From: Blastopirellula retiformator
Lineage (GTDB): Bacteria > Planctomycetota > Planctomycetia > Pirellulales > Pirellulaceae
Length of the DNA stretch: 64,000 bases
Reading direction: 5' to 3'
Assembly: GCF_007859755.1 (NCBI RefSeq)
Contig: NZ_SJPF01000001.1
Span: forward strand, 558,001 to 622,000
Shown here: positions 1 through 64,000 of the stretch, piece after piece
Layout of the letters: the number at the start of each line of letters is the position of its first letter
Position numbering within the stretch: position 1 is the stretch's first letter
The notes under the pieces: generated by a model
Seen by the model: the letters and a program-made list of their open reading frames with translations, nothing else
What the model was told of the DNA's origin: nothing
Databases searched by the model: none
Program-made: the position numbers and the translations under genes

Positions 1-771
1 ATCGCTGGCGAGAAGGCGGGGATCATCAAGAGCGAAACGCCGGTCGTCTCCGGCGTCGAGCAACCCGAGCCGGCCGCTGTGATCCAGCGGATCGCTGCGC
101 AGAATGCAGCTCGATTGATCGAGATCGGCCGCGACTTTGTGGTCCAGCCAACCGGACAGAGCACGTTTGACCTGACTTGGCGACTGGGAGAGCAAAGCGG
201 TTCGCTCACCAACTTGGCCTGCCAGATGCCAGGCAAGCATCAAATGCGGAACGCCGGCGTCGCGGTGATGATCGCCAAGACGCTCGAGTCGCGCGGCTTT
301 GCGGTCAGCGAAGAGGCGATCCGAAATGGATTGTCGATTGCCCAGTTGCCTGGTCGAATCGAACGCCTGGCGGACCAGCCGGTCGTCTACGTCGACGCGG
401 CCCACAACGACGCTTCGATTACCGCGCTGATCGAAGTGCTAAGCGATTTGCCGGTCGAACGCCGCCGCTTGGTCCTCGCCCTTTCGAGCGACAAAGAGTA
501 TCGCGAGATCCTGCGGTTGGTCTTGCCCCACTTCGACGAAGTCTGGTTTACCCGCTACGCCACCAATCCCCGCGCGATTGGTCCGGCCCAACTAGAAGCG
601 GCGGCGGTACAGCTGCCAACCGGACGCCGCAGCGTGATTCGCCATCTGGTCGATGACCCGCAACAGGCGTTCGCCGACGCAATCGCCGCATCGGGCGAAA
701 ACGATCTGCTGTGCGTGGCGGGGTCGTTCTTTATCGCCGGCGAGTTCCGTCGCTTCTTTCGCGGTGAGTGA
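1..771 (+). CDS. folC: Folylpolyglutamate synthase/dihydrofolate synthase, C-terminal part (5' end outside window)
   Basis: The frame is open from base 1 and ends at 771, so the N-terminal ATP-binding P-loop part lies upstream of the window. The visible start reads IAGEKAGIIK..PVVSG, the Mur-ligase/FolC segment that follows the central domain. Further on are a GxHQxxNAGVAV-like stretch, PGRIE and YVDAAHNDAS (the C-terminal Mur-ligase domain entry), and a C-terminal VAGSFFIAGEFR, which matches the family ending GSLYLVGEVR. The enzyme would add glutamate to (dihydro)folate in the cytoplasm using ATP. The family call is firm; whether it is mono- or bifunctional cannot be judged from this part. 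Confidence 0.93.
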   Translation: MAGEKAGIIKSETPVVSGVEQPEPAAVIQRIAAQNAARLIEIGRDFVVQPTGQSTFDLTWRLGEQSGSLTNLACQMPGKHQMRNAGVAVMIAKTLESRGFAVSEEAIRNGLSIAQLPGRIERLADQPVVYVDAAHNDASITALIEVLSDLPVERRRLVLALSSDKEYREILRLVLPHFDEVWFTRYATNPRAIGPAQLEAAAVQLPTGRRSVIRHLVDDPQQAFADAIAASGENDLLCVAGSFFIAGEFRRFFRGE

Positions 772-830
772 CGCCGCCCCATCGCTTTCGTTTGGCCCAT
801 GTCTCGAGTTCGTGTCGAGCCACAATCCGG

Positions 831-2054
831 CTACGCACTAATCCGGTCGTCATGCCCCAGCTTTTCCAGCTGCTCGGCGCTGGGGAACTCCGACACGCGA
901 TACCGCGGCGGGTAGGTTTCCAGGTCTTCCATCAGATCGCCGACGATTGATTCGACCTTGTCCCAGCTTGCCGAGGCGACCGTTCCTAGGCGGCCGGGAT
1001 CGCCGAACAGGACGAAGTCGGTCTTCGGCAGCAGGCCGTTCACGTCGCGGGTCCAGACGCAGTAGGTGACGATCTCGCCTGACTCGTTGCGCTGGATCGC
1101 CGTGTAGGAGGCGACGAAGATATCGGTTCCCGTTTCCTCGAAGACCCCTTCCAGCATCGCTTTCTGCTCTTCGTATTCGCCGAGCAGCGACTGGACCTGA
1201 AACTCGCGAAAGCGGCCATAGAGCGGGTGTGAGGGCTCTGGGAGCCACGTTTCCCACTCGCCGTCGACCAGCCGAACCGGGATCGCGCTGACCGGCCGCG
1301 GGTCGGAGATCGATTGCTCGATCAGATCGAGCATCATCGCCAGGCCATCGTCATCGTCGCTGCCGACGATGATCAGCGAGTCGCGATTGGGGGCGACTGC
1401 GATCGGGGCGCCTTCCAGATTGAACTCAGTGATGTGGTCGACCAGCAGCATCCTGGCGGCGTCATAACTGTCGCCGCTGGCCAGTGCGTATAGCTTCTCG
1501 CCCACCACGCCAACGACGAACTCGGCGTCTTCCAGGTTTTGCCGGGCGATCTCCATCACCTCATACAGGCTGACGCTCCACGTATCGAGCAACTCCTGGT
1601 CGATGGCTCGGATCGATTCGGGCAAATCGTAGACCGGCGCTGCTAGCAGGTGTTGGCCGATCTCGACGTAGGGGAGATTGAGCGGAGTGCCGCCCCGAAA
1701 ATATTGCTCCAGCCGGAGCATCTCGAAGTAGGCTTTGCTGCGGACCACCGGGCGAACGTCATGCCGGGCGTCTTCAAAATCTTCGGGGACTTCTTTGCGG
1801 TAAGAGAGGAGGGCCCGGGTCGCCTGAGAGAGGAACTCGTCGCGATCGACCTTGGCGATGCTGCAGTATTCGGCATAGAGGTTGTTCAGATTGGCGATGC
1901 CCGCTTCTTCGCCATCCTCGTAGAACCGCAGCTGGAACTCTTCTTTGTGGAAGACGATTTCCTTTGTTTCGCCCGCCTGGCGGATGCGATCGATCAGCGA
2001 TTGGGCGAACCGATCCTGCTTGGAAGGACCAAACAAAAAGTCGAACATGCCCAT
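831..2054 (-). CDS. DUF1444-like (YtpQ-type) cytoplasmic protein
   Basis: 407 aa with no signal peptide or membrane segment. An Asp/Glu-rich middle part contains SYDAARMLLVDHI and IAVAPNRDSLIIV, which resemble the DUF1444/UPF0354 signature (YDASRLL followed by a V-PNRD-L segment). The protein is longer than YtpQ (about 270 aa), with extra N- and C-terminal parts. The ATG at 2054 is preceded by AGGAG at about 8 nt, an unusually clear ribosome site for this genome. It lies about 140 bp downstream of the DEAD-box helicase on the same strand, with an 11-bp perfect stem-loop between them. Function unknown; the family call is from pattern memory. Confidence 0.65.
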   Translation of the reverse strand: MGMFDFLFGPSKQDRFAQSLIDRIRQAGETKEIVFHKEEFQLRFYEDGEEAGIANLNNLYAEYCSIAKVDRDEFLSQATRALLSYRKEVPEDFEDARHDVRPVVRSKAYFEMLRLEQYFRGGTPLNLPYVEIGQHLLAAPVYDLPESIRAIDQELLDTWSVSLYEVMEIARQNLEDAEFVVGVVGEKLYALASGDSYDAARMLLVDHITEFNLEGAPIAVAPNRDSLIIVGSDDDDGLAMMLDLIEQSISDPRPVSAIPVRLVDGEWETWLPEPSHPLYGRFREFQVQSLLGEYEEQKAMLEGVFEETGTDIFVASYTAIQRNESGEIVTYCVWTRDVNGLLPKTDFVLFGDPGRLGTVASASWDKVESIVGDLMEDLETYPPRYRVSEFPSAEQLEKLGHDDRISA

Positions 2055-2076
2055 GCCGAAAGCTCCTGCACCTTGA

Positions 2077-2104
2077 GGTCAAACGTCGCCGATGACGTTT
2101 GACC
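2077..2104 (-). promoter_or_regulatory. 11-bp perfect stem-loop upstream of the DUF1444-like gene
   Basis: GGTCAAACGTC (2077-2087) pairs perfectly with GACGTTTGACC (2094-2104) around a 6-nt loop, 22 nt upstream of the DUF1444-like start on the minus strand. No T-run follows, so it is not a classical intrinsic terminator. It could be a 5'-UTR structure, a processing site between the helicase and the next gene, or a protein-binding palindrome. Confidence 0.5.
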
Positions 2105-2193
2105 ATCCATCCCGTCGTCTTGGTAGTTTCGGCTTTGCCGCAGGCGATTGCAAGAAATCGGCTGCGGCGGATGAAAATCGTGGCGCCGCTGGT

Positions 2194-3480
2194 CTACAGA
2201 GCGCGGCGGTATCGCTTGCCGCGACTTTTGAGGCTCTTGGGCGGCTCGTCCTTCGGCTCTTCGACCACCTTGCCGACTTCCTTCTCGCCGTCAGGGCCAA
2301 TCACGGTGGCGGCTGGACCAGGGCCGGTATCGACGTCGGTTCGCTCGTACGGGGTGAAGCCGGGGATCTCGTCGCGGATCAACAGCTTGTCGATCCGAAT
2401 TTCGATCCGCGTCAGTTCGTTCCCCTCTTCGGGCGTGACGAAGGTGAACGCAATCCCTTCTTTGCCCATGCGGCCGGTGCGGCCGACGCGGTGGACGTAG
2501 TCGTCGGAGTATTCGGGGATGTCGTAGTTGATGATGTGCGAGACGTCGGAGATGTCGATGCCGCGGCCAACGACGTCGGTGGCGACCAGCACGCGAAATT
2601 TGCTCGCTTTGAAGTCGGTCAGGGCCCGGTTGCGAGCGCCTTGCTGCATGTCGCCATGGATGCAGTGGACCAGCTTGGTCTTCTTCGAGAGCCGCTGCGT
2701 AATCCGCTCGGTCCCTCGCTTGGTGCGGCAGAAGACGATCGACTTTTGCGGTTGCTCACGACGGAGCAACTCGACCAGCAGATCAAACTTCTTCGATTGA
2801 TCGACGGTGAAGTACCGCTGCTCGATCGTCTCGGCCGAGATGTTGGTGGGGGAGAAGTCGACCTTCTCGGGGTTGTGCATGTACCGCTGGGCCAGCTTTT
2901 CGATCGACGGCGGAACGGTCGCACTCAGCAGCAGCGTCTGGCGGCCTTCAGGGCAGCGCCGAAGGATCTTCTCGATATCAGGACGGAAGCCGATGTCGAG
3001 CATACGGTCCGCTTCGTCCAATACGACGGTCCGCAGCACCTCCAGATTAAGGGCGCGGCGTGTCATCAGGTCGATCACGCGGCCGGGAGTCCCCACCACA
3101 ATGTGCGGGGCCCGCTTCAGCTTTTCAATTTGCGTGCGAAGCGGTTTGCCGCCATAGATGGCGACCACATTGATCCGTTGGCCGTGGGTGAGCTTGGCGA
3201 TTTCATCACGGACTTGAACCGCCAATTCGCGGGTGGGGGTCAGGATCAGGGCCTGAGGGTTGCGCGATTGCGGTCCATGCTCCAGGCCTTCAATGATCGG
3301 AATGCCGAACGCGGCGGTCTTGCCGGTACCGGTGCGAGCCTGGCCGAGTACGTCTTTTCCCTCCAAGGCGAGAGGGATGATGGCGGCCTGGATCGGGGAG
3401 GGTTGGACGTAGCGGGCCGCTTCGAGTGCGGCTTTCATTTCGGCCGACAGTGCCATGTCGGCGTACTTGATATCAGCCAT
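2194..3480 (-). CDS. DEAD-box ATP-dependent RNA helicase
   Basis: All helicase motifs are visible in order: Q motif (YVQPSPIQ), motif I ARTGTGKT, Ia PTRELAVQ, Ib TPGR, II DEAD, III SAT, IV IVFCRTK, V ATDVVGRGIDI and VI HRVGRTGR. The two RecA-like domains are complete and followed by a short basic tail ending near KSRGKRYRR, typical of RhlE/CsdA-type bacterial helicases that remodel rRNA or mRNA. I chose the ATG at 3480 (MADIKYADM). A TTG nine codons upstream (3507) would add MTVELPLSQ and cannot be excluded. Neither start has a strong Shine-Dalgarno site. The subfamily cannot be assigned. Confidence 0.95.
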   Translation of the reverse strand: MADIKYADMALSAEMKAALEAARYVQPSPIQAAIIPLALEGKDVLGQARTGTGKTAAFGIPIIEGLEHGPQSRNPQALILTPTRELAVQVRDEIAKLTHGQRINVVAIYGGKPLRTQIEKLKRAPHIVVGTPGRVIDLMTRRALNLEVLRTVVLDEADRMLDIGFRPDIEKILRRCPEGRQTLLLSATVPPSIEKLAQRYMHNPEKVDFSPTNISAETIEQRYFTVDQSKKFDLLVELLRREQPQKSIVFCRTKRGTERITQRLSKKTKLVHCIHGDMQQGARNRALTDFKASKFRVLVATDVVGRGIDISDVSHIINYDIPEYSDDYVHRVGRTGRMGKEGIAFTFVTPEEGNELTRIEIRIDKLLIRDEIPGFTPYERTDVDTGPGPAATVIGPDGEKEVGKVVEEPKDEPPKSLKSRGKRYRRAL

Positions 3481-3746
3481 CTGGGACAAGGGAAGCTCTA
3501 CTGTCAAGGGCTGCGGGCTTAAAATATAAGCCCTCTAAGATACCCCAGTTGGTCGCTAGCGACAATCGGCAAATCTGGCGGTAACGGCCGTAAGTCGTTG
3601 AAGCGCAAAAAAATAGGCCGAGCCGTAACCTCGCTGAAAAGCGGGGTAGCGGCCCAGCCTGTCTCGTCGTAACGGGCATTCCCGGGTGGGGAGCTGCTTG
3701 ATGCAGTGCGGCCCCTAGGGGCCGCAGCGAAGCCAAACGCAGGTGC

Positions 3747-3872
3747 GTTAGGCGGGGTGGCCGGAGCGGCTTTCGCCTTCTTCGGGGCCTTCTTGGCGGT
3801 TTTCTTCGGCGATTTCTTGGCGACCTATTTGGTGGCGACCTTCTTCGGTGCAGCTTTCTTCTTGGTTACCAT
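3747..3872 (-). pseudogene. Histone H1-like Lys/Ala/Pro-rich small protein, interrupted by an in-frame TAG
   Basis: From an ATG at 3872 the minus strand reads MVTKKKAAPKKVATK, then TAG (3827-3825), then continues in the same frame as VAKKSPKKTAKKAPKKAKAAP before losing the pattern. The (K)KAAPKK repeat is the hallmark of bacterial histone-H1-like DNA-binding tails. GAGGAG at 3886-3881 lies 8 nt before this ATG (another ATG at 3878 is only 2 nt from it), so the gene appears once expressed. The TAG sits where a repeat Lys (AAG) would fit, implying a one-base nonsense change. Readthrough or sequencing error are alternatives. After about residue 41 the frame (open to 3519) carries unrelated sequence. 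Confidence 0.6.
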
Positions 3873-3886
3873 CTCCATGGCTCCTC

Positions 3887-4349
3887 AAGTGGTAGCGCCC
3901 ATCTTCTGTAGTGAACTGCTCCTTGGGCGCTAGGTAGGGGGAGCAATTCGAAGTTCAAAAAACGAATCGAAGCGGCCGGCAGTTGGCGTCTTGGCCGTCC
4001 GTCCTACGGCGCCTCGGATTCGATAAATCGTCTTGAGGAAATCTGCTTCGCGACGAAGTGGCGCGTCTTCAAACTTGGCGATCGCTCGTGCAGTTTGCGA
4101 TTCGACTTGACGCGTCACAATATCGTGTCCGCGCATTGAGTCAATTTCGCAGCTTTTTCGTCAAGGTGAAGTATCGTACTTGGATTGCGAATTGTTCAGA
4201 AAAATGTTGCGAAGAGACCTACAACGTCCAACTTTGATCGAACAAGCCGCATCACAACCCGCGCTTTCGGTGGTCGAAGCCAAAACCAGATCCAACTACA
4301 CTACAGGACTGACTCCCGTTGTTCGTATCGTTTTCCCCTCGCAGCATTC
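3887..4349. other. Intergenic region with one inverted repeat and no convincing gene
   Basis: About 460 bases between the broken Lys-rich gene and the HEAT-like gene. TAGCGCCCA (3893-3901) and TGGGCGCTA (3924-3932) form a 9-bp perfect inverted repeat with a 22-nt loop, just upstream of the Lys-rich gene's ribosome site. A 68-codon open frame on the minus strand (3930-4136) shows no recognisable family, codon pattern or ribosome site, so it is not called. Confidence 0.4.
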
Positions 4350-5903
4350 ATGTCGGACCGTCTTAACGATTTCCTCTTGCACCTCTCCGCAGCGCTTCCT
4401 GATGCTGGTCCCGGCAGCGCCGATCCTCATCGTTTTCATTGGATCGCGGTCGCTGACGAGCTTGAAATCGTCGCCATCTTTCATGCCCTGGAGCACCTGG
4501 AAGGAGAGTTGACGCCGCAGCGCCGCTCGACCCTCGACGCCGCGCTCAACCTGATCACGATACGGCTGCGCGACGATCCTGAACTGCCTGAGGAGCTGAT
4601 TCCGCGGATTGCCGCTCTTTATCGTCACTGGGGCGATGATCATCCGTTGCGCCATTTGCTGCTCCCATGGCTAACCGCCAACGGCACGATTGAGGCGCTC
4701 CAAGAGTTCGCCGATCTAATCGCCGACGATCCGCCGACCCGCACCGCGGCCGCCGCCGTCGGATTTGCGCCCCTATTGAGGGTAGGCGATTTCAATGCCG
4801 AGGCCCTCTATCCCCGGCTGTTGGCCGCCTTGCAGCACATCAGCGTCGCCGCTTTGGTGTTGGACTTGTCGAACTTCCTGTTTCGCTCCGGACGTTTGCA
4901 GCAGCACCCCGCCGCTGAGATCAGCAATCAGCTGATCGAACTGCTGGGCGGGATCACGACGCGGCTGGGGCAGCTGGAAGAAAACGCCGAGCTGACGCCA
5001 GAGAAACTGCAGCTGTTGCGGACGCAGGTCTCCGAAGGGGTCGCCATGGCGGTCGCCCTGTGCGACGCGCTGGCGCTGATCGGCGAGAAGAACGCCATCG
5101 GCAAGCTTAACCAGGTGCTTGAGCTGAGCCATCGTCAGCTGCAGTGCGAAGCGGCCGCCGCGCTGGCTCGCTTGGGGGTTGAAGACGGAACCAAACATCT
5201 TGCCGAGATGGCCAAGCATCCGGTCGTTCGCTTGCGAGCTCTAAAGTTCGCCGAAGAGATCAACGGGCTTGAGTCGATCGAGCCTGAGTGGAAGTCGCCG
5301 GTCGCCCGGGCGGAAGGGGAACTCGCCCTCTGGCTGTCGCAAGATACCCAGTTTGGCCTGCCGCCGCATGAGATCGAGTTGGTCGATGAGCGCGAGCTCT
5401 CTTGGCCCGGCTATGATGATCCGCAGACCTGCTACCTATTTCGGTACGCTTATCACATGCCGGCCGGCAGTTTTCAGTCGCTGGGCGTGGTTGGCCCGCT
5501 GACGCATAGCTTTGCCGCCGATCTGACCCCGTGGAAGCCGGAAGACGCTTACGCCGCCTTCGCCGGCTGGCAGGCCGAGCACCAGGACGTGTTTGAGTCA
5601 GAACCGCCCGAATGGCAGGACGCTCAGAAGCAGCTTGCCGATTCGCTGACCCAGCGGCTGCAGTCGGAAGGGTACCAGGTCATCCAGGTGATCAAGCTCG
5701 GCTACTTCTTTGGCGACGTGCGCCTGGTCGCGGTGGTTCGCCGCGCGGACGGCATCGCCGGCGTGGCGGTTGCTGACCTGCGAACGACCACGTTTTATAG
5801 CGGCGAAGGTACCGATCGCCCGATCGGCCCGCACGAAGCCTACATGATGCACAAGGGGCGCGAGTTTCTGGCCAGCTTCAATCCCAACACCTACGGGATA
5901 TAG
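4350..5903 (+). CDS. HEAT-like alpha-helical repeat protein, function unknown
   Basis: 517 aa from the ATG at 4350; the frame is open further upstream, but that part has no protein-like composition. The first about 320 residues are Ala/Leu-rich paired helices consistent with HEAT/armadillo-type repeats (for example HRQLQCEAAAALARLGVEDGTKHLAEMAKHPVVRLRALKFAEE). The C-terminal about 180 residues are different: Trp/Tyr-rich and mixed alpha/beta (TCYLFRYAYHMPAG, LGYFFGDVRLVAVVRR), ending in ASFNPNTYGI. No signal peptide is seen. The gene is 9 nt upstream of the pseudopilin-like gene and probably co-transcribed with it. Not recognised beyond the repeat architecture. Confidence 0.8.
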   Translation: MSDRLNDFLLHLSAALPDAGPGSADPHRFHWIAVADELEIVAIFHALEHLEGELTPQRRSTLDAALNLITIRLRDDPELPEELIPRIAALYRHWGDDHPLRHLLLPWLTANGTIEALQEFADLIADDPPTRTAAAAVGFAPLLRVGDFNAEALYPRLLAALQHISVAALVLDLSNFLFRSGRLQQHPAAEISNQLIELLGGITTRLGQLEENAELTPEKLQLLRTQVSEGVAMAVALCDALALIGEKNAIGKLNQVLELSHRQLQCEAAAALARLGVEDGTKHLAEMAKHPVVRLRALKFAEEINGLESIEPEWKSPVARAEGELALWLSQDTQFGLPPHEIELVDERELSWPGYDDPQTCYLFRYAYHMPAGSFQSLGVVGPLTHSFAADLTPWKPEDAYAAFAGWQAEHQDVFESEPPEWQDAQKQLADSLTQRLQSEGYQVIQVIKLGYFFGDVRLVAVVRRADGIAGVAVADLRTTTFYSGEGTDRPIGPHEAYMMHKGREFLASFNPNTYGI

Positions 5904-5912
5904 AGCGAGCGG

Positions 5913-6428
5913 ATGAAATACTTGGTCCTGATCGCCGTCCTCGTTGTCGTCAGCCTGGCGGTGGTTGGCCTGATGACGGCGTCGACGCCCGCTCGCCTGA
6001 CCGATCGGGAAGCCGAGGAGCTGACCGCCCTGGCGCTGCGGCAAATGAAGTTCAACTCCGAGGTCTACCGCGACGCCGATGATCGGGTACGCGGCGACAC
6101 GCTACTGCAGCTGGTCGATACGCTGCAGAGCCTGGGAGGCGAATTTGCCCCTGAGAGCGAATTGCTGTTGCGAACGACTCGCGACGGCTGGGGGCGAGAG
6201 TTGATTCTCGAGAAACGGAGCGAGTCGACCTGGATGCTCCGCAGTCGCGGCCCCAATGGCGTTGATGACCAGGGAGAAGGGGATGACCTGGAAGTCGATC
6301 TGCATCCTACCCCGCGGCCGGAACCGACCGGCGACTGCAACTGTGGCGAAGACGACGAAACTGCGCCGGCGCCATCCCCTGCGATCGAGCCGAAGCAACA
6401 GCCGACGCCGGCAAAACGCGAACCGTAG
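5913..6428 (+). CDS. Membrane-anchored protein with a GspG/pseudopilin-like C-terminal loop
   Basis: 171 aa. One N-terminal membrane segment (residues 3-22) is followed by a short helical region, then DGWGRELILEK and SRGPNGVDDQGEGDD. That pair matches the major pseudopilin GspG pattern: a DPWG-type turn, then an S-x-G-x-[ND]-G loop with acidic residues that bind calcium. The classical prepilin cleavage motif (G-FTLxE) is missing; the N-terminus is MKYLVLIAVLVVV. The C-terminus is Pro-rich with a CNCGEDD motif. It is probably a planctomycete cell-surface protein borrowing the pseudopilin fold rather than a secretion pseudopilin; no other type II secretion gene is nearby. Confidence 0.65.
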   Translation: MKYLVLIAVLVVVSLAVVGLMTASTPARLTDREAEELTALALRQMKFNSEVYRDADDRVRGDTLLQLVDTLQSLGGEFAPESELLLRTTRDGWGRELILEKRSESTWMLRSRGPNGVDDQGEGDDLEVDLHPTPRPEPTGDCNCGEDDETAPAPSPAIEPKQQPTPAKREP

Positions 6429-6484
6429 CGGCGCGGTCGTGTCTGGTCGCACAGCACAGTGAGTCGGGAAGAGGGGAAAGTGCG

Positions 6485-6778
6485 ATGGCCGAGCCGATCC
6501 GCAAGGCGAACTCGCCGATGATCGCCGCCCGGATGGGACGCGGTCGAAAGCGAACGCTCCGCCGCGACTGGGAATCGGCGAAGGTGAACGTGATGCGCGA
6601 GGCGTTGTTGGCGAAATTCCGCCAGCATGACGATCTGCGGGCGCTGCTTTTGGGAACCGGCGAAGCGAAGATCATCGAGCACACCGAGCGAGACGACTAC
6701 TGGGGCGACGGTCGCGGTAAAAACATGCTGGGGCGGCTGTTGATGGAAGTCCGGGCGAAGCTGCGCGAGGAAGCTTAA
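6485..6778 (+). pseudogene. NADAR (YbiA-like) domain protein, N-terminally truncated
   Basis: 97 aa aligning with the C-terminal two thirds of E. coli YbiA, the family with riboflavin-intermediate or ADP-ribose-related N-glycosidase activity: SPMIAARMGRGR, LRRDWESAKVNVMREALLAKF, LLGTGEAKIIEHTERDDYWGDG, GKNMLGRLLMEVR. The usual N-terminal 55-60 residues, with the FSNF and EHYFQAQKF motifs, have no counterpart upstream in any frame I read. The ATG at 6485 has GAGGGG nearby. It is either a decayed gene or a minimal variant. It ends in a 4-base convergent overlap with the next gene. Confidence 0.7.
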
Positions 6779-7311
6779 GGGCGCTTGAAGGCGATCGCGT
6801 CGCGTTTGCCTTGCTGCGGAATCGCCTTGCGATGCCGAAACTGCAGCCAGAAGTAGACGCCGCCCCCGACCAGTCCGCTGTAGACGCAAAAGACATGCAG
6901 CATCCGAACCGAGACAAGCCGCAGTAGAGGGTTAGCGTCGCTCAGCGGATAGAAGGGCGCCATGTCGGCGTGCATCACGCTGTCGAGCAACACATGGCTG
7001 TAGCAGCCGATCGCAGCCGACAGAAAGGCGACTCGCCACGAGATTGCATCGCCAGGCGAGAAGATTCGCAACACCCGCAGACCGAATTCTCCCAGGTATT
7101 TGCCAGAGACCGCCGAAACGATCATCAGCAACGTCGCTCCGACGTAAGTGTGCGAAAAGCCGTGGAGGTGCCCCTGGCCAGTCGTCAAAGCGATCAGCGG
7201 CTGCAGATCCATGATGATCTGCGACCAGCCGAACACCATCAGGCTGAAGCTCCCCTGCGACGCCGCTTTGATGGCGATCCCAGGACCCATGTGAAACGGC
7301 GTAAACGGCAT
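6775..7311 (-). CDS. Multi-pass membrane protein of the YdjM/DUF4184-like 'metal-dependent hydrolase' type
   Basis: 178 aa from the ATG at 7311. The opening MPFTPFHMGPG is characteristic of this membrane family. Four to five hydrophobic segments follow, with membrane-proximal His residues (GHLHGFSHTYVG, YSHVLLDSVMHADM) that could ligate a metal, as in YdjM relatives. An earlier in-frame start would only add non-conserved residues. A 155-bp repeat copy begins about 40 bp upstream. Its substrate is unknown; the family name is historical and enzymatic activity is not established. Confidence 0.75.
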   Translation of the reverse strand: MPFTPFHMGPGIAIKAASQGSFSLMVFGWSQIIMDLQPLIALTTGQGHLHGFSHTYVGATLLMIVSAVSGKYLGEFGLRVLRIFSPGDAISWRVAFLSAAIGCYSHVLLDSVMHADMAPFYPLSDANPLLRLVSVRMLHVFCVYSGLVGGGVYFWLQFRHRKAIPQQGKRDAIAFKRP

Positions 7312-7353
7312 AACAAATCTTGCGGAGGGTGAAGTTTGCGGCAGTCGACAAGC

Positions 7354-7508
7354 TAGCTGCCTGTTGAAAAATGCCCTCGTGGCATTTTCCAACCTCGCCA
7401 GGCTCAGAGCATAGCTCTTCGCGGCTCGCAAAATAACGACTTACGTCGCTATTTTGCGAGCGCATCCCTGCGATCACGCAGTCCGTCGAGAAAATCAACG
7501 GACTGCTA
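7354..7508 (+). repeat. 155-bp interspersed repeat, copy 1
   Basis: First of three copies (others 16304-16458, inverted, and 47254-47408), each exactly 155 bp. It starts TAGCTGCCTGTTGA and ends TCAACGGACTGCTA; the ends are imperfect inverted repeats (about 10 of 14 bases). Three internal hairpins are visible: AAAATGCC..GGCATTTT, AAATAACGAC..GTCGCTATTT and CAGTCCGT..ACGGACTG. No coding potential. TA at both outer edges fits a MITE mobilised by a TA-targeting (IS630/Tc1-mariner-like) transposase; that is inference. Its last three bases form the stop codon of the adjacent minus-strand gene. Confidence 0.9.
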
Positions 7509-8021
7509 GATGTTCTCGACATCCCCGGTAAACTCGGCCGGATTGGCGAAGCATTCAGCGTATTCTTCAGCACACGACGCGATCGACTCGGCGATCTCAC
7601 TCGCAATCCCCAGCGTCTTGGCGTAATTATCGTCTTCTTCGATCACGAAGTACTCGATGAAGAACTTCAGCGTGCGCCCCAGTTGAATTTCGTACGCCTT
7701 GGGCGGTAGCGCCATTGGCCGCATTTGAATCGGTTGACCGCCCCGCGCCCAGTCGCGCACCCACCAGGCGAGAAACTCCAGGCTCAGCCAGGCGCCGGCC
7801 GAACGGTCGAAGATGATCTCGATCTGTAGCAGCACTTCGTCGGCCTGGCCGCCGCCGGTGCGGCGAATGGCGACTTGCGGCAGATCGCCGAACTCGCCCG
7901 GCAGCGAAAGGTCGTCAGGGCTGACGTCCATCAGCGGTTTGGGATAGCAAAAGCAGCCGGCGACGCCTGGCAGAGCCGAGATGGCGTCGATCAGCGCTTG
8001 GACTTGCGGGGGCATTTCCAT
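7506..8021 (-). CDS. Hypothetical protein, 171 aa
   Basis: An acidic, soluble-looking protein with no signal peptide and no family I recognise. The middle has a Trp-rich patch (FLAWWVRDWARGG) and an amphipathic stretch (LGRTLKFFIEYFVIEEDD), and the N-terminus has a Cys-containing turn (GVAGCFCYPKP). Its TAG stop is the last three bases of the 155-bp repeat copy, so the original C-terminus may have been altered by the insertion. It ends 39 bp before the cupredoxin-like gene is reached going up the map, on the same strand, and may share its transcript. Confidence 0.7.
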   Translation of the reverse strand: MEMPPQVQALIDAISALPGVAGCFCYPKPLMDVSPDDLSLPGEFGDLPQVAIRRTGGGQADEVLLQIEIIFDRSAGAWLSLEFLAWWVRDWARGGQPIQMRPMALPPKAYEIQLGRTLKFFIEYFVIEEDDNYAKTLGIASEIAESIASCAEEYAECFANPAEFTGDVENI

Positions 8022-8060
8022 GGGAGCGTACTCAAGGTTGCAGTTTCTGGGGCGGACGAC

Positions 8061-8834
8061 TTACTTCAAGTCGGCGGCCTGGATGACGATGACGCCCAGA
8101 TCGGTCGTCTTGCCATCTTCAATTTTAATTTCGCACTGACCTTTGCGGTCGGTCTCTTCGTCGCCGATCTTCAGATCTTCTAGATATCCTGTCGATTCGT
8201 GCCAGAAAGAAAAGTCCCACTTGCTGGCCGGCAGGTTTTCGATCGTGAAGGTTCCGTCTTCGCCGCTGGCCGCCGCATAGGGAGAGTCGCGAACCAGAAT
8301 AAGCGATTTCATCCAGGGATGAATCGTGCAGGCGGCCGGCACCGGGGCTTTTTCTTCCTCCTTGAACGTTTCGACATGGGCGCCATTGGGCGGGACAACC
8401 ACGTTGAACGTCGTGTTGAATCCGGTGACGCTGAAGTTGTGGGCGATTGGATCGAGATTGCGGAAGTGAACCGGACGCTTTTTCCAGACCACTTCCATGT
8501 GCGGCTTGTAGACGCAGGCCAGGTTATCGACGTTGATTGGCTGGGTCGCCAGCTTCAAATAGTCGGGATGCGGATCAGGCGCCGATTTACGCCGGGCCGG
8601 CGTGATCCACACCGCGACGTCTCGCAGTTCCCCCTTCGGACCGACGACCAGTTTCTCGGAAAAGATCGGATTCTTGCCGCACACCGCTTTGTCTTTGGTG
8701 ACTTCCAACCGCTCTGGCGGCGGCGCCTTTCCTTCGACGATAAACTTGCCGGTCAGCGAGCCCCATTGGGCCTGAGCGGGAGTCGATGCGATCACCACCA
8801 GCGACAACGTCAGCAGCAGCTTGCGAATAGGCAT
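8061..8834 (-). CDS. Secreted cupredoxin-like (methylamine-utilisation-like) copper protein
   Basis: 257 aa with a signal peptide (LLLTLSLVVIASTPAQAQ). The middle reads IAHNFSVTG, then after about 45 residues AACTIHPWMKSLILV. His followed by C-x2-H-x2-M is the type-1 copper ligand set of cupredoxins. The C-terminal part (GEDGTFTIENLPASKWDFSFWHE) resembles a carboxypeptidase-regulatory-like beta domain. Planctomycetes carry many such proteins, often beside cytochromes; here no redox partner is adjacent. Predicted periplasmic electron carrier or copper binder. Starts at the ATG at 8834. Confidence 0.8.
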   Translation of the reverse strand: MPIRKLLLTLSLVVIASTPAQAQWGSLTGKFIVEGKAPPPERLEVTKDKAVCGKNPIFSEKLVVGPKGELRDVAVWITPARRKSAPDPHPDYLKLATQPINVDNLACVYKPHMEVVWKKRPVHFRNLDPIAHNFSVTGFNTTFNVVVPPNGAHVETFKEEEKAPVPAACTIHPWMKSLILVRDSPYAAASGEDGTFTIENLPASKWDFSFWHESTGYLEDLKIGDEETDRKGQCEIKIEDGKTTDLGVIVIQAADLK

Positions 8835-8937
8835 GGGGGCTCCTTGAGCAATTCGGATCGGCGTGAAGAAGGGGAGGGCTGCGACGCCAATTTACCGGAG
8901 CGAAAGTGCGGCGGCAAACTTTTTTGGTCGCCTACGA

Positions 8938-9385
8938 CTACGTCTCTGCAGTTGTGGGCTGCCGACTACGGCGTTCGCTGTAGACCGCGAACTTGCCGCC
9001 GAGGTAGCCAAACAGAAGCGTGAAGAGAACATGCCCAGTTCGGGTGAACAGGGTGATGTCGTGCGATTGTCGCGCCACGCCGCTGCCAGCTGCGCCAAAA
9101 CCTCCGCCAGCGGATCCCGGAGGTGGGGCGGAAACGGGTTGGCCAGTGAAAACATCGACCCACGTTGTTTCGTTGATCGCATTATGGAGCGGCCCCCATG
9201 GCGTTGGTCGTCAGCAACTGGCCTTTCCATGGATTCAGTTCGGTATCGCGACCAAGCCAAGTGATCGTCGCGTACCAAGTTGCGGCTGCCACAAAGCCGA
9301 TCGCGAACGTACGCCAATTTCCATGGCCCACCAACGCAACGATCAGCAAAGCGAGCAGCAGCAGTTCGCGAAGGGAGAAGGACAC
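8938..9385 (-). pseudogene. Small membrane protein gene split by a +1 shift in a G5 run
   Basis: From the ATG at 9385 the frame encodes MSFSLRELLLLALLIVALVG, a hydrophobic N-terminus common in short planctomycete membrane proteins, and stops at 9182 after TNAMGAAP. Dropping one G from the GGGGG at about 9194-9198 rejoins a second open frame that runs 80 more codons without a stop to TAG at 8938. It encodes a plausible tail with a second membrane segment, GHVLFTLLFGYLGGKFAVYSERR. The joined product would be about 148 aa with membrane segments at both ends. Either a genuine frameshift mutation or a homopolymer sequencing error. Confidence 0.65.
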
Positions 9386-9518
9386 GGGCGACTCGCACGA
9401 ACGTGGCGAACGAGCAGTGGCGATGCGCGTTTACTCTTTACTCTAGGGGAACGGAGGTGGCACGCAAGCATTTGGCCAAGTTCCTGTGCTCGTTCCGGTA
9501 GGGCGTCGAAAGAGCTAA

Positions 9519-9558
9519 CAAAAAAAGACCGAACGACGAGCAACTCGTCATTCGGTCT
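9519..9558 (-). terminator. Intrinsic terminator for the TIGR03009-type gene
   Basis: AGACCGAACGACGAG (9526-9540) pairs with CTCGTCATTCGGTCT (9544-9558) over 15 bases with a single wobble and a CAA loop. Read on the minus strand it is followed by seven Us (A-run 9520-9526 on the plus strand). It lies about 75 nt past the stop at 9634. Confidence 0.85.
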
Positions 9559-9595
9559 CTTGAATTTGATTCAGCATTCGCCATTCAGGCCAACC

Positions 9596-9624
9596 GCATT
9601 CCTGCGTTTGCGCGGCGGGCTAGT
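9596..9624 (+). repeat. Diverged arm of the GCATT..CGGCGGGCTA repeat family
   Basis: The sequence GCATTCCTGCG followed by TTTGCGCGGCGGGCTAGT resembles the right arm of the foldback element at 20702-20732 and the solo arm at 47779-47805. The preceding bases are rich in CATTC words, as at 47.7 kb. A weak but recurring match. Confidence 0.45.
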
Positions 9625-9633
9625 GTTTGCAGC

Positions 9634-10662
9634 CTAACGTACGCCGTTTTGGTTGTTATTGGGGGCCAAGCCCAGCACGCCGTTTTGTACGCCGCGCGGT
9701 TGTTGGCGGCCGAATTGGTTTTGCACGGCCCCGGCGGCGATGGCTGGTTTCTCGACCACCTTTTGCCAGCCTGACGGTAGAGTTGGTTCGTAGAACGCGC
9801 GGCGGAACAGGTTCAGCTGCTGCACGTTCAGAGCGAAGTCTCCTTGTGAGAAGGTCTTGCGATTCTTGAACTCGTACGCGGTGCGGGTATGGACCGGCGG
9901 TTGAGCGTAGGGGTTCCAGTTGCGATCGAAGACTTGGATCGCGAACGGCAGGAACTCGGCCTGATCGATCACGATTTCGACATGGTGGAAGTTCTGCGAA
10001 TCTTCGAGGTACTTTGGCCAGGCTTCGATCCAATACTCTTTGTCGTTGCCCGGCGGCGTGGTCACGCGCAGCCAATAGCGGGCTTTGATCTCTTCTTTGT
10101 TGGCACCAAACATGAAAGGGAGAGGACCATGTTTGATCGCTTGCCCTTGTTGCTCGGGCGGTAGCTGGCGTTCGATCAGCTGCTTCTTCGGAGCGTTGAA
10201 CTCGAAGATCGCCTTGCCGTCGCAGACCCAGTGTTCGAGGAAGTCGCCGGGGATCGGTTCGTAGGTCGGCGCTTGTCCCGGTTGGGCTGGAGCGCGGTAT
10301 TCGCGTAGTTCCGACAGCTGGAAGCTTCCCTTGTCGGGGTTCTCATATTTCAGCTCGCCGACGGCGAACGTCTTATGATCTTGCGGCGGTCCAAAGACCG
10401 AGTCGTACTCCCAGCGGTTGAACTGGCATTCGTACTGTTGCACTTTGTTGCTGCGAAATTCCCAATAGCCGAGAATCTCGTCCAAGTACTTCGAGTGCTG
10501 GGGAGTCATCTCGGCGACCCATTGCGGCGTCGGCATCTGCGGAGGCGGTGCAGTGCGCTGCGGGGCGACTTGATTAGACGGGATGAAGGGAGCTTGAGCC
10601 TGGGCGGCGACGGTGAATTGGACCAAGGCCAGGGCCGCGGCGGCGAAGATTCCGTTCTTCAT
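9634..10662 (-). CDS. Secreted planctomycete TIGR03009-type protein
   Basis: 342 aa from the ATG at 10662 (MKNGIFAAAALALVQFTVAAQAQA, signal peptide); the frame extends 16 codons upstream without support. The body has a Pro/Gln-rich linker and then a beta-rich domain with spaced Tyr/Trp residues (YLDEILGYWEFRSNKVQQYECQFNRWEYD, HVEIVIDQAEFLPFAIQVFD). This corresponds to the planctomycete-restricted TIGR03009 domain, which looks LolA/LolB-like in outline. The C-terminus is Asn/Gln-rich. A strong terminator follows. Role unknown; envelope localisation inferred from the signal peptide. Confidence 0.75.
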   Translation of the reverse strand: MKNGIFAAAALALVQFTVAAQAQAPFIPSNQVAPQRTAPPPQMPTPQWVAEMTPQHSKYLDEILGYWEFRSNKVQQYECQFNRWEYDSVFGPPQDHKTFAVGELKYENPDKGSFQLSELREYRAPAQPGQAPTYEPIPGDFLEHWVCDGKAIFEFNAPKKQLIERQLPPEQQGQAIKHGPLPFMFGANKEEIKARYWLRVTTPPGNDKEYWIEAWPKYLEDSQNFHHVEIVIDQAEFLPFAIQVFDRNWNPYAQPPVHTRTAYEFKNRKTFSQGDFALNVQQLNLFRRAFYEPTLPSGWQKVVEKPAIAAGAVQNQFGRQQPRGVQNGVLGLAPNNNQNGVR

Positions 10663-11001
10663 TCGAGGCGTACCAACGTGCACATGTTTGTTTGCGGTCA
10701 CAACGAACATCCCTGTCGCTGCGACGCGGAAGGCGCATCGGGGGAGAGGCTTCCGCAGCCGGCTAGTCTATCAGGCCAGGCAAGGGAGACCTAGAGCAGA
10801 TTTCGCCTCTGGCGAGGGGCCTTTGGGGGAGATGATAGCATTTGCTTGGGCGTTATTGCCACGGCGCGGCAATGCGTGCGTGCTGCCAACAGGCGGAGGC
10901 GTAGCCTGTTGGTGGACTCGGTTGCGCAGATGCCGCCGAGTTTCTGGCACGCCATAATCATGGCCACGCAAGGCCGTGGCCATGGCGCCGGTTATTTAGA
11001 A
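10663..11001. other. Intergenic region with one hairpin
   Basis: No gene is seen in about 340 bases. ATGGCCACG (10960-10968) pairs with CGTGGCCAT (10975-10983), a 9-bp perfect stem with a 6-nt loop lying 18 nt past the stop of the 11002-12453 gene. It may mark that transcript's 3' end, but no T-run accompanies it. Confidence 0.4.
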
Positions 11002-12453
11002 CTACAGCGTCGTTTGCTGTTGGTCGACGGTCAGTCGCTTGTCGATGTCGGCCTTTTGCTTTTCCTGGGTTTCGACCAGCGCTTCTCGCAAGGTTTGGAC
11101 CGAGCGATAGGTGCGGCTCACTTCGGCCAGGACCGCCTTTAGATGGGCGTCCATCTTGTCGTTGAATGCCGAGATTTGCTCCAGCTCTTTGGTGACGTTG
11201 TTCAGGTCGTTGTCGAGCGACATGCCCAGGTCATCGCGACGCTTGGTCACTTCCTGGGTACGGGTGATCTGCGCGTCGGTCAGGTTGATTTCGGTCTGAT
11301 ACGACTTGATCTGATCATTCACGCTATTGAGCATCGAGAAAGCGAAGCGGAACTCGCTGCTGAAGTCGTGTAGCGGACGCAGATAGACGTCTTCTTCGAT
11401 CTTCACGGTCCCATCGGCCGAAAGGTCGGCGGCGGTCGACGCATCGAGGATCGTCGCGTCGCCTTGCTTGAATTCGGTCGCGGCGCCTTGTTTCAGTTCA
11501 GGGGCGACCGCCAGGCCGGTGGCCGACTCAAAGTTTTCTCGCGGGCCGCTGACGTCCGAATCGGAGTCGACGTCGACCGAGTGGTCCTTCAGGAAGGTAA
11601 CCCGTTTCCAGACCGTAGCCGGCGGGTCGTTCGGATTGGCCGCTTTGCCGCTCCGGACAAATTGCTGCTGCAAAGCCGCCGCGATCGCCGGATCGCCGCC
11701 GCCCCAGGTGAAGGTGCTGGAGATGATCCGACCGATCTCGGCCGGTTCCAGGTCGGCATAGATCTCGCGGTTGTCGGTTGGCATTTGATCGTAGATCGTC
11801 CAGTTTCCGCCGCTATTGATCAACTGGGCCTGTTGCGGCGACATCGGCAACGCGGGCTCTAGCGTGATGTTCGGGAAATTGGTCATCGTGACGATAAATT
11901 CGCCCAGATAGACGCCCGGCAGAACGACCCCATTTTGCTGCGGCTGTTCGCGGAACGCGTAGACCACCGTATCGACGGCGAGCGAACGATCTTGCGACGG
12001 CGCAGGCGCCTGGGGATTGGTCGGGTCGGCCTGACGGGGCGGCATCACTAGTTCGATCGAGTTCTGGGCGAGGGCGCCAACCTGGCAACCGCGCCAGACG
12101 CGACCGCGATTGTGAAGCACTCGCTTCAGCTCGGCGTTGGCCGACAGGATCGAGGAATAGGGATCATTGCGGGAGACGATCTGACCGGTCAGTTCGTTGA
12201 TGGCGACGCCAACTTCCAGCGCTTTCACTTCCGCTTCGAGTCGAGCGTGCATCTCGGTCTTATTTTGATAGTCGGCTCGCCAGGCGGCTTGCGTCTTCAG
12301 AACCAGCGCACTGAGCACCATGAACGCAAACGCGGCAAAGAACGCGGCGAACGTCGCTAGCACGGTGACGATGTGCCAAGTCTGGAAGTTGAGATACGAC
12401 AAGATCCCAAACAGCAGCACCAGCACCGCGATCACGATGTAGAAAATGGTCAT
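11002..12453 (-). CDS. Membrane-anchored coiled-coil protein, planctomycete hypothetical
   Basis: 483 aa. Two N-terminal membrane helices (about residues 3-19 and 28-52) are followed by a coiled coil (NKTEMHARLEAEVKALEVGVAINELTGQI), a central beta-rich extracytoplasmic region, and a long C-terminal coiled coil (from about 365: FSMLNSVNDQIKSYQTEINLTDAQITRTQEVTKRRDD onward). VWRGCQVG and several GDATILDAS-like turns lie between. No catalytic motif recognised. The architecture suggests an envelope scaffold. It is divergent from the MarR/efflux operon with a 478-bp gap. Confidence 0.75.
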   Translation of the reverse strand: MTIFYIVIAVLVLLFGILSYLNFQTWHIVTVLATFAAFFAAFAFMVLSALVLKTQAAWRADYQNKTEMHARLEAEVKALEVGVAINELTGQIVSRNDPYSSILSANAELKRVLHNRGRVWRGCQVGALAQNSIELVMPPRQADPTNPQAPAPSQDRSLAVDTVVYAFREQPQQNGVVLPGVYLGEFIVTMTNFPNITLEPALPMSPQQAQLINSGGNWTIYDQMPTDNREIYADLEPAEIGRIISSTFTWGGGDPAIAAALQQQFVRSGKAANPNDPPATVWKRVTFLKDHSVDVDSDSDVSGPRENFESATGLAVAPELKQGAATEFKQGDATILDASTAADLSADGTVKIEEDVYLRPLHDFSSEFRFAFSMLNSVNDQIKSYQTEINLTDAQITRTQEVTKRRDDLGMSLDNDLNNVTKELEQISAFNDKMDAHLKAVLAEVSRTYRSVQTLREALVETQEKQKADIDKRLTVDQQQTTL

Positions 12454-12795
12454 GTCAGATCTTTGGCTCGAGCGGAGGAGAAAGCCTATTGGGGGATCGC
12501 AAGCGACGCCGTCAAAAGGTGACGAGTCCCTCTAGTTTAATTCGTATGTCGACCTCGACGCGCAAAATCTGCGGAAATCGAGGGCGCATAAGATGGGTCG
12601 ATAATAGACTAGGAAAAATGGGCAGTCAAGTTTGTCTGTGCCGTCTAGGTTTCCTAACCTCTTTCTAAAATAGCACTTCCGTCGCCAGGCGCCGGCGAAT
12701 TCGGCAAACATTACCCCGCGTTTCCCTCATTGGAGTGGTTTGGCGATGGTCACAGCCGCCGGCGGCTTCGGTAGAGGCCGCAGACGATTTCAGCC
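12454..12795. other. Divergent intergenic region, no gene seen
   Basis: The part proximal to the 11002-12453 gene is AT-richer than the flanks (for example around 12600-12680) and probably carries that gene's promoter, but I cannot place -35/-10 boxes with confidence. The distal part carries the operator-like repeats described separately. Confidence 0.3.
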
Positions 12796-12868
12796 TGAAT
12801 GATTCAAGTGGCGACGCTTCGGCGGACGAATCATCCCCTCAGGGAATCGTTTCATCCGGAATGATTCA
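12796..12868 (+). promoter_or_regulatory. Candidate MarR operators: repeated TGAATGATTCA palindromes
   Basis: TGAATGATTCA at 12796-12806 is a perfect odd palindrome (TGAAT-N-ATTCA). GGAATGATTCA at 12858-12868 differs by one base. Two weaker related words lie between: GAATCATCC near 12828 and GAATCGTTTCA near 12844. All are 64-136 bp upstream of the MarR-family start. MarR proteins bind short palindromes and usually repress their own operon, so these are the natural operator candidates. The assignment is inference. Confidence 0.55.
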
Positions 12869-12931
12869 TGCAAACCGAAATGTCGCAGGATCGGGGCCGC
12901 CTGCGGGAGTTCCATTGGGAGACGCAACGGC

Positions 12932-13429
12932 ATGGATGCCGAACAAACCGCCGCAAGTCGCTGGCGCATCTTCGTTCGCTTGGCCGAATCGACCGGTCGG
13001 CTCGACCGCCTGGTCCGTCGCGCGCTGGCTGAAGCGCTGGCCGACGCCCCGTTAAGCGAGAACGAGTTTCTGGTGCTGGCCGCCTACGAGGCGACGACCA
13101 ATCCGCCATCGCAGCGTGAGTTGGCTGATCGGCTGGCGGTCTCGCCGGCGCAGATCAGCTCGATCGTCGAACGCCTCCGCAAGCGCGAGTGGATCGACGC
13201 CCAGCGTGACCCCCACGACCGGCGCCGCCAGCAATGGCGTCTGACTGAATCAGGCGTCGCCGTCGTTCAAGCGGCCGGCGCCGCAATCGCCACCCATTGG
13301 GGCGAGATGGACGAGGCGACCGACTGCGGTCCGCTGGCCGCCGAAGCGCTGCGTCACGCGGCGCAGTTGCAAGACGCTCCTTCCGCTACCCCAACGCTAA
13401 CTACCCCCGCGGCTGAGCGCGCAGCCTAA
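12932..13429 (+). CDS. MarR-family transcriptional regulator
   Basis: 165 aa winged-helix protein. The region NPPSQRELADRLAVSPAQISSIVERLRKREWIDAQRDPHDRRRQQWRLTESG contains the recognition helix and the DxRxxxxxLT wing that define MarR. Flanking helices would form the dimer. GGGAG lies about 10 nt before the ATG. It is the first gene of the efflux locus, 15 nt before the TolC-like gene, so it most likely controls the pump in response to a small hydrophobic or phenolic ligand, using the palindromes at 12796-12868. The ligand cannot be inferred. Confidence 0.9.
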   Translation: MDAEQTAASRWRIFVRLAESTGRLDRLVRRALAEALADAPLSENEFLVLAAYEATTNPPSQRELADRLAVSPAQISSIVERLRKREWIDAQRDPHDRRRQQWRLTESGVAVVQAAGAAIATHWGEMDEATDCGPLAAEALRHAAQLQDAPSATPTLTTPAAERAA

Positions 13430-13444
13430 ACCGGAAATGTTGTC

Positions 13445-16201
13445 ATGAAGCTCCTTCCAGAATTGAAGCGACCCAAAGCTCGCGGCGGCGTGAAAACGCT
13501 GGTCGTTGGTCTGGCGTCGCTTGTCTTGGTCGCCGGCTGCTTTCGAACGCGCGGTTTTTATCACGAGCAGGCGGACGCCGACGCCTATCACCTGATTCAG
13601 CAGAAGGCGAGCGACCCCCGCTGGGCGCTTCCCGACTATTCGGTCTATCCCAGTCCCGAGTCGCGGATGTTTGATCCTTACTCCGAGGACTTCCCGCCGC
13701 AGCCGCTTGACGATCCCGCTTCAAACGAACTGATGTACTTTGTCGACGGCAAGAAGAACTACCAGAAATGGACCAAAAACGGCGTGATCGACTCGGCGGA
13801 AAACCGGGCCTGGCTCGCTTATTTGCCGATGAACTCGGACGGGACGCTGACGCTGAATGACGATCGGGTGGTCGAACTGGCGCGGATCAACTCGCGTGAT
13901 TACCAGACCGAGCTGGAAGACTTGTATCTCTCGGCGCTGGACGTCAGTTTTCAGCGGTTCCGCTTTGACGCCCAGTTTTTTGGCGGGTACGAAACGATCT
14001 TTACCGCCGATGGTCCACAGCGGAGCGGCGTGAACTCGTCGAGCGAACTGCAGGCCAACACCCGCGGTATCCAGATGGAAAAGCTGTTCGCGTCGGGCGG
14101 CGAGATGGTCGTCGGGTTTGCGAACCAACTGGTCTGGGAATTCTCAGGCCCCAATACCCATTCGGTCAACTCACTGATCGACTTCTCGCTGGTGCAGCCG
14201 CTGTTGCGCGGCGGCGGAAGACGGGTCGTGCTGGAACAATTGACTCAGTCGGAACGCGACTTGTTGGCCAACGTGCGGCAGATGGAACGTTTCGAACGCG
14301 GTTTCTATCTGGAGATCGTCGCCGGGCGTTCGGCGGGACCGGGGCCATCGGCCGGGGGCGTTGGTTTTCCGAGTATTGGCGCGGCAGGTTCCTTCTCGGC
14401 CGGCGGTTACATGGGACTGTTACAGACCGAACAGAACATTCGCAACCAAGAGGCGAACATCGCCGGCTTGCGGAGCAGTTTGACCCAGCTTGAATCGTAC
14501 TTTGAAGCGGGCCGGATCGACTCCTTCCAAGTAGAGCTAACCCGGCAAGCGCTCTTCCGCGAGCAAAGCTCACTGCTGTCCAACCGGGCGTCGTTCGCCA
14601 ACCGTTTGGATCTGTACAAGATCAATCTCGGTTTGCCGCCGGAGTTGCCGGTCTCGATGGACGTCGATCCCTTCTTCAACCAGTTCAACTTGATTGAGCC
14701 TGCGTTTACCTCTCTCCAAAACCAGCTAACGGATCTGCAGATTGAGCTGGGCGAGTCGATTATCGGCATGTTGCCCGATCCGACCGGCGCTCAGCTCGAT
14801 CCGCTGCAGCAGCTGGAACCGGAATTGGTCTGGGACGCCGAAACGCAGGCGACCTTCGCTAGCATCGTGGAGATGCTGCGTCAGATCCAAACGTTGCGAG
14901 GGCGCGTTACCGGAGAGTTCGCGCCGCTGGTCGCCGAGGACGTTGACGGTCTGCGAGAAATGCTGCCGCGGCGCGTGGCCGAATTGGAAGACATTCAGCG
15001 GCAACTGGCCGAGTATGGAACGCAAAATGGTCAGCCGACCTCGCAAGAGTCGGTCACCAACGGCGTGCTCAGCACCGGGCGGTTGACCCGTCTGCCGGGG
15101 CAGCTGGAAGCGATTCAGGCCGATCTGGAAGCGGACTTTGCGCTGCATGGCGAGACGCTCGACAAGCTGATCGCCGGCCTCGAGCAACTGCAGGCCGACG
15201 CGCCCAGCCTGGCGCCGAAAGAGTTGTTTAAGCGGGCGCAAATCGATGTCTTCGGTCAAGCGCCGAGCGAGATTTCGGCTTTGATCTCCGACGTGCTGGG
15301 ATTGTCGCTGGTCCAGGCCCGGGCCCGGACCGAATCGATCACGCTGACCGAAGTTGATATTTCGGCGGAAGAGGCGCTCGAGATCGCGCGGGCGAATCGT
15401 CGCGACTGGATGAACGCCCAAGCGGCGTTGGTCGACTCGTGGCGCCAAATCGGCTTCTTCGCCAATGACCTGGAAGCCGATCTCGACGTCGTCTTCTCGG
15501 GCGACATCGGCAACGTAGGCAGCAACCCGGTGAAGTTCAACTCCGACAATGGGCGGCTTCGCGTTGGCCTGCAGTGGGACGCCCCGGTCACGCGACTGAT
15601 CGAACGGAACAACTATCGCGAGTCGCAGATCGCTTACGAACGAACGCGCCGGCAATACTACGAGTTCCGCGATCTCGTCTCGCGCGGGCTCCGCGATACG
15701 ATTCGTACTATCGACGTGAACAAGATCAACTTCGAGCTGCGTCGCGCCGCCGTGCAAGTGGCGATCTCGCAGGTCGAGCGGACGCAGCTTCGTCTGCAAG
15801 AGCCGTCGAAGCCCAACCAAGATCAACAGCGTTTCGACTCGTCGACCGCCCGCGACTTGATCAACGCGCTGGATAGTTTATTGAGCGCCCAGAACGACTT
15901 CCTGGGGGTGGCGGTTAACTACGAAGTGTTGCGGCGAAGTCTCGACCTCGATATGGGGACGATGCAACTGGACAATCGCGGCATCTGGATCGATCCGGGC
16001 CCGCTTGATCTGGAGTCGTGGAAAACGCGCTCGCATCATCTCAGTGGCGACGATGGCGAGATGATTGATACGCCGGAGCCTGGCGAAGATCTCGACAGCC
16101 CCGATGACTTGGAAGTATTGCCGATGGAGTTGCGTCCCCCGCTGGCGCCGCTCGATGATGGCATTTTGGACGACGTGATTCCTCCCCCCGAGGCGAAATA
16201 G
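13445..16201 (+). CDS. TolC-like outer-membrane efflux lipoprotein, unusually large
   Basis: 918 aa. The signal peptide ends in a lipobox (VLVAGC, Cys about residue 36). An N-terminal extension of about 110 residues precedes two outer-membrane-efflux (OEP) repeats, seen as long heptad helices around residues 270-420 and 640-850 (for example NIRNQEANIAGLRSSLTQLESYFEAGRIDS and IAYERTRRQYYEFRDLVSRGLRD). Between them is an extra largely helical insert of about 220 residues. Normal TolC proteins are about 450-500 aa. The C-terminal tail is acidic. Role: outer-membrane channel of the tripartite pump encoded with the downstream adaptor and MacB-type transporter. Confidence 0.85.
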   Translation: MKLLPELKRPKARGGVKTLVVGLASLVLVAGCFRTRGFYHEQADADAYHLIQQKASDPRWALPDYSVYPSPESRMFDPYSEDFPPQPLDDPASNELMYFVDGKKNYQKWTKNGVIDSAENRAWLAYLPMNSDGTLTLNDDRVVELARINSRDYQTELEDLYLSALDVSFQRFRFDAQFFGGYETIFTADGPQRSGVNSSSELQANTRGIQMEKLFASGGEMVVGFANQLVWEFSGPNTHSVNSLIDFSLVQPLLRGGGRRVVLEQLTQSERDLLANVRQMERFERGFYLEIVAGRSAGPGPSAGGVGFPSIGAAGSFSAGGYMGLLQTEQNIRNQEANIAGLRSSLTQLESYFEAGRIDSFQVELTRQALFREQSSLLSNRASFANRLDLYKINLGLPPELPVSMDVDPFFNQFNLIEPAFTSLQNQLTDLQIELGESIIGMLPDPTGAQLDPLQQLEPELVWDAETQATFASIVEMLRQIQTLRGRVTGEFAPLVAEDVDGLREMLPRRVAELEDIQRQLAEYGTQNGQPTSQESVTNGVLSTGRLTRLPGQLEAIQADLEADFALHGETLDKLIAGLEQLQADAPSLAPKELFKRAQIDVFGQAPSEISALISDVLGLSLVQARARTESITLTEVDISAEEALEIARANRRDWMNAQAALVDSWRQIGFFANDLEADLDVVFSGDIGNVGSNPVKFNSDNGRLRVGLQWDAPVTRLIERNNYRESQIAYERTRRQYYEFRDLVSRGLRDTIRTIDVNKINFELRRAAVQVAISQVERTQLRLQEPSKPNQDQQRFDSSTARDLINALDSLLSAQNDFLGVAVNYEVLRRSLDLDMGTMQLDNRGIWIDPGPLDLESWKTRSHHLSGDDGEMIDTPEPGEDLDSPDDLEVLPMELRPPLAPLDDGILDDVIPPPEAK

Positions 16202-16709
16202 CGCCAAGCAGGAGAGGGGTGATATTGCGTGGATCCTCGGCAGAATCTCAAATTTCCTTTGAATGACCGTCAGTTCCGCCCTTATCGGCCGAATTTGACT
16301 TGCTAACAGTCCGTTGATTTTCTCGACGGACTGCGTGATCGCACGGATTCGATCCCAAAATAACGACGTAAGTCGTTATTTTGGGAGCCGCGAAGAGCTA
16401 TGCTCTAAGCCTGGCGCGGTTGAAAAATGCCACGAGGGCATTTTTCAACAGGCAGCTAAGTGAAATAGCCCACCGAAAAAGTCCCCCACAATGCGAAACT
16501 CTTGAGCTGTTTAGGGGTTAGATACAGCAGCGGCACGGTTGTCGCTAGCAAAACATGTGCGCAAAGGAGAGGTTTAACGGTCGACATTTGTGGGTGACTT
16601 ACCCCTTTTTGTTGGCTACAATTCAGGACGATTCGCTTTGATGCGTTTCGCCCCGCCTCTATCCCACCACTTCGCATGCAAGCACGCGTGCGACCCACCC
16701 TGCGAGCAT
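16202..16709. other. 500-bp gap inside the efflux locus
   Basis: Contains repeat copy 2 (16304-16458) and otherwise no gene. The AT-richer stretch 16460-16620 may hold a secondary promoter for the adaptor and transporter genes; no clear boxes were placed. Confidence 0.4.
16304..16458 (-). repeat. 155-bp interspersed repeat, copy 2 (inverted)
   Basis: Same element as 7354-7508 in the opposite orientation: plus-strand ends TAACAGTCCGTTGA and TCAACAGGCAGCTA, again exactly 155 bp, with the same three hairpins. Compensating differences are present (AAATAACGAC pairs with GTCGTTATTT here, GTCGCTATTT in copy 1). It sits between the TolC-like gene and the adaptor gene, apparently inserted into an operon that would otherwise be contiguous. 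Confidence 0.9.
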
Positions 16710-18413
16710 ATGATGACAGGACATAACACTGTTCATTCGCTGGGGGTCTCGGCCAACGGTCGTCGAGGATCGACGACGCGATTGGTGGTTGCCTCACTGG
16801 CGATCGTTAGCGTCATCGTCGGCGCGGCGTTCTACTGGAACTATCCGAGCGCCAAAGGTGTGGTTGCGTCGAACGAGCTGTTCCACACGATCGAGCGGGG
16901 AGCCTTTCTGCACGATGTGGTGGAGCGCGGCCAGGTGGAAAGCGCCTCGAACGTCGAAGTGAAGTCGGAAGTTCGCAGTTACCGCACCACCAAATCGTTC
17001 GAGATCTTGTGGGCGGTTGGCGAAGGTTCCGCCGTCAAGCAAGGGGATCTACTGGTGCGGCTCGATTCGTCGGCGCTGGAAGAAGAGCTGACCCTGCAGC
17101 AGATGGACGTGACGCAATCGATTGCGTCGCTATCGAAGGCTGAGAACGAGTTGGCCGCCGCGCAAATCGCGATGAACGAATATGTCCTCGGTACGTTCAT
17201 GGAAGAAATGAACGAGATCGAGAGCGAAATCACCCTGGCCGAAGAGAACGTCCGCCGCGCCGAAGAGTATCTGCTTTACAGCGGTCGACTCGCCGCCAAA
17301 GGGTATGTGACCTCGCTGCAGCTTCAAGGGGATCAGTTTGCTTTGAAGAAGGCGAAGATCGAGCTCGAAAAAGCGCAGACCAAAAAGAAGGTGCTGCAGG
17401 AGTACACCAAAGAAAAGAAGATCAAAGAGCTGGATAGCGATATCAAGGTTGCTGAAGCCGACCTGGAAGCGGCCAAAGAAAAGCTGGGCCTGGAAAACAA
17501 AATGCTCCGCTTCTTCGAAGAGCAGATCGCCGCGTGCGAAGTTCGTGCGCCGCAAAACGGCCAGGTCGTTTACGCCAACGTTTCCAGCGGTCGCGATTCC
17601 AGCGACTTCGTCCTGGAGCCGGGCGCCGAAGTGCGCGAACGCCAGACTTTGATCCGCTTGCCCGACTACGAAGCGATGCAAGTCGTTTGCGACGTCAACG
17701 AATCGCGCATCGCGTTGATCGAAAAGGGCATGCCGGCGACGATCAAGCTGGACGCTTACGACAATCTGCAGTTGATGGGCGAAGTGATCCGCGTCAACGA
17801 ATACCCAACGCCGGGGCACTGGATGTCTTCGACGGTCAAGAAGTACGCGGTGACGGTCAAGGTGCTGAACCCGACGATGCAGATCAAGCCGGGGATGACG
17901 TCGCAGGTCGCGATCCATGTCGAGTCGTCCCCCAACCAACTGCAAGCGCCGGTTCAGGCGATCTACGAACGAGACGGCGCCCACTTCTGCTTCATTCGCG
18001 ACGCTTCCGGCATCGTGCAGGCTCGCCAGGTTGAGATCGGCTCAAACAACAGCCGCTTCGTCGTGATCAACAAAGGCCTGCAACCGGGCGACCAGGTGGC
18101 GATGAACCCCCGCGGCTTCCTCGATAGCATCGAGTTGCCGGCCGCGATCACGCCGGCCGAAAAAATCGCCGCCCGATTTGAAGAAGTGAACAGCCGCGAG
18201 AAGTCGACGACCACCGCTGCGGACACCAGTTCGAGCGAAGCCGAAGTTGAAGCGGACGTCGAGGCCGAAGTGACGACCGCCAACGCGGCGACCGACGAGC
18301 CGGAAGCGGCTGCCCCGGCCGAGCAAGTCGCCGAAGCCGAAACCTCCATCGCGTCGCGACCGAACCGCACGGGACGGCCCGAGCGACAAAGGGCTGCCGG
18401 AGGCGGCCAGTGA
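16710..18413 (+). CDS. HlyD/MacA-type periplasmic adaptor (membrane fusion protein)
   Basis: 567 aa from the ATG at 16710 (a second ATG follows directly; upstream in-frame codons look non-coding). One membrane segment (LVVASLAIVSVIVGAAFYW). The lipoyl half-motifs VEVKSEVRSYRTTKSFEILWAVGEGSAVKQGDLLVRLD and AACEVRAPQNGQVVYA flank a long Glu/Lys-rich coiled-coil hairpin (about residues 120-290). Beta-barrel and membrane-proximal domains follow (PGMTSQVAIHVESS). An acidic low-complexity tail ends in Arg/Gly-rich residues. It would bridge the MacB-type transporter to the TolC-like channel. The stop overlaps the ATPase start. Confidence 0.9.
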   Translation: MMTGHNTVHSLGVSANGRRGSTTRLVVASLAIVSVIVGAAFYWNYPSAKGVVASNELFHTIERGAFLHDVVERGQVESASNVEVKSEVRSYRTTKSFEILWAVGEGSAVKQGDLLVRLDSSALEEELTLQQMDVTQSIASLSKAENELAAAQIAMNEYVLGTFMEEMNEIESEITLAEENVRRAEEYLLYSGRLAAKGYVTSLQLQGDQFALKKAKIELEKAQTKKKVLQEYTKEKKIKELDSDIKVAEADLEAAKEKLGLENKMLRFFEEQIAACEVRAPQNGQVVYANVSSGRDSSDFVLEPGAEVRERQTLIRLPDYEAMQVVCDVNESRIALIEKGMPATIKLDAYDNLQLMGEVIRVNEYPTPGHWMSSTVKKYAVTVKVLNPTMQIKPGMTSQVAIHVESSPNQLQAPVQAIYERDGAHFCFIRDASGIVQARQVEIGSNNSRFVVINKGLQPGDQVAMNPRGFLDSIELPAAITPAEKIAARFEEVNSREKSTTTAADTSSSEAEVEADVEAEVTTANAATDEPEAAAPAEQVAEAETSIASRPNRTGRPERQRAAGGGQ

Positions 18414-19129
18414 ACTATGCGGTGCAGGTGGAGGACCTTCGGAAGATTTATCATCTGAAGGGAGAAACGGTCCACGCCCTGCGCGGCGTTTCGTTTGACG
18501 TGCCGGAAGGAGACTACGTCGCCATCATGGGGACGTCCGGTTCCGGCAAAAGCACGCTGCTTAACCTGCTGGGATGTCTCGATCGCCCTTCGCAAGGACG
18601 AATCTTGTTGGGCGGCCGCGATACCAGCACGCTGACCGATGACGAACTCTCCTTCATGCGGGCCTCCCGCGTCGGCATCATCTTTCAGGCCTATAACCTG
18701 ATCCAGCAACTGACGGTGCTGGAGAACATCGAGGTCCCGCTCTATTACCGCGGCAAAGTGTCGGCCGAAGATCGACGTCGCTGCAAAGAACTGGCGCTGA
18801 TGGTGGGCCTGAAAGGGCGACTTGATCACCGCCCGATGCAGCTTTCTGGCGGTCAGCAACAACGCGTCGCCGTCGCCCGCAGCTTGATCAACAACCCCGA
18901 GTACATCTTGGCCGACGAACCGACCGGCAACCTCGACTCACGGACGACCGAAGAAATTCTGGCGCTGTTTGAGCGACTGAACAACGAAGGCCGCACGATC
19001 ATTATCGTGACGCACGAAGATGACGTGTCGGAACATGCTCGGCGGGTGATGCGAATGTCGGACGGCGCGATGGCCGCCGACTTTGAAGTTAAGAATCGTC
19101 GTTCGGCCCTGACGGCCGCAGCCTCTTAA
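18410..19129 (+). CDS. MacB/LolD-type ABC transporter ATP-binding protein
   Basis: 239 aa. Walker A GTSGSGKST, Q-loop FQAYNL, signature LSGGQQQR, Walker B ILADEPTGNLD and switch His (VTHE) are all intact. The sequence groups with the MacB/LolD/FtsE class. The start is the GTG at 18410, giving a GTGA overlap with the adaptor stop (18411-18413), so translation is coupled. In E. coli MacB the ATPase and permease are one chain; here they are separate genes. It powers the permease encoded 16 nt downstream. Confidence 0.95.
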   Translation: MNYAVQVEDLRKIYHLKGETVHALRGVSFDVPEGDYVAIMGTSGSGKSTLLNLLGCLDRPSQGRILLGGRDTSTLTDDELSFMRASRVGIIFQAYNLIQQLTVLENIEVPLYYRGKVSAEDRRRCKELALMVGLKGRLDHRPMQLSGGQQQRVAVARSLINNPEYILADEPTGNLDSRTTEEILALFERLNNEGRTIIIVTHEDDVSEHARRVMRMSDGAMAADFEVKNRRSALTAAAS

Positions 19130-19145
19130 CGCGGAGCGATAACGC

Positions 19146-20486
19146 ATGCTCGGCATACGAGTCTGGAAACTTGGCGTCAAGAGTTTACTGCTGCATCCAA
19201 TGCGGTCGCTGCTGACGATTCTTGGCATCTTTATCGGCGTGGCGAGCGTCATCTGGCTGGTCGCGATCGGCGAAGGGATCAGTCTGAAAGCGCAAGAGCA
19301 GATCGAAGGACTGGGCGCCGAGAACGTCTTGGTTCGCAGCGTTAAACCGCCGGCCGAGGCCAACCAAAGCGCACGCGGCATCACGCCGTACGGTCTGACT
19401 CGCGAAGACTTGCTGCTGTTGCAAGAGACGATTCCGACGATCGACTTGGCGATTCCGATTCGCGAGATTCGGCGTGAGTTCAGCTTTGGCCCGAAGAGCA
19501 TGTTCGGGCGATTGGTGGGCTGTACGCCAGAATACGCGGAGGTGACCCGGCTCGATATTCAAACCGGCCACTTTCTCTCGGACGCCGAAGTGAAGGGACG
19601 CGACAACGTTTGCGTGCTGGCGGCCGAAGTGGCGGAGCGATTGTTTGGGTTCTCCAATCCGATCGGCAAATCGATCCATGTCGAAGCCGACTACTACACG
19701 GTGGTTGGAGTACTCAAGCCGCGGGCCGCGACCGCTGCAATCGGCGGCAGCATGTCGGGGCAAGAGTTCAACAAAGACGTCTATATCCCGGTCACCACGC
19801 TGTGGCAGCGGATTGGCGATCAAGTGATGACCCGCCGCTCGGGCAGCTTTGAAGGGGAAATCGTCGAGCTGAATCAGATCACGCTGCGGATCAAGAAAGA
19901 GCGAGAGCTGCTCGACGTGCCGGCCGTGTTGGCGACCGCCGACGTGATTCGTTCGACGCTATCGCATCATGATCGGGCGAAAGACATCTCGGTGGTCGTA
20001 CCGCTGGAACTACTGGAGCAATCGCGGCAGACGCGGCTGATGTTCATGGTCTTTATGGGGCTGATCGCGGCGATCTCGCTGTTGGTCGGCGGTATCGGCA
20101 TTATGAACATCATGCTCGCCACGGTGACCGAACGGACGCGCGAGATCGGCATTCGCCGCGCGATTGGCGCCAAGCGCCGCGACATCGTGCAGCAGTTTCT
20201 GGTCGAGACGATCGTGCTGTCGGTGGTGGGCGGTCTGACCGGAATTGTCGGCGGCCTGTTTTGTGTGCCGGCAGTCGACTTTATGCGGTGGGCCGTGACC
20301 AACTACGATCCAGAATTGATCGCCATGCTGCCCGATACGATTCGCGAAGTTCGCCCCAGCATCGTGCCGATCTCGATTCCCGTGGCGTTCATTATTTCGG
20401 TCATCGTCGGAATCGTCTTCGGCATCTACCCGGCCCGCCGCGCCGCCAATCTCGACCCGATCGAAGCGCTTCGCAGCGCCAACTAA
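19146..20486 (+). CDS. MacB-type ABC transporter permease (FtsX/MacB family)
   Basis: 446 aa. The N-terminal membrane helix is in the LRSLLTILGIFIGVASVI-like context (HPMRSLLTILGIFIGVASVIWLVAIGEG). A large MacB periplasmic core domain follows, then the FtsX domain with three membrane helices, including GGIGIMNIMLATVTERTREIGIRRAIGAKRRDI, the family hallmark. The C-terminus PARRAANLDPIEALRSAN is the canonical ending. With the adaptor and outer-membrane lipoprotein it forms a mechanotransmission-type exporter; the substrate (macrolide, peptide or lipid) cannot be read from sequence. Confidence 0.95.
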   Translation: MLGIRVWKLGVKSLLLHPMRSLLTILGIFIGVASVIWLVAIGEGISLKAQEQIEGLGAENVLVRSVKPPAEANQSARGITPYGLTREDLLLLQETIPTIDLAIPIREIRREFSFGPKSMFGRLVGCTPEYAEVTRLDIQTGHFLSDAEVKGRDNVCVLAAEVAERLFGFSNPIGKSIHVEADYYTVVGVLKPRAATAAIGGSMSGQEFNKDVYIPVTTLWQRIGDQVMTRRSGSFEGEIVELNQITLRIKKERELLDVPAVLATADVIRSTLSHHDRAKDISVVVPLELLEQSRQTRLMFMVFMGLIAAISLLVGGIGIMNIMLATVTERTREIGIRRAIGAKRRDIVQQFLVETIVLSVVGGLTGIVGGLFCVPAVDFMRWAVTNYDPELIAMLPDTIREVRPSIVPISIPVAFIISVIVGIVFGIYPARRAANLDPIEALRSAN

Positions 20487-20547
20487 ACGTTGGGGATCCG
20501 TGAGCCGGGTAACTGTCCCGCCGCGGCCCGGCGTCTACAATAGAGCG

Positions 20548-20732
20548 GTAGTCGCCCGACGCGCGAGCGAGGGAAATGCGATTGGGAGAAATGACTAATG
20601 CCTAATCAAGTCCGAATGACCGAAGCACGAAACCGGGTTGTACGTGGCTTTCTGGGCATTAGACATTAGTGATTAGTCATTAGACATTCTGGCTTCCGGC
20701 CGCATTTCCCTCGCTCGCGCGTCGGGCTACTA
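20548..20732. repeat. Foldback element with 26-bp perfect inverted arms
   Basis: The left arm (about 20551-20580) and right arm (20701-20732) share 26 perfectly complementary bases, CGCATTTCCCTCGCTCGCGC plus GTCGGG on the right arm. A second, inner inverted repeat is nested inside: ATGACTAATGCCTAAT near 20590 and ATTAGTGATTAGTCAT near 20667. No coding potential. Related solo arms occur near 9596 and 47779. Likely a non-autonomous mobile or palindromic repeat lying between the efflux operon and the glycosyltransferase. Confidence 0.75.
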
Positions 20733-20766
20733 ATAAAACGTATCCCCAGCAAACGACGCGCATCCT

Positions 20767-22086
20767 ATGACCGACGCTCCGCTGACGATCGCTTCTATCA
20801 CTGCCGGTAGTGCCGGGATGTTTTGCGGCAGTTGCATGCGCGACAACACGATCGCGCGGGCGATGCATCGGGCCGGTCACGACGTTCATTTGATTCCGAC
20901 CTACACGCCAATTCGGACCGACGAAGAGAACGTCGCGGACGAGCATCTGTTTTACGGCGGCATCAACGTCTACCTAGAGCAGTCGATCCCCGGCTATCGC
21001 TTCCTGCCGGGGTTTGTGACTCGTTGGCTCGATCGCCCTTGGATCATCAACTGGGCGACTTCGCGGGGAATCGAAACGAGCGCCAAGAATCTTGGCGCAC
21101 TTACGTTGTCGATGCTGCAGGGGGATCATGGCAAGCAACGAAACGAGGCGGCCCGGCTGGCCGATTGGTTGGCCGATTCGGTGAAGCCGCAGGTCGTGAA
21201 TCTCTCGAACATATTAATCGGCGGTTGCATCGGCGCGATCCGCCGCAAGATCAACTCGCCGATCGTCGTCACGCTGCAAGGAGACGACATCTTTCTGGAA
21301 GACCTGCCGGAGCCATATCAGTCGAAATCGCTGGCCGAGATCCGCAAGATCGCCGAGCAAGTCGACGCCTTCGTCGTCTTTAGTCGTTTCTATGCCGAGA
21401 AGATGAGCGACTGGTTTCAGGTTCCGCTTGAGAAGTTTCGGATCGTGCCGCTGGGGGTCGACATTGCCGACTTCCCGCTTGAGCTGGCCGAGAACCGGCC
21501 CTTTTCGGAAGAGGCCCCGCCGACGATTGGGTATTTGGCTCGTCTGGCGCCCGAAAAAGGCCTGCACCTGTTGGTCGACGCGTTTATGCAGTTGCGCGAG
21601 ATGCCGGGGATGGAGCATGCCGAGCTGAAAGTCGCCGGCTATCTAGGCGCTCAGCATAAGCAATACGCCGAAGAACAATTCGCCAAGCTAAATGCCGCCG
21701 GGCTAGGTGGCGAATATCGCTACGTGGGCGAAGTCGACCGGCACGGCAAGGTCGAGTTTTTGCATTCGATCGACGTGATGTCGACGCCTACGATCTATCG
21801 CGAGCCAAAGGGGCTGTTCGTGCTCGAGGCGCTCGCTTCCGGCGTGCCGGTCGTGCAGCCAGAGCACGGCGCTTTTCCCGAGCTGTTGGCGGCGACCGGC
21901 GGCGGTCATCTTTTTCCGCCGGGAGACGCAACCGCGCTGGCGACCAAGTTGGCCGAGCTGCTTGCCGATCGAGCTGAGAGCCGCCGTTTGGGAATGGAAG
22001 GCTGCCGTGCGGTGCACCAGATGTATCATGCCGATGCCGCGGCCGCGGCGACGATTGACGAGTATCGTCTACTGCTCGCCCGCTGA
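20767..22086 (+). CDS. GT4-family glycosyltransferase
   Basis: 439 aa with a GT-B fold and two Rossmann halves. The N-terminal half begins ITAGSAGMFCGSCMRDN, a Cys-containing variant of the donor/acceptor loop seen in a planctomycete subgroup. The C-terminal half has GYLARLAPEKGLHLLVDAF and EPKGLFVLEALASGVPVVQPEHGAFPELL, the E-x7-E nucleotide-sugar motif of GT4. No membrane segment. Probably a cytoplasmic transferase for polysaccharide or glycolipid; sugar unknown. Its last 18 bases overlap the convergent membrane-protein gene. Confidence 0.9.
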   Translation: MTDAPLTIASITAGSAGMFCGSCMRDNTIARAMHRAGHDVHLIPTYTPIRTDEENVADEHLFYGGINVYLEQSIPGYRFLPGFVTRWLDRPWIINWATSRGIETSAKNLGALTLSMLQGDHGKQRNEAARLADWLADSVKPQVVNLSNILIGGCIGAIRRKINSPIVVTLQGDDIFLEDLPEPYQSKSLAEIRKIAEQVDAFVVFSRFYAEKMSDWFQVPLEKFRIVPLGVDIADFPLELAENRPFSEEAPPTIGYLARLAPEKGLHLLVDAFMQLREMPGMEHAELKVAGYLGAQHKQYAEEQFAKLNAAGLGGEYRYVGEVDRHGKVEFLHSIDVMSTPTIYREPKGLFVLEALASGVPVVQPEHGAFPELLAATGGGHLFPPGDATALATKLAELLADRAESRRLGMEGCRAVHQMYHADAAAAATIDEYRLLLAR

Positions 22087-22461
22087 CGGTTCTTCTGCCG
22101 CATCGAGCGGATCAGGCGGGCCCCACCGAAACGGCCGCGAGGCGCTCGCCGAAGACTCGGTCACTTCGCCTGTCTCCAGATCGACCGCGTAATACTTGCG
22201 GGGTGGACCAGTCGGCGAGCCGAACTTCGAGTCGTCGTCGAAGAAGACGCGGATGAACATCCGCTGGCCGTCGTAGCCGCGCAAGTCGCCGCTGTAGATA
22301 TCTTTCACCGGGCGGCCGGTCGTTTGCCGGGCATACTCGATCGCCTTGATGATCAGCTTGCGGTCGGGTGGGAAGAGGGCCAGATAGAGCCCGCGCATCA
22401 GCAGCAAACCAGCGCCGATCGCTGGCAGGCCAAACACAATCCACATTCCCCAATGAAACAC
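22069..22461 (-). CDS. Hypothetical single-pass membrane protein, 130 aa
   Basis: An N-terminal hydrophobic segment (WGMWIVFGLPAIGAGLLLMRGLYLALF) is followed by a soluble domain with YDGQRMFIRVFFDDDSKFG and PPRKYYAVDLETGEVTE, ending in a Ser/Pro/Glu-rich tail. No family recognised. It is convergent with and overlaps the glycosyltransferase by 18 bp. Confidence 0.65.
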   Translation of the reverse strand: MFHWGMWIVFGLPAIGAGLLLMRGLYLALFPPDRKLIIKAIEYARQTTGRPVKDIYSGDLRGYDGQRMFIRVFFDDDSKFGSPTGPPRKYYAVDLETGEVTESSASASRPFRWGPPDPLDAAEEPSAGEQ

Positions 22462-22632
22462 GACGCTTGCTAATCCGATCGCAGCAACTTGGCGGCAAAC
22501 AGGCTATTTTACGCGAAAACAGGCCCCAAGAGCAGGCTGGCGCCAGGGGAAGTGGAAATCGGTCTTTCCCCCAGGCTAAAATAGCGACGACCATCCCGCC
22601 CCACTCTTCTTCGCCTAGCCAAAGAGAATCTC

Positions 22633-23514
22633 ATGCCACGAATGTTTCTTCCGGCGCTGCTGCTCTGCACTGCGTTGCTGTCGACCGCAACTGCCGCAGA
22701 CGCGACCCCCGGCGACGTCAAGCATCGGACCGAAGTCTATAAGCAGGTGGGGGATGTCTCGCTGAAAATGCACATCTACGAGCCGGCCGATCACACCGCG
22801 AAGTCGAACAGCCCGGCGATCGTTTTCTTTTTTGGCGGCGGTTGGACTCACGGTTCGCCCAAGCAGTTCTTCCCCCATTGCGAGTTGCTCGCCAAGCAGG
22901 GGATGGTGGCGATGGCTGCCGAATATCGGGTCGCCTCGACTCACCAGGTAAAACCAGACTCGTGCGTCGCCGACGCGAAGAGCGCCGTACGTTGGGCGCG
23001 GGCAAATTCCGACCGCCTGGGCATTGATTCCAACAAGCTGGCTGCCGGCGGTGGTTCGGCCGGCGGGCACTTGGCGGCTTGCACCGCGGCGCTGGACGCC
23101 TACGACGAACCTGCGGAAGACGCCCAGGTAAGCAGCCGACCCAACGCCCTGGTCTTGTTCAACCCGGCCGTGGTGCTGGCTCCGGTCGACAAGCTCCCCC
23201 CCGGGGTGCAAAAGCGGCTCAGCGGGCTTTCCCGCCGAATGGGGACCGATCCGGAAAAACTTTCCCCGTATCATCATCTTCACAAGAAGATGCCGCCGAC
23301 GATTATTTTTCATGGGAAAGCTGATACTACCGTCCCGTATCAGACCGTAGAACTTTTCGAGGAGAAAATGGCGGATCTGGGATGTTTGTGTAAGCTAGTT
23401 GGCTACAAAGAGGCGGGACACGGCTTTTTCAACCAAGGCCGCGGCGATAACAGCGCCTATCAAGATACGACCAAGCAAATGACGCAGTTTTTGCGGGACC
23501 AAGGCTTCCTGTAA
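22633..23514 (+). CDS. Secreted alpha/beta hydrolase (esterase/lipase, BD-FAE-like)
   Basis: 293 aa with a signal peptide (LPALLLCTALLSTATAA). Hydrolase features in order: oxyanion loop FFGGGWTHGS (an HGGG-type variant with Phe-Gly), nucleophile elbow GGGSAGGHLA, acid HGKADTTVP and catalytic His in EAGHGF. This is the exported planctomycete acetyl-xylan-esterase/carboxylesterase-like group, likely deacylating polysaccharide or small esters in the periplasm. The start ATG at 22633 precedes the signal peptide directly. Substrate unknown. Confidence 0.88.
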   Translation: MPRMFLPALLLCTALLSTATAADATPGDVKHRTEVYKQVGDVSLKMHIYEPADHTAKSNSPAIVFFFGGGWTHGSPKQFFPHCELLAKQGMVAMAAEYRVASTHQVKPDSCVADAKSAVRWARANSDRLGIDSNKLAAGGGSAGGHLAACTAALDAYDEPAEDAQVSSRPNALVLFNPAVVLAPVDKLPPGVQKRLSGLSRRMGTDPEKLSPYHHLHKKMPPTIIFHGKADTTVPYQTVELFEEKMADLGCLCKLVGYKEAGHGFFNQGRGDNSAYQDTTKQMTQFLRDQGFL

Positions 23515-23658
23515 GCCGTCCCCCTGAAGTGCAGCTTCGCGGCGAGCCGTCCCCATTATTTATTGCGAGGGTGACGGTTGCCGGCTGGAATCGAACCGCA
23601 AACCGCTTACGATTGGTTGTTTACGGTTTGACGCTTCACCCCTAGTGCGAGATCCTGC

Positions 23659-24054
23659 GTGCCAGCATATACGCACCACATTTTCATTTGCGAAAATCGT
23701 CGCGCCCCCGGCCATCCCCGCGGCTCGTGCGATCTGACCGGCGACGGCGAGTTGCGATCCGCCCTTAAGAAAGAGCTGAAACGCCACGGCATCAAGGGGG
23801 AAGTGCGGGCCAATAGCGCCGGTTGCCTGGACCAATGTGAATGCGGACCGGTGATTGTGATTTATCCGCAAGCGATTTGGTATGGCGGGGTGACGCCCCA
23901 AGATGTGCCGCGAATCGTCGAAGAGACGGTGGTGCACGGTCGAGTGCTGACCGACATGCAAATTCCGGAAGAGGCGCTCAATACGAAAGGCAAAGTTCCC
24001 TTCCAGCGTTCCAAGTGCGATGGTTGCGATGGCGCGGAAGGAGCAAGTGAGTAG
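23659..24054 (+). CDS. Thioredoxin-fold [2Fe-2S] ferredoxin
   Basis: 131 aa from the GTG at 23659. Cluster ligands: ICENRRAPGHPRGSC supplies two Cys about 12 residues apart, and SAGCLDQCECGPV supplies Cys residues four apart; this is the pattern of thioredoxin-like [2Fe-2S] ferredoxins (Aquifex-type, NuoE-like fold). YPQAIWYGGVTPQDVPRIVEE follows as in the family. The C-terminus has an extra CDGC. Its stop is 3 nt before the trkA start, so it is in the potassium-uptake transcript. Why a ferredoxin precedes trkA is unknown. Confidence 0.88.
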   Translation: MPAYTHHIFICENRRAPGHPRGSCDLTGDGELRSALKKELKRHGIKGEVRANSAGCLDQCECGPVIVIYPQAIWYGGVTPQDVPRIVEETVVHGRVLTDMQIPEEALNTKGKVPFQRSKCDGCDGAEGASE

Positions 24055-24057
24055 ACG

Positions 24058-25404
24058 ATGAGAATCGTAGTATTGGGCGCCGGAACGATTGGTTCCTGGA
24101 TCGCCGACTTGATGTGCCGCAATCGTCACAGCGTGACGGTAGTCGATCGTGACCCGGAAACCGTTCGTCGTTTGAACAACGAGCTGGACGTGCGAGCCCT
24201 CTGCGGCTCGGCATCGGAATCGGCAGTGCTGTTTCAGGCCGACATTCTGGGCTGCGACCTCTGCCTTTCGGTGACCGGCGACGACGAAGTGAACATCGTC
24301 GCGGCCAGCATGGCCAAAGCGATGGGCGCCCGACGAACGGTGGCCCGCGTGTATGGCCGCGTCTTCCGCGACTTGAGTACGTTCGACTATCAGGAACATT
24401 TCAAGATCGACCGCCTATTGAGCCTCGAGCATCTCTCGGCGATCGAATTCTTGCGCGGCATTCGTACTCCGGGCAGTGCGGTCATGGAGAACTTCGCCCG
24501 CGGCGCGCTCGAAGTGCAGGAAATCGTCTGCACCGAAGCGACTCGCTCGATGGGACATCCGCTGAAATCGCTGGAGTTGCCTCGCGGTTCGCGGATCGGC
24601 ACCATTCAGCGCGACGGCAAGATGTGGATCGCGGGCGCCAACGACGCCATCGCCGCCGGAGACCGGATCACCGTTATCGGCAGTCGCGAGAACATCGACG
24701 AAGCGAAGAGCAAGTTTCAGGCGAAGCCCGACGTGCGGCGCTCGGTGGTGATCGCCGGCGGCGGCGAGACCGGCTTGCACCTAGCCCGCATGTTGGAAGG
24801 GCATCGCTTTCACGTTTCGCTGATGGAAACCGACAAAGAGCGTTGCGAGTACCTATCGCGACTGCTGGAGCACACGACCGTGATCTTCGCCGATGCGACT
24901 CGCCGCGTCGTGCTGGAAGAAGAGCGGGTTAGCTCCTGCGACGTCTTTGTCGCATGCACCGGCGACGACGAGAACAACATCATGGCCTGCGTTGAAGCGG
25001 GCGAGTTGGGGACTCCGCAACTGATGGCGATCGTCCAGCGACCTGACTACGCCAACGTGGTCAACAAGCTGGGAATCAACCTGGCGATCAGCCCCCGCAA
25101 CGTGATGGCCCGGCAGGTGCTCGGCTTCTTGAACAACGGTCCGATCGTGACCCGCAAGCAGATCCCGGGCGGCAGCATCGCGATCGTCGAAATCGAAGTC
25201 TTGGCCGGGGCCGAGGCGACCGAGCATGTGCTGGCCAACCTGAAGTTGCCGCCCCAATGCTTGATCGCGGCGGTCATGTCGTCTGATTACGTTCGCGTGC
25301 CGACGGCCGACGATCGGCTTAGCCCGGGCGATACGGTCGTTGCGCTGGTGGAAGACGGCGCAGTCGATGCGATGCTCGAGTTGTTTCACGCCAATGGTCG
25401 CTAA
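24058..25404 (+). CDS. trkA: Trk potassium uptake regulatory subunit TrkA
   Basis: 448 aa with the full two-fold TrkA layout: RCK-N1 (VVLGAGTIGSWIADLM, Rossmann GxGxxG), RCK-C1, RCK-N2 (VIAGGGETGLHLARML) and RCK-C2. Acidic dinucleotide-binding residues follow each glycine loop (VVDRD, LMETD). It is a peripheral membrane protein that binds NAD(H)/ATP and gates TrkH. It lies directly after the ferredoxin gene and 34 nt before trkH. Confidence 0.95.
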   Translation: MRIVVLGAGTIGSWIADLMCRNRHSVTVVDRDPETVRRLNNELDVRALCGSASESAVLFQADILGCDLCLSVTGDDEVNIVAASMAKAMGARRTVARVYGRVFRDLSTFDYQEHFKIDRLLSLEHLSAIEFLRGIRTPGSAVMENFARGALEVQEIVCTEATRSMGHPLKSLELPRGSRIGTIQRDGKMWIAGANDAIAAGDRITVIGSRENIDEAKSKFQAKPDVRRSVVIAGGGETGLHLARMLEGHRFHVSLMETDKERCEYLSRLLEHTTVIFADATRRVVLEEERVSSCDVFVACTGDDENNIMACVEAGELGTPQLMAIVQRPDYANVVNKLGINLAISPRNVMARQVLGFLNNGPIVTRKQIPGGSIAIVEIEVLAGAEATEHVLANLKLPPQCLIAAVMSSDYVRVPTADDRLSPGDTVVALVEDGAVDAMLELFHANGR

Positions 25405-25438
25405 CCCTTCAAGCCGCGGCTCAAGACGATAAGCGCCG

Positions 25439-27313
25439 ATGAATTTTCGCCTGGTTTGCAAATTTCTGTCGATCGTCAGCCTGTTGATCGGCATCACGAT
25501 GACGTTCAGTCTCCCCTGGGCGTTTCCTGCGCTGGGGCATCGCACGTCGGAAGCGGCGATCGGCTTTGAAACGGCCGGTTTTCAGGCGCTGGTCGTCTCG
25601 ATCGGCGTTTGCTTCGTCTGCTGGGCGGGGCTTTCGTACTACGCCCGGTCGGCAAAAGGAGAGTTGTTTCGTAAAGAAGCGATGGCGGTCGTCGGGCTCA
25701 GCTGGGTCTTGGCGACGGTGCTGGGCGGTTTGCCGTTCGTACTAAGCGGAGCGTCACGCAGCTTGTCGGTACGGCTGTTCGACAGCCCCGACCATCCGCC
25801 GCAAGTCTTCAACGAAAACGTCGAGCCAATCACCAAGCTGCAGTATCGGCTGGTCAAGATCTTGGTCGACGCCCAAGCGGTGGGGGTTTCGCCCGAACAG
25901 CTCACCTCGGCGGACGAAGGGGACAAACTGATTGAAGCGTTTGACGAACTCAAGGAGAAACCTGAGTGGACCGACGCATTGATCGCACCCGAAGAAGAGC
26001 CGGCGCCAGGTGATCGTTACTACCACTATCGGATTCGCCCGATCAAGATGAACATCGCTGACGCGCTGTTCGAATCGCAGTCAGGGTTTAGTACGACCGG
26101 CGCGACGGTGATCGCCAACCTGGAAGATCCGGTCTTGGTGCCGCACTGCATTTTGTTCTGGAGGAGTAGTACGCACTTGCTGGGCGGTTTGGGCATTATT
26201 GTGTTGTTCGTCGTGGTGCTGGGGCAGGGATCTGCCGGAAAGGCGCTGATGCACAACGAAATGCCGGGACCGTCCAAAGAAGGGGCCCACTCGCGAATGC
26301 AGCAGACGGCGTGGTATTTCACCGCGATCTATCTTGCGCTCAACGCCGTGTTGACGGTCATTTTGTGGCTGTTGGGGATGACGTTCTTCGACGCCCTGTG
26401 TCATGCGTTCGGCACGATGGCGACCGGCGGTTTCAGCACCTTCAACGACAGTCTGGGGCACTTTTACAAAGCCGACCCCTATACCGGTTTTTGGATTGAG
26501 TACGTCGTTATCGTGTTCATGGTCTTGGCCGGCATGAACTTCATGCTGCTTTACTTTTTAGTGGTAAAGCGGCGCCTGATCGCGCTGTGGAAGGATGTCG
26601 AGTGGCGAACCTACATGGCGGTGTTAGGGGGCGCGACCGCCTTGGTGATCGCGTTCGGCATGAGCTATGGCGACTTCAAAAGTCACGCCGATCAATCGGT
26701 CTGGAGCGAAGCTTCCGACGCGCTGCGCTGCGGATTGTTTCAGGTGGTTTCGATTATGACGACGACCGGCTTCGGTACGCATGACTTTGACCAGTGGAAT
26801 AGCTTTGGCCGCGGCATTCTCTTCTTGCTGATGTTTGTCGGCGGTTGTGCCGGCAGCACCGGCGGCGGATTGAAAGTGATTCGCCATATCCTGTTCCACA
26901 AGATCCTTTATCTGCAGATCGAAAAGGCGTACCATCCGACCGTCATTCGCCCGTTGCGGTTGGGCGGCAAGCCGGTCGATGATCCTGATCTGCAGCAGAA
27001 CATCCTGGTCTACTTCGGCCTGATCCTGGTGCTGTTCGTGTTCAGCTGGATGGCGATTATCACGCTTGAGCCCGACGCTACCTGGGGAGTGTCGGAAGTT
27101 CACATCGAGCACAAGCTGATCGACAGCGCAACCAGCGTCGCGGCGACGCTCAACAACATCGGTCCTGGTTTGGGCGTCATCGGCGCAACGCAAAACTACG
27201 CGAACTTCACCTGGTGGACCAAGATGCTGTTCGTTTGGCTGATGATGTTGGGGCGGCTCGAGATCTTTGCGGTTGCGGTTCTCTTCATTCCTAGCTTCTG
27301 GCGTTCTCGGTAG
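25439..27313 (+). CDS. trkH: TrkH-family potassium transporter with an extra extracytoplasmic domain
   Basis: 624 aa; TrkH is normally about 480. Four pore loops are recognisable: [39 protein letters not shown] and [13 protein letters not shown], each with the selectivity Gly. [10 protein letters not shown] lies in the third helical repeat. Between the second membrane helix and the first pore loop (about residues 105-204) is an insertion of roughly 100 hydrophilic residues ([24 protein letters not shown].. to [13 protein letters not shown]) absent from E. coli TrkH and KtrB. It mediates K+ uptake with TrkA. Its stop is immediately adjacent to the next ATG. Confidence 0.93.
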
Positions 27314-28285
27314 ATGGCGATGATTCGCGCTGCGACCGTTCAGTTTCAACACTTGCCGGGCGACAAGCGGGCGAACCTGGCGAAGGTCGAAAGCTGGTGC
27401 GCGTGCGCCGCCGAGTCCGGCGTGGAGCTGATCGCCTTTCCTGAGATGTGCGTCACCGGTTATTGGCACGTTCGCAACCTCGATCGCGACGGCGTCGCCG
27501 CGCTGGCCGAAGCGGTTCCCGCGGGCAGTTCGACGCAAAAGTTGCTCGAGCTGGCCAGCCGCTTGCAAATGATCATTGGCGCCGGGTTGATCGAGCAGGC
27601 CGATGACGGGCGGCTGTTCAACACCTACGTCGTCGCGCTGCCCGACGGTACGGTTCAGCGACATCGCAAGCTGCACTGCTTCATTAGCCCGTACATGAGC
27701 AGCGGCGATCAGTACACGACGTTTGATACTCGTTGGGGCGTCAAACTGGGCGTGCTGATTTGTTGGGATAATAACCTAGTCGAGAATGCCAGGATCACAG
27801 CGCTCCAAGGCGCCGAAATCTTGCTCGCGCCGCATCAGACCGGCGGAACCGCATCTCGCAGTCCGCATGCGATGGGACGAATCGATCCGCAGCTGTGGCA
27901 TGATCGCTGTCAAAATCCGGCGGCGCTGGCGGCCGAAACCAATGGCGACAAAGGACGTGGTTGGCTGCTGCGATGGCTGCCGGCCCGGGCGCACGACAAC
28001 GGGATGTTCATCCTGTTCAGCAACGGCGTGGGCCTGGATGACGATGAGGTGCGGACCGGCAATGCGATGATTCTCGATTGCTATGGGCGAATTGTGGCCG
28101 AGCAACTGGAGCCCGAAGATGCGATGGTCGTCGCCGACATTGATCTGGAGTTGCTCGAGAACTGTACCGGCCGCCGCTGGATCCGGGGGCGGCGTCCTGA
28201 GCTGTACGGGCCGCTGACCGCCAAGTCGGGCGAGGAGCTTGATCCGCGGGAAGCCCGCTTCTCGACCAAGTCGACCCGTTCGTAA
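27314..28285 (+). CDS. Carbon-nitrogen hydrolase (nitrilase superfamily)
   Basis: 323 aa. The Glu-Lys-Cys triad is visible in FPEMCVTGYWH (Glu), HRKLHCFI (Lys) and LICWDNN (Cys). The domain is complete and near the usual length; the tail after ADIDLELLENCTGRRWIRGRRPELY is the normal family ending. It would hydrolyse an amide or nitrile in the cytoplasm. The ATG abuts the trkH stop, implying coupled translation. Substrate not predictable; it could be an amidase unrelated to potassium transport. Confidence 0.92.
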   Translation: MAMIRAATVQFQHLPGDKRANLAKVESWCACAAESGVELIAFPEMCVTGYWHVRNLDRDGVAALAEAVPAGSSTQKLLELASRLQMIIGAGLIEQADDGRLFNTYVVALPDGTVQRHRKLHCFISPYMSSGDQYTTFDTRWGVKLGVLICWDNNLVENARITALQGAEILLAPHQTGGTASRSPHAMGRIDPQLWHDRCQNPAALAAETNGDKGRGWLLRWLPARAHDNGMFILFSNGVGLDDDEVRTGNAMILDCYGRIVAEQLEPEDAMVVADIDLELLENCTGRRWIRGRRPELYGPLTAKSGEELDPREARFSTKSTRS

Positions 28286-28293
28286 CGCGAACG

Positions 28294-28674
28294 CTACACC
28301 GCCGTCAGTCGCTCAACAAAGATCAACCCGCCGACGATCGCGGCGCCAAGCGACGTTACCAAGACTGCTCCGCTGGCGACATCCAAGGCGTTGCGAAGGT
28401 ACTCGTTCTCAGCATGATCAATCGCCTTGGCGAGCCATTCGATCGCCGAGTTGAACAGTTCGGCCGCCAGGACGAGCGCGATGCACAGCAGCAGCAGCGA
28501 CCAGCGGATGACGTCGACCTGCAGATAAGCGGCGAGTCCGACCACCGCCGCGGCGACGATCAGGTGAACGACGAAGCTCGACTGTGCCCGTACGCCGACA
28601 TAGATGCCGCGAAAGGCGTCGCGAAATTTGGCGACCCAGGTGCGCGGCGCAGGTTGGTACGGGGGGGAAGTCAT
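28294..28674 (-). CDS. dgkA: Diacylglycerol/undecaprenol kinase (DgkA family)
   Basis: 126 aa with three membrane helices. The family motif is present as ELFNSAIEWLAKAIDHAENEYLRNALDVASGAVLV; canonical members read E-x-x-NTAIE and AKDxAAGAVL, so Thr is Ser and the Lys before Asp is Leu here. It phosphorylates diacylglycerol or undecaprenol in the inner membrane using ATP. It is convergent with the nitrilase gene (8-bp gap) and next to the lptD-like gene on the same strand, which suits an envelope-lipid role. Confidence 0.88.
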   Translation of the reverse strand: MTSPPYQPAPRTWVAKFRDAFRGIYVGVRAQSSFVVHLIVAAAVVGLAAYLQVDVIRWSLLLLCIALVLAAELFNSAIEWLAKAIDHAENEYLRNALDVASGAVLVTSLGAAIVGGLIFVERLTAV

Positions 28675-28713
28675 CGGCGGCGATCTCCAAGCGGGCGGCG
28701 TTCTGGTTTACCG

Positions 28714-31700
28714 CTATTCTAGCCCGAAAGCGCCGACCGGCGGGATTGGCTCGCCGGCGATTCGGCTGTAGCGACCCGTAGCGAAGAATCGCGGCTCAAA
28801 CGTGATGCCGATGCCAGTGACGGCGCGGCTGGGGTCGACGTTCACATTGAAGGTGAAGAGGCTTGACTCGCCAATCCGCGTCAGGTAGACGTTCTGGCCC
28901 AGGTTGCCGGCGCTCTCGAAGTCGTATGAGGTGCCGAGGCCTGCGATCCACTTGTCGGTCATGCGATACTGGAACGAAGCGTTCAAGATGTTCGCCAAGA
29001 CGGGGGAGCGAATCATGGTGTAACCAAGGTACAACGTGCCGACTTGCGGGCGGCTCATTTGGGCGCCGACGTTGACCATCTGCAGGCCGTTGTCGAAGAA
29101 GTCCCAGTCGCCGTCGGAGACGATCGACAAGCGGTCGCCGATTTCCCAGTTGAAGTCGTAATTGACCAGACCGATCGTTTCGCCAAAGTTGTCGCGGTCG
29201 GCGTCGGGGAAGACCGACGCGCCGACGTCAAACTTGATCCAGTCGATGATCCGTTCGCCGCCGGGGGCGCCACGCTTGGTTTGCCATACCTGACGCAACT
29301 CGAGCCGGGCGACCTGTAGGTCGTCCGCGATTTCGGCCGACGGCGACGTCACCGAGTTCTGTAACCCATAGCGAATCGCATAGAACCGTTCGTCCACGGT
29401 CGCCGGCAACGGCACATTCGTCGGCAAGCCGAACGTGTTGACCTTAAACCGGCGGGCAAACTGCTCTTGGGCGTCGTCGTCCAGGTTGTCGTATAGCGGG
29501 AATCGCTCGATGTCCTGGCTTGAGTCGGCGTAGAAGGCGTCGCCGTACAGCGTCACCTTGTGAGCCAGGCCGTTCAAATTCCAGAGTTGGCTTTGCACAG
29601 CGCGATTGGCGGTCCACATCATCAGCGAGCCCCGGACGCCAAGTTGTCCGTAACCCCGCATCACGTCATTGTCGTTGACGTCTTCGTGCCAATAGCCAAC
29701 CTGGCCCAGTGCGTACGGCGTCACCTTGGTCGGGCCGATATCGAGCGGCATTTCCAGCGATTGCGTGGTGAAGGCGCGAATCCCTTCGGAGTTGGTTTCG
29801 TACGGGAAGAGCGAGAACTTCGCCAGGTCGACCGGATCGGTCGGCGGATCGGCCGGATTCAGGTGGAGGTAGCCGATCGACGAATGGGCGTTCCAGGTCA
29901 AGCGATCAAACAGCAGCGACTCGCCGATGATCGTATGATCCAGCTGCGGGATCTTTTCGGTCATCATAAAGAAGTCGTTGACCCGCGACGCCCCGCTCAT
30001 CGTGAAGCTTTGATTTTCGTACAGCTTCTCCAAGCGGAAGCCGGTCGTGGCGTCTTTGTCGGTGTCCCACTCGCGCTCGAAGTAAGACTCCAGGAAGTTG
30101 CTGTCGCTGATGTAGCCGAGTTCGCCAAAGAATCGCAGGTCTCCCCGGAATGTCTGGCGATGGCGGCCGATCACTCGGCCACGCGGATTGGCCTGCGGCT
30201 CGATCACGCGACGATCGGCGCCCAGGTTGTCGGTACCGCTGTCATGAATTCCCCAGGCGTCCAAAAAGCCGGTCGCTGGCGTGCGCATGAAGGGGAAGTA
30301 GGTTCCGTTGAAATCGAAACGCGTGCCGACGCCAAAACCTCGTTCGCTAAGGAAGTCGAGCGAGGTGTTCCACTCGGTCCCTTCCCAGGGATTCTTGATG
30401 CCGAGCAACTCGTAGTTGTCCCACTCGGTCAGAACCTGGAAACCAAAGTTGTTGTCGTTGCGAACCTTGATATTGTTCAGATAGAACGTTGGGTTCTCAA
30501 TATTGGCCGACAAGGTTGGCCAGTAGAAGACCGGCACGCCCCCCATGTAGACGAAGTTGTTGCGGGCGGTGGCTCGTTTGTCGTGATCGATAATCGGCGC
30601 CGCGGTGTACGGATCGTACTGCACTTCGCCGGTGATCGGGTTGATTACTTCCCGCTGCTCGTCAATGAACTCAATCTCGTTCGACTGCAGCCAATAGTTG
30701 GGCACGCCCAAACGGCTGGTGGTGATTGACGCTCCGAACGCCTGGTAGCGACTAGGATCGATCCGCTGCAGCACATCCGCTTTCAAACGAACCAGGCCTT
30801 CGTAGCCAGGCGCCGGGGTCAGTAGTTCGGCGCCAAGCACGATGCCGGTTTCGGTTCCGGCGTTGTAGTACATCCGATCGGCGTAAACGACCTGTTCGCC
30901 CTGGCGGAAGACGATGCTCCCTTCCAGGTACAGTTCAATATCGCCGGCGTCGTTCGCCTGATTCGACTGGGCCAGCGCGCTGACCCCTTTCTTCGACCAC
31001 AACACGACGCGATCAGCCAGAATATTAACCGAACCGATGGTGTCGATCCCTTCGATCATGACGTTGACGCCGGAGTCGAACATCATGATCGACTCGCCGC
31101 TGACTGGGTCGGTCTCGGTGCCGCGAAACTGGAAGCCGGTCGCATAGCGGTTGTTGATCGTGACCCGTTGCGGTCGCGGGGTCGGGACCGCGTTGGCCGG
31201 CATCGCAGCGACGCCAGGCTCTTGGTATTGGATCTGCATGATCGGCTGCGGCATGCCGACCTTGGCGGCGTCGCCACCTTCGCGCTGGATCGCCAGGCCG
31301 CGCTGATAGACGGCCGGCGTCACGGCGTTGCGATTATTCTGATTGGGCTGCGGCAGGTTGATCTCTTTGTTGGTCGACAGTTCGCCCAGCCACGACGGGC
31401 CTTTGAACGTGCCGTCCATGATGTCGAGGCCATATTTGACTTCGACGGCGCCTTCGAGATAGACCTTCACCTTGTGGGGCGCCATGCGGAACGGCTGCGA
31501 GTAGTCGATCCACAACACCGCGTCGCGGGAAACAGTGGAGGACTCGCCCTGTTGGATCCGACAATTGCCTGACAGGATCCAAACTTCCAGGGTGCCTTGC
31601 TGCGACACCTGCGCCGAATCGGCGGAGACGGTAATCGGGTAGGCCTGACTCGGTTCGGGGAAGGCGATTTCGGCCGCCGACAAGCGCGCAAGGTCGGCGA

Positions 31701-31830
31701 CGTTTGCGCCGCAGCAACAAACGAAGATCGTCGCCAAGACGTAACGTACCAGCGAGTTTTTCAGAACGTGACGCGTCGGGGGGGACAGCGTACTGGCTTC
31801 CTTGCCTTCTAGGGATGGCCCTCGTCGCAC
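28714..31830 (-). CDS. lptD: LptD-like outer-membrane LPS assembly protein
   Basis: 1038 aa from a GTG at 31830; the true start could be slightly inside, since the first about 25 residues are unremarkable before the hydrophobic segment YVLATIFVCCCG. Two OstA/LptA-like jelly-roll units are seen at about residues 65-130 (PITVSADSAQVSQQGTLEVW..) and 255-340 (GSVNILADRVVLW..VVYADRMYYNAGTETGIVLGAEL). An LptD barrel follows with FVYMGGVPVFYWPTLSANIENPTFYL, the family's plug/barrel junction, and repeated aromatic beta-strands to the end. It would insert lipopolysaccharide into the outer leaflet. Confidence 0.85.
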   Translation of the reverse strand: MRRGPSLEGKEASTLSPPTRHVLKNSLVRYVLATIFVCCCGANVADLARLSAAEIAFPEPSQAYPITVSADSAQVSQQGTLEVWILSGNCRIQQGESSTVSRDAVLWIDYSQPFRMAPHKVKVYLEGAVEVKYGLDIMDGTFKGPSWLGELSTNKEINLPQPNQNNRNAVTPAVYQRGLAIQREGGDAAKVGMPQPIMQIQYQEPGVAAMPANAVPTPRPQRVTINNRYATGFQFRGTETDPVSGESIMMFDSGVNVMIEGIDTIGSVNILADRVVLWSKKGVSALAQSNQANDAGDIELYLEGSIVFRQGEQVVYADRMYYNAGTETGIVLGAELLTPAPGYEGLVRLKADVLQRIDPSRYQAFGASITTSRLGVPNYWLQSNEIEFIDEQREVINPITGEVQYDPYTAAPIIDHDKRATARNNFVYMGGVPVFYWPTLSANIENPTFYLNNIKVRNDNNFGFQVLTEWDNYELLGIKNPWEGTEWNTSLDFLSERGFGVGTRFDFNGTYFPFMRTPATGFLDAWGIHDSGTDNLGADRRVIEPQANPRGRVIGRHRQTFRGDLRFFGELGYISDSNFLESYFEREWDTDKDATTGFRLEKLYENQSFTMSGASRVNDFFMMTEKIPQLDHTIIGESLLFDRLTWNAHSSIGYLHLNPADPPTDPVDLAKFSLFPYETNSEGIRAFTTQSLEMPLDIGPTKVTPYALGQVGYWHEDVNDNDVMRGYGQLGVRGSLMMWTANRAVQSQLWNLNGLAHKVTLYGDAFYADSSQDIERFPLYDNLDDDAQEQFARRFKVNTFGLPTNVPLPATVDERFYAIRYGLQNSVTSPSAEIADDLQVARLELRQVWQTKRGAPGGERIIDWIKFDVGASVFPDADRDNFGETIGLVNYDFNWEIGDRLSIVSDGDWDFFDNGLQMVNVGAQMSRPQVGTLYLGYTMIRSPVLANILNASFQYRMTDKWIAGLGTSYDFESAGNLGQNVYLTRIGESSLFTFNVNVDPSRAVTGIGITFEPRFFATGRYSRIAGEPIPPVGAFGLE

Positions 31831-31971
31831 GAATCCGCGCAGGTCGAGCCAGGGAAATTGCGGGGCGGATTATAGGAACCGACCGCAACCGAAGCAAGGC
31901 AGTTTCGCGACGAGCAATTTCGGCTAAGCCGCGATGCGATAGAGCTTTGCGACGAACCCGCGAAAGTCGAG

Positions 31972-33288
31972 CTAGCTTTTGGCCGTTTCCGCTTCTTTTT
32001 TCCGAGAAACCAGCCGCGCAGCGCCTGCTGTCGCCAGCAAGCAGATCACTGGCACAACCGGCGCCCGCATCCGGATATTGCTCCAAAAGAAGGCGTGCAC
32101 CAGCGTAAAACTAAGTGCTAGCAGCACCCCCCAGAGCCAGGGCGGCGACCAAAGTTTTCGGCCCAGCGCCACCGCGCCAACCGCCGCCAGGGCGAACTGA
32201 GCCAAGTAAAACCCGCCGACGCCATACCGCGCCAAGCGGCGCGATAGCGACTCTTCGCTGGAGAGAGCATGCGGGGCCAGACGCCAATAGCGACCGACGC
32301 GAATCAGCGTCGACCATGCGAACATCGCCGGCCGCTGGCCAATCGTCTCTTTCGCTTCGGCGTAGGCGGCCCGGTCGCGCTGCCATTCGTTGATCGAGGT
32401 TGGTTGCTTGGGATGCTGACGGTTGAAGCGGGCATGCAACTCATCGCTGTCCCACACCGGCTCTTCGCCTTGCTGGAGAAACTGGTAGAACTCGGGATTG
32501 TTGCCCCACAGCAGGGTATATCCGCCATGCGTCGTCCCCAGCACGATGTGGTTGTCAAAGATCATGTAATTGCGGGCCACCCATGGCGCCAGCAAAAACG
32601 CGCTGATCATTGAAATGACGGCCGCCGCGGCCAAACCGCGATACTGGCGATAGTAGAAGCAGGGAAGGGCCGCCGTGCATAGGGCCAGCCAAACCAGGAA
32701 GGTCGGCCGCGAATAAACGGCCAGCATCATCGCACCGGCGACGTTGATGGCCTGAACGGTCATATTCTTCTTGTACTGTTCGGCGTCGGCAATCAGCGTG
32801 ATGCTGAGGGAAGTCAGGGCCAATAGCGCCGCCGCGGCGAGCAATGTCCCTAAGGTCTCGGTCATGACGAACATCGCCTGATTCAGCAGCACCGGGTCGA
32901 TCGCCGTCAGCAGCGCCGCCAGCGGGGCCCAGCGCCAATAGCCCATCAGGGCCGCCCAGGCATAGACGATGCCGACCGTCAGTACGCCCATGATCAGGTG
33001 GAGCGCGGCGACCTCAGCAGGCTTGACCTGCCCCGAAGGGGAGGCGATCGCAAGCAATAATGGGTAGAGCGCCGGTCGATAGGCGGTCGGCTCAGCGGGA
33101 TCCTCGAGCGTGTAAGAATGCTTCTCGATCAGGTTGATCGCCAGCAGGCGGTAGCTGTCGGGATCGTCGGCCAGGCGCGAAAGCGAGACGTAGCCAACCG
33201 CACCGCGCACCAGCAATGCGGCCAGCAGCACCAGGTAAAACCGGCGGTCGGCAAACAAGCGATAGGCTGGGGTGAGCTCATTTTTCAT
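31972..33288 (-). CDS. GT39/ArnT-like integral membrane glycosyltransferase
   Basis: 438 aa from the ATG at 33288 (MKNELTPAYRLF). About nine to ten membrane helices. The first periplasmic loop carries SRLADDPDSYRLLAINLIE, the acidic pair expected for PMT/ArnT (GT-C) enzymes, followed by TAYRPALYPLLLA. A long soluble loop (about 265-340) has GNNPEFYQFLQQGEEPVWD. It would transfer a polyprenyl-linked sugar in the periplasm, perhaps onto lipid A or a protein; acceptor unknown. It is divergent from the RND exporter (79 bp) and upstream of lptD on the same strand. Confidence 0.82.
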   Translation of the reverse strand: MKNELTPAYRLFADRRFYLVLLAALLVRGAVGYVSLSRLADDPDSYRLLAINLIEKHSYTLEDPAEPTAYRPALYPLLLAIASPSGQVKPAEVAALHLIMGVLTVGIVYAWAALMGYWRWAPLAALLTAIDPVLLNQAMFVMTETLGTLLAAAALLALTSLSITLIADAEQYKKNMTVQAINVAGAMMLAVYSRPTFLVWLALCTAALPCFYYRQYRGLAAAAVISMISAFLLAPWVARNYMIFDNHIVLGTTHGGYTLLWGNNPEFYQFLQQGEEPVWDSDELHARFNRQHPKQPTSINEWQRDRAAYAEAKETIGQRPAMFAWSTLIRVGRYWRLAPHALSSEESLSRRLARYGVGGFYLAQFALAAVGAVALGRKLWSPPWLWGVLLALSFTLVHAFFWSNIRMRAPVVPVICLLATAGAARLVSRKKEAETAKS

Positions 33289-33367
33289 GGAGCTATTGTA
33301 CCATCGCACCTCGCAAGCGACGCCGCCGCACGTTTACAATGGCGAAACGCTTCCTATTATCCCGGAA

Positions 33368-35620
33368 ATGCCTGTGCTTGACCGTTCGATTGAACTGCTG
33401 GTCCGATTTCGCGTTGTGACGCTGATTCTGGGGATCTGTCTGCTTGGCGTCTCGTTGGTCATCGGGCAGTCGCTTCATTTTGATCGCTCGATCGACAACA
33501 TGTTCGCCCCTGGCGATCCGCTGCTGGCCCCCTATCTGCGGCTGAAAGAGATTTTTGGCGGCAACGAAGTCGTCTTGGCCGCCTATCCCGATCCAGAACT
33601 GTTCGACGAGTCCGAGGTCGGCATGGATCGGCTGATCGCGATGCGTGAGCAGGTCATGGCCCTGGAGGGGGTCGGCGACGTGCTGTCGATCGACCGCCCC
33701 ATTGGCAAAGAGATCGTCAATCCCGACAACAACCGGGCATACAAGTTGCGCGACACCTTCGCCCGCCTGACGCACAACGAAGAAGGAACCATCGCAGCCC
33801 TGGTCTGCATTCTCGTTCCCGAGACGGAAACCACGGTGTCGCGGACCGAGATCATCGACAAGATTCGGGCAATCGTCTCACAGCAGCCCGGCGGCATGAT
33901 CACCGGCGAGCCAGTGATGGTGGTCGATGGGTTTCGCTACGTCGAAGAAGATGGCGCCCGGCTCGGTTGGGCGACGTCGCTGCTACTGGGTCTGGTCATT
34001 CTGATCGCGTTCCGCAGCGTGCGATGGGTGATCGCGGCGATCGCCGTGGTGCAGTTGACGCTGTGGCTCACTCAGGCGAGTCTGGCGGTGGCCGGGTTTC
34101 AACTGAGCATGGTCAGTTCGATGTTGACGGCGATTGTGACGGTGATTGGCGTCGCGACGGTGACCCATGTACTGATTCGCTTTCGGGAGTTTCGCGCTCA
34201 AGGTTTCGAGCCGGAGCCAGCCTTGATCGCGACCGGCAAACTGCTCGCCGCGCCGATCTTCTGGGCCTGTGCGACCGACGCCGTCGGCTTTGGCGCCCTG
34301 ATGGTGACCAATGTCGGCCCGGTGCATGACTTTGGCGTGATGATGGCGGTTGGTGCGTTGATGGTGATCGTCAGCGTCAGTCTGTTGGTCCCCGGCGTCA
34401 TTTTGATTGGCGCCTTCGGCAGCGACGCCGGACGGATTTGGGGCGAAGCGGGGCTCGACGGCGGGCTCGACATGACGGTCCGCTGGGTCGAACGTCACCC
34501 GGTGTGGATTGTTCTGCTGGCGGCGGTGATGCTGGGCGCTGCGATTGTCGGTTCGACCCGCTTGGAAGTCGAAAGCGACTTTACCAAGAATTTTCGCGAA
34601 GGCGCCCCGATCGTCGTCGCCTATGACTATATCGAAGAAAACCTGGGCGGCGCCGGAGTCTGGGATATTATGCTGCCAGCCCCGGAGAGGCTCGATTGGC
34701 CCTATATTCAACGCGTCAATCAGCTCGAGAAAAAACTGAAGGCAGAAGCGCCGGAGCTGACGCAAACGTTGAGCTTGGCTGATGCGATCATGGCCGGTTC
34801 ACCCCGTGATCTCGAATCGCTTTCATTCGTACTTCTCCGCAACACCGCGATCAACATGGGGATGTCCAAATTTCAAAAAGACATGCCTGGCATCTTGAAT
34901 GCGCTGCATGCCGAGGATCCGGAGCAGCCGGGCAAGTATTGGTTTCGCGTGATGCTGCTGTCGCACGAACGTCGCGACGCGGCCGAGAAGAAAGCGCTGA
35001 TCGAAAAGGTAGAGCGCATCGCCAGTGAGTTTGAACTGGCCGATGCGCCTGAGCAAGAGCCGCAAGTGACCGGCTTCTTCGTGCTGCTTACGTACTTGAT
35101 CGACAGCTTGATCGCCGATCAGTGGCGGGCTTTCCTATTGGCGATTGGCGGGATCACGTTGATGATGCTGGTCGCGCTGCGAGACGTGCGTTACGCGTTG
35201 ATTGCCCTGGTCCCCAACGTGTTGCCGGTGCTAGTGGTGACCGGTTGCATTGGACTGTTGGGCGTAAAGATCAATATGGGCGCCGCCATGATCGCCGCCG
35301 TGTCGCTTGGCCTTTCGGTCGACTCCAGCCTGCACTACATCATCGGCTTTCAGCGAGCGATGGCGAAGGGGCTGAGCGTGACCAAGTCGATCGCCGAAGT
35401 GCAGCAAAGCGTTGGCCGAGCGTTGATCTTCGCCACGATTGCGCTGATCCTGGGCTTTAGCGTCCTTTTCTTCAGCAACTTCATTCCGACCGTCTACTTT
35501 GGGGTGTTGGTCAGTCTGACGATGCTCGGCGGCCTGTTCGGCAATCTGATCCTATTGCCGCTCTTGTTGCGGTGGACGACGCGAGACAAAGAGGCGCCAA
35601 GCGAACCCGCGCCGGCGTAG
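33368..35620 (+). CDS. RND-superfamily exporter (MMPL/HpnN-like)
   Basis: 750 aa from the ATG at 33368. Layout: one helix, a periplasmic domain, five helices, then the same again, giving about 12 helices in two RND repeats. The sterol-sensing-like helix runs (LGLVILIAFRSVRWVIAAIAVV and GGITLMMLVALRDVRYALIALVPNVLPVLVVTG) and the conserved loops near SLGLSVDSSLHYIIGFQRA mark the MMPL class. It exports a lipid or hydrophobic compound using the proton gradient. Located among lipid A/envelope genes, so an envelope lipid is a fair guess. Confidence 0.9.
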   Translation: MPVLDRSIELLVRFRVVTLILGICLLGVSLVIGQSLHFDRSIDNMFAPGDPLLAPYLRLKEIFGGNEVVLAAYPDPELFDESEVGMDRLIAMREQVMALEGVGDVLSIDRPIGKEIVNPDNNRAYKLRDTFARLTHNEEGTIAALVCILVPETETTVSRTEIIDKIRAIVSQQPGGMITGEPVMVVDGFRYVEEDGARLGWATSLLLGLVILIAFRSVRWVIAAIAVVQLTLWLTQASLAVAGFQLSMVSSMLTAIVTVIGVATVTHVLIRFREFRAQGFEPEPALIATGKLLAAPIFWACATDAVGFGALMVTNVGPVHDFGVMMAVGALMVIVSVSLLVPGVILIGAFGSDAGRIWGEAGLDGGLDMTVRWVERHPVWIVLLAAVMLGAAIVGSTRLEVESDFTKNFREGAPIVVAYDYIEENLGGAGVWDIMLPAPERLDWPYIQRVNQLEKKLKAEAPELTQTLSLADAIMAGSPRDLESLSFVLLRNTAINMGMSKFQKDMPGILNALHAEDPEQPGKYWFRVMLLSHERRDAAEKKALIEKVERIASEFELADAPEQEPQVTGFFVLLTYLIDSLIADQWRAFLLAIGGITLMMLVALRDVRYALIALVPNVLPVLVVTGCIGLLGVKINMGAAMIAAVSLGLSVDSSLHYIIGFQRAMAKGLSVTKSIAEVQQSVGRALIFATIALILGFSVLFFSNFIPTVYFGVLVSLTMLGGLFGNLILLPLLLRWTTRDKEAPSEPAPA

Positions 35621-35699
35621 AAGGCCCGTTGCCGTCGCGTGACGCTCTCTCTATTCTGAAGACTTCCCCAGTTTTCTCCATCTGAAGCTGCGTATTGAT

Positions 35700-36872
35700 A
35701 TGAAAATCGCCTACCTCGACTGTCCCAGCGGTATTGCCGGCGACATGACCCTGGCCGCCATGATTGACGCCGGCGTGCCTCTTGAGCTACTGCAAGATGG
35801 CATCACCTCGCTCGGCTTGCCCGGCGTCAGCCTGGTCGTCGAAGAAGTGAAACGGCATGGCTTTCGCGCCCTGCATCTGTGCGTCGACCATGAGCCGGAA
35901 CATGCGCACCGCCATCTGCATCACATCGATGCGATGATCGACGCCGGCCAGTTGACCGCCGCCCAAAAAGAACTGGCCAAGCGGATCTTCCTGAAGGTGG
36001 GCGAGGCGGAAGCGAAGGTGCATGGGTCGACCCTGCAGAAGGTCCACTTCCACGAAGTTGGCGCTGTCGACTCGATCGCCGATATCGTCGGCGCCGCGAT
36101 CGGCTGGGACTATCTGGGAGTCGACCGAATCGTCTGTTCGCCGGTGCCGACCGGGACCGGTTATATCGAGATCGCCCATGGCCGCTGCAGCGTTCCGGCC
36201 CCGGCGACCGCCGAGATCTTGAAGGGGATTCCGCTCGCCGCTTCCGACGTTCCCTGCGAGCTGACCACGCCGACCGGGGCCGCGATCGTCGCCACGGTGG
36301 TTGATCAGTTTGGTCCGCTGCCGGCGATGCAGATCGACCGGATCGGCTATGGCGCCGGGACGAAGGAGCTGAAATCGCAGGCCAACATCGTCCGCCTGAT
36401 GCTGGGCGAAACGGCGGATCCGCTCGATAGCGATCAGGTCTGGGTGGTCGAAACCAACCTGGACGATATCTCGGGCGAGGTGATCGGGCATGCGTCGAAC
36501 TTGCTGCTTGAGAAAGGGGCGCTCGACGTCTATAGCACGTCGATCCAGATGAAAAAGAATCGCCCTGGCGTGCAGCTGACCGTACTGTGCGACGCCGCCG
36601 ACCTGGCGAAGATGGAGCGGATTTTGTTCCGCGAGACCGGGACTTTGGGGGTCCGGCGGTTTCCGGTCAGCCGTCACAAGCTGGTTCGCCGCGAGCACAC
36701 GGTCGAAACGCCGTTTGGCCCCATCGCCGGCAAATTGGCCTGGATTGAAGGGGGCCCGGCCAGTTTTTCGCCCGAATATGAAGCCTGCCGCGTCGTGGCG
36801 ACCCAGCAAGACAAGCCGCTGCGGAAAATTTATGACGCCGCCCAGGCCGCATTCGACCCAAATTCGCTTTGA
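35700..36872 (+). CDS. larC: LarC-type nickel insertion protein (TIGR00299/DUF111)
   Basis: 390 aa as one uninterrupted frame. MKIAYLDCPSGIAGDMTLAAMIDAGV is the family start, a His-rich segment HEPEHAHRHLHHID follows, then KVHFHEVGAVDSIADIVG, VCSPVPTGTG and ELTTPTGAAIV. The C-terminal half contains ETNLDDISGEVIGHAS and KKNRPGVQLTVLCD, so both LarC1 and LarC2 parts are present without the programmed shift known in Lactobacillus. In the lactate racemase pathway LarC inserts Ni into the pincer cofactor. larA, larB and larE are not in this window. Confidence 0.93.
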   Translation: MKIAYLDCPSGIAGDMTLAAMIDAGVPLELLQDGITSLGLPGVSLVVEEVKRHGFRALHLCVDHEPEHAHRHLHHIDAMIDAGQLTAAQKELAKRIFLKVGEAEAKVHGSTLQKVHFHEVGAVDSIADIVGAAIGWDYLGVDRIVCSPVPTGTGYIEIAHGRCSVPAPATAEILKGIPLAASDVPCELTTPTGAAIVATVVDQFGPLPAMQIDRIGYGAGTKELKSQANIVRLMLGETADPLDSDQVWVVETNLDDISGEVIGHASNLLLEKGALDVYSTSIQMKKNRPGVQLTVLCDAADLAKMERILFRETGTLGVRRFPVSRHKLVRREHTVETPFGPIAGKLAWIEGGPASFSPEYEACRVVATQQDKPLRKIYDAAQAAFDPNSL

Positions 36873-36897
36873 GCCGCAGGGCGAAACGACGTAAGAT

Positions 36898-36928
36898 ACG
36901 GCGAGACTTTTCCTGCTCGCCGTTTTTT
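36898..36928 (+). terminator. Intrinsic terminator after larC
   Basis: ACGGCGAG (36898-36905) pairs perfectly with CTCGCCGT (36916-36923) and runs into six Ts (36923-36928), 26 nt past the larC stop and 20 nt before the next ATG. Confidence 0.9.
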
Positions 36929-36948
36929 CTGCGCTAAGGCGGTTTCCA

Positions 36949-37524
36949 ATGGACTGGATTCGCGAATATTTGCCCTACCTCGCCTTCTTTGGCGGTTTGT
37001 CGATCCTGACCTGGATCATGCTGCGCCGCGTCTGGATGCGGCAGCGGAAGTCGAAGCGCGAAACCTCCAACGAGCCGCTCATCCGCGTTCCCTACACCAG
37101 CGATCGTCCCTTCACCATGAGCGGTGGGCCCAACGACTTGCAGCGGTGGCAAGCCGAGATGTTGACGATCACGCGACAGTTTCAGGCCGAACTGAATACG
37201 AAGATCCATTTCCTGCAACAGGCGATGACCCTGGCCGAGCAGGACGCCCAACGCTTGCAAACGCTGATCGACGCCGCCCAAGAACAAGGGATCGCCGCCG
37301 ACACCGTCGCCGTCGATCAGTTGCGGCAGGCGATGCAAGAGGCGGCCAAGATTGACCCGGGCGCGGCCCCTGACTTTGGCGTCATCACCGAAACCTTGTG
37401 CGACGCCAAGAAAAAGAACGAACTCTACGCGCTTTCCGATGACGGCAAGACGGTCGAGGAGATCGCCGCCGAACTCGAAATGGACCCGGCCGCCGTCGAG
37501 ATGGTCCTCAGCATGCGCGGCTGA
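36949..37524 (+). CDS. Membrane-anchored coiled-coil protein with a C-terminal HTH-like motif
   Basis: 191 aa. One membrane helix (residues 9-25) and a basic stretch (RRVWMRQRKSKRE) are followed by a helical/coiled region (LQRWQAEMLTITRQFQAELNTKIHFLQQAMTLAEQDAQRLQTLIDAA). The last about 25 residues, DDGKTVEEIAAELEMDPAAVEMVLSMRG, look like a small helix-turn-helix. No family name recognised. It sits 26 nt before a methyltransferase gene and is separated from larC by a strong terminator, so it probably has its own promoter. Confidence 0.75.
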   Translation: MDWIREYLPYLAFFGGLSILTWIMLRRVWMRQRKSKRETSNEPLIRVPYTSDRPFTMSGGPNDLQRWQAEMLTITRQFQAELNTKIHFLQQAMTLAEQDAQRLQTLIDAAQEQGIAADTVAVDQLRQAMQEAAKIDPGAAPDFGVITETLCDAKKKNELYALSDDGKTVEEIAAELEMDPAAVEMVLSMRG

Positions 37525-37550
37525 CCGACAACCAGCCGAGGAGAACGGCA

Positions 37551-38330
37551 ATGGAATACGCAGAGTACTTCCAAGAATTCCCCGACGCTTATGCGAAGAT
37601 CGTCGCCGGGCTTGATCGGGTCAACACGCTGTACGCCTATTTGATCGACCGAGGTCTGCTCGACCACGCCGAGTCGGTCCTCTCGATTGGCGCCGGCAGC
37701 GGCGATGTCGAAGTCCGGATCGCCAAACAGACCGGCCGGCAGATCGCCGTGGTTGAGCCGTCGCAGGTTTACTTCGATCAATTTATGCAAAACGTCGCCG
37801 AGGCAGGCGTCCAAGATTTGTTGATCGAGGCGCATCGGCAATCATTTCAAGATTTTCAGCCCCCGCGTCAGTACGACGTGGCGCTATCCCTCTTCTCTTG
37901 GTTTGCCTTTGATTTAGATCGAGCGCTGCTATTGAAGGCGCTCGCTTGTCGCGCACCGGAAGGCAAGCTACTGATCTGTTTGCCTACCGAAGATTGTCCG
38001 GCCAGCCGGATCTCGGCCTTTAGTCGCTCGGGCGGAATCAATCTTACCAGCGATCGATTGTCGCACTGGGCCCGCCGCGAAGGGTTTGACCATGATTATG
38101 ACATTTACCATGGCGTCGTCCCGGTCGGGCTTTATCTGCAGGAAGGGGGACTGACCGAACAGGGGAAGGACCTGGCCTCGTTTTTGGCGGCGACTCCCTG
38201 GGACGAGATGTCGGACGAGTTAAGGGAAGCCTCGCTGGAAGCGATCCAAGCGGGGCGTCGCGGCGATCAGATCGATCATGCCAGCGGTTGCTTGCTTTTC
38301 GACGCCGGGAAGCACGCCGCTGCCGAGTAA
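37551..38330 (+). CDS. SAM-dependent methyltransferase (class I)
   Basis: 259 aa. Motif I is VLSIGAGSGDVEVRIA; the acidic end of strand 2 is VVEPSQ; strand 4 is YDVALSLFSWFAF, where an Asn/Asp-x-x-hydrophobic usually occurs. The C-terminal part is helical and atypical (DLASFLAATPWDEMSDELREASLEAI). GAGGAG precedes the ATG at about 8 nt. Methyl acceptor unknown. Convergent with the ethylene-receptor-like gene (7-bp gap). Confidence 0.85.
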   Translation: MEYAEYFQEFPDAYAKIVAGLDRVNTLYAYLIDRGLLDHAESVLSIGAGSGDVEVRIAKQTGRQIAVVEPSQVYFDQFMQNVAEAGVQDLLIEAHRQSFQDFQPPRQYDVALSLFSWFAFDLDRALLLKALACRAPEGKLLICLPTEDCPASRISAFSRSGGINLTSDRLSHWARREGFDHDYDIYHGVVPVGLYLQEGGLTEQGKDLASFLAATPWDEMSDELREASLEAIQAGRRGDQIDHASGCLLFDAGKHAAAE

Positions 38331-38337
38331 CGGTCGC

Positions 38338-39030
38338 TTACGACTTGTACTCCGCTTGTTGCTCGCGGTATTCGTGCAGGGCGACCGCCACGGTACGCAG
38401 CAGCTCTTCGCGGCCCAGCGGTTTGGTGAGATATCCCGAGCAGCCTGCCTCCAGGGCGCCGTCGAGTCGGTGATTAGCGATTTGCAACTGCTGCCCCAAT
38501 ATCGCCATCGACGGCAGTTTCAATACTTCCGGCGTCAACCGAATCAACACCAAGACGGTCGCCCACGAGATGGCCGCGGTCAGCGCCTTGATCAAGCCCG
38601 AAAAGCGATAGACCGGCCACCAAGAGATGCCCGCTTCGACCAGGTGGCCAAAGCCGCACGCAAAAATAAACGCCGCGAACAACCAGATGATTTTGGGGAA
38701 CGGAATGTCGGGACGTTGCCGCAAGAAGCAGAGCAACACCACCGGAATCGTGAAGTAGGCGCCAAAGATGGCGATATCCGAAATCACATGCAGCCAGCCG
38801 GTCTCCAGCGTCCAGTTGCCGCAGTACCAGCGGGCCGGGTAGTCGCTGCCGTCGAAAAGCTTGGTGAAGAAGCGGGAGAAGGTATCGGCTTGGAACTCTC
38901 GGTTGGCGTCCGAGGACGGCTTCGCGCAGCAACTCGCCGGTTCCGGCTCCGCCGACCATGACGGTGCGCCCTGCGCCAAGCAAATCGCAAGAAAGAGCGT
39001 CCAAGCAAAGATGCGAACTAGCGAGTTCAT
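38338..39030 (-). CDS. Ethylene-receptor-like (ETR1_N) membrane sensor fused to a receiver-domain remnant, no kinase
   Basis: 230 aa from the ATG at 39030. A signal peptide (residues 1-27) and a Cys pair (C34, C35) come first, then three membrane helices (about 86-103, 115-134, 145-163). These align with the ethylene-binding domain of plant ETR1: HVISD (D85), AYFTIPVVLL, FIFACGFGHL (C125 and H129, the Cu(I) ligands) and IKALTAAISWATVLVLI. A short signalling helix (LGQQLQIANHRLD, about 178-190) joins directly to GALEAGCSGYLTKPLGREELLRTV, the alpha4-beta5-alpha5 end of a response-regulator receiver with its Lys (K203). PAS, kinase, ATPase and the phospho-acceptor Asp are all missing, consistent with an in-frame deletion of a hybrid kinase. 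Confidence 0.85.
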   Translation of the reverse strand: MNSLVRIFAWTLFLAICLAQGAPSWSAEPEPASCCAKPSSDANREFQADTFSRFFTKLFDGSDYPARWYCGNWTLETGWLHVISDIAIFGAYFTIPVVLLCFLRQRPDIPFPKIIWLFAAFIFACGFGHLVEAGISWWPVYRFSGLIKALTAAISWATVLVLIRLTPEVLKLPSMAILGQQLQIANHRLDGALEAGCSGYLTKPLGREELLRTVAVALHEYREQQAEYKS

Positions 39031-39329
39031 AACACCGCGCGTAACAAGTAACGTAAGTCTCCAGGTTCCAGAAGGGTCTGGCAAGCAACCGTACATTGCA
39101 GTTTCACGTATTTAGCGGCAATTCACGGGAAAGCGCGGCGAAGATGCCATCGGCCGAAACGCCCGGTTCGCCGCAGGGAGCGACCCGCTGCCAACAAGCC
39201 GAACAATCGGCACATTTGGCGTGCAGCTCCCCTGGTAGAGCCGATGTCGGCAAGTCTTCTACGCATGGTGTGGGGAAGGAGAATCCCCAGGTAAATTCCG
39301 AGGTTTTTGCATACCAGGTTTGCAACCTT

Positions 39330-39830
39330 CTACGCAATAATCTCCCGCGACCAATAGATAAAATCGGTCGTCGCCGGCTGGCCGCCGAGCGATTTGACCA
39401 GCATTGCCACCTGGCCGCGGTGGTACCACGAGTGGCCGAAGAGTTGCGTGACGACGTCTCCCATCTTGCTGCGGCAAGGTCCGGCGTCGCTGCTTTCGTA
39501 TTCAAAGTACTCTTCCAGTTCGGCGTCCTCTTCCAGGCTGCCGAGATAGCCTTCCCACAGTTGGTGCGACGCCGCCAGTTCGCCGGCCAGCGTTTCTAGC
39601 GTCCAGTCGTCGGGGAAGAAGTTGGTATGCATCTCGAGCGCCCGGCCGAGTCGGACCATCCACTTGTGCCGCGAAACGGCCAGGTGCGCCAGGATCCGAA
39701 TCGCCTTTTTGAACTCCGGCTCGTTCTGCTTATCGTCCGGGACTTCCGCCAGCGAGGCCAAGGTCTTGGTGTGGGCGTCTTGTTCGTAGGCAAGCCAACG
39801 AATCGCTTGATCGATCAGGGTGCGCGGCAT
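39330..39830 (-). CDS. DinB/YfiT-family putative metal-dependent protein
   Basis: 166 aa four-helix-bundle protein. The metal-site His residues are visible at HLAVSRHKW and in the family's C-terminal HSWYHRGQV. Members include thiol S-transferases (bacillithiol, mycothiol) and proteins of unknown role. No thiol-biosynthesis genes are nearby. ATG at 39830, 33 bp downstream of the PQQ-repeat lipoprotein stop and on the same strand, so probably co-transcribed. Confidence 0.85.
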   Translation of the reverse strand: MPRTLIDQAIRWLAYEQDAHTKTLASLAEVPDDKQNEPEFKKAIRILAHLAVSRHKWMVRLGRALEMHTNFFPDDWTLETLAGELAASHQLWEGYLGSLEEDAELEEYFEYESSDAGPCRSKMGDVVTQLFGHSWYHRGQVAMLVKSLGGQPATTDFIYWSREIIA

Positions 39831-39863
39831 TCGCGGTCAGCTCCAGGGTAAGAAGTCGGTTGG

Positions 39864-41147
39864 CTATTTTCCGCCAAGACAATACAGATGCGTGGTGGTT
39901 CGCCAGTAGATTCGCCCGTCGACGATCACCGGGCTGGCGAATCCGCCCCCTTGAAGTTTGCCGGACGAAACCTGCTCGAACTTGTCGCCCGCCTTCAAGA
40001 CGAACATTTCCCCTTGCTCGTTGGGGATGTAAATCAGGTCGCCGGCCAGCGTGGGCGAAGCGCTAAAACCGCCCCCCAGGCGTTTCTTCCAATGCGACTT
40101 TCCGGTGGCCGAGTCATAACAGACGGCAACTCCGTCGTCCCCCACGGCGTACACATACTCGCCGTCGACCAGTAGCGACGGTACGTAGACCTTCTTGCGA
40201 TCTTCCCAGATCACGTCGGAATATTCGAGTTCGCCGATGTCGTTGACGTCGATCGCCATCACAAAGTGATCGGGATAGCCGCCGCTGATGTAGACCGTGT
40301 CGCCGACCGCGGTCGGGGTGTTGGCGGTCGTTTCGGACAAGCCTGAGTAGGACCAGATCTGTTTGCCGGTTTGCGGGTCATAGCCGACCAGACGATCTTG
40401 CCCGCACAGGATCAGTTGGTCTTGGCCGCCAATCTTGCCGAGGGTCGGCGTGCCATAGCTGTTGCCGTCGGGACGAGACGTGCGCCAGACGATCTTGCCG
40501 CTGAGGCGATCGATCGCCGCGACAAAGCCGCTTCCTTTGCAGTCGGCCTGAATGATCAGCAGCGAATCGTAGATCAAGGGCGAACTACCGTAGCCATGCT
40601 GACTGTGGAAGGGGCCCGCCTTGGTCTGCCAGACGATTTCGCCTTCCGGCGAAACGGCGGTCGCCCAGATGCCGTCGTCGACCATGAACGTGGTGAAAAT
40701 GTTGGTTCCGTCGGTCGCCGGCGTCGCCGAGGCCTGGGTGTTTTTGGAGTGCATCGGCATGAATTTTCCTTCATGCACCGGCAACGACCAGAGCTGGTCG
40801 CCGGTCTGAGCGTCATAAGCGAGCAGCGACTGCGTATGGGCCGACTCGTCGGCCGTAGTTAAATAGAGCGTCTCCCCCAATAAGACAGGGGTGGAGTGTC
40901 CTTTTCCCGGAACTTCTGTGCCCCAGATTACCGTCTTGGCGCTGATCTCGGTCGGCGGAGTTGGTCCCACAGCGTGATTGTTATGCGTTTCTCCTCGCCA
41001 CCAGGGCCAATCGGCGGCCGAAACCGAGATCGGCGGAGCGACGCTTGCCAGCGGGCCGCTGGTGCGGACTTCTTCGACCGGCGGCGGAGGCGAACATGCC
41101 CAAGTGACCGGCAGCACCAGGGCCAGAAAGAAAAAATAATGTCGCAT
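39864..41147 (-). CDS. PQQ-like beta-propeller lipoprotein (BamB-like)
   Basis: 427 aa. The N-terminus is a lipoprotein signal (FFFLALVLPVTWAC, Cys 18). About seven blades follow with the PQQ-repeat signature, for example LLAYDAQTGDQLWSL, AIDRLSGKIVWRT, GYDPQTGKQIWSY and CYDSATGKSHWKK. The alternating A-x-D-x-x-TG-x-x-W pattern indicates a propeller of the BamB/quinoprotein type. Planctomycetes have many copies of this secreted family, so a role in outer-membrane assembly is possible but not shown. Confidence 0.88.
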   Translation of the reverse strand: MRHYFFFLALVLPVTWACSPPPPVEEVRTSGPLASVAPPISVSAADWPWWRGETHNNHAVGPTPPTEISAKTVIWGTEVPGKGHSTPVLLGETLYLTTADESAHTQSLLAYDAQTGDQLWSLPVHEGKFMPMHSKNTQASATPATDGTNIFTTFMVDDGIWATAVSPEGEIVWQTKAGPFHSQHGYGSSPLIYDSLLIIQADCKGSGFVAAIDRLSGKIVWRTSRPDGNSYGTPTLGKIGGQDQLILCGQDRLVGYDPQTGKQIWSYSGLSETTANTPTAVGDTVYISGGYPDHFVMAIDVNDIGELEYSDVIWEDRKKVYVPSLLVDGEYVYAVGDDGVAVCYDSATGKSHWKKRLGGGFSASPTLAGDLIYIPNEQGEMFVLKAGDKFEQVSSGKLQGGGFASPVIVDGRIYWRTTTHLYCLGGK

Positions 41148-41300
41148 TTGGCGTTTCTCTCGGTCGGGGGAGGTTTGTCATCATCGTAACGCGAAAAGGA
41201 ATGTGAAGAAATCCGCGTGGCTTTGAACGCCCAACTCGGGCATAATGCGCAGGATAGAGCGTTTGTAAGCCTGCATTTCGTATGGAGAGGAGTTCCGCTG

Positions 41301-42989
41301 ATGTTCACGCTAACTCGCTGGTTCGCGCCGTTGGTCGTGCTGATGATCGCCGCGCCGCTATGGGCGCAAGCCAAAGGTCAAGCTGATCTCGACAAAGCGG
41401 TCGATCTAAAGTTGTCGGCGGAATCGGTGGATGACCTGGAAAAGGTGATCAGCCTCAGCGAATCCGCCTTGAAGCAAGGTTTGTCGCCAGACGACGAGTT
41501 ATTCGCCAAGCAACTGCTGACGTCGGTGTTGTATCAACGCGCTCAGACGATCGCCTCCGGCATCTTCGAACGCCAACCGCCGGTCGCCCAGTGGAAAGAA
41601 CTTCGCGATCGCGCCTTGGCCGACGCCAACCGCGCGTTGAAGGTCGATCCGGCCTTGGGCGAAATGCAATTGCTGAAGTCGCGGCTCTTGCTGTTGCCCG
41701 ACGGCGACAAGGACGAAGCGAAAAAGGCGCTCGATGCGGCGATCGAAAATCTGAAAGAAGATGATCGACAGCTCTCCAAAGCGATCATGATGTCGGCCAC
41801 CTTGGAAGACGATCCGAAGCTGCAGATCGAAAAGCTGACCCGCGCCATCAAGACCGATGCGGACAACGTCGACGCCCTCAAACTGCGCGGCGTGCTTTAC
41901 ATGCAGCAGGAAGACTTCGAGAAAGCCTCGGCCGACTTGAAGCTGGTGATGGAAAAGAACCCGAACGACGTCGCCTCGCTGCAGGCCTACGCCGACACGC
42001 TGGCCGGGATGAAGAAGTTTGATGAAGCGATCGCCCTGCTCGACAAGACGGTCGCCGAACATCCCGGTTCGCCGGTCGGCTACTTGCTGCGAGCCCGGCT
42101 GAAGATTCTGGCCGAAGACGCCGAAGGAGCGATCGAAGACATCGACCAGGTGTTGGCCTTCATTCCTCGTTCGATTCCGGCCTTGATGATGCGGGCTCGC
42201 CTGTACGTCGAACTCGATCGTCCGGCCGATGCCGAGCAAGACCTTGATCGTATTCTGAGTATCGAAGCGAATCTGCCTGACGCGATCATTCTGCGAAGCG
42301 TCGTGCTGACGCAGCAGGGCAAGTTTGATCAGGCGATCAAAGACCTCGAATCGCTGCTGCAGCGCGATCCGAACAACGAGGCGATCTTGATTCAGATCGG
42401 CATGGTCTACAATTCCGATGATCAGCCCCGCAAGGCGATTCAGGTTTTTGAAACGGTGCTGAAGAAGGCGCCCGATAGCTGGCAGGCGATCAGCGGCAAA
42501 GCCAACGCGCAACTTTCGATCGGCGCCCAAAAGGAAGCGATCGAAGGATACGAAGCGGCGCTGAAGCTGCAGCCGAACGACGATCACATCTTGAACAACC
42601 TGGCTTGGGTCTTGGCGACTTCGCCTGACGATTCGCTCCGCAATGGCGAGCGTTCGCTAGAGCTGGCGAAGAAGGCCTGCGAAGAGACCAACTACGAAGC
42701 GCCCCACATTCTAAGCACGCTGGCCGCCGCGCACGCCGAAACGGGCAACTTTGACGAAGCGAAGAAGTGGGCTCAGAAGGCGGTCGACCAAGGAACCGAC
42801 GAAGACATCATCGGTCACCTGAAAGAAGAGTTGGCCAGCTACGAAGCGAAAAAGCCGTGGCGAGAAAAGCAAGAGACGCAAGAGAAGGAAGGCGTCGAAA
42901 TCATGCCGCCGGCCGCTGAGGAAAAGCCGGTGAAGACGATGGATGAAGACGCGATCGCTCCGGACGCCGACAAGCAGGCGGCCGAGTAA
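41301..42989 (+). CDS. Secreted TPR-repeat protein
   Basis: 562 aa from the ATG at 41301 with GGAGAGGAG about 8 nt upstream, the best ribosome site in its area; this start places a signal peptide (LVVLMIAAPLWAQA) at the N-terminus. From about residue 130 onward it is tandem TPRs (for example ADNVDALKLRGVLYMQQEDFEKASADLKLVMEKNPND and NNEAILIQIGMVYNSDDQPRKAIQVFETVLKKAPDS), at least nine units. The C-terminus is Glu/Lys-rich. Periplasmic scaffold or assembly factor; no catalytic part. Confidence 0.88.
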   Translation: MFTLTRWFAPLVVLMIAAPLWAQAKGQADLDKAVDLKLSAESVDDLEKVISLSESALKQGLSPDDELFAKQLLTSVLYQRAQTIASGIFERQPPVAQWKELRDRALADANRALKVDPALGEMQLLKSRLLLLPDGDKDEAKKALDAAIENLKEDDRQLSKAIMMSATLEDDPKLQIEKLTRAIKTDADNVDALKLRGVLYMQQEDFEKASADLKLVMEKNPNDVASLQAYADTLAGMKKFDEAIALLDKTVAEHPGSPVGYLLRARLKILAEDAEGAIEDIDQVLAFIPRSIPALMMRARLYVELDRPADAEQDLDRILSIEANLPDAIILRSVVLTQQGKFDQAIKDLESLLQRDPNNEAILIQIGMVYNSDDQPRKAIQVFETVLKKAPDSWQAISGKANAQLSIGAQKEAIEGYEAALKLQPNDDHILNNLAWVLATSPDDSLRNGERSLELAKKACEETNYEAPHILSTLAAAHAETGNFDEAKKWAQKAVDQGTDEDIIGHLKEELASYEAKKPWREKQETQEKEGVEIMPPAAEEKPVKTMDEDAIAPDADKQAAE

Positions 42990-43028
42990 TCGCAGAACCC
43001 CAACAGCAAGTGCCGGAAGGAGGCTGCT

Positions 43029-43388
43029 ATGGAAATCCTCGAATCGAACCAACTGGTTCAAAAGAAATGCAAACCGTGCGAAGGGGGAGTGGATCCCTGC
43101 ACGCTCAATGAAGCCAACGACCAACTGACCAAGCTCAACGGTTGGACCTTAACCAAAGATGGTCAGCGGATTCGCAAAGACTGGACGGTCAAAAACTTCA
43201 TGGCCGGCATGAATTTCTTCAATCAAGTCGCCGAAGTGGCCGAAAGCGACGGGCATCATCCCGATCTGCATATCGAAGGATATCGCAACGTCTGGATCGA
43301 GATCTGGACGCACGCCATTGGCGGTTTGAGCGAAAACGACTTCATTTTGGCGGCCAAAATCGACAAATTGCCGGTCGATTTGAAGTAA
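43029..43388 (+). CDS. phhB: Pterin-4a-carbinolamine dehydratase
   Basis: 119 aa. The family core is complete: KDWTVKNFMAGMNFFNQVAEVAESDGHHPDLHIEGYRNVWIEIWTHAIGGLSENDFILAAKID, with the catalytic His-His-Pro. The N-terminus has a CKPCEGG motif common in bacterial forms. It dehydrates 4a-hydroxytetrahydrobiopterin in the cytoplasm; with no phenylalanine hydroxylase nearby it may serve molybdopterin or a moonlighting role. GGAGG precedes the ATG. Confidence 0.93.
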   Translation: MEILESNQLVQKKCKPCEGGVDPCTLNEANDQLTKLNGWTLTKDGQRIRKDWTVKNFMAGMNFFNQVAEVAESDGHHPDLHIEGYRNVWIEIWTHAIGGLSENDFILAAKIDKLPVDLK

Positions 43389-43394
43389 AAAAAA

Positions 43395-43467
43395 CGCCCG
43401 ACCAACCGGGCGAAAATGACGTAAGCTTCTAGTGGCGGGCTCGGTAAACACCGGGCCCGCCATTTTT
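43395..43467 (+). terminator. Two tandem hairpins after phhB, the second a terminator
   Basis: CGCCCG (43395-43400) and CGGGCG (43407-43412) form a first hairpin preceded by eight As, so on the minus strand it would also end in Us. TGGCGGGC (43433-43440) pairs with GCCCGCCA (43455-43462), with extra pairing inside, and is followed by five Ts (43463-43467), a good plus-strand terminator. Bidirectional termination is plausible. Confidence 0.8.
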
Positions 43468-43550
43468 GTCGTTCACCCATTGGTTAGCCGCGATAGCGGA
43501 GCTATCACGGCCAACCAATTGACACTCCGCTTCACGTCCGTAGGTGCAAC

Positions 43551-43937
43551 ATGGATCACGCAGGCTACAACCACGATCTGGTACCGTCATCGCCGGTCAC
43601 TGGTCCGCTGACGAGTACTGCCCGCAGTGGCGAACTGTTGCCGCACGAGCGACAAACGCCCACGCCCAGCGGCGGTGGCCTGAAAGAGGCGTTTGACTTC
43701 ACGATCCGCACGCCGGCGCTGTTGCTGGTGTTGTGGTTGACGTTGGGCCCGCTCTCGCTGCCGCTGATCCTCGTCAGTCCCAAGTTGGGCGTGCTGAGCA
43801 AAGTGCTGATCACGACCGCGACCCTCTTCTTCACCATCGTGTTGCCGATCGCGCTGACGATCTATTTTTCGCACTTTGCGGTCTTGCCGGCGCTGGACGC
43901 AATTCGCGACGCCAACGTGCGGGGAGGCGCAGTCTAG
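43551..43937 (+). CDS. Hypothetical protein with two membrane helices, 128 aa
   Basis: A Pro/Ser/Thr-rich N-terminus (about 45 residues) is followed by two hydrophobic segments (about 55-75 and 83-103: LLLVLWLTLGPLSLPLILV and VLITTATLFFTIVLPIALTIYF) and a short polar tail. No family recognised. It is the last gene before the IS-remnant zone; both flanks are non-coding. Confidence 0.6.
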   Translation: MDHAGYNHDLVPSSPVTGPLTSTARSGELLPHERQTPTPSGGGLKEAFDFTIRTPALLLVLWLTLGPLSLPLILVSPKLGVLSKVLITTATLFFTIVLPIALTIYFSHFAVLPALDAIRDANVRGGAV

Positions 43938-44148
43938 CGGTCGCCGTTTCGCGGTTTGTGAAACAGCTTACGCGCCGTTTGTGCAGTGGGAGTTGTCATC
44001 CCGCTACGGCTCTTTAGATTTCTCTTTTATGGGCGAAAACTAGAGAAGAGATGACGTCCTAAATAATGCGCACATTTGAGAGCCAGCCCTGGCTCTGGTA
44101 TGGATTTGATTAGCAAACATCAACCACCACCAGGACCAATGACTGACC
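43938..44148. other. Non-coding edge of the accessory patch
   Basis: Base composition drops in GC here. GAGCCAG..CTGGCTC (around 44080-44095) is a 7-bp perfect hairpin just upstream of the IS256-like remnant and may be part of that element's terminal region. Nothing else seen. Confidence 0.35.
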
Positions 44149-44241
44149 ATGACGAATTTACCAGAAGATCGAACCAGCGAAGAGATCCGGGATGCGATTA
44201 AGATTGGCGGCGAGGCGGTGCGGGGGCATCTTGATGAACTG
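44149..44241 (+). pseudogene. IS256/Mutator-type transposase, 5' remnant
   Basis: The first about 31 codons (MTNLPEDRTSEEIRDAIKIG, then GEAVRGHLDEL) match the N-terminus of planctomycete Mutator/IS256 transposases, where the sequence would continue into VRxTVEETLNxLLDAEAD. Instead homology stops abruptly at about 44241, where the opposite-strand IS3-like fragment is found. The frame stays open into the next gene by chance. No catalytic residue remains. Confidence 0.55.
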
Positions 44242-44274
44242 TTCGGGAGAATGACGTCGTCGTTTCTTGTTCAT
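44230..44274 (-). pseudogene. IS3-family OrfA, 5' remnant (first copy)
   Basis: On the minus strand from the ATG at 44274 the sequence reads MNKKRRRHSPEQFIK, the start of a widespread IS3-family OrfA (normally continuing KLRDADAMLN). It then turns into the antisense of the IS256-like remnant. Only about 15 codons survive. The two transposase 5' ends point toward each other and meet near 44230-44241. Confidence 0.5.
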
Positions 44275-44466
44275 CGAAAATCCTTTGCCGAATTGACTTT
44301 GGACTTTCATAACATCTGGATCAGAATTTGGGGAGCATTCCAAACGGTCAGGGGGCTGGTGGGATGCACCATCATCCAATGTTCATCCGAATTTCCTATT
44401 TTCTTGTTGCGGCTCCACTATAGTTATTGTTTGTTTCTGCACCGAGTCCCAATTGCTTGCTTCCCT

Positions 44467-45858
44467 ATGCAGTTTCCAAGAAGAATTTTATTGTTTTGGA
44501 GCGTTTTTAGTTGCTTGAGCAGTCTTCCCTTGAAGGCGGAAGATTGGATCTGCACAGTGAGATCGGCGACGCCAGGCCCCACGGTTGCGATCGTGGGATT
44601 GGAGGGTAAGCACGGCGACGCGGGAGCCACCGCAGTGTCCCAGTTGCAGTGGTTGAAGCCTGAGTGTGGGAGCATCCATTTTGTGATTTCTCGCCCCTCG
44701 TTTTCTTCGGCCAACCCAGAATTCAGTCGTTTTCGTTCTGCTTGGCGGACGTTGTCGGCGAGATCAGATCTTGCACAGTGGCTGAAGACGCAACAAGTCG
44801 ATTGCACGTTGGTGCTACGCGAGTCCTACGACGTAGCAGTGGAAGGAACCGTTGCCGAAGGAGGACTTGTGATTGGGCGAGATCCGGTGTGTTCTTCGAT
44901 CGTCGAAGCGCTGGCAGGTCAGGCGTGCGGGCTTGGGGAGCGTTGGAAGCATCGGCAAGAGAATACCGTGTCCGGGAGAATCGTCGTTGTAACCAGTGCC
45001 AAGGACCCGCGTCAGTTGCAGCGTCCGTCAATCCGCCAACGCGAGCACCGTGTTGCTGCGGTAGCGATGTTGAAACAGCAAGGTATGTTGGCTGACAGCT
45101 TCAATGCGGCGACAGTGTTTCCCGAAGAAAGTGGACAGGACTGTATTCGAGTCGCCGTCTACGACGATAAGGGGGCGATCAGTTCCAGTGGTCATGGCCC
45201 GGCTTGGCTGCAAGCTCAGCTTGTGGCTGACACAAAGCTAATGGCGCAGCTTGTCTCTCGGGAAGATATTTTGCAGGGGGCTCTGAACCATGCCGATGTG
45301 TTGGTGGTTGGAGGGGGACATTCCAATTCGCAAGCCAAGCATCTGGGAGAATCTGGCAGGGCTGCAGTGCAAGACTTTGTTCGTGCTGGGGGGGGCTACG
45401 TCGGTATTTGTGCAGGGGCATTTCTTGCGACTCAGCCCAAAGACAAGTATCCCTACCTTGGATTGATGAAGGTGAAGTCCAACGGAAACTCGGGGTCATT
45501 TGTAACGCCGCTACAGTGGAGCCGTTGCCCACTGGTCGAATCGGATACCAAAGAAGACGCAAAGTACTCGGGGGGGCCGAAGTTAACCTTGCTGGACCCG
45601 ACCAGCGTCACGGTGTGGGCAAGCTTTGATGCCGCGACCAAGACCGACCCGAAGGGAAAAGCCTTTCGCTTGTCCGGTACGCCGGCGGTGGTCGCGTCAA
45701 ATTACGGCCAAGGAAGGCTAGTTTGCTTTAGTCCACATTGCGAACGCCGGCCAACCGACGGATCCGTGTTCCAAAAAGCGGTTCGTTGGGTGGCAGCTGC
45801 AGCGCCCTCAGAGGCGAACGATTCATCCTTGTCGGCAACGAACTTGCCACTAAAATGA
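44467..45858 (+). CDS. Secreted BPL_N/ThuA-like (class-I glutamine amidotransferase fold) protein
   Basis: 463 aa from the ATG at 44467, which opens a signal peptide (RRILLFWSVFSCLSSLPLKA); the frame upstream is IS debris. Residues about 25-150 begin GPTVAIVGLEGKHGDAGATAVSQL, reminiscent of an M14/AspA-type strand-loop but without the zinc-ligand Glu. The C-terminal half, IRVAVYDDKGAISSSGHGP...DVLVVGGGHSN...FVRAGGGYVGICAGAFLA, matches the biotin-protein-ligase N-terminal domain fold with the GICAGA nucleophile Cys. By eye less GC-rich than neighbours. Function unknown; likely acquired. Confidence 0.75.
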   Translation: MQFPRRILLFWSVFSCLSSLPLKAEDWICTVRSATPGPTVAIVGLEGKHGDAGATAVSQLQWLKPECGSIHFVISRPSFSSANPEFSRFRSAWRTLSARSDLAQWLKTQQVDCTLVLRESYDVAVEGTVAEGGLVIGRDPVCSSIVEALAGQACGLGERWKHRQENTVSGRIVVVTSAKDPRQLQRPSIRQREHRVAAVAMLKQQGMLADSFNAATVFPEESGQDCIRVAVYDDKGAISSSGHGPAWLQAQLVADTKLMAQLVSREDILQGALNHADVLVVGGGHSNSQAKHLGESGRAAVQDFVRAGGGYVGICAGAFLATQPKDKYPYLGLMKVKSNGNSGSFVTPLQWSRCPLVESDTKEDAKYSGGPKLTLLDPTSVTVWASFDAATKTDPKGKAFRLSGTPAVVASNYGQGRLVCFSPHCERRPTDGSVFQKAVRWVAAAAPSEANDSSLSATNLPLK

Positions 45859-45978
45859 GTTCTCGAGTAAGAGCCTTCTGGCTCGCCTGGCTGGACAGCG
45901 GCTTAGTGTTCCGCATGGAAGATACCTAACGCTTGCCTCCCTGTTCTTCCCCCGAAGATCGTGATGAAGAAGCCGAGG

Positions 45979-46368
45979 TCAGGCTGAGTACTTTGCAACG
46001 CCCACGAAACGCAATTGAATCGCCCCGTCCGATTGAGTAACGGTGGGAGACTGGTGATTGAAGTTGTAGAGAAGCACAGCGGCATTCACAGGAAACGTCA
46101 GCGACTCCCCCAGCATACGTTGAAACTGCTCGATTAGCTGCGAATTATACGAAAAGCCAGACAACACTTCGGCTACAGAGTCGCTCGGGCCATCTATTGT
46201 GTCAGCTTCTCGGAAGTCTTCGTCCCAGTAGGGTAGGTCGAATTCCCGCATGAACAGAGATGGGATCACCTCGCCATCTTCATCATAGGTCAACGCAACG
46301 TAGTCGCTTAGAGCATCTGCATCAGGTGCGACGCCTAACCACAGTGAAACAAATCCGTCTTCTCGCAT
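45979..46368 (-). CDS. Imm22-like immunity protein
   Basis: 129 aa acidic protein. [50 protein letters not shown], then [20 protein letters not shown] and [14 protein letters not shown]...LRFVGVAKY, follow the Imm22 pattern (WLG, SxFxxDFxxxxYDEDFxE, FSY, NAVxLLYxFxY, FxGxxxY). Imm22 proteins neutralise toxins of polymorphic toxin systems in the cytoplasm. AGGAGC is about 6 nt before the ATG. No cognate toxin is seen on either side. The IS3 remnant ends just upstream of its ribosome site. Confidence 0.75.
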
Positions 46369-46389
46369 TTCAAGCTCCTACGGTCGCAG

Positions 46390-46473
46390 GCCGCGTACGA
46401 CAGCCCTTGTTCGATGATCTTCTTGACGGCGGCCAGTTTGAATTCTCGGCTGAATGTGCGACGCTTGGGCATG
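46390..46473 (-). pseudogene. IS3-family OrfA, 5' remnant (second copy)
   Basis: On the minus strand from the ATG at 46473: MPKRRTFSREFKLAAVKKII, then EQGLSYAA, the HTH_Tnp_1 helix start of an IS3-type OrfA. After 28 codons the frame breaks into [10 protein letters not shown], which is the leader of the Imm22 gene. The upstream sequence TTGACAGTGGATCGAGAGA could be the element's left end. It differs from the 44274 fragment, so it comes from another IS. Confidence 0.7.
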
Positions 46474-46758
46474 GATCGAATCTCCTGTCAGGCAAGTCTG
46501 ACATCTCTCGATCCACTGTCAACTTTTCGTGGGCAATTCCAGTCGACGCATGACGGAGAATTTCAAACCCCAAAGAACAGTCGGCTATGTAGCGTCCGAG
46601 TTGAAGATTGGGTGGACGCTCGCACGATTGAATGTCACCGCATCCGTAGGTGAAAACGGACGTCGGCCTGCGATGGTGGCTAGGCGAAGCCGGAATCATA
46701 ACGAATGCGCAAGTGGCGTCCGAACAGTATTGACGACGCCTCGAATTCTTCGTCGCTA
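46474..46758. other. Non-coding stretch between IS remnant and the second immunity-type gene
   Basis: No start, family or hairpin of note. Scattered open frames on both strands lack ribosome sites and recognisable motifs. Probably scarred sequence from earlier insertions. Confidence 0.35.
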
Positions 46759-47199
46759 CTAGATTTGGACGGGAGTTGTAAACTTATTTTCACCGCCGTC
46801 TGATGTTTGCTCAAAGCATATCGCGACTAGTCGCGGCGATTTTCGATAAATCGCAAGTCGGTAGATTCCGGGACTTAAGTCCAGAAACATGCCTCCCCTC
46901 AATGCTTCTGGTTCTAACCCCTCTCCGGTGACCTCCTCGCCTGCGCCGATAAACAGTCGTCCGCTCGGACAATTGAGATTGATAGAAATGTCCGTCTCCA
47001 CCAACGACTCACACACTTCCAGACAGTATTTTCCGTCTTCGCCAAGTCCAATAAAAGCGATGTTGCCGTTATTGACTTCCAGCAACTCTTCATCTGGCAC
47101 AGTCCACCAATCGCTATCGTCATCAAGTCGATGCCGCAAGGATTCGAGGTCAAAAATGCATAACGTCGAAGTGTCGGTAACAAAGTCAGCGGATTGCAT
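46759..47199 (-). CDS. DUF6386-like putative immunity protein
   Basis: 146 aa acidic protein. FVTDTSTLCIFDLESLRHRLDDDSDWWTVPDEELLEVNNGNIAFIGLGEDG and CPSGRLFIGAGEEVTGEGLEPEALRGGMFLDLSPGIYRLAIYRKS resemble the DUF6386 family, which is often found next to polymorphic-toxin and immunity genes. No signal peptide. Reads in the same direction as the Imm22-like gene, separated from it by the IS3 remnant. The family assignment is from memory of the motif and moderately sure; immunity function is inference. Confidence 0.6.
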   Translation of the reverse strand: MQSADFVTDTSTLCIFDLESLRHRLDDDSDWWTVPDEELLEVNNGNIAFIGLGEDGKYCLEVCESLVETDISINLNCPSGRLFIGAGEEVTGEGLEPEALRGGMFLDLSPGIYRLAIYRKSPRLVAICFEQTSDGGENKFTTPVQI

Positions 47200-47253
47200 G
47201 ATCGAAGACTACCTTGGAAGTATGAGTACTTCATTTATCAATTGACCTGGCTC

Positions 47254-47408
47254 TAGCTGCCTGTTGAAAAATGCCATCGTGGCATTTTCCAACCTCGCCA
47301 GGCTCAGAGCATAGCTCTTCGCGGCTCGCAAAATAACGACTTACGTCGTTATTTTGGGATCGCATCCCTGCGATCACGCAGTCCGTCGAGAAAATCAACG
47401 GACTGTTA
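47254..47408 (+). repeat. 155-bp interspersed repeat, copy 3
   Basis: Same orientation as copy 1 and again exactly 155 bp, with TAGCTGCCTGTTGA and TCAACGGACTGTTA at the ends and the same three hairpins. Between copies 1 and 3 only a few bases differ (for example CCCTCG/CCATCG in the first loop, GTCGCTATTTTGCGAG/GTCGTTATTTTGGGAT). It closes the immunity-gene side of the accessory patch. Confidence 0.9.
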
Positions 47409-47608
47409 AGAAAGGAAAGCCCTGAAGGGGTGGGCTAGACGAACAACCGGGCGACTAAAAAAACGAAAGGGTCCGGTCCAGTGGTGGCGTTGGTTGGATC
47501 GGCGACACGAATGGTGAGGCATCTTGTCGCTGCGCGACCCGCCCGGGGATGCCGGACGGGCCACCCTCGCCTTGGAAAAAAACGGGCGCGGTTGGTCCAG
47601 TCTGTCCG

Positions 47609-47698
47609 CGTGAAACGGGGTCAGGTCGCGTTTTCGTAGTGGTGGTTGTTTGTGATGGTGCGATTTGCGGCGAAAACGAGACCAGACCCCGTTTCGCG
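47609..47698. repeat. REP-like inverted repeat, 27-nt arms
   Basis: Left arm GTGAAACGGGGTC-AGGTCGC-GTTTTCG (about 47610-47636) and right arm CGAAAACGAGACC-AGACCCC-GTTTCGC (47671-47697) are complementary at about 24 of 27 positions around a 34-nt spacer. The GGGGTC core with GTTTTCG flank is the type of palindrome used by REP-associated (TnpA-REP-like) transposases; no such gene is present here. Single copy in the window. Confidence 0.65.
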
Positions 47699-47778
47699 AG
47701 TTGGGGCGGTTTCGAGTTTCGGGCATTCGGGTTTGATTCGTCATTCGCTCCTTCCACATTCGTCATTTCCTTGCCTCG

Positions 47779-47805
47779 GCATTTCGCTCGCGCGGCGGGC
47801 TACTA
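47779..47805 (+). repeat. Solo arm of the GCATTTC..CGGGCTACTA repeat family
   Basis: GCATTTCGCTCGCGCG followed by GCGGGCTACTA. Nearly identical to the right arm of the foldback element (20702-20732) apart from a 4-base gap and one substitution. No opposite arm is seen nearby. Confidence 0.6.
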
Positions 47806-47966
47806 TTGCGACTCATTTCTCCCATTTGCCCCACTTTCGGCCTGTTATAGGCCTGGTTTCGCCCCTTTCCCTTGGCTTGGGGCGATTTGACCGGTATATT
47901 ATGATGGGACGGAAGTCTTTTTGACCGTCTATTGAGCCCCTAGTAGGACAACCAGCACAAGAGTTT

Positions 47967-48188
47967 ATGGCTAAAAAAGAAGAAGCCCTCGAAGTTGACG
48001 GCACGGTGACGCAAGCCTTGGCCAATACGCGATTTCGCGTCCAATTGGACGACGGACCGTTGGTGATGGCGCACGTCGCCGGCAAGATGCGGAAGCACTT
48101 TATTCGTATCGTTCCGGGCGACCGCGTTCGCGTGGAGCTTTCCCCCTACGATTTGACCAAGGGTCGCATCGTCTTCCGCGAACGTTAA
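47967..48188 (+). CDS. infA: Translation initiation factor IF-1
   Basis: 73 aa, the normal length. [30 protein letters not shown]...[41 protein letters not shown] follows the S1/OB-fold IF-1 pattern through [10 protein letters not shown] and [18 protein letters not shown]. It occupies the ribosomal A site during initiation. Solitary here, not in a ribosomal-protein operon. Marks the return to core sequence after the accessory patch. Confidence 0.97.
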
Positions 48189-48511
48189 ACGTCTCTTCGG
48201 CCCGTCGGCCTGCGGCCGCCCTTCTGGCGTGCCGTGCCCCTGAAGTCGACTTTTTCCGACGAAACTGAAAACCTGCAGGCTCTTTTGCAGGTAGGTTAAT
48301 CATGCACACCCTGCATCCCGCTCGCGGAGCGCACCGACCCTGCCGGGCTCGGCTTCCGTATTTTTCCAGCAATCAATAGGCGTTAGATTGTTGGCGTCTA
48401 GCGCAATTGCCCCGCAAAACTGCGCCGCCCTAGACGAAATTACCCCTGGATAACGCAATTGACTGTGGCCCCAAACCGGCTGCAGAGAAAAAACACTCGA
48501 AGGAGAAGAAA
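48189..48511. other. Intergenic region between infA and the 562-aa secreted protein
   Basis: No gene seen. ACCTGCA (48271-48277) and TGCAGGT (48286-48292) form a 7-bp perfect hairpin with an 8-nt loop. The AT-richer part 48355-48440 probably carries the downstream promoter. Confidence 0.35.
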
Positions 48512-50200
48512 GTGAAGCAGATGCTGAAATCGACATGGATTTGGTTCGCCGCCATGGCGCTGGTCGCCGCTCCGGCATTGGTCCAGGCGCAAGACGACGC
48601 CGCCGAAATGAAAACGGTTGCGGTCGTTTCGGTCGCTCCGTTCGCCAAGGTTCTGGGGGACGTCCAGTACCTGACCGAGATCGCCGATCACGACGAAATC
48701 GGTCTGACCGTCGCGATGATGTCGGCGCCGCTGACCCAAGGGATCGACAAGAATCGTCCGATCGGCGTCGTCGTACGAACCGACGGCCAAGAGTTCAACT
48801 ACGTCGGCTTCATTCCGGTCACCAACCTGAAGGCGTTGCTGATCTTGCTGGAAGATCAAGTTGGCGAACCGCAAGACATGGGTGACGGCGTCTTCGTCCT
48901 CGAAGGCCCGCTGCCGATCTACTACAAGGAAGTCGAAGGCTGGGCCTTCGTCGCGCAGGACAAAGCGTCGCTGGCCGACGTGCCGGCCAAACCGGCCGCG
49001 CTGCTGGCGAACTTGCCGACCGACTACGACGTCGCCGCCAAGGTCAACCTGAACAACATTCCGGAACTGTTCCGCGACATGCTGATCGCTCAGATGAAGA
49101 GCGGCATCGAACTGACGCTGGAACAAGAACCGGGCGAATCGGATGAAGACTTCGCGCAGCGTCGCCAGATGGTGCAGCTGCAAGTCGCTCAGTTGGAACG
49201 TCTGCTGAACGAAATCGAAGACCTGGCGATCGGCTGGAACGTCGACAAAGAAGCGGGCAAGACCTACATCGACGTTACCTACAACGTCGCCCCGGGCTCG
49301 AAGATCGCCGAACAACTGGCGATGAACAAAGGGGTGACCAGCGACTTCACCGGTTTCATGATCAATAGCTCGGCCGGCACGCTGCACGTCACCAGCAAGA
49401 TCGCTCCGGAAGAGATCGACAACACGGTCAAGCAACTGAACGCCGGTCGCCAGAAGGCGTTCCTGGAAATCGAGAACAATCCGGATCTGGACGAAAAGGC
49501 CCGCGACGCCGCAACTCGCCTGGTCGACCTGTCGATCGATACGTTTGTCGAAACGATCAAAGCGGGCAAGTTCGACATGGGCATGACCGTCGATCTGGCG
49601 CCGAACAAGATGACCTTCCTGATGGGCGCGTTCGTCGCTGACGGCAAGCGGGTGGAAGACGGCTTCAAGGAGATCTTGAAGATGGTCGAAGACCAGCCTG
49701 ACTTCCCCGGCGTCAAATGGAACGCCGACTCGCACCAAGGGGTCGACTTCCACGTAATCGAAGGCCCCGTGCCGGCGACCGAAGAAGAGGCTCGCAAGCT
49801 GTTTGGCGAGAAGCTGATCATCGTGTTGGGCATCGGCGAAAAGTCGGCCTACCTGTCGGTCGGCAACGACGCGATCGCCAAGCTGAAGAAGGTGATCGAC
49901 GATTCGCTGTCCGGCGCCGGCCAGCCGCTTGCTAGCCCGATGACCATGGTGGTCAGCGCGAAGCCAATTTTGGAGTTCATCAACAGCATTGATCAAAGCG
50001 CTCCGATCGTGGCGGCGCTCGATTCGCTGTCGGAGAAGGACGCCCAGCTGACGATCAACGGCAAGCTGACCGACACCAGCGCGATGACGCGGATCAACCT
50101 CGACACTGGGGTGATCAAAGCGATCGCCGTGGCGGTTGCCGTCAAACAGGCTGAAACAGAAGCGGCCGCCGAGGCGGAAGAAGCCGAAGACGGGCAATAA
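48512..50200 (+). CDS. Large secreted protein, planctomycete hypothetical
   Basis: 562 aa from the GTG at 48512, with AAGGAG about 6 nt upstream. Signal peptide WIWFAAMALVAAPALVQAQ. The body is an alternating alpha/beta protein with repeated segments such as VAVVSVAPFAKVLGDVQYL and VLGIGEKSAYLSVGNDAIAKLKKVIDDSLSG, hinting at internal duplication; no catalytic motif. The C-terminus is Ala/Glu-rich. Strongly codon-biased (GAA, CTG, GGC), suggesting high expression. Followed by a strong terminator. Function unknown. Confidence 0.82.
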   Translation: MKQMLKSTWIWFAAMALVAAPALVQAQDDAAEMKTVAVVSVAPFAKVLGDVQYLTEIADHDEIGLTVAMMSAPLTQGIDKNRPIGVVVRTDGQEFNYVGFIPVTNLKALLILLEDQVGEPQDMGDGVFVLEGPLPIYYKEVEGWAFVAQDKASLADVPAKPAALLANLPTDYDVAAKVNLNNIPELFRDMLIAQMKSGIELTLEQEPGESDEDFAQRRQMVQLQVAQLERLLNEIEDLAIGWNVDKEAGKTYIDVTYNVAPGSKIAEQLAMNKGVTSDFTGFMINSSAGTLHVTSKIAPEEIDNTVKQLNAGRQKAFLEIENNPDLDEKARDAATRLVDLSIDTFVETIKAGKFDMGMTVDLAPNKMTFLMGAFVADGKRVEDGFKEILKMVEDQPDFPGVKWNADSHQGVDFHVIEGPVPATEEEARKLFGEKLIIVLGIGEKSAYLSVGNDAIAKLKKVIDDSLSGAGQPLASPMTMVVSAKPILEFINSIDQSAPIVAALDSLSEKDAQLTINGKLTDTSAMTRINLDTGVIKAIAVAVAVKQAETEAAAEAEEAEDGQ

Positions 50201-50236
50201 TCGGCCCTGAATTTCGGAATTCAGACCATCACCGAA

Positions 50237-50270
50237 GGGGAAGCGGAGTAATCTTCGCTTCCCCTTTTTT
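50237..50270 (+). terminator. Intrinsic terminator after the 562-aa secreted protein
   Basis: GGGGAAGCG (50237-50245) pairs perfectly with CGCTTCCCC (50256-50264) and is followed by six Ts (50265-50270), 36 nt past the stop. Confidence 0.95.
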
Positions 50271-50363
50271 CGCGCTAACCGGAAGCGGCGACCCCCTCCC
50301 TCTAGGCCACCGGAGTCCGCCAAAGGTTCGTTTCCTGAGAATTATGCGGAAATGCGTAACGTC

Positions 50364-50379
50364 TGGCCCAGATTTTGCA
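50364..50379 (+). promoter_or_regulatory. Candidate sigma-54 (-24/-12) promoter upstream of the FHA gene
   Basis: TGGCCCAGATTTTGCA matches the 16-nt sigma-54 consensus TGGCACGNNNNTTGCW except at A->C in the -24 box and the loosely conserved base after it, with the invariant GG and GC exactly 10 bases apart. It is 157 nt upstream of the FHA start. No enhancer site was identified, so this is a candidate only. Confidence 0.4.
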
Positions 50380-50536
50380 TAGAAATTTCATCCCCACCTC
50401 GTCGAATTCTCCCTCACGTAGGGCAGACTATCTTCTACGGCTTGGCCCAACAAGCGAACAATCCTCGCCCGGGCTGCGTCTAGAAGATTGCGAAGACAGG
50501 AAGTCATCGATGTTTTCGTGCGGAATTTAAGAAGCC

Positions 50537-50878
50537 ATGATCGCAACCAACAAACAATTCACTCTAACCGCCGCCGCTTCCAGGAAGGCCCATGTCCTTC
50601 GTCTGGAAGTAATTGGCGGCGAACTCGACTCGCAAGAGATGTCGCTGGCGTTGCCGGCGCGCATCGGCCGCGGAGATAGCGCTAGCTTGCAACTGAAGCA
50701 CCCGCTGGTCGCCGAAGAGCATTGCGACATTCTGGTTCGTGGCGACGAGATCCTGGTCCGCGACCTTGGTTCGGAGAACGGCACGTTCGTCAATCGCGAT
50801 CGTATCGATCTGGCCCAATGGGCGCCCGGCCAACTGCTGACCATCGGCGACGTCACCTTCCGCGCGATCGTCGACTAA
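50537..50878 (+). CDS. FHA-domain protein
   Basis: 113 aa, essentially a single forkhead-associated domain: ARIGRGDSASLQLKHPLVAEEHCDILVRGDEILVRDLGSENGTFVNRDRI, with the Gly-Arg, Ser/His and Asn of the phosphothreonine-binding loops. No membrane segment or second domain. It would read Thr phosphorylation by a Ser/Thr kinase; planctomycetes have many, but none is in this window. Its upstream region carries the sigma-54-like site. Confidence 0.9.
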   Translation: MIATNKQFTLTAAASRKAHVLRLEVIGGELDSQEMSLALPARIGRGDSASLQLKHPLVAEEHCDILVRGDEILVRDLGSENGTFVNRDRIDLAQWAPGQLLTIGDVTFRAIVD

Positions 50879-51094
50879 CGACGCTCAAATTATCAGCAAT
50901 CGCAAGACGCGGCGCCTGAGGCGACCGCGTGTTTTTCTTTGCGCACCCGGTGCTGGCGCCGGGGATTGCTCTTGCGGCGGTTTTCGAAATTTTGGAGACT
51001 CTCCGGCACACTTTCTCCCGGCGCAAAATCGGCCGCTGCGCGGGTACGCGAAGGCGAAGCGGTCGCCCCAGCTTTCCTTGTAAGGATGATTTCG

Positions 51095-52267
51095 ATGAAT
51101 CCTGCGACTATCGGCAAACGGATTGACCGACTCTTTTCCCTAAAAGGCTTCTTCTCTGGTAAACCCAGCCAACCTTCCCCTTATGCCGAGCGTTTCGATC
51201 TGACCGACCATGGAATCGTCTTGCCCGATCTGGCCGACTTCCCGGAATGCCGCGAGATCAAGCAGGTTCCTTCGCTCCCTCAAGAGGACGCTCTTACGGC
51301 TCCGCTGGCCGCCGCGCTGAACAACTGCGACGTCAAGGCTTTCGAGTCGAGTCTTGTGGCGCTGCAGTCGGCGCTGATCGGACTCGACGCTTTTAACGCC
51401 AACGAAATGACGATTCTGCAAGCGCAGATAAAGAACATTCGGGGCATGGGCGTTAGCTACATCAAACACAAAGCACAACGCCAGGCGACGACGCGCGACG
51501 ATTTGCCGACGACGCCCGCCTATCAATCGCTGGTCGCCGACGGCGTGTACGCCAGCCAAGTCAACACAAGCGAAATCCAAGCTCACCTGCAAGCGTCGAT
51601 CGACGAGCTGATCGCCCAGCAGCCGCCTGAGCTTTGCGATCCCAGTCAGGGCTATGACCGCTCACGGATGATTTTTCCGGAAGAAGACGCCGTGCTATTT
51701 GAAGAATTGCACAAAGCGTTTCGGCCCGGCGGTCTACTGCCGGCGGCGACCAAGTATCACCGGGTTCCTGATCTTGACTTCAAGCACGCCTGCCTCCACA
51801 TCTGTGCACCGACCGATACGCACTACACGCAGACGCTGCAGGACTGCCAGACGACCAGCCGACTGGTCGGCTTGCACTACGATCCCAAACCGGTCATGAA
51901 GATCATTCTGTACCTGAATGACGTGACTCCGGACGCCGGCCCATTCAGCTTCCTACCGACCAGCCATCGCTGGCGTTTCAGTGAGTTGGAAATGGTGATT
52001 GCGAAAGGGAACAGCACCGGCAACTACCTGAATACGCCTGAACATCGCCGCGTCGCGTTGTCTTTCCCCCAGATCTTGCGCAAGAACGCGATCCTTGGTC
52101 GGATGGTTCCCGATGGATCCGCACTGAGCGAGAAGTTGCTGCAAGCTGAGAAGCATTACACGTCCGACTTTGCGAATTGCATGCTCTTTGACGCAGGACA
52201 CGGCTTCCACCGAGGCGGCATCTGCAAGTCAGGCTTGCGAGTCAACCTGCAAATCGCCCTGAAATAA
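51095..52267 (+). CDS. Phytanoyl-CoA dioxygenase (PhyH)-like Fe(II)/2-oxoglutarate oxygenase
   Basis: 390 aa. The ATG at 51095 has AAGGA ending 8 nt upstream; an ATG at 51086 overlaps that site. Iron ligands appear as GLHYDPKPVMKIILYLNDVTPDAGPFSFLPTSHRW (H-x-D) and DAGHGFHRGGICKSGLRVNLQIAL (distal His and the 2-oxoglutarate Arg). The first about 100 residues are an unassigned helical extension. It would hydroxylate a small molecule or a glycan/lipid. It lies upstream of the FkbM methyltransferase (55 bp) and convergent to a sulfotransferase, suggesting a tailoring group. Confidence 0.8.
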   Translation: MNPATIGKRIDRLFSLKGFFSGKPSQPSPYAERFDLTDHGIVLPDLADFPECREIKQVPSLPQEDALTAPLAAALNNCDVKAFESSLVALQSALIGLDAFNANEMTILQAQIKNIRGMGVSYIKHKAQRQATTRDDLPTTPAYQSLVADGVYASQVNTSEIQAHLQASIDELIAQQPPELCDPSQGYDRSRMIFPEEDAVLFEELHKAFRPGGLLPAATKYHRVPDLDFKHACLHICAPTDTHYTQTLQDCQTTSRLVGLHYDPKPVMKIILYLNDVTPDAGPFSFLPTSHRWRFSELEMVIAKGNSTGNYLNTPEHRRVALSFPQILRKNAILGRMVPDGSALSEKLLQAEKHYTSDFANCMLFDAGHGFHRGGICKSGLRVNLQIALK

Positions 52268-52322
52268 GCCTGCCTACCTACGCGAACCACTTCGCCACCA
52301 AGTTTAGCTGGAGTACCTATCG

Positions 52323-53171
52323 ATGGCCCACACCGCCAATCCGTCTACGATCAAACGCGTTTTCCGTTGGTTCAGCGGCAACAAAGGGGCGGCTCCTCAA
52401 GCTGAGGAAGCGGTCCCGCAAGTCGAGGAAGGGGTTAACATCTCTGAACGCGCGCTGAAGATTCGCCATTTCAAAATGGACGTCTACGAGAAATTGGCGG
52501 CAACGACGATTCTCAGCCAACTGCCGCCGCTGCTGGACGGCGCCAAGAACGCGATCGACGTCGGCGGAAACGTTGGGCACATCGCCTATTTTCTGGCTCA
52601 ACACAGCAAACACGTTTACACCTTCGAGGCGGTGCAAGTCGTTTACGAACGCCTGAAGAACGTCTCGCAGCTTGCTGACAACATCACCGTTCAGCATTTG
52701 GCGATTTCCGACTTTTGCGGCGAAGCCGACTTCTTCGTCGATCACGAGCGGCTCTCGAACTCCGGCCTTCACGACGTCAGCGGCGTGAATACCTCATTCA
52801 AGCCGTCCACGACGTTTCGCTCGACCAAGACTCCGGTCAGGTCGATCGACTCGCTGGGCATCGAAGATGTCGGCTTCATCAAAGTCGATGTCGAAGGTTC
52901 GGAATTGGACGTGCTGCGCGGTGCCGAAGCGACGCTCGAGAAATACTCCCCCGACTTGCTGCTGGAAATCTATGAACCGTTCAGCAAATACCCTGTAGCC
53001 GATTTGTTCCGCTTTGGATTCGAACGCGGATACGACTGCTACCACTACGACAACAGCAGCGAATCAGGGTCGCTCGTTCGCGTGACCGACGAGATGGATG
53101 GCGTCCGTGCGGTGCAAGAACGCCACCATCTGCATGATGCCGATTTCCTCTTTACGAAAAAGAGTATTTAA
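52323..53171 (+). CDS. FkbM-family SAM-dependent methyltransferase
   Basis: 282 aa. Motif I NAIDVGGNVGHIAYFLA, post-I VYTFEAV and the FkbM signature VGFIKVDVEGSELDVLRGAEATL are clear. The N-terminal about 40 residues are a low-complexity Ala/Glu/Pro linker. FkbM enzymes O-methylate sugars or polyketide-type hydroxyls. Its 3' end overlaps the convergent sulfotransferase by 20 bp. With the PhyH-like gene it may modify the same surface polysaccharide; the substrate is not shown. Confidence 0.9.
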   Translation: MAHTANPSTIKRVFRWFSGNKGAAPQAEEAVPQVEEGVNISERALKIRHFKMDVYEKLAATTILSQLPPLLDGAKNAIDVGGNVGHIAYFLAQHSKHVYTFEAVQVVYERLKNVSQLADNITVQHLAISDFCGEADFFVDHERLSNSGLHDVSGVNTSFKPSTTFRSTKTPVRSIDSLGIEDVGFIKVDVEGSELDVLRGAEATLEKYSPDLLLEIYEPFSKYPVADLFRFGFERGYDCYHYDNSSESGSLVRVTDEMDGVRAVQERHHLHDADFLFTKKSI

Positions 53172-53832
53172 GAACGTCGAGGTCTTCGGCGAAGTACTTT
53201 TCAATGTGAGCCCGGGTCGACGCGGTATAATACGACTTATACTGCGACGAATCCTTGGCGCTCACGTTGAACTTATCGAGTTCGATCCGCGGCATGCGAA
53301 GCGTCTCCAGCGTTTCCATGATCTCTTGATCATAATTGCGGACGTCGATCACGCGATCGCACACGATAGCGCCGGCTTCGTCTTTGATCCAATCCAATTG
53401 CGACATCTTCGTCAGGACGCGATCCGACACGTTTTGGGTCGTCAGCAGCCAGGCCTCAAAGCCCTTTTTCAACAGAGCCTTGTCTTCTGGGCTATTGCGG
53501 GGAACGCCGTTGGTCGTGGCGTCAATTTTCCGTAGCCGATGCTGGTAGAGCGAAACCATCCGTTCAAAGGGATTGCGTACCACGCAAAACTTGAAGTAGT
53601 TCTGGTAGTCGATCGGCACCGCATGTCGATCGCATAGACTCTTAATCATTTGATAGGTGAAGTGGTTTCCAAGCGCCGGATCTCGCTCGTAGCCCAGTTC
53701 CGCATTGAGCTCTTCAAATCCCAGCAGAAAGTCTGGGGCAACCTTTTTCCGGTAGTTCATGATCAACGTACTTCCGGCGTTCTTCGGTACGTGAACAAAA
53801 ATGAACTGGTGTGTGTTGGAGTAAACAGCCAT
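53152..53832 (-). CDS. Sulfotransferase family 2-like protein
   Basis: 226 aa from the ATG at 53832 (MAVYSNTHQFIFVHVPKNAGSTL); longer upstream frames are not protein-like. The PAPS-binding elements are HVPKNAGSTL (5'-phosphosulfate loop) and FKFCVVRNPFERMVSLYQHRL (3'-phosphate loop). The rest resembles Sulfotransfer_2 carbohydrate sulfotransferases. Marine planctomycetes make sulfated polymers, consistent with a glycan acceptor, which is inference. Convergent overlap with the FkbM gene (20 bp). Confidence 0.88.
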   Translation of the reverse strand: MAVYSNTHQFIFVHVPKNAGSTLIMNYRKKVAPDFLLGFEELNAELGYERDPALGNHFTYQMIKSLCDRHAVPIDYQNYFKFCVVRNPFERMVSLYQHRLRKIDATTNGVPRNSPEDKALLKKGFEAWLLTTQNVSDRVLTKMSQLDWIKDEAGAIVCDRVIDVRNYDQEIMETLETLRMPRIELDKFNVSAKDSSQYKSYYTASTRAHIEKYFAEDLDVLKYSFS

Positions 53833-54005
53833 ATCTAAAAACCTAGAGCCAGTTTTTTGGGAAAATACCTGGGGGATAATTGAATAAATGGGAGTTTCTG
53901 TCAATTCCAATCGCCTCCCCCAGCTAGCGCAACTCATCAAAATTCGCTTCCCAGCCGAGCCCGTGATACGATCGAAGGCCCAATCCGAACTCGCCGAGAA
54001 GCCCA

Positions 54006-55949
54006 ATGCCATCCATCCTTCGACACCTCTCACTGTTGTCGCTACTACTGATCTCCTCTCCCCTTGCTGCGCAAGAACCGGGCGATTCGCCTAAGCGCCA
54101 CGCCAATCACCTGGCCGGCGAGACGAGCCCCTACTTGCTTGCCCATGCCCACAACCCCGTTGATTGGCGCCCCTGGGGCGAAGAGGCGCTCGCCCTGGCG
54201 AAGCAGGAGAACAAGCCGATCTTCCTGTCGATTGGCTACTCGAGCTGCCACTGGTGCCACGTGATGGAGCACGAGAGCTTTAGCGATGAGGAGATCGCCA
54301 AGCTGCTGAACGAGAACTTCGTCTGCATCAAAGTCGATCGCGAGGAACGCCCCGACATCGATCACGTCTACATGACCGCCGTGCAGATCCTCTCCCGCGG
54401 CGCCGGGGGTTGGCCGCTATCGGCCTTTCTGACGCCGGAAGGCAAGCCGTTCTATGGCGGCACGTACTGGCCGGCGCGCGATGGCGACCGCGAGATGCCG
54501 GTCGGCTTTCTGACCGTCATCAGCCGGATCGCTAAGCTGTGGGACGAGCGAGAAGCCGACCTGCGCACCAGCGCCGACGGACTGACCAACTTGATCAAAG
54601 AGGCCCTGCGTCCGCGGGTAGCGCTGCAGCCAATGCAGCTGGACGCCAAGCTGCTGGCGACCACTGACGCGGCGATTGCCGAATCGTTTGACGCCGAACA
54701 TGGCGGCTTCAACTTCTCGGCCGATGATGCCAACCAGCCGAAATTTCCGGAGCCTGCGACGCTGCAGTATCTGCTTGCCCGCGCTCAGAACGGTTCGGCC
54801 GAAGCGGAGAAGCTGCTGACCGTTACCCTCGATGGGATCGCGGCCGGCGGCATTCGTGATCACATCGGCGGCGGCCTGCATCGGTATAGCGTCGATCGCT
54901 TTTGGCGAATTCCACACTTCGAGAAGATGTTGTACGACAACGCCCAACTGGCGTCGCTCTACGCCGAAGCGTATCAACTGACCGGCAAGCCGCACTACCG
55001 CCGCGTCGCCGAAGAGACGTGCGACTTCGTCCTGCGCGAACTGACCGGACCGCAGGGAGAGTTCTACTCGTCCATCGACGCCGATAGCGAAGGGGTAGAA
55101 GGCAAATACTATCGATGGTCGCAACAAGAGCTACAGGACCTGCTCGACCCGGCCGAGTTGAAACTTGCCAAACAAGTCTACGGGCTCGGCGGCACGCCCA
55201 ACTTTGAAGAACACTACTTCGTGCCGCAGCTCCAGGCGCCGATCGCCGAACTGCCGCAGAACTTAAGGCTGACCCCGGCTGAGTTTGAGTCTCGCCTCCA
55301 AGCGCTGCGTGAAAAGTTGTTGGCCAGGCGTGGCCAGCGCGTGCGGCCGGCGACCGATACCAAGGCGCTGACCGAATGGAACGGGCTGATGATCGCCGGC
55401 TTGGCCGACGCCGGGCGAATCTTCAAGCGGCCTGACTACATCGCGGCGGCCGAGCGGAACGCAGACTTCCTGTTGGCGAACGCCAAATCGCCCGAGGGGC
55501 ATCTGCTCCGCAGTTATAAAGATGGCCAGGCGAAGATCACCGCCTACGTCAACGACTACGCAATGTTGATCGACGGTTTGCTCGCGCTGCACGAAGCGAC
55601 CGGCGAGCAGAAGCGGCTCGACCAGGCGGCCCGGCTACAGGCGGAGCAGACCGAGCGATTTGGCGACACGCGACTCGGCGGCTATTGCTTTACCGCGGAG
55701 AACGCGGAAGAGGTGATCGTGCGGGGGAAGATCCCGAACGACGACGCCATCCCCAGCGGCAACTCGGTCGCCGCCGGCAACTTGCTCTACCTAGCCGACA
55801 AGCTAGAAGACGCCGCGCTGCGTGAGCAAGCGATCGCCACGATCCGCAGCGGCCAGACGTTGCTAGAACTGGCCCCAGCAGCCGCGCCCCGTTTGCTGGT
55901 CGCGGCCGAGCAGGTGATTCGCCAGAGCGATGCTCCCGACAACGACTAA
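54006..55949 (+). CDS. DUF255 (YyaL/SPATA20-like) thioredoxin-fold protein with a six-hairpin domain, secreted form
   Basis: 647 aa. Signal peptide [16 protein letters not shown], then the hallmark [59 protein letters not shown], with the CHWC thioredoxin-like motif. The C-terminal two thirds are an (alpha/alpha)6-type region similar to glycosidases ([38 protein letters not shown]). Most YyaL proteins are cytoplasmic; this one has an export signal. Biochemical role unknown. Overlap-free with neighbours. Confidence 0.93.
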
Positions 55950-55952
55950 CCG

Positions 55953-56942
55953 CTATGGCTGGGTCGCCAAGGCGAAGACGTCGACGGCGAAACAGTCATC
56001 GGGCTTGACTTGCCCCTCTTTGGTCATGCCGACCTCTTCCATCTGCTGCATCAGTTCGGTCCAGCGAGCCAGCGTCATTCGGCCGAACTGATCGTCGGTG
56101 GTCGGCAGCGCCAAGCCTTCGATCTCCTGGGCGCCAAACTGCAGCGCTGCGACATCCAATTCAGGATTGAGCGTCGAGATTTCATCGTTGGTATCGTGGG
56201 GATGATCCAGGTAGTGCTTCCATCCTTTGATGCAGGCCCGCGTCATCTTCACGCCCAGATCTCGCTCGGCATCCAACAGATCGTCGCTGGTGATCAGGAT
56301 GCTGGTGTAAGGATTAAAGCCAAGTTCATGGATCATCAACGAACGCGTCGCCACTCCCTTCTCTCTTGCGATATAGGGTTCGCTAAAGACGTAGCCTTGC
56401 TGCGCCATGTTCGGATCACCCAGGAACTGGGTCATGTTGCCGTTGTACGGGACGATGCGAACGTCCTTTAGCGGCAGCTTCTTCTGCAGGTAGATGGCGA
56501 AGGTACGTCCCGAGTTCATCGCCAGCGTGCAGTTTTCAAGATCCTTCCAATCCTTGATCGGGGACTGCTCGTGCACCAACACGCAACGCGGACTCTTTTC
56601 CATCGACGACATCAGCGCCACGACGTTGGCCATCTGCGATCGGCCCAGGATTACCTGATCGGCGTTGGCGACGGCGAACTCAACATTCCCTTGAGCGACC
56701 TGCGGAATCACCGGCACGCCGGGGCCGCCGGGGATGATCTCGACGTCGAGCCCTTCGTCGGCGAAGAAGCCTTGCTGCTGGGCGGCATAAAAACCGCCAT
56801 GCTCCGCTTCGGGAAACCAGTTCAGCGCCAGGCGAACCTTCCGCAGAGCAGGTCCATCGTCGTCAGGCGGCTGATCGGCGTTCTGGGGGGCTCCGCATCC
56901 AATCAGGGTCAGCAGCGACACGATCGCGATTAGGCGCAACAT
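55953..56942 (-). CDS. NMT1/THI5-like ABC transporter substrate-binding lipoprotein
   Basis: 329 aa from the ATG at 56942. The lipobox is LTLIGC (Cys 16). VRLALNWFPEAEHGGFYAAQQQGFFADEGLDVEIIPGG is the NMT1/THI5-like start, and VANADQVILGRS, FSEPYIAREKG and TSILITSDDLL follow as expected. It would bind a pyrimidine/thiamine precursor, nitrate/sulfonate or taurine-type ligand in the periplasm. No permease or ATPase is adjacent, so the rest of the transporter is elsewhere. Converges with the DUF255 gene (3-bp gap). Confidence 0.88.
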   Translation of the reverse strand: MLRLIAIVSLLTLIGCGAPQNADQPPDDDGPALRKVRLALNWFPEAEHGGFYAAQQQGFFADEGLDVEIIPGGPGVPVIPQVAQGNVEFAVANADQVILGRSQMANVVALMSSMEKSPRCVLVHEQSPIKDWKDLENCTLAMNSGRTFAIYLQKKLPLKDVRIVPYNGNMTQFLGDPNMAQQGYVFSEPYIAREKGVATRSLMIHELGFNPYTSILITSDDLLDAERDLGVKMTRACIKGWKHYLDHPHDTNDEISTLNPELDVAALQFGAQEIEGLALPTTDDQFGRMTLARWTELMQQMEEVGMTKEGQVKPDDCFAVDVFALATQP

Positions 56943-57050
56943 AGCGACTCCTCGGAAGTCAAAAGGGGAATCCGACGTCACGTTATCGTAGCTTTTTGGA
57001 TCGACTTGGCGAGCCGGATCGAACGATTTTGGCGAGTTGTCGGCTGACGA

Positions 57051-57707
57051 TTACTCGGATGAGTCGGGCTGCTCGGGCGACTCCGACTCAGCGGGGGCCG
57101 CCTGATCGGCAGATTCGGCCAAACGCTTCTTTTCGTTCAGCCACCATTGGTAGAACTGCTCGACCACCGGGCGGCGATAAACGCTCTTTAAGATCTGGCG
57201 CCGCTTGCTCTTCAAAAAGAGCTGGGCCTCGGTTGGCGTCATGTCCTTCGCTTTGATCAGCCAGCAGATGACGATCGTCGCGCTGCGGGCTCTACCGGCC
57301 TTGCAGTGAATGTACACCTGCTTTCCGGCGGCGACCTGCTGATCGATGAATTCGACCCCGCGCCGGACGTCTTCCAGGCTGGGCGGGACGAAGTCGATGG
57401 TCGGCAGATGGAGCTGCTCGACGCCCGATTTGGAGTAGGTCCCGACCGGCCCGGCGAACTCCTGGCAGGTGTTCACCACGGCGGTCACCCCGGCGGCGAT
57501 GATTTCTTCGACGATTTTATCGGTCGGCAACGCCCCGATCAAAACGTGCTCATCGATCCGATCCCACCACCGCCAGCGGCGGAAGATGTGAATCATTGAC
57601 CAATTAAAGAGCAAGGATGGGTAGAAAGCGACCGCGGCGAACGAACGGCTGAGGGGGCGACGCATGCGGCGGGCCGGGGGCGGATCTGGCTTAGTTTCTC
57701 CTGTCAT
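57051..57707 (-). CDS. Dual-specificity phosphatase, PTPMT1-like
   Basis: 218 aa. Active site HCKAGRARSAT (HCx5R-S). The N-terminus FAAVAFYPSLLFNW...RRWRWWDRIDEHVLIGALP, the middle VEQLHLPTIDFVPPSLEDVRRGVEFI and YIHCKAGRARSATIVICWLIKAK match mitochondrial PTPMT1, the phosphatidylglycerophosphate phosphatase, along nearly its whole length. The hydrophobic N-terminal patch would place it at the membrane. The C-terminus is an acidic Ser/Glu/Pro tail. Likely a lipid phosphatase in cardiolipin/phosphatidylglycerol synthesis; activity is inferred from family. Confidence 0.88.
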   Translation of the reverse strand: MTGETKPDPPPARRMRRPLSRSFAAVAFYPSLLFNWSMIHIFRRWRWWDRIDEHVLIGALPTDKIVEEIIAAGVTAVVNTCQEFAGPVGTYSKSGVEQLHLPTIDFVPPSLEDVRRGVEFIDQQVAAGKQVYIHCKAGRARSATIVICWLIKAKDMTPTEAQLFLKSKRRQILKSVYRRPVVEQFYQWWLNEKKRLAESADQAAPAESESPEQPDSSE

Positions 57708-57798
57708 AAAGTTCGATTATCATGGTTGAGGTTGCATAGTGGCAACCCATCCCCCATCCCACCTTTCCTGCCCCGCCCTTCTGTGAGGTAATCTGCTA

Positions 57799-59319
57799 AT
57801 GAAACGCCCCTTCGCTCTCCTCCTTCTGCTGATCGCAGCGCCGGCCGTCTGGGCCGCCGACGACGCTTCGGCCGAGGTCAAACCGCCGCAGGGATTTAAG
57901 GCCCTGTTCAATGGTAAAGATCTAACCGGTTGGAAAGGCCTGGTCGCCAGTCCGCCCAAGCGAGCGGCGATGTCCGCCGAAGAACTCGCCGCCGAGCAAA
58001 AGAAGGCCGACGCCAGCATGAATGAGCATTGGTCGGTCGAAGATGGCGTGCTGGTCTACGACGGCAAGGGGCAAAGCCTCTGCACCGCCAAAGACTACGC
58101 CGATTTCGAGATGTACGTCGACTGGAAGATTCTGTCCGACGGCGACAGCGGCATCTACGTGCGGGGATCGCCTCAGATCCAGATCTGGGATCCGGCGCAC
58201 TGGAAGGTCGGCTCCGGCGGTCTCTACAACAACAAAGAGCATCAATCGGCCCCGACGATTATCGCCGACAATCCGATCGGCGAGTGGAACACCTTCTACA
58301 TCAAGATGGTGGGCGATCGCGTCACCGTGAAGCTCAACGGCAAGACGGTGACCGACAACGTCGTGCTCGAAAACTACTGGGAACGGGACAAGCCGATCTA
58401 CCCGACCGGTCAGATCGAACTGCAACACCATGGCAACCGCCTGGAGTTCAAGAACATCTACATTCGCGAGTTGGTCTCGCCTGACCAGCTGAAGAAGATG
58501 GAAGAAGCGGCGCCTGCCAAAGCGACCGCGACTCCGAAGAAGGACCAGAACGTGCTGGTCTTTCTCCGCCACGCCGGCTTCCGTCATAGCTCGATCCCCG
58601 TTGGGGGGCGAGCCGTGCAGATCATCGGCGACAAGAACGGCGCCTACAGCTCGGTGATCACCGACGACCTGACCGACCTGTGGCCGGAGAACCTGACAAG
58701 GTATGACGCCGTCGTCATGGTCAACACGACCGGCGAGTGGATCAAGCCGCGGGCCGAAGACCTGCAGCAGATCGAAGCCAAGTATGGCGAGAAGCTTTCG
58801 GCCGCAGACGCGGAGGCGAAACTGAAGAAGAGCTTGCTCAACTTCGTCTCCAGCGGCAAAGGCCTGGTTGGTTTTCACGCCGCCAGCGACGCGAACTACC
58901 AATGGCCGGAATTCGGCGAAATGGTCGGCGGCTACTTCAACGCCCATCCGTGGCACGAAAAGGTAGGCGTGAAGGTCGACAGTCCCCAGCATCCGCTGAT
59001 GGCGGCCTTTGGCGGAAAAGACTTCACGATCGTCGACGAGATCTACCAGTTCCGCGATCCTTACTCGCGCAAGGCGCTGCACGTGCTGCTGTCGCTGGAT
59101 GTCGAGAAGACCAACATGGACAAGAAGAACATCAAACGCGACGACGGCGACTTCGCCGTATCCTGGGTTCGCAGTTGGGGAGACGGTCGCGTCTTCTACA
59201 GCTCGCTCGGCCATCGCGAAGAAATTTATTGGAACCCGCAAATGCTGGCGTTCTATCTCGACGGCATTCAGTTCGCCCTGGGCGATCTCGACGCCGACAC
59301 CACTCCTAGCGCCAACTAA
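57799..59319 (+). CDS. DUF1080 (3-keto-disaccharide hydrolase-like) plus ThuA-like fusion, secreted
   Basis: 506 aa. Signal peptide FALLLLLIAAPAVWA. Residues about 30-235 are the DUF1080/LamG-type jelly roll (GFKALFNGKDLTGWKG, YADFEMYVDWKILSDGDSGIYVRGSPQIQIWDP, NRLEFKNIYIREL). A short Ala/Lys linker leads to a ThuA-like domain (about 250-500: VLVFLRHAGFRHSSIPVG, GKGLVGFHAASDA, GGYFNAHPWHEKVGVKV, SWVRSWGDGRVFYSSLGHREEIY). Both domains relate to keto-sugar catabolism. It lies 42 bp upstream of a separate ThuA protein, and the pair is probably one operon for periplasmic breakdown of keto-sugars. Confidence 0.9.
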   Translation: MKRPFALLLLLIAAPAVWAADDASAEVKPPQGFKALFNGKDLTGWKGLVASPPKRAAMSAEELAAEQKKADASMNEHWSVEDGVLVYDGKGQSLCTAKDYADFEMYVDWKILSDGDSGIYVRGSPQIQIWDPAHWKVGSGGLYNNKEHQSAPTIIADNPIGEWNTFYIKMVGDRVTVKLNGKTVTDNVVLENYWERDKPIYPTGQIELQHHGNRLEFKNIYIRELVSPDQLKKMEEAAPAKATATPKKDQNVLVFLRHAGFRHSSIPVGGRAVQIIGDKNGAYSSVITDDLTDLWPENLTRYDAVVMVNTTGEWIKPRAEDLQQIEAKYGEKLSAADAEAKLKKSLLNFVSSGKGLVGFHAASDANYQWPEFGEMVGGYFNAHPWHEKVGVKVDSPQHPLMAAFGGKDFTIVDEIYQFRDPYSRKALHVLLSLDVEKTNMDKKNIKRDDGDFAVSWVRSWGDGRVFYSSLGHREEIYWNPQMLAFYLDGIQFALGDLDADTTPSAN

Positions 59320-59361
59320 CCCACCCCCAACACCATCATCGCCCCCACAGGAGACTCGACT

Positions 59362-60225
59362 ATGTCTCGCTTGAAAACCTATCTGCCCGTTTGGGCCGTC
59401 GTCGCGGCGCTCGCGATTTGCACTTCGGCCTTCGCCGAAGACGCGCCGAAAAAGCTGAAAGGCCTGCTGATCACCGGCGGCTGCTGCCATGATTATCCGC
59501 ACCAGGTGAAGATCATCACCGAGGGACTCAGCCAACGTCTAAACATCGAGTGGGACGTCGTGCTGACGGGTAGCGGCAAAGACATCAAAGTGCCGGTCTA
59601 CGAGAACCACGACTGGATCAAGCCGTACGACGTCGTCGTGCACAACGAATGCTACGGCGACGTGAAAGACGTCAAGTTCGTCGAAGGTATCGTCAAAGCT
59701 CACACCGAGACCGGCGTTCCGGCGGTGGTTATTCACTGCTCGATGCACAGCTATCGCCATGCCGACACCGACGAGTGGCGCAAGCTGCTGGGAGTCACTT
59801 CCCGCAGTCACGAAAGCCATCATCCGATCGACGTCGTCAACCTGCAGCCCGATCACCCGGTCATGGCCGGCTTCCCGGAACTTTGGAAACGTCCGGTCGC
59901 AGAACTCTACAAGATCGAAAAGCAATGGCCCGAGATGAAGCCGCTGGCCCAGGCCTACGGCAAAGACACCGACAAGAACCATAGCGTCATCTGGACCAAC
60001 CAGTTTGGCAAAGCGAAGGTCTTCGGCACCACGCTCGGTCACCACAACGAAACGATGCTGACCGACGAATGGCTCGGCGTCGTCTCGCGCGGCACATTGT
60101 GGACGCTCGACTTGCTCAACGACGATGGCACGCCGAAAGATGGCTACGCCGGAACCGGCATCGCCAAGATCGACCTGACCAAGCCGAACCCGGACGCCGG
60201 CAAATCGCCGAAACCGGCCAAGTAG
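59362..60225 (+). CDS. Secreted ThuA-like (class-I glutamine amidotransferase fold) protein
   Basis: 287 aa. Signal peptide WAVVAALAICTSAFA. ThuA features: GLLITGGCCHDYPHQVKII, VVVHNECYGDVKDVKFVEGI, VIHCSMHSYRHADTDEWRKLLGV, SHHPIDVV and VIWTNQFGKAKVFGTTLGHHNETM. Trehalose-utilisation ThuA relatives act on keto-disaccharides. The domain is single here; the upstream gene has a second copy fused to DUF1080. A terminator with a UUCG loop follows 18 bp after the stop. Confidence 0.9.
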   Translation: MSRLKTYLPVWAVVAALAICTSAFAEDAPKKLKGLLITGGCCHDYPHQVKIITEGLSQRLNIEWDVVLTGSGKDIKVPVYENHDWIKPYDVVVHNECYGDVKDVKFVEGIVKAHTETGVPAVVIHCSMHSYRHADTDEWRKLLGVTSRSHESHHPIDVVNLQPDHPVMAGFPELWKRPVAELYKIEKQWPEMKPLAQAYGKDTDKNHSVIWTNQFGKAKVFGTTLGHHNETMLTDEWLGVVSRGTLWTLDLLNDDGTPKDGYAGTGIAKIDLTKPNPDAGKSPKPAK

Positions 60226-60243
60226 TCGTTATCTGCTCACCTA

Positions 60244-60271
60244 AGCCGCCGTCTTCGGACCGCGGCTTTTT
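60244..60271 (+). terminator. Intrinsic terminator with UUCG tetraloop after the ThuA gene
   Basis: AGCCGC (60244-60249) pairs with GCGGCT (60262-60267), with an inner GTC-TTCG-GAC stem-loop, and runs into five Ts (60267-60271). Plus strand. Confidence 0.9.
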
Positions 60272-60447
60272 GTCTGCCTTGAACCTTCATGCCTCGGCGA
60301 ATCATTCGAGCTGAATTGCAATTCGCACTGCTGGACAAGCCGGCAGTGGCACGCCTGAAACGGAGTCTGCCCTTTGCGCGAGCGTGAAACTGCGTATCAT
60401 CGAATGCCGTCGATTTCGTCTCTTTCCGTTGTGCGTCAAAGAATCCT

Positions 60448-61143
60448 GTGCCGCAGCATACTCGTATCGTTTCGCCTGGTCCGGCTCCCAATACCGTTCG
60501 CACGGAAGAGGGGAAAGTGCTCACCGCTCCCTCCGACTGGACCTTGCTGCCTCCGGGCGACGCAGGCCTGACGCGGCGGGTCAAATCGGCCGGGCCGACC
60601 TGGACGATCAAAGAGAAAAAGGGACGCCGGATGTTCTCGCGCGGCGTGCTAGCCCCAGCGGCGACGATCGCTGCCGAGAAAGCGCGGCTTGAACAAGAGC
60701 GCTCGACCGACGCCTACGCCAAACGTCAAGCCGCCAGCGCTGCGCGACGAGACAAGCAGCAAGGCGAATACGTCGAGGACTTTCGGGGCGCCGTGCTGCA
60801 GTTCCTTCGCTTCGACAGCGGGCACTCAGCGATCGCTGGTCGTTTGGCCGATGCGGTCACCACGCACGCCACGCCGGTCGGCAGCGGCACGGTCGCTCGA
60901 ACGAAGCGGATCCCGATCGAGCAGCGAGCCGAGTCGGCGGTGATTGCCTGGATGCGACACCAGACGACCGCTTACGACCACATGAAGATCGCCCGGATCA
61001 AAGGGAAACGGCGCGAAGTGCGGCGGATGCTGGCCGAAGAATCGCGCCGCCTGCTGAAGAAATACCGCCGCGGCGAAGCGGACAATCTGGCGAGTTGCCC
61101 GTTGGCGCGAGCGCTGACCAGCGCTGCGCAAGCTAAGCAATGA
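60448..61143 (+). CDS. DUF2293 protein
   Basis: 231 aa from a GTG at 60448 (MPQHTRIVSPGPAP). The N-terminal half is a basic, linker-like segment with Trp-rich turns (PSDWTLLPPGDAGLTRRVKSAGPTWTIKEKKGRRMFSRG). The C-terminal half, RTKRIPIEQRAESAVIAWMRHQTTAYDHMKIARIKGKRREVRRMLAEESRRLLKKYRRG, is the DUF2293 domain, whose function is unknown. Very basic overall, suggesting a nucleic-acid partner. Overlaps epmB by 11 bp (convergent). Confidence 0.82.
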   Translation: MPQHTRIVSPGPAPNTVRTEEGKVLTAPSDWTLLPPGDAGLTRRVKSAGPTWTIKEKKGRRMFSRGVLAPAATIAAEKARLEQERSTDAYAKRQAASAARRDKQQGEYVEDFRGAVLQFLRFDSGHSAIAGRLADAVTTHATPVGSGTVARTKRIPIEQRAESAVIAWMRHQTTAYDHMKIARIKGKRREVRRMLAEESRRLLKKYRRGEADNLASCPLARALTSAAQAKQ

Positions 61144-62173
61144 TCGTCTTGTTCGGCTCGCCAGCGATTTCTTCGACATACCGCGGCACGGCATAGCCGG
61201 GCAAGCGAGTCCGCAACTGACGAATCAGTTCCGTTCCCCGCTCACGCGAAACTTCAAAGTGGGCGGCGCCTTTCACACGATCGAGCTGATGCAGGTAGTA
61301 CGGCTGCACCCGGTGGTCGGTCAGCCGCTCTGACAATTCGGCCAGCACGTCAACGTCGTCGTTGATCCCGGCCAACAAGACCGCCTGGTTTAGAACCATG
61401 ACGCCGGCCTGACTGAGCCGCTCAATCGCCGCCAAGACGGGGCGCTCGAGTTCACGCGGGTGATTGGCATGGATAACGACGATCGCGGTCAGGCGAGTCC
61501 CCGTAAGCCAGGCGAGCAGTTCCTCGTTGATCCGCTGCGGAATCATGATCGGCAGGCGTGAATGAACACGGATCCTCCGCAGGTGGGGAATCGCCGCCAA
61601 TTGCTCGGCCAGCTGCGCGAGCGTCGCATCGGCCAGCGTCAGCGGGTCCCCGCCAGAGAGTAAAACTTCATAAATTGATTCGTCTGCCGCCAGCGCCTCG
61701 ACCGCCTCCCGCCACGCTGCGACGCCGCTGGGGACCTCCGTGTAAGGAAAATGGCGGCGAAAACAGTAGCGGCAATGGACGGCACACGCCCCGGTGGTGA
61801 CCAACAAGGCCCGGCCGGCGTACTTTTGCAGCAGTCCCGGGGTCAGCGTCGCCGCCTCGTCGCCAACCGGATCATCCGTAAACCCTTGTGGCGAATCAAG
61901 TTCCCGCAATACCGGCAGCGTCTGCAGCAGCAGCGGATCGTGCGGATCCCCCGGCGTCATCTTGGCGACAAACTCACGCGGAACGAACAGCGGAAAGTCG
62001 GCCGCAGCGGCAACGGCGGCTTCGACGCACGCAGGCGGAAGCTGGAGCAGGCGGCAAAGTTCGGCCGGATCGCGGATCGCCTGTTTCATGGCCGTTTGCC
62101 ATCGGTCAGGCTGCCGAATTTCGTTGGCCGAAGCGGTGCGGACAGGATCGCCGGTGGGAGTTACAATACGCAT
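61133..62173 (-). CDS. epmB: EF-P beta-lysylation protein EpmB (radical SAM, KamA-like)
   Basis: 346 aa. The radical-SAM triad is in TTGACAVHCRYCFRRHFPY (CxxxCxxC). Preceding DPVGDEAATLTPGLLQKYAGRALL and following VLLSGGDPLTLAD, RIRVHSRLPIMIPQRI and NQAVLLAGINDD are the lysine-2,3-aminomutase/EpmB signatures. The length (about 340) fits EpmB rather than full KamA (about 415). It converts alpha-lysine to beta-lysine for EF-P modification. It is divergent from efp across 200 bp, strongly supporting that role. The ligase EpmA is not in this window. Confidence 0.92.
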   Translation of the reverse strand: MRIVTPTGDPVRTASANEIRQPDRWQTAMKQAIRDPAELCRLLQLPPACVEAAVAAAADFPLFVPREFVAKMTPGDPHDPLLLQTLPVLRELDSPQGFTDDPVGDEAATLTPGLLQKYAGRALLVTTGACAVHCRYCFRRHFPYTEVPSGVAAWREAVEALAADESIYEVLLSGGDPLTLADATLAQLAEQLAAIPHLRRIRVHSRLPIMIPQRINEELLAWLTGTRLTAIVVIHANHPRELERPVLAAIERLSQAGVMVLNQAVLLAGINDDVDVLAELSERLTDHRVQPYYLHQLDRVKGAAHFEVSRERGTELIRQLRTRLPGYAVPRYVEEIAGEPNKTIIA

Positions 62174-62373
62174 TTTCGTATTCTATCAGCCAGACATCTA
62201 AGTTGGGCCGGGGGAAAACCTCAGCGGCCCGGCGAGATCGGCCGGCTTTGAAAGAGACACGATCCCCGGCCTACCTTGCGGCCGGTGAATAGGCGAGACG
62301 ATCGTTCCCACATGTCGGCCGCCCCCCGGATAAATCGCCCCCGGAGCGTCCTAGTTTACAGCGAGACCTTAAA

Positions 62374-62940
62374 GTGCAGTACGGTACCAGCGACTTCAAA
62401 AAAGGCTTGAAAGTCCAGATCGACGGCGAACCTTACCTGATGACCGAATGCAATTTCGTGAAGCCGGGTAAAGGAAACGCGCTTTACAAATGTCGCCTGC
62501 GGAATCTGATTCGCGGCACTTCGCTCGACCGCACCTATCGCGGCGGCGAATCGCTCGAATCGGCCGACGTGACCGAAACCGATTGCCAGTTCCTGTACGG
62601 CCAGGGAGACACCTTCGTCTTCATGGACAACAAGACGTTCGAGCAATGGGAACTGAGCAAAGAGCAGATCGACGACGCTTGGAAGTATCTGAAAGACGGC
62701 ATGCAGTGCATGGCGACTTTGTACAACGAGTTCCCGATCTCGATCAGCGCTCCGATTCACGTTGAGCTGGAAGTGACCTACTGCGAACCGGGCGTTCGCG
62801 GTGATACGGCGACTAACGTCTCGAAGCCGGCGACGGTCGAAACGGGCGCCGAAATCCTGGTCCCGGCGTTCGTCAACATGAATGACGTCATCCGCATCGA
62901 CACGCGTACCGGCGACTATGTCGAACGCGTGAAGAAGTAA
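62374..62940 (+). CDS. efp: Elongation factor P
   Basis: 188 aa from a GTG at 62374, giving MQYGTSDFKKGLKVQIDGEP. Three beta-barrel domains of normal total length. The modified lysine is K33 in VKPGKGNALYKCRLRNL (E. coli K34). TFEQWELSKEQIDDAWKYLKDGMQCMATLYNEFPISISAP and VPAFVNMNDVIRIDTRTGDYVERVK complete the family pattern. It relieves ribosome stalling at polyproline. The E. coli-like context of K33 and the neighbouring epmB predict beta-lysylation. Confidence 0.97.
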   Translation: MQYGTSDFKKGLKVQIDGEPYLMTECNFVKPGKGNALYKCRLRNLIRGTSLDRTYRGGESLESADVTETDCQFLYGQGDTFVFMDNKTFEQWELSKEQIDDAWKYLKDGMQCMATLYNEFPISISAPIHVELEVTYCEPGVRGDTATNVSKPATVETGAEILVPAFVNMNDVIRIDTRTGDYVERVKK

Positions 62941-62970
62941 GCGACGCGAATTCTCGCTCGTAAATTCAGG

Positions 62971-62998
62971 GCGTCCCGCCGACTTGTTCGCGGGACGC
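62971..62998 (+). promoter_or_regulatory. 9-bp hairpin between efp and the DUF3050 gene
   Basis: GCGTCCCGC (62971-62979) pairs perfectly with GCGGGACGC (62990-62998) around a 10-nt loop, 31 nt after efp and 42 nt before the next start. No T-run, so it is a weak or factor-dependent terminator or a processing hairpin. Confidence 0.5.
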
Positions 62999-63040
62999 TA
63001 CGCCCCGCGGCTCACTCCCCTTTCCTTGGGTAACGCTCAG

Positions 63041-63817
63041 ATGACCGAATCGTCCGATTCTCGAATCGCCAAGATCGAAGCGGCGCTGCAGCCGCGCCGC
63101 GAAGCGCTGCTGACGCATCCGGTTTACGAGCAACTGACCGACGTCGACGCGCTGCGGCTGTTTATGGAGCGGCATGTCTTCGCCGTGTGGGACTTCATGT
63201 CGCTGCTCAAATCGCTGCAGCGAGAAACGACCTGCGTCGATATTCCCTGGACGCCGAAGGCCGACGGCGCCAGTTGCCGCCTGATCAACGAAATCGTCCT
63301 GGGCGAAGAGTGCGACGAAGATGGCAAAGGAGGCTACTGGAGCCACTTTGAGCTCTATCTCGACGCGATGCGCGAAGTAGGCGCCAACGTCGAACCGATC
63401 GAGACGTTCATCCACATGGTCGCCGACGGCATCGACGTCGTCTCGGCCGGGCTCCACGCGGCGTTGCCGCCGTCAGTCGATCAGTTCCTGGCGCAGACCT
63501 TCCAACTGATCGATTCGCGCAATCCGGCGGTAATCGCGGCTGGGTTCACCTTCGGGCGCGAGGACCTGCTGCCGAGCGTCTTTCAGAAGCTAGTTGAACG
63601 GATCAACGAACAATCGCACGGCAAGGCGGACCGTTTTCTGTACTACCTACATCGTCACATCGAAATCGATGGGGACGAGCATGGCCCGCTCTCGCGGCGA
63701 CTGTTGGCCAACTTGTGCGGCGATGATGACGCCAAGTGGCAAGCCGCCCAACATGCGGCCGAAATGGCCCTGGAAGCCCGGATCGAACTCTGGAATGGAA
63801 TGGTTTCGGGGCACTGA
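63041..63817 (+). CDS. DUF3050 protein (heme-oxygenase-like fold)
   Basis: 258 aa from the ATG at 63041. HPVYEQLTDVDALRLFMERHVFAVWDFMSLLKSLQRETTCVDIPWTPKAD, LINEIVLGEECDEDGKGGYWSHFELYLDAMREVGAN and FLYYLHRHIEIDGDEHGPLS follow DUF3050 closely. The spaced His/Glu residues (ERHVFAVWDF, EECDED, HFELY, HRHIEIDGDEH) could form the di-metal site of the heme-oxygenase-like oxidase superfamily; that reading is inference. No partner genes are recognised next to it. Confidence 0.88.
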   Translation: MTESSDSRIAKIEAALQPRREALLTHPVYEQLTDVDALRLFMERHVFAVWDFMSLLKSLQRETTCVDIPWTPKADGASCRLINEIVLGEECDEDGKGGYWSHFELYLDAMREVGANVEPIETFIHMVADGIDVVSAGLHAALPPSVDQFLAQTFQLIDSRNPAVIAAGFTFGREDLLPSVFQKLVERINEQSHGKADRFLYYLHRHIEIDGDEHGPLSRRLLANLCGDDDAKWQAAQHAAEMALEARIELWNGMVSGH

Positions 63818-63919
63818 CTCACCCCCGCTAGCACCGCTCGGAATCGCTCTGGCCCACTTTTCGTCGATCGGCTACGATGGGCGACCCTAGCCCGATTTCG
63901 GCAAAAAAGTCGGCGTCGG

Positions 63920-64000
63920 CTAGAACCCAAAGAAGAGTGAGAGGATCACCGCGATCACGCCCAGCAATCCCAGAGCGACCCACAGGAAGCTCCGATCGCT
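63920..64000 (-). CDS. C-terminus of a membrane protein (5' part outside window)
   Basis: The last 26 codons of a minus-strand frame: SDRSFLWVALGLLGVIAVIL, then SLFFGF and TAG at 63922-63920. A single hydrophobic helix, consistent with a C-terminal membrane anchor. Too short to identify. Confidence 0.5.
   Translation of the reverse strand, partial: SDRSFLWVALGLLGVIAVILSLFFGF

Follow-up and report, generated by a model that had tools for sequence, protein, structure and literature searches.

A probable in-frame internal deletion, likely recent and signalling-ending, in an ethylene-receptor hybrid histidine kinase gene of Blastopirellula retiformator

The gene and its predicted product

The window analyzed here is a stretch of 64,000 nt from Blastopirellula retiformator (contig NZ_SJPF01000001.1, positions 558,001-622,000; the genome it belongs to is labelled G000). 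The gene under study (Table 1) lies on its minus strand, a detail absent from the earlier note on this DNA, and starts with an ATG at 39030, from which an open frame with zero stops or frameshifts encodes 230 aa. The sole Pfam domain above its cut-off was ETR1_N (E 2.6e-36, 124.2 bits vs. a cut-off of 27), which was matched over positions 2-97 of the 97 in the profile. A receiver match at residues 191-214, covering profile positions 87-110 of 111, stayed below the Pfam cut-off (11.6 vs. 30.2 bits), the NCBIfam matches were of receiver type alone and all far under their cut-offs, and zero Pfam matches to HisKA or HATPase_c were found in the protein. A complete receiver with a phospho-accepting Asp was absent from both the Pfam results and the AlphaFold2 model. 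The earlier note described a signalling helix running straight into the last third of a receiver domain that keeps its Lys; Lys203, like D85, C125, and H129, is at the residue it gave, and the retained part is closer to the last quarter of the receiver.

Table 1 Coordinates of the window gene, its parts, and kinase-free ETR1_N frames in other planctomycetes
Feature	Position	Strand	Basis
Gene including its stop codon; 230-aa ETR1_N protein carrying the internal deletion	38338..39030	-
N-terminal hydrophobic helix, residues 1-20	38971..39030	-	AlphaFold2 helix 2-20
ETR1_N ethylene/copper-binding three-helix domain, residues 77-172	38515..38802	-	Pfam PF25487 and model helices
Asp85, counterpart of ETR1 Asp25	38776..38778	-	Alignment and PMC11819568
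Cys125 to His129, counterparts of ETR1 copper ligands Cys65 and His69	38644..38658	-	Alignment and PMC11819568
Signalling (coiled-coil type) helix, residues 175-197	38440..38508	-	AlphaFold2; aligned in congeners
Deletion junction, Leu-Glu-Ala-Gly word, residues 193-196	38443..38454	-	Congener alignment
Receiver remnant with Lys203, residues 197-230	38341..38442	-	Pfam, alignment, AlphaFold2
Kinase-free ETR1_N with coiled coil, 214-259 aa	L079:3727-4404	-
Same type	L080:3496-4158	-
Same type	L110:4662-5306	-
Same type	L111:3826-4605	+
Kinase-free ETR1_N with ~150-aa Pfam-less C-terminal part, 296-364 aa	L082:3757-4659	-
Same type	L083:3328-4218	-
Same type	L087:3422-4513	-
Same type	L114:3859-4806	-
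Same type	L115:4101-5021	+
Same type	L116:4004-4903	-
Same type	L117:2083-3009	+
Same type	L118:3963-4850	-

The AlphaFold2 model (built on a 33-sequence alignment, mean pLDDT 86.5) placed the three long helices of the sensor at residues 75-105, 112-134, and 141-171, and ended in a helix (207-229) within the receiver remnant, which had zero strands and would be too short to adopt a receiver fold. No solved structure for the sensor was found by sequence, and a profile search returned two unrelated chains (E 0.026 and 0.31). Residues 1-20 are probably a signal peptide or a membrane anchor. Past this signal-like helix, a Cys-Cys pair (residues 34-35, positions 38926-38931, minus strand) is kept in the window protein and in all three congeners; by analogy with the role proposed for Cys4 and Cys6 of ETR1 in PMC2799528, it could link the dimer.

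At an offset that is always 60, residues D85, Y92, I95, P96, I122, C125, and H129 of the window protein correspond to D25, Y32, I35, P36, I62, C65, and H69 of ETR1, where Asp, Cys, and His serve for Cu(I) and the Tyr, Ile-Pro, and Ile belong to the binding site. The earlier note was right in recognizing D85, C125, H129, and three helices as ETR1 landmarks. Among 63 further homologues (a set without the congener orthologues, though with one row that is a paralogue from a congener), D85 was D in 60, C125 was C in 61, and H129 was H in 61; Y92 was likewise kept in 60 or 61 of the 63. The position of Phe136 is occupied by F in 90% of homologues and by Ser in the window protein and in 0/63 others; rare residues in the ETR1_N domain numbered four in the window protein vs. 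one or two in the congeners, still inside the spread of the other homologues. The importance of D25, C65, and H69 in ETR1 is taken from PMC11819568, and that of I35, P36, and I62 from PMC6586836. The spacing of D85, C125, H129, and K148 is identical to that of D35, C75, H79, and K98 in the ethylene-binding AzoEtr1, whose first 130 residues bind ethylene when fused to GST (PMC11819568). By these comparisons, the window sensor apparently has the complete set of Cu(I)/ethylene-binding residues in a predicted binding domain. AzoEtr1 (Azospirillum) and SynEtr1 (Synechocystis) are likewise reported to have an ethylene-binding domain with the corresponding essential residues, but both carry a histidine kinase, which the window protein lacks, and AzoEtr1 additionally has a separate response-regulator gene (PMC11819568).

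Comparison with orthologues in the genus

The genus is represented by four genomes, all with ETR1_N, and the short form is confined to the window (1/4); the window's species is represented by one genome, and 29 of the 98 genomes sampled around it (the window's included) gave a match. The receptors of the three congeners (L064, L065, and L066) occupy stop-to-stop frames of 877-885 aa, or 839-845 aa from the chosen ATG, and all three scored for the layout ETR1_N-PAS-PAS-HisKA-HATPase-receiver; these are full-length hybrid kinases of the kind with which the earlier note proposed a comparison, and they sit at the same locus. In all three, the genes rnd, larC, hypothetical, methyltransferase-like, receptor, DinB, PQQ-repeat, tpr, and phhB follow in the same order as in the window (the names rnd, larC, tpr, and phhB serve here as working labels; in the window, domain scans covered the methyltransferase-like, DinB, and PQQ genes). 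The exceptions are a second PQQ-repeat copy in L066 and the methyltransferase-like gene adjoining the receptor (window 37551-38330), of which L064 retains no more than a short piece (L064:7855-8092). Upstream of the four receptor genes, an alignment of ~300 nt gave a mean column identity of 60%; as two of its rows start 12-21 nt off the ATG, it supports no conclusion about the promoters.

Both ends of the window protein align to the congeners, with identities of 73.0-75.5% for the N-terminal and 65.6-78.1% for the C-terminal part, and the locus, the N-terminal sensor, the signalling helix, and the receiver end are common to all of them; in contrast, two PAS domains, HisKA, HATPase_c, and the whole receiver are retained by the congeners and missing from the window gene. 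What is absent are 603 codons between two words, the first (LEAG) at codon 201 and the second at codon 804 in congener numbering, the latter reading LEAG in L065 and LAAG in L064 and L066. Further small gaps towards the two ends bring the difference in total length to 609-615 codons. The earlier proposal that the PAS, kinase, ATPase, and phospho-acceptor region had been removed in frame is thus directly supported by three syntenic full-length genes; its estimate of about 500 codons was correct as to the frame and too small as to the size. With two similar words bounding the gap (12 nt each, differing at three places in L065), the likely mechanism is a deletion between short repeats: the LEAG that closes the signalling helix may have paired with the L(E/A)AG before the last receiver strand, and a slip or a recombination would then have removed ~1,809 nt in frame in the window lineage. 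If ETR1_N and a receiver fragment had been joined independently, with no deletion involved, the protein would also read as ETR1_N plus a receiver tail; however, both parts align to one syntenic gene in three congeners and the checked neighbourhood of the window gene is the same as theirs, which makes such an origin highly improbable.

It is also very unlikely that an assembly or sequencing error skipped 1.8 kb of an intact gene. The assembly is a draft of 10 contigs, but the contig in question is 1.77 Mb long, the gap keeps the frame exactly, gene order around it is undisturbed, and the word at the junction, at 12 nt, is much shorter than those with which assemblers usually work. The collapsed assembly considered in the earlier note is disfavoured on the grounds of gene order and word length.

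In a product with no kinase, no ATPase, and no phospho-accepting His or Asp, a phosphorelay is impossible, and the usual mode of signalling is probably closed to the window sensor. We consider it likely that an ethylene-receptor hybrid histidine kinase, inherited vertically, underwent an internal deletion and that the window gene is the resulting allele, with its signalling lost. On this reading the product would still be inserted in the membrane, form dimers by way of its helices, and bind Cu(I) and ethylene; the pathway would have been lost recently, with the open frame left as a young relic.

Selection on the remnant and partners in the genome

Codon models were fitted on an assumed, not inferred, four-genome tree with long branches, ((L064,L066),(L065,window)). 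Over the 196 codons that precede the junction, the window branch had an omega of 0.130 and the other branches one of 0.127; a value of 1 along the entire window branch was rejected (twice the log-likelihood difference 26.5). When a final neutral phase was allowed, its best share of the window branch was 0, with a 95% limit of ~0.11 obtained by interpolation. For the 32 codons after the junction, omega = 1 was not rejected (0.50), a fit with no power. The same fit was applied to six neighbours, leaving out rnd (a stop in the L065 row and a degenerate fit) and the methyltransferase-like gene (a short piece only in L064): omega on the window branch exceeded the background in larC, pqq, tpr, and phhB, equalled it in hyp, and was lower in dinB, the only clear excess being that of tpr (0.186 vs. 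0.075, difference statistic 10.6). Set against these neighbours, the receptor is not unusual.

Private amino-acid changes in the receptor numbered 13 in the window vs. 8 in L065. The corresponding counts were 11 vs. 5 in larC, 11 vs. 6 in hyp, 27 vs. 12 in pqq, 33 vs. 14 in tpr, 10 vs. 1 in phhB, and 8 vs. 11 in dinB; given that the window exceeds L065 in 5/6 usable neighbours, the receptor counts are no sign of decay. The excess of private changes over L065 in these neighbours (window 35700-43388) is an observation on the genome in its own right, which may evolve faster or have branched earlier.

Relaxed selection on the part before the junction was therefore looked for with both the codon model and the private changes, and was not found. 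This caps the length of any neutral decay and does not by itself demonstrate function, as a recent event explains the absence of relaxation equally well. The earlier note left the choice between a decaying pseudogene and a kinase-free protein; compared with the congeners, the catalytic domains are lost and relaxed constraint on the remainder is not detectable, a combination that fits either alternative. The open frame, the lack of relaxation on the window branch, and the retained binding residues speak against a relic and for a maintained kinase-free ethylene/copper sensor, that is, a membrane dimer kept as a subunit, a scaffold, or a copper/ethylene sink, which could act through another kinase via the signalling helix or the new helical tail. 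Nevertheless, a recent deletion would give identical codon statistics, the short form comes from a single genome, and the F136S change affects a near-invariant position.

The genome was also searched for a replacement and for partners. The 599 lost residues (as in L065) gave 64 matches in G000, as expected for kinases, and none was a close copy; the best (49%) sits in a different frame of 1,102 aa, in which PAS, HisKA, HATPase_c, and receiver domains were recognized. With no orthologue-like match elsewhere in the genome, a relocated kinase was rejected. PF25487 was found once in the genome search, that is, no second ETR1_N was detected as a partner for a dominant effect, and the dominant action suggested in the earlier note becomes less likely because this search gave no other ETR1_N protein for the product to pair with. 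The window gene has no kinase neighbour: the downstream gene is convergent and methyltransferase-like, and the same-strand upstream neighbours encode DinB and PQQ-repeat proteins.

Kinase-free ETR1_N proteins in the phylum and what the probable deletion means

In a sample of 393 genomes from the phylum, 66 contained 90 ETR1_N matches, 12 of them in frames of ≤ 303 aa (the window's included). ETR1_N joined to a receiver end was found in 0 of the 11 other short frames. In L077 and L078 a frameshift behind the sensor, from mutation or sequencing error, splits a long receptor and leaves ETR1_N frames of 303 and 187 aa. L081 accounts for two matches in one gene broken close to a contig end, L084 has a distant ETR1_N frame of 145 aa (44.6 bits), L085 is a fragment ending past the first helix, and L086 is split and below the cut-off. 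L082 and L083 combine ETR1_N with a tail matching no Pfam family, and belong with L087 and L114-L118 to a group from three genera of one other planctomycete family (f25). L079 and L080 consist of ETR1_N plus a coiled coil; in the order of L079's genome, 22 of 201 genomes matched, several in short frames, and in that of L080's genome 3 of 9 did, with no further frame of the L080 type. Two other candidates for kinase-free proteins were rejected, L112 running into the start of a kinase at a contig end and L119 appearing frameshifted before its kinase.

L080, L110, and L111 are 52-58% identical to L079, with which they have the tail (G/N)RExR..(D/E)LKxE in common. In all four, a histidine kinase frame follows on the same strand, overlapping the end of the ETR1_N frame or starting immediately behind it; counted from their ATG codons, the subunit and kinase frames of L079 overlap by 4 nt. 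The sensor parts of these kinases comprise CHASE and PAS in L110, MASE3 and PAS in L111, and, in L079 and L080, PAS plus an N-terminal part otherwise without Pfam assignment. From their gene order, the four look like two-gene ethylene receptors; no description of kinase-free or two-gene ETR1_N forms was found in literature titles or abstract openings. The window protein resembles these split receptors in having ETR1_N and a coiled coil with no kinase in the chain, but a conserved tail motif of their own and a neighbouring gene for a PAS-histidine kinase set them apart from the window gene, which has neither. The window gene was consequently rejected as a split receptor, the downstream gene being convergent and not a kinase, the upstream ones DinB and PQQ, and the tail different.

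As kinase-free ETR1_N proteins exist elsewhere, a missing kinase by itself does not mean a missing function. A maintained sensor would draw support from these four genomes, in which kinase-free subunits adjoin separate kinase genes, and from ETR1_N fragments of ~130 aa that bind ethylene as GST fusions (PMC11819568 and PMC2799528), among them ETR1(1-128)-GST (PMC2799528). Against it count the lack of an adjoining kinase gene and the divergent tail, and on balance we regard it as unlikely. The more specific proposal that the deletion produced a working kinase-free ethylene/copper sensor dimer that was selected and coupled to an unlinked kinase seems rather unlikely to us; if true, such a sensor would parallel the apparent natural two-gene ethylene receptors of distant planctomycetes. 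The deletion allele described above is our preferred reading. The observation is sound, an internal deletion in a vertically inherited ethylene-receptor hybrid kinase explains it well, and the event was probably recent and probably ended signalling.

The locus offers a clean example of how a bacterial ethylene receptor can be stripped of all its output by a single in-frame event, and intact sister genes can be set beside it. Arabidopsis ETR1(1-147) and ETR1(1-349) are, like the window protein, sensors without kinase and receiver, and still form complexes according to PMC2799528; unlike the window gene, they are laboratory constructs in a plant and have no receiver remnant. If the remnant works, it would be a natural counterpart of the shortened plant receptors with which the need of an ethylene receptor for its kinase is probed. 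The kinase-free ETR1_N subunits encoded beside separate kinase genes may possibly be the more useful lead.
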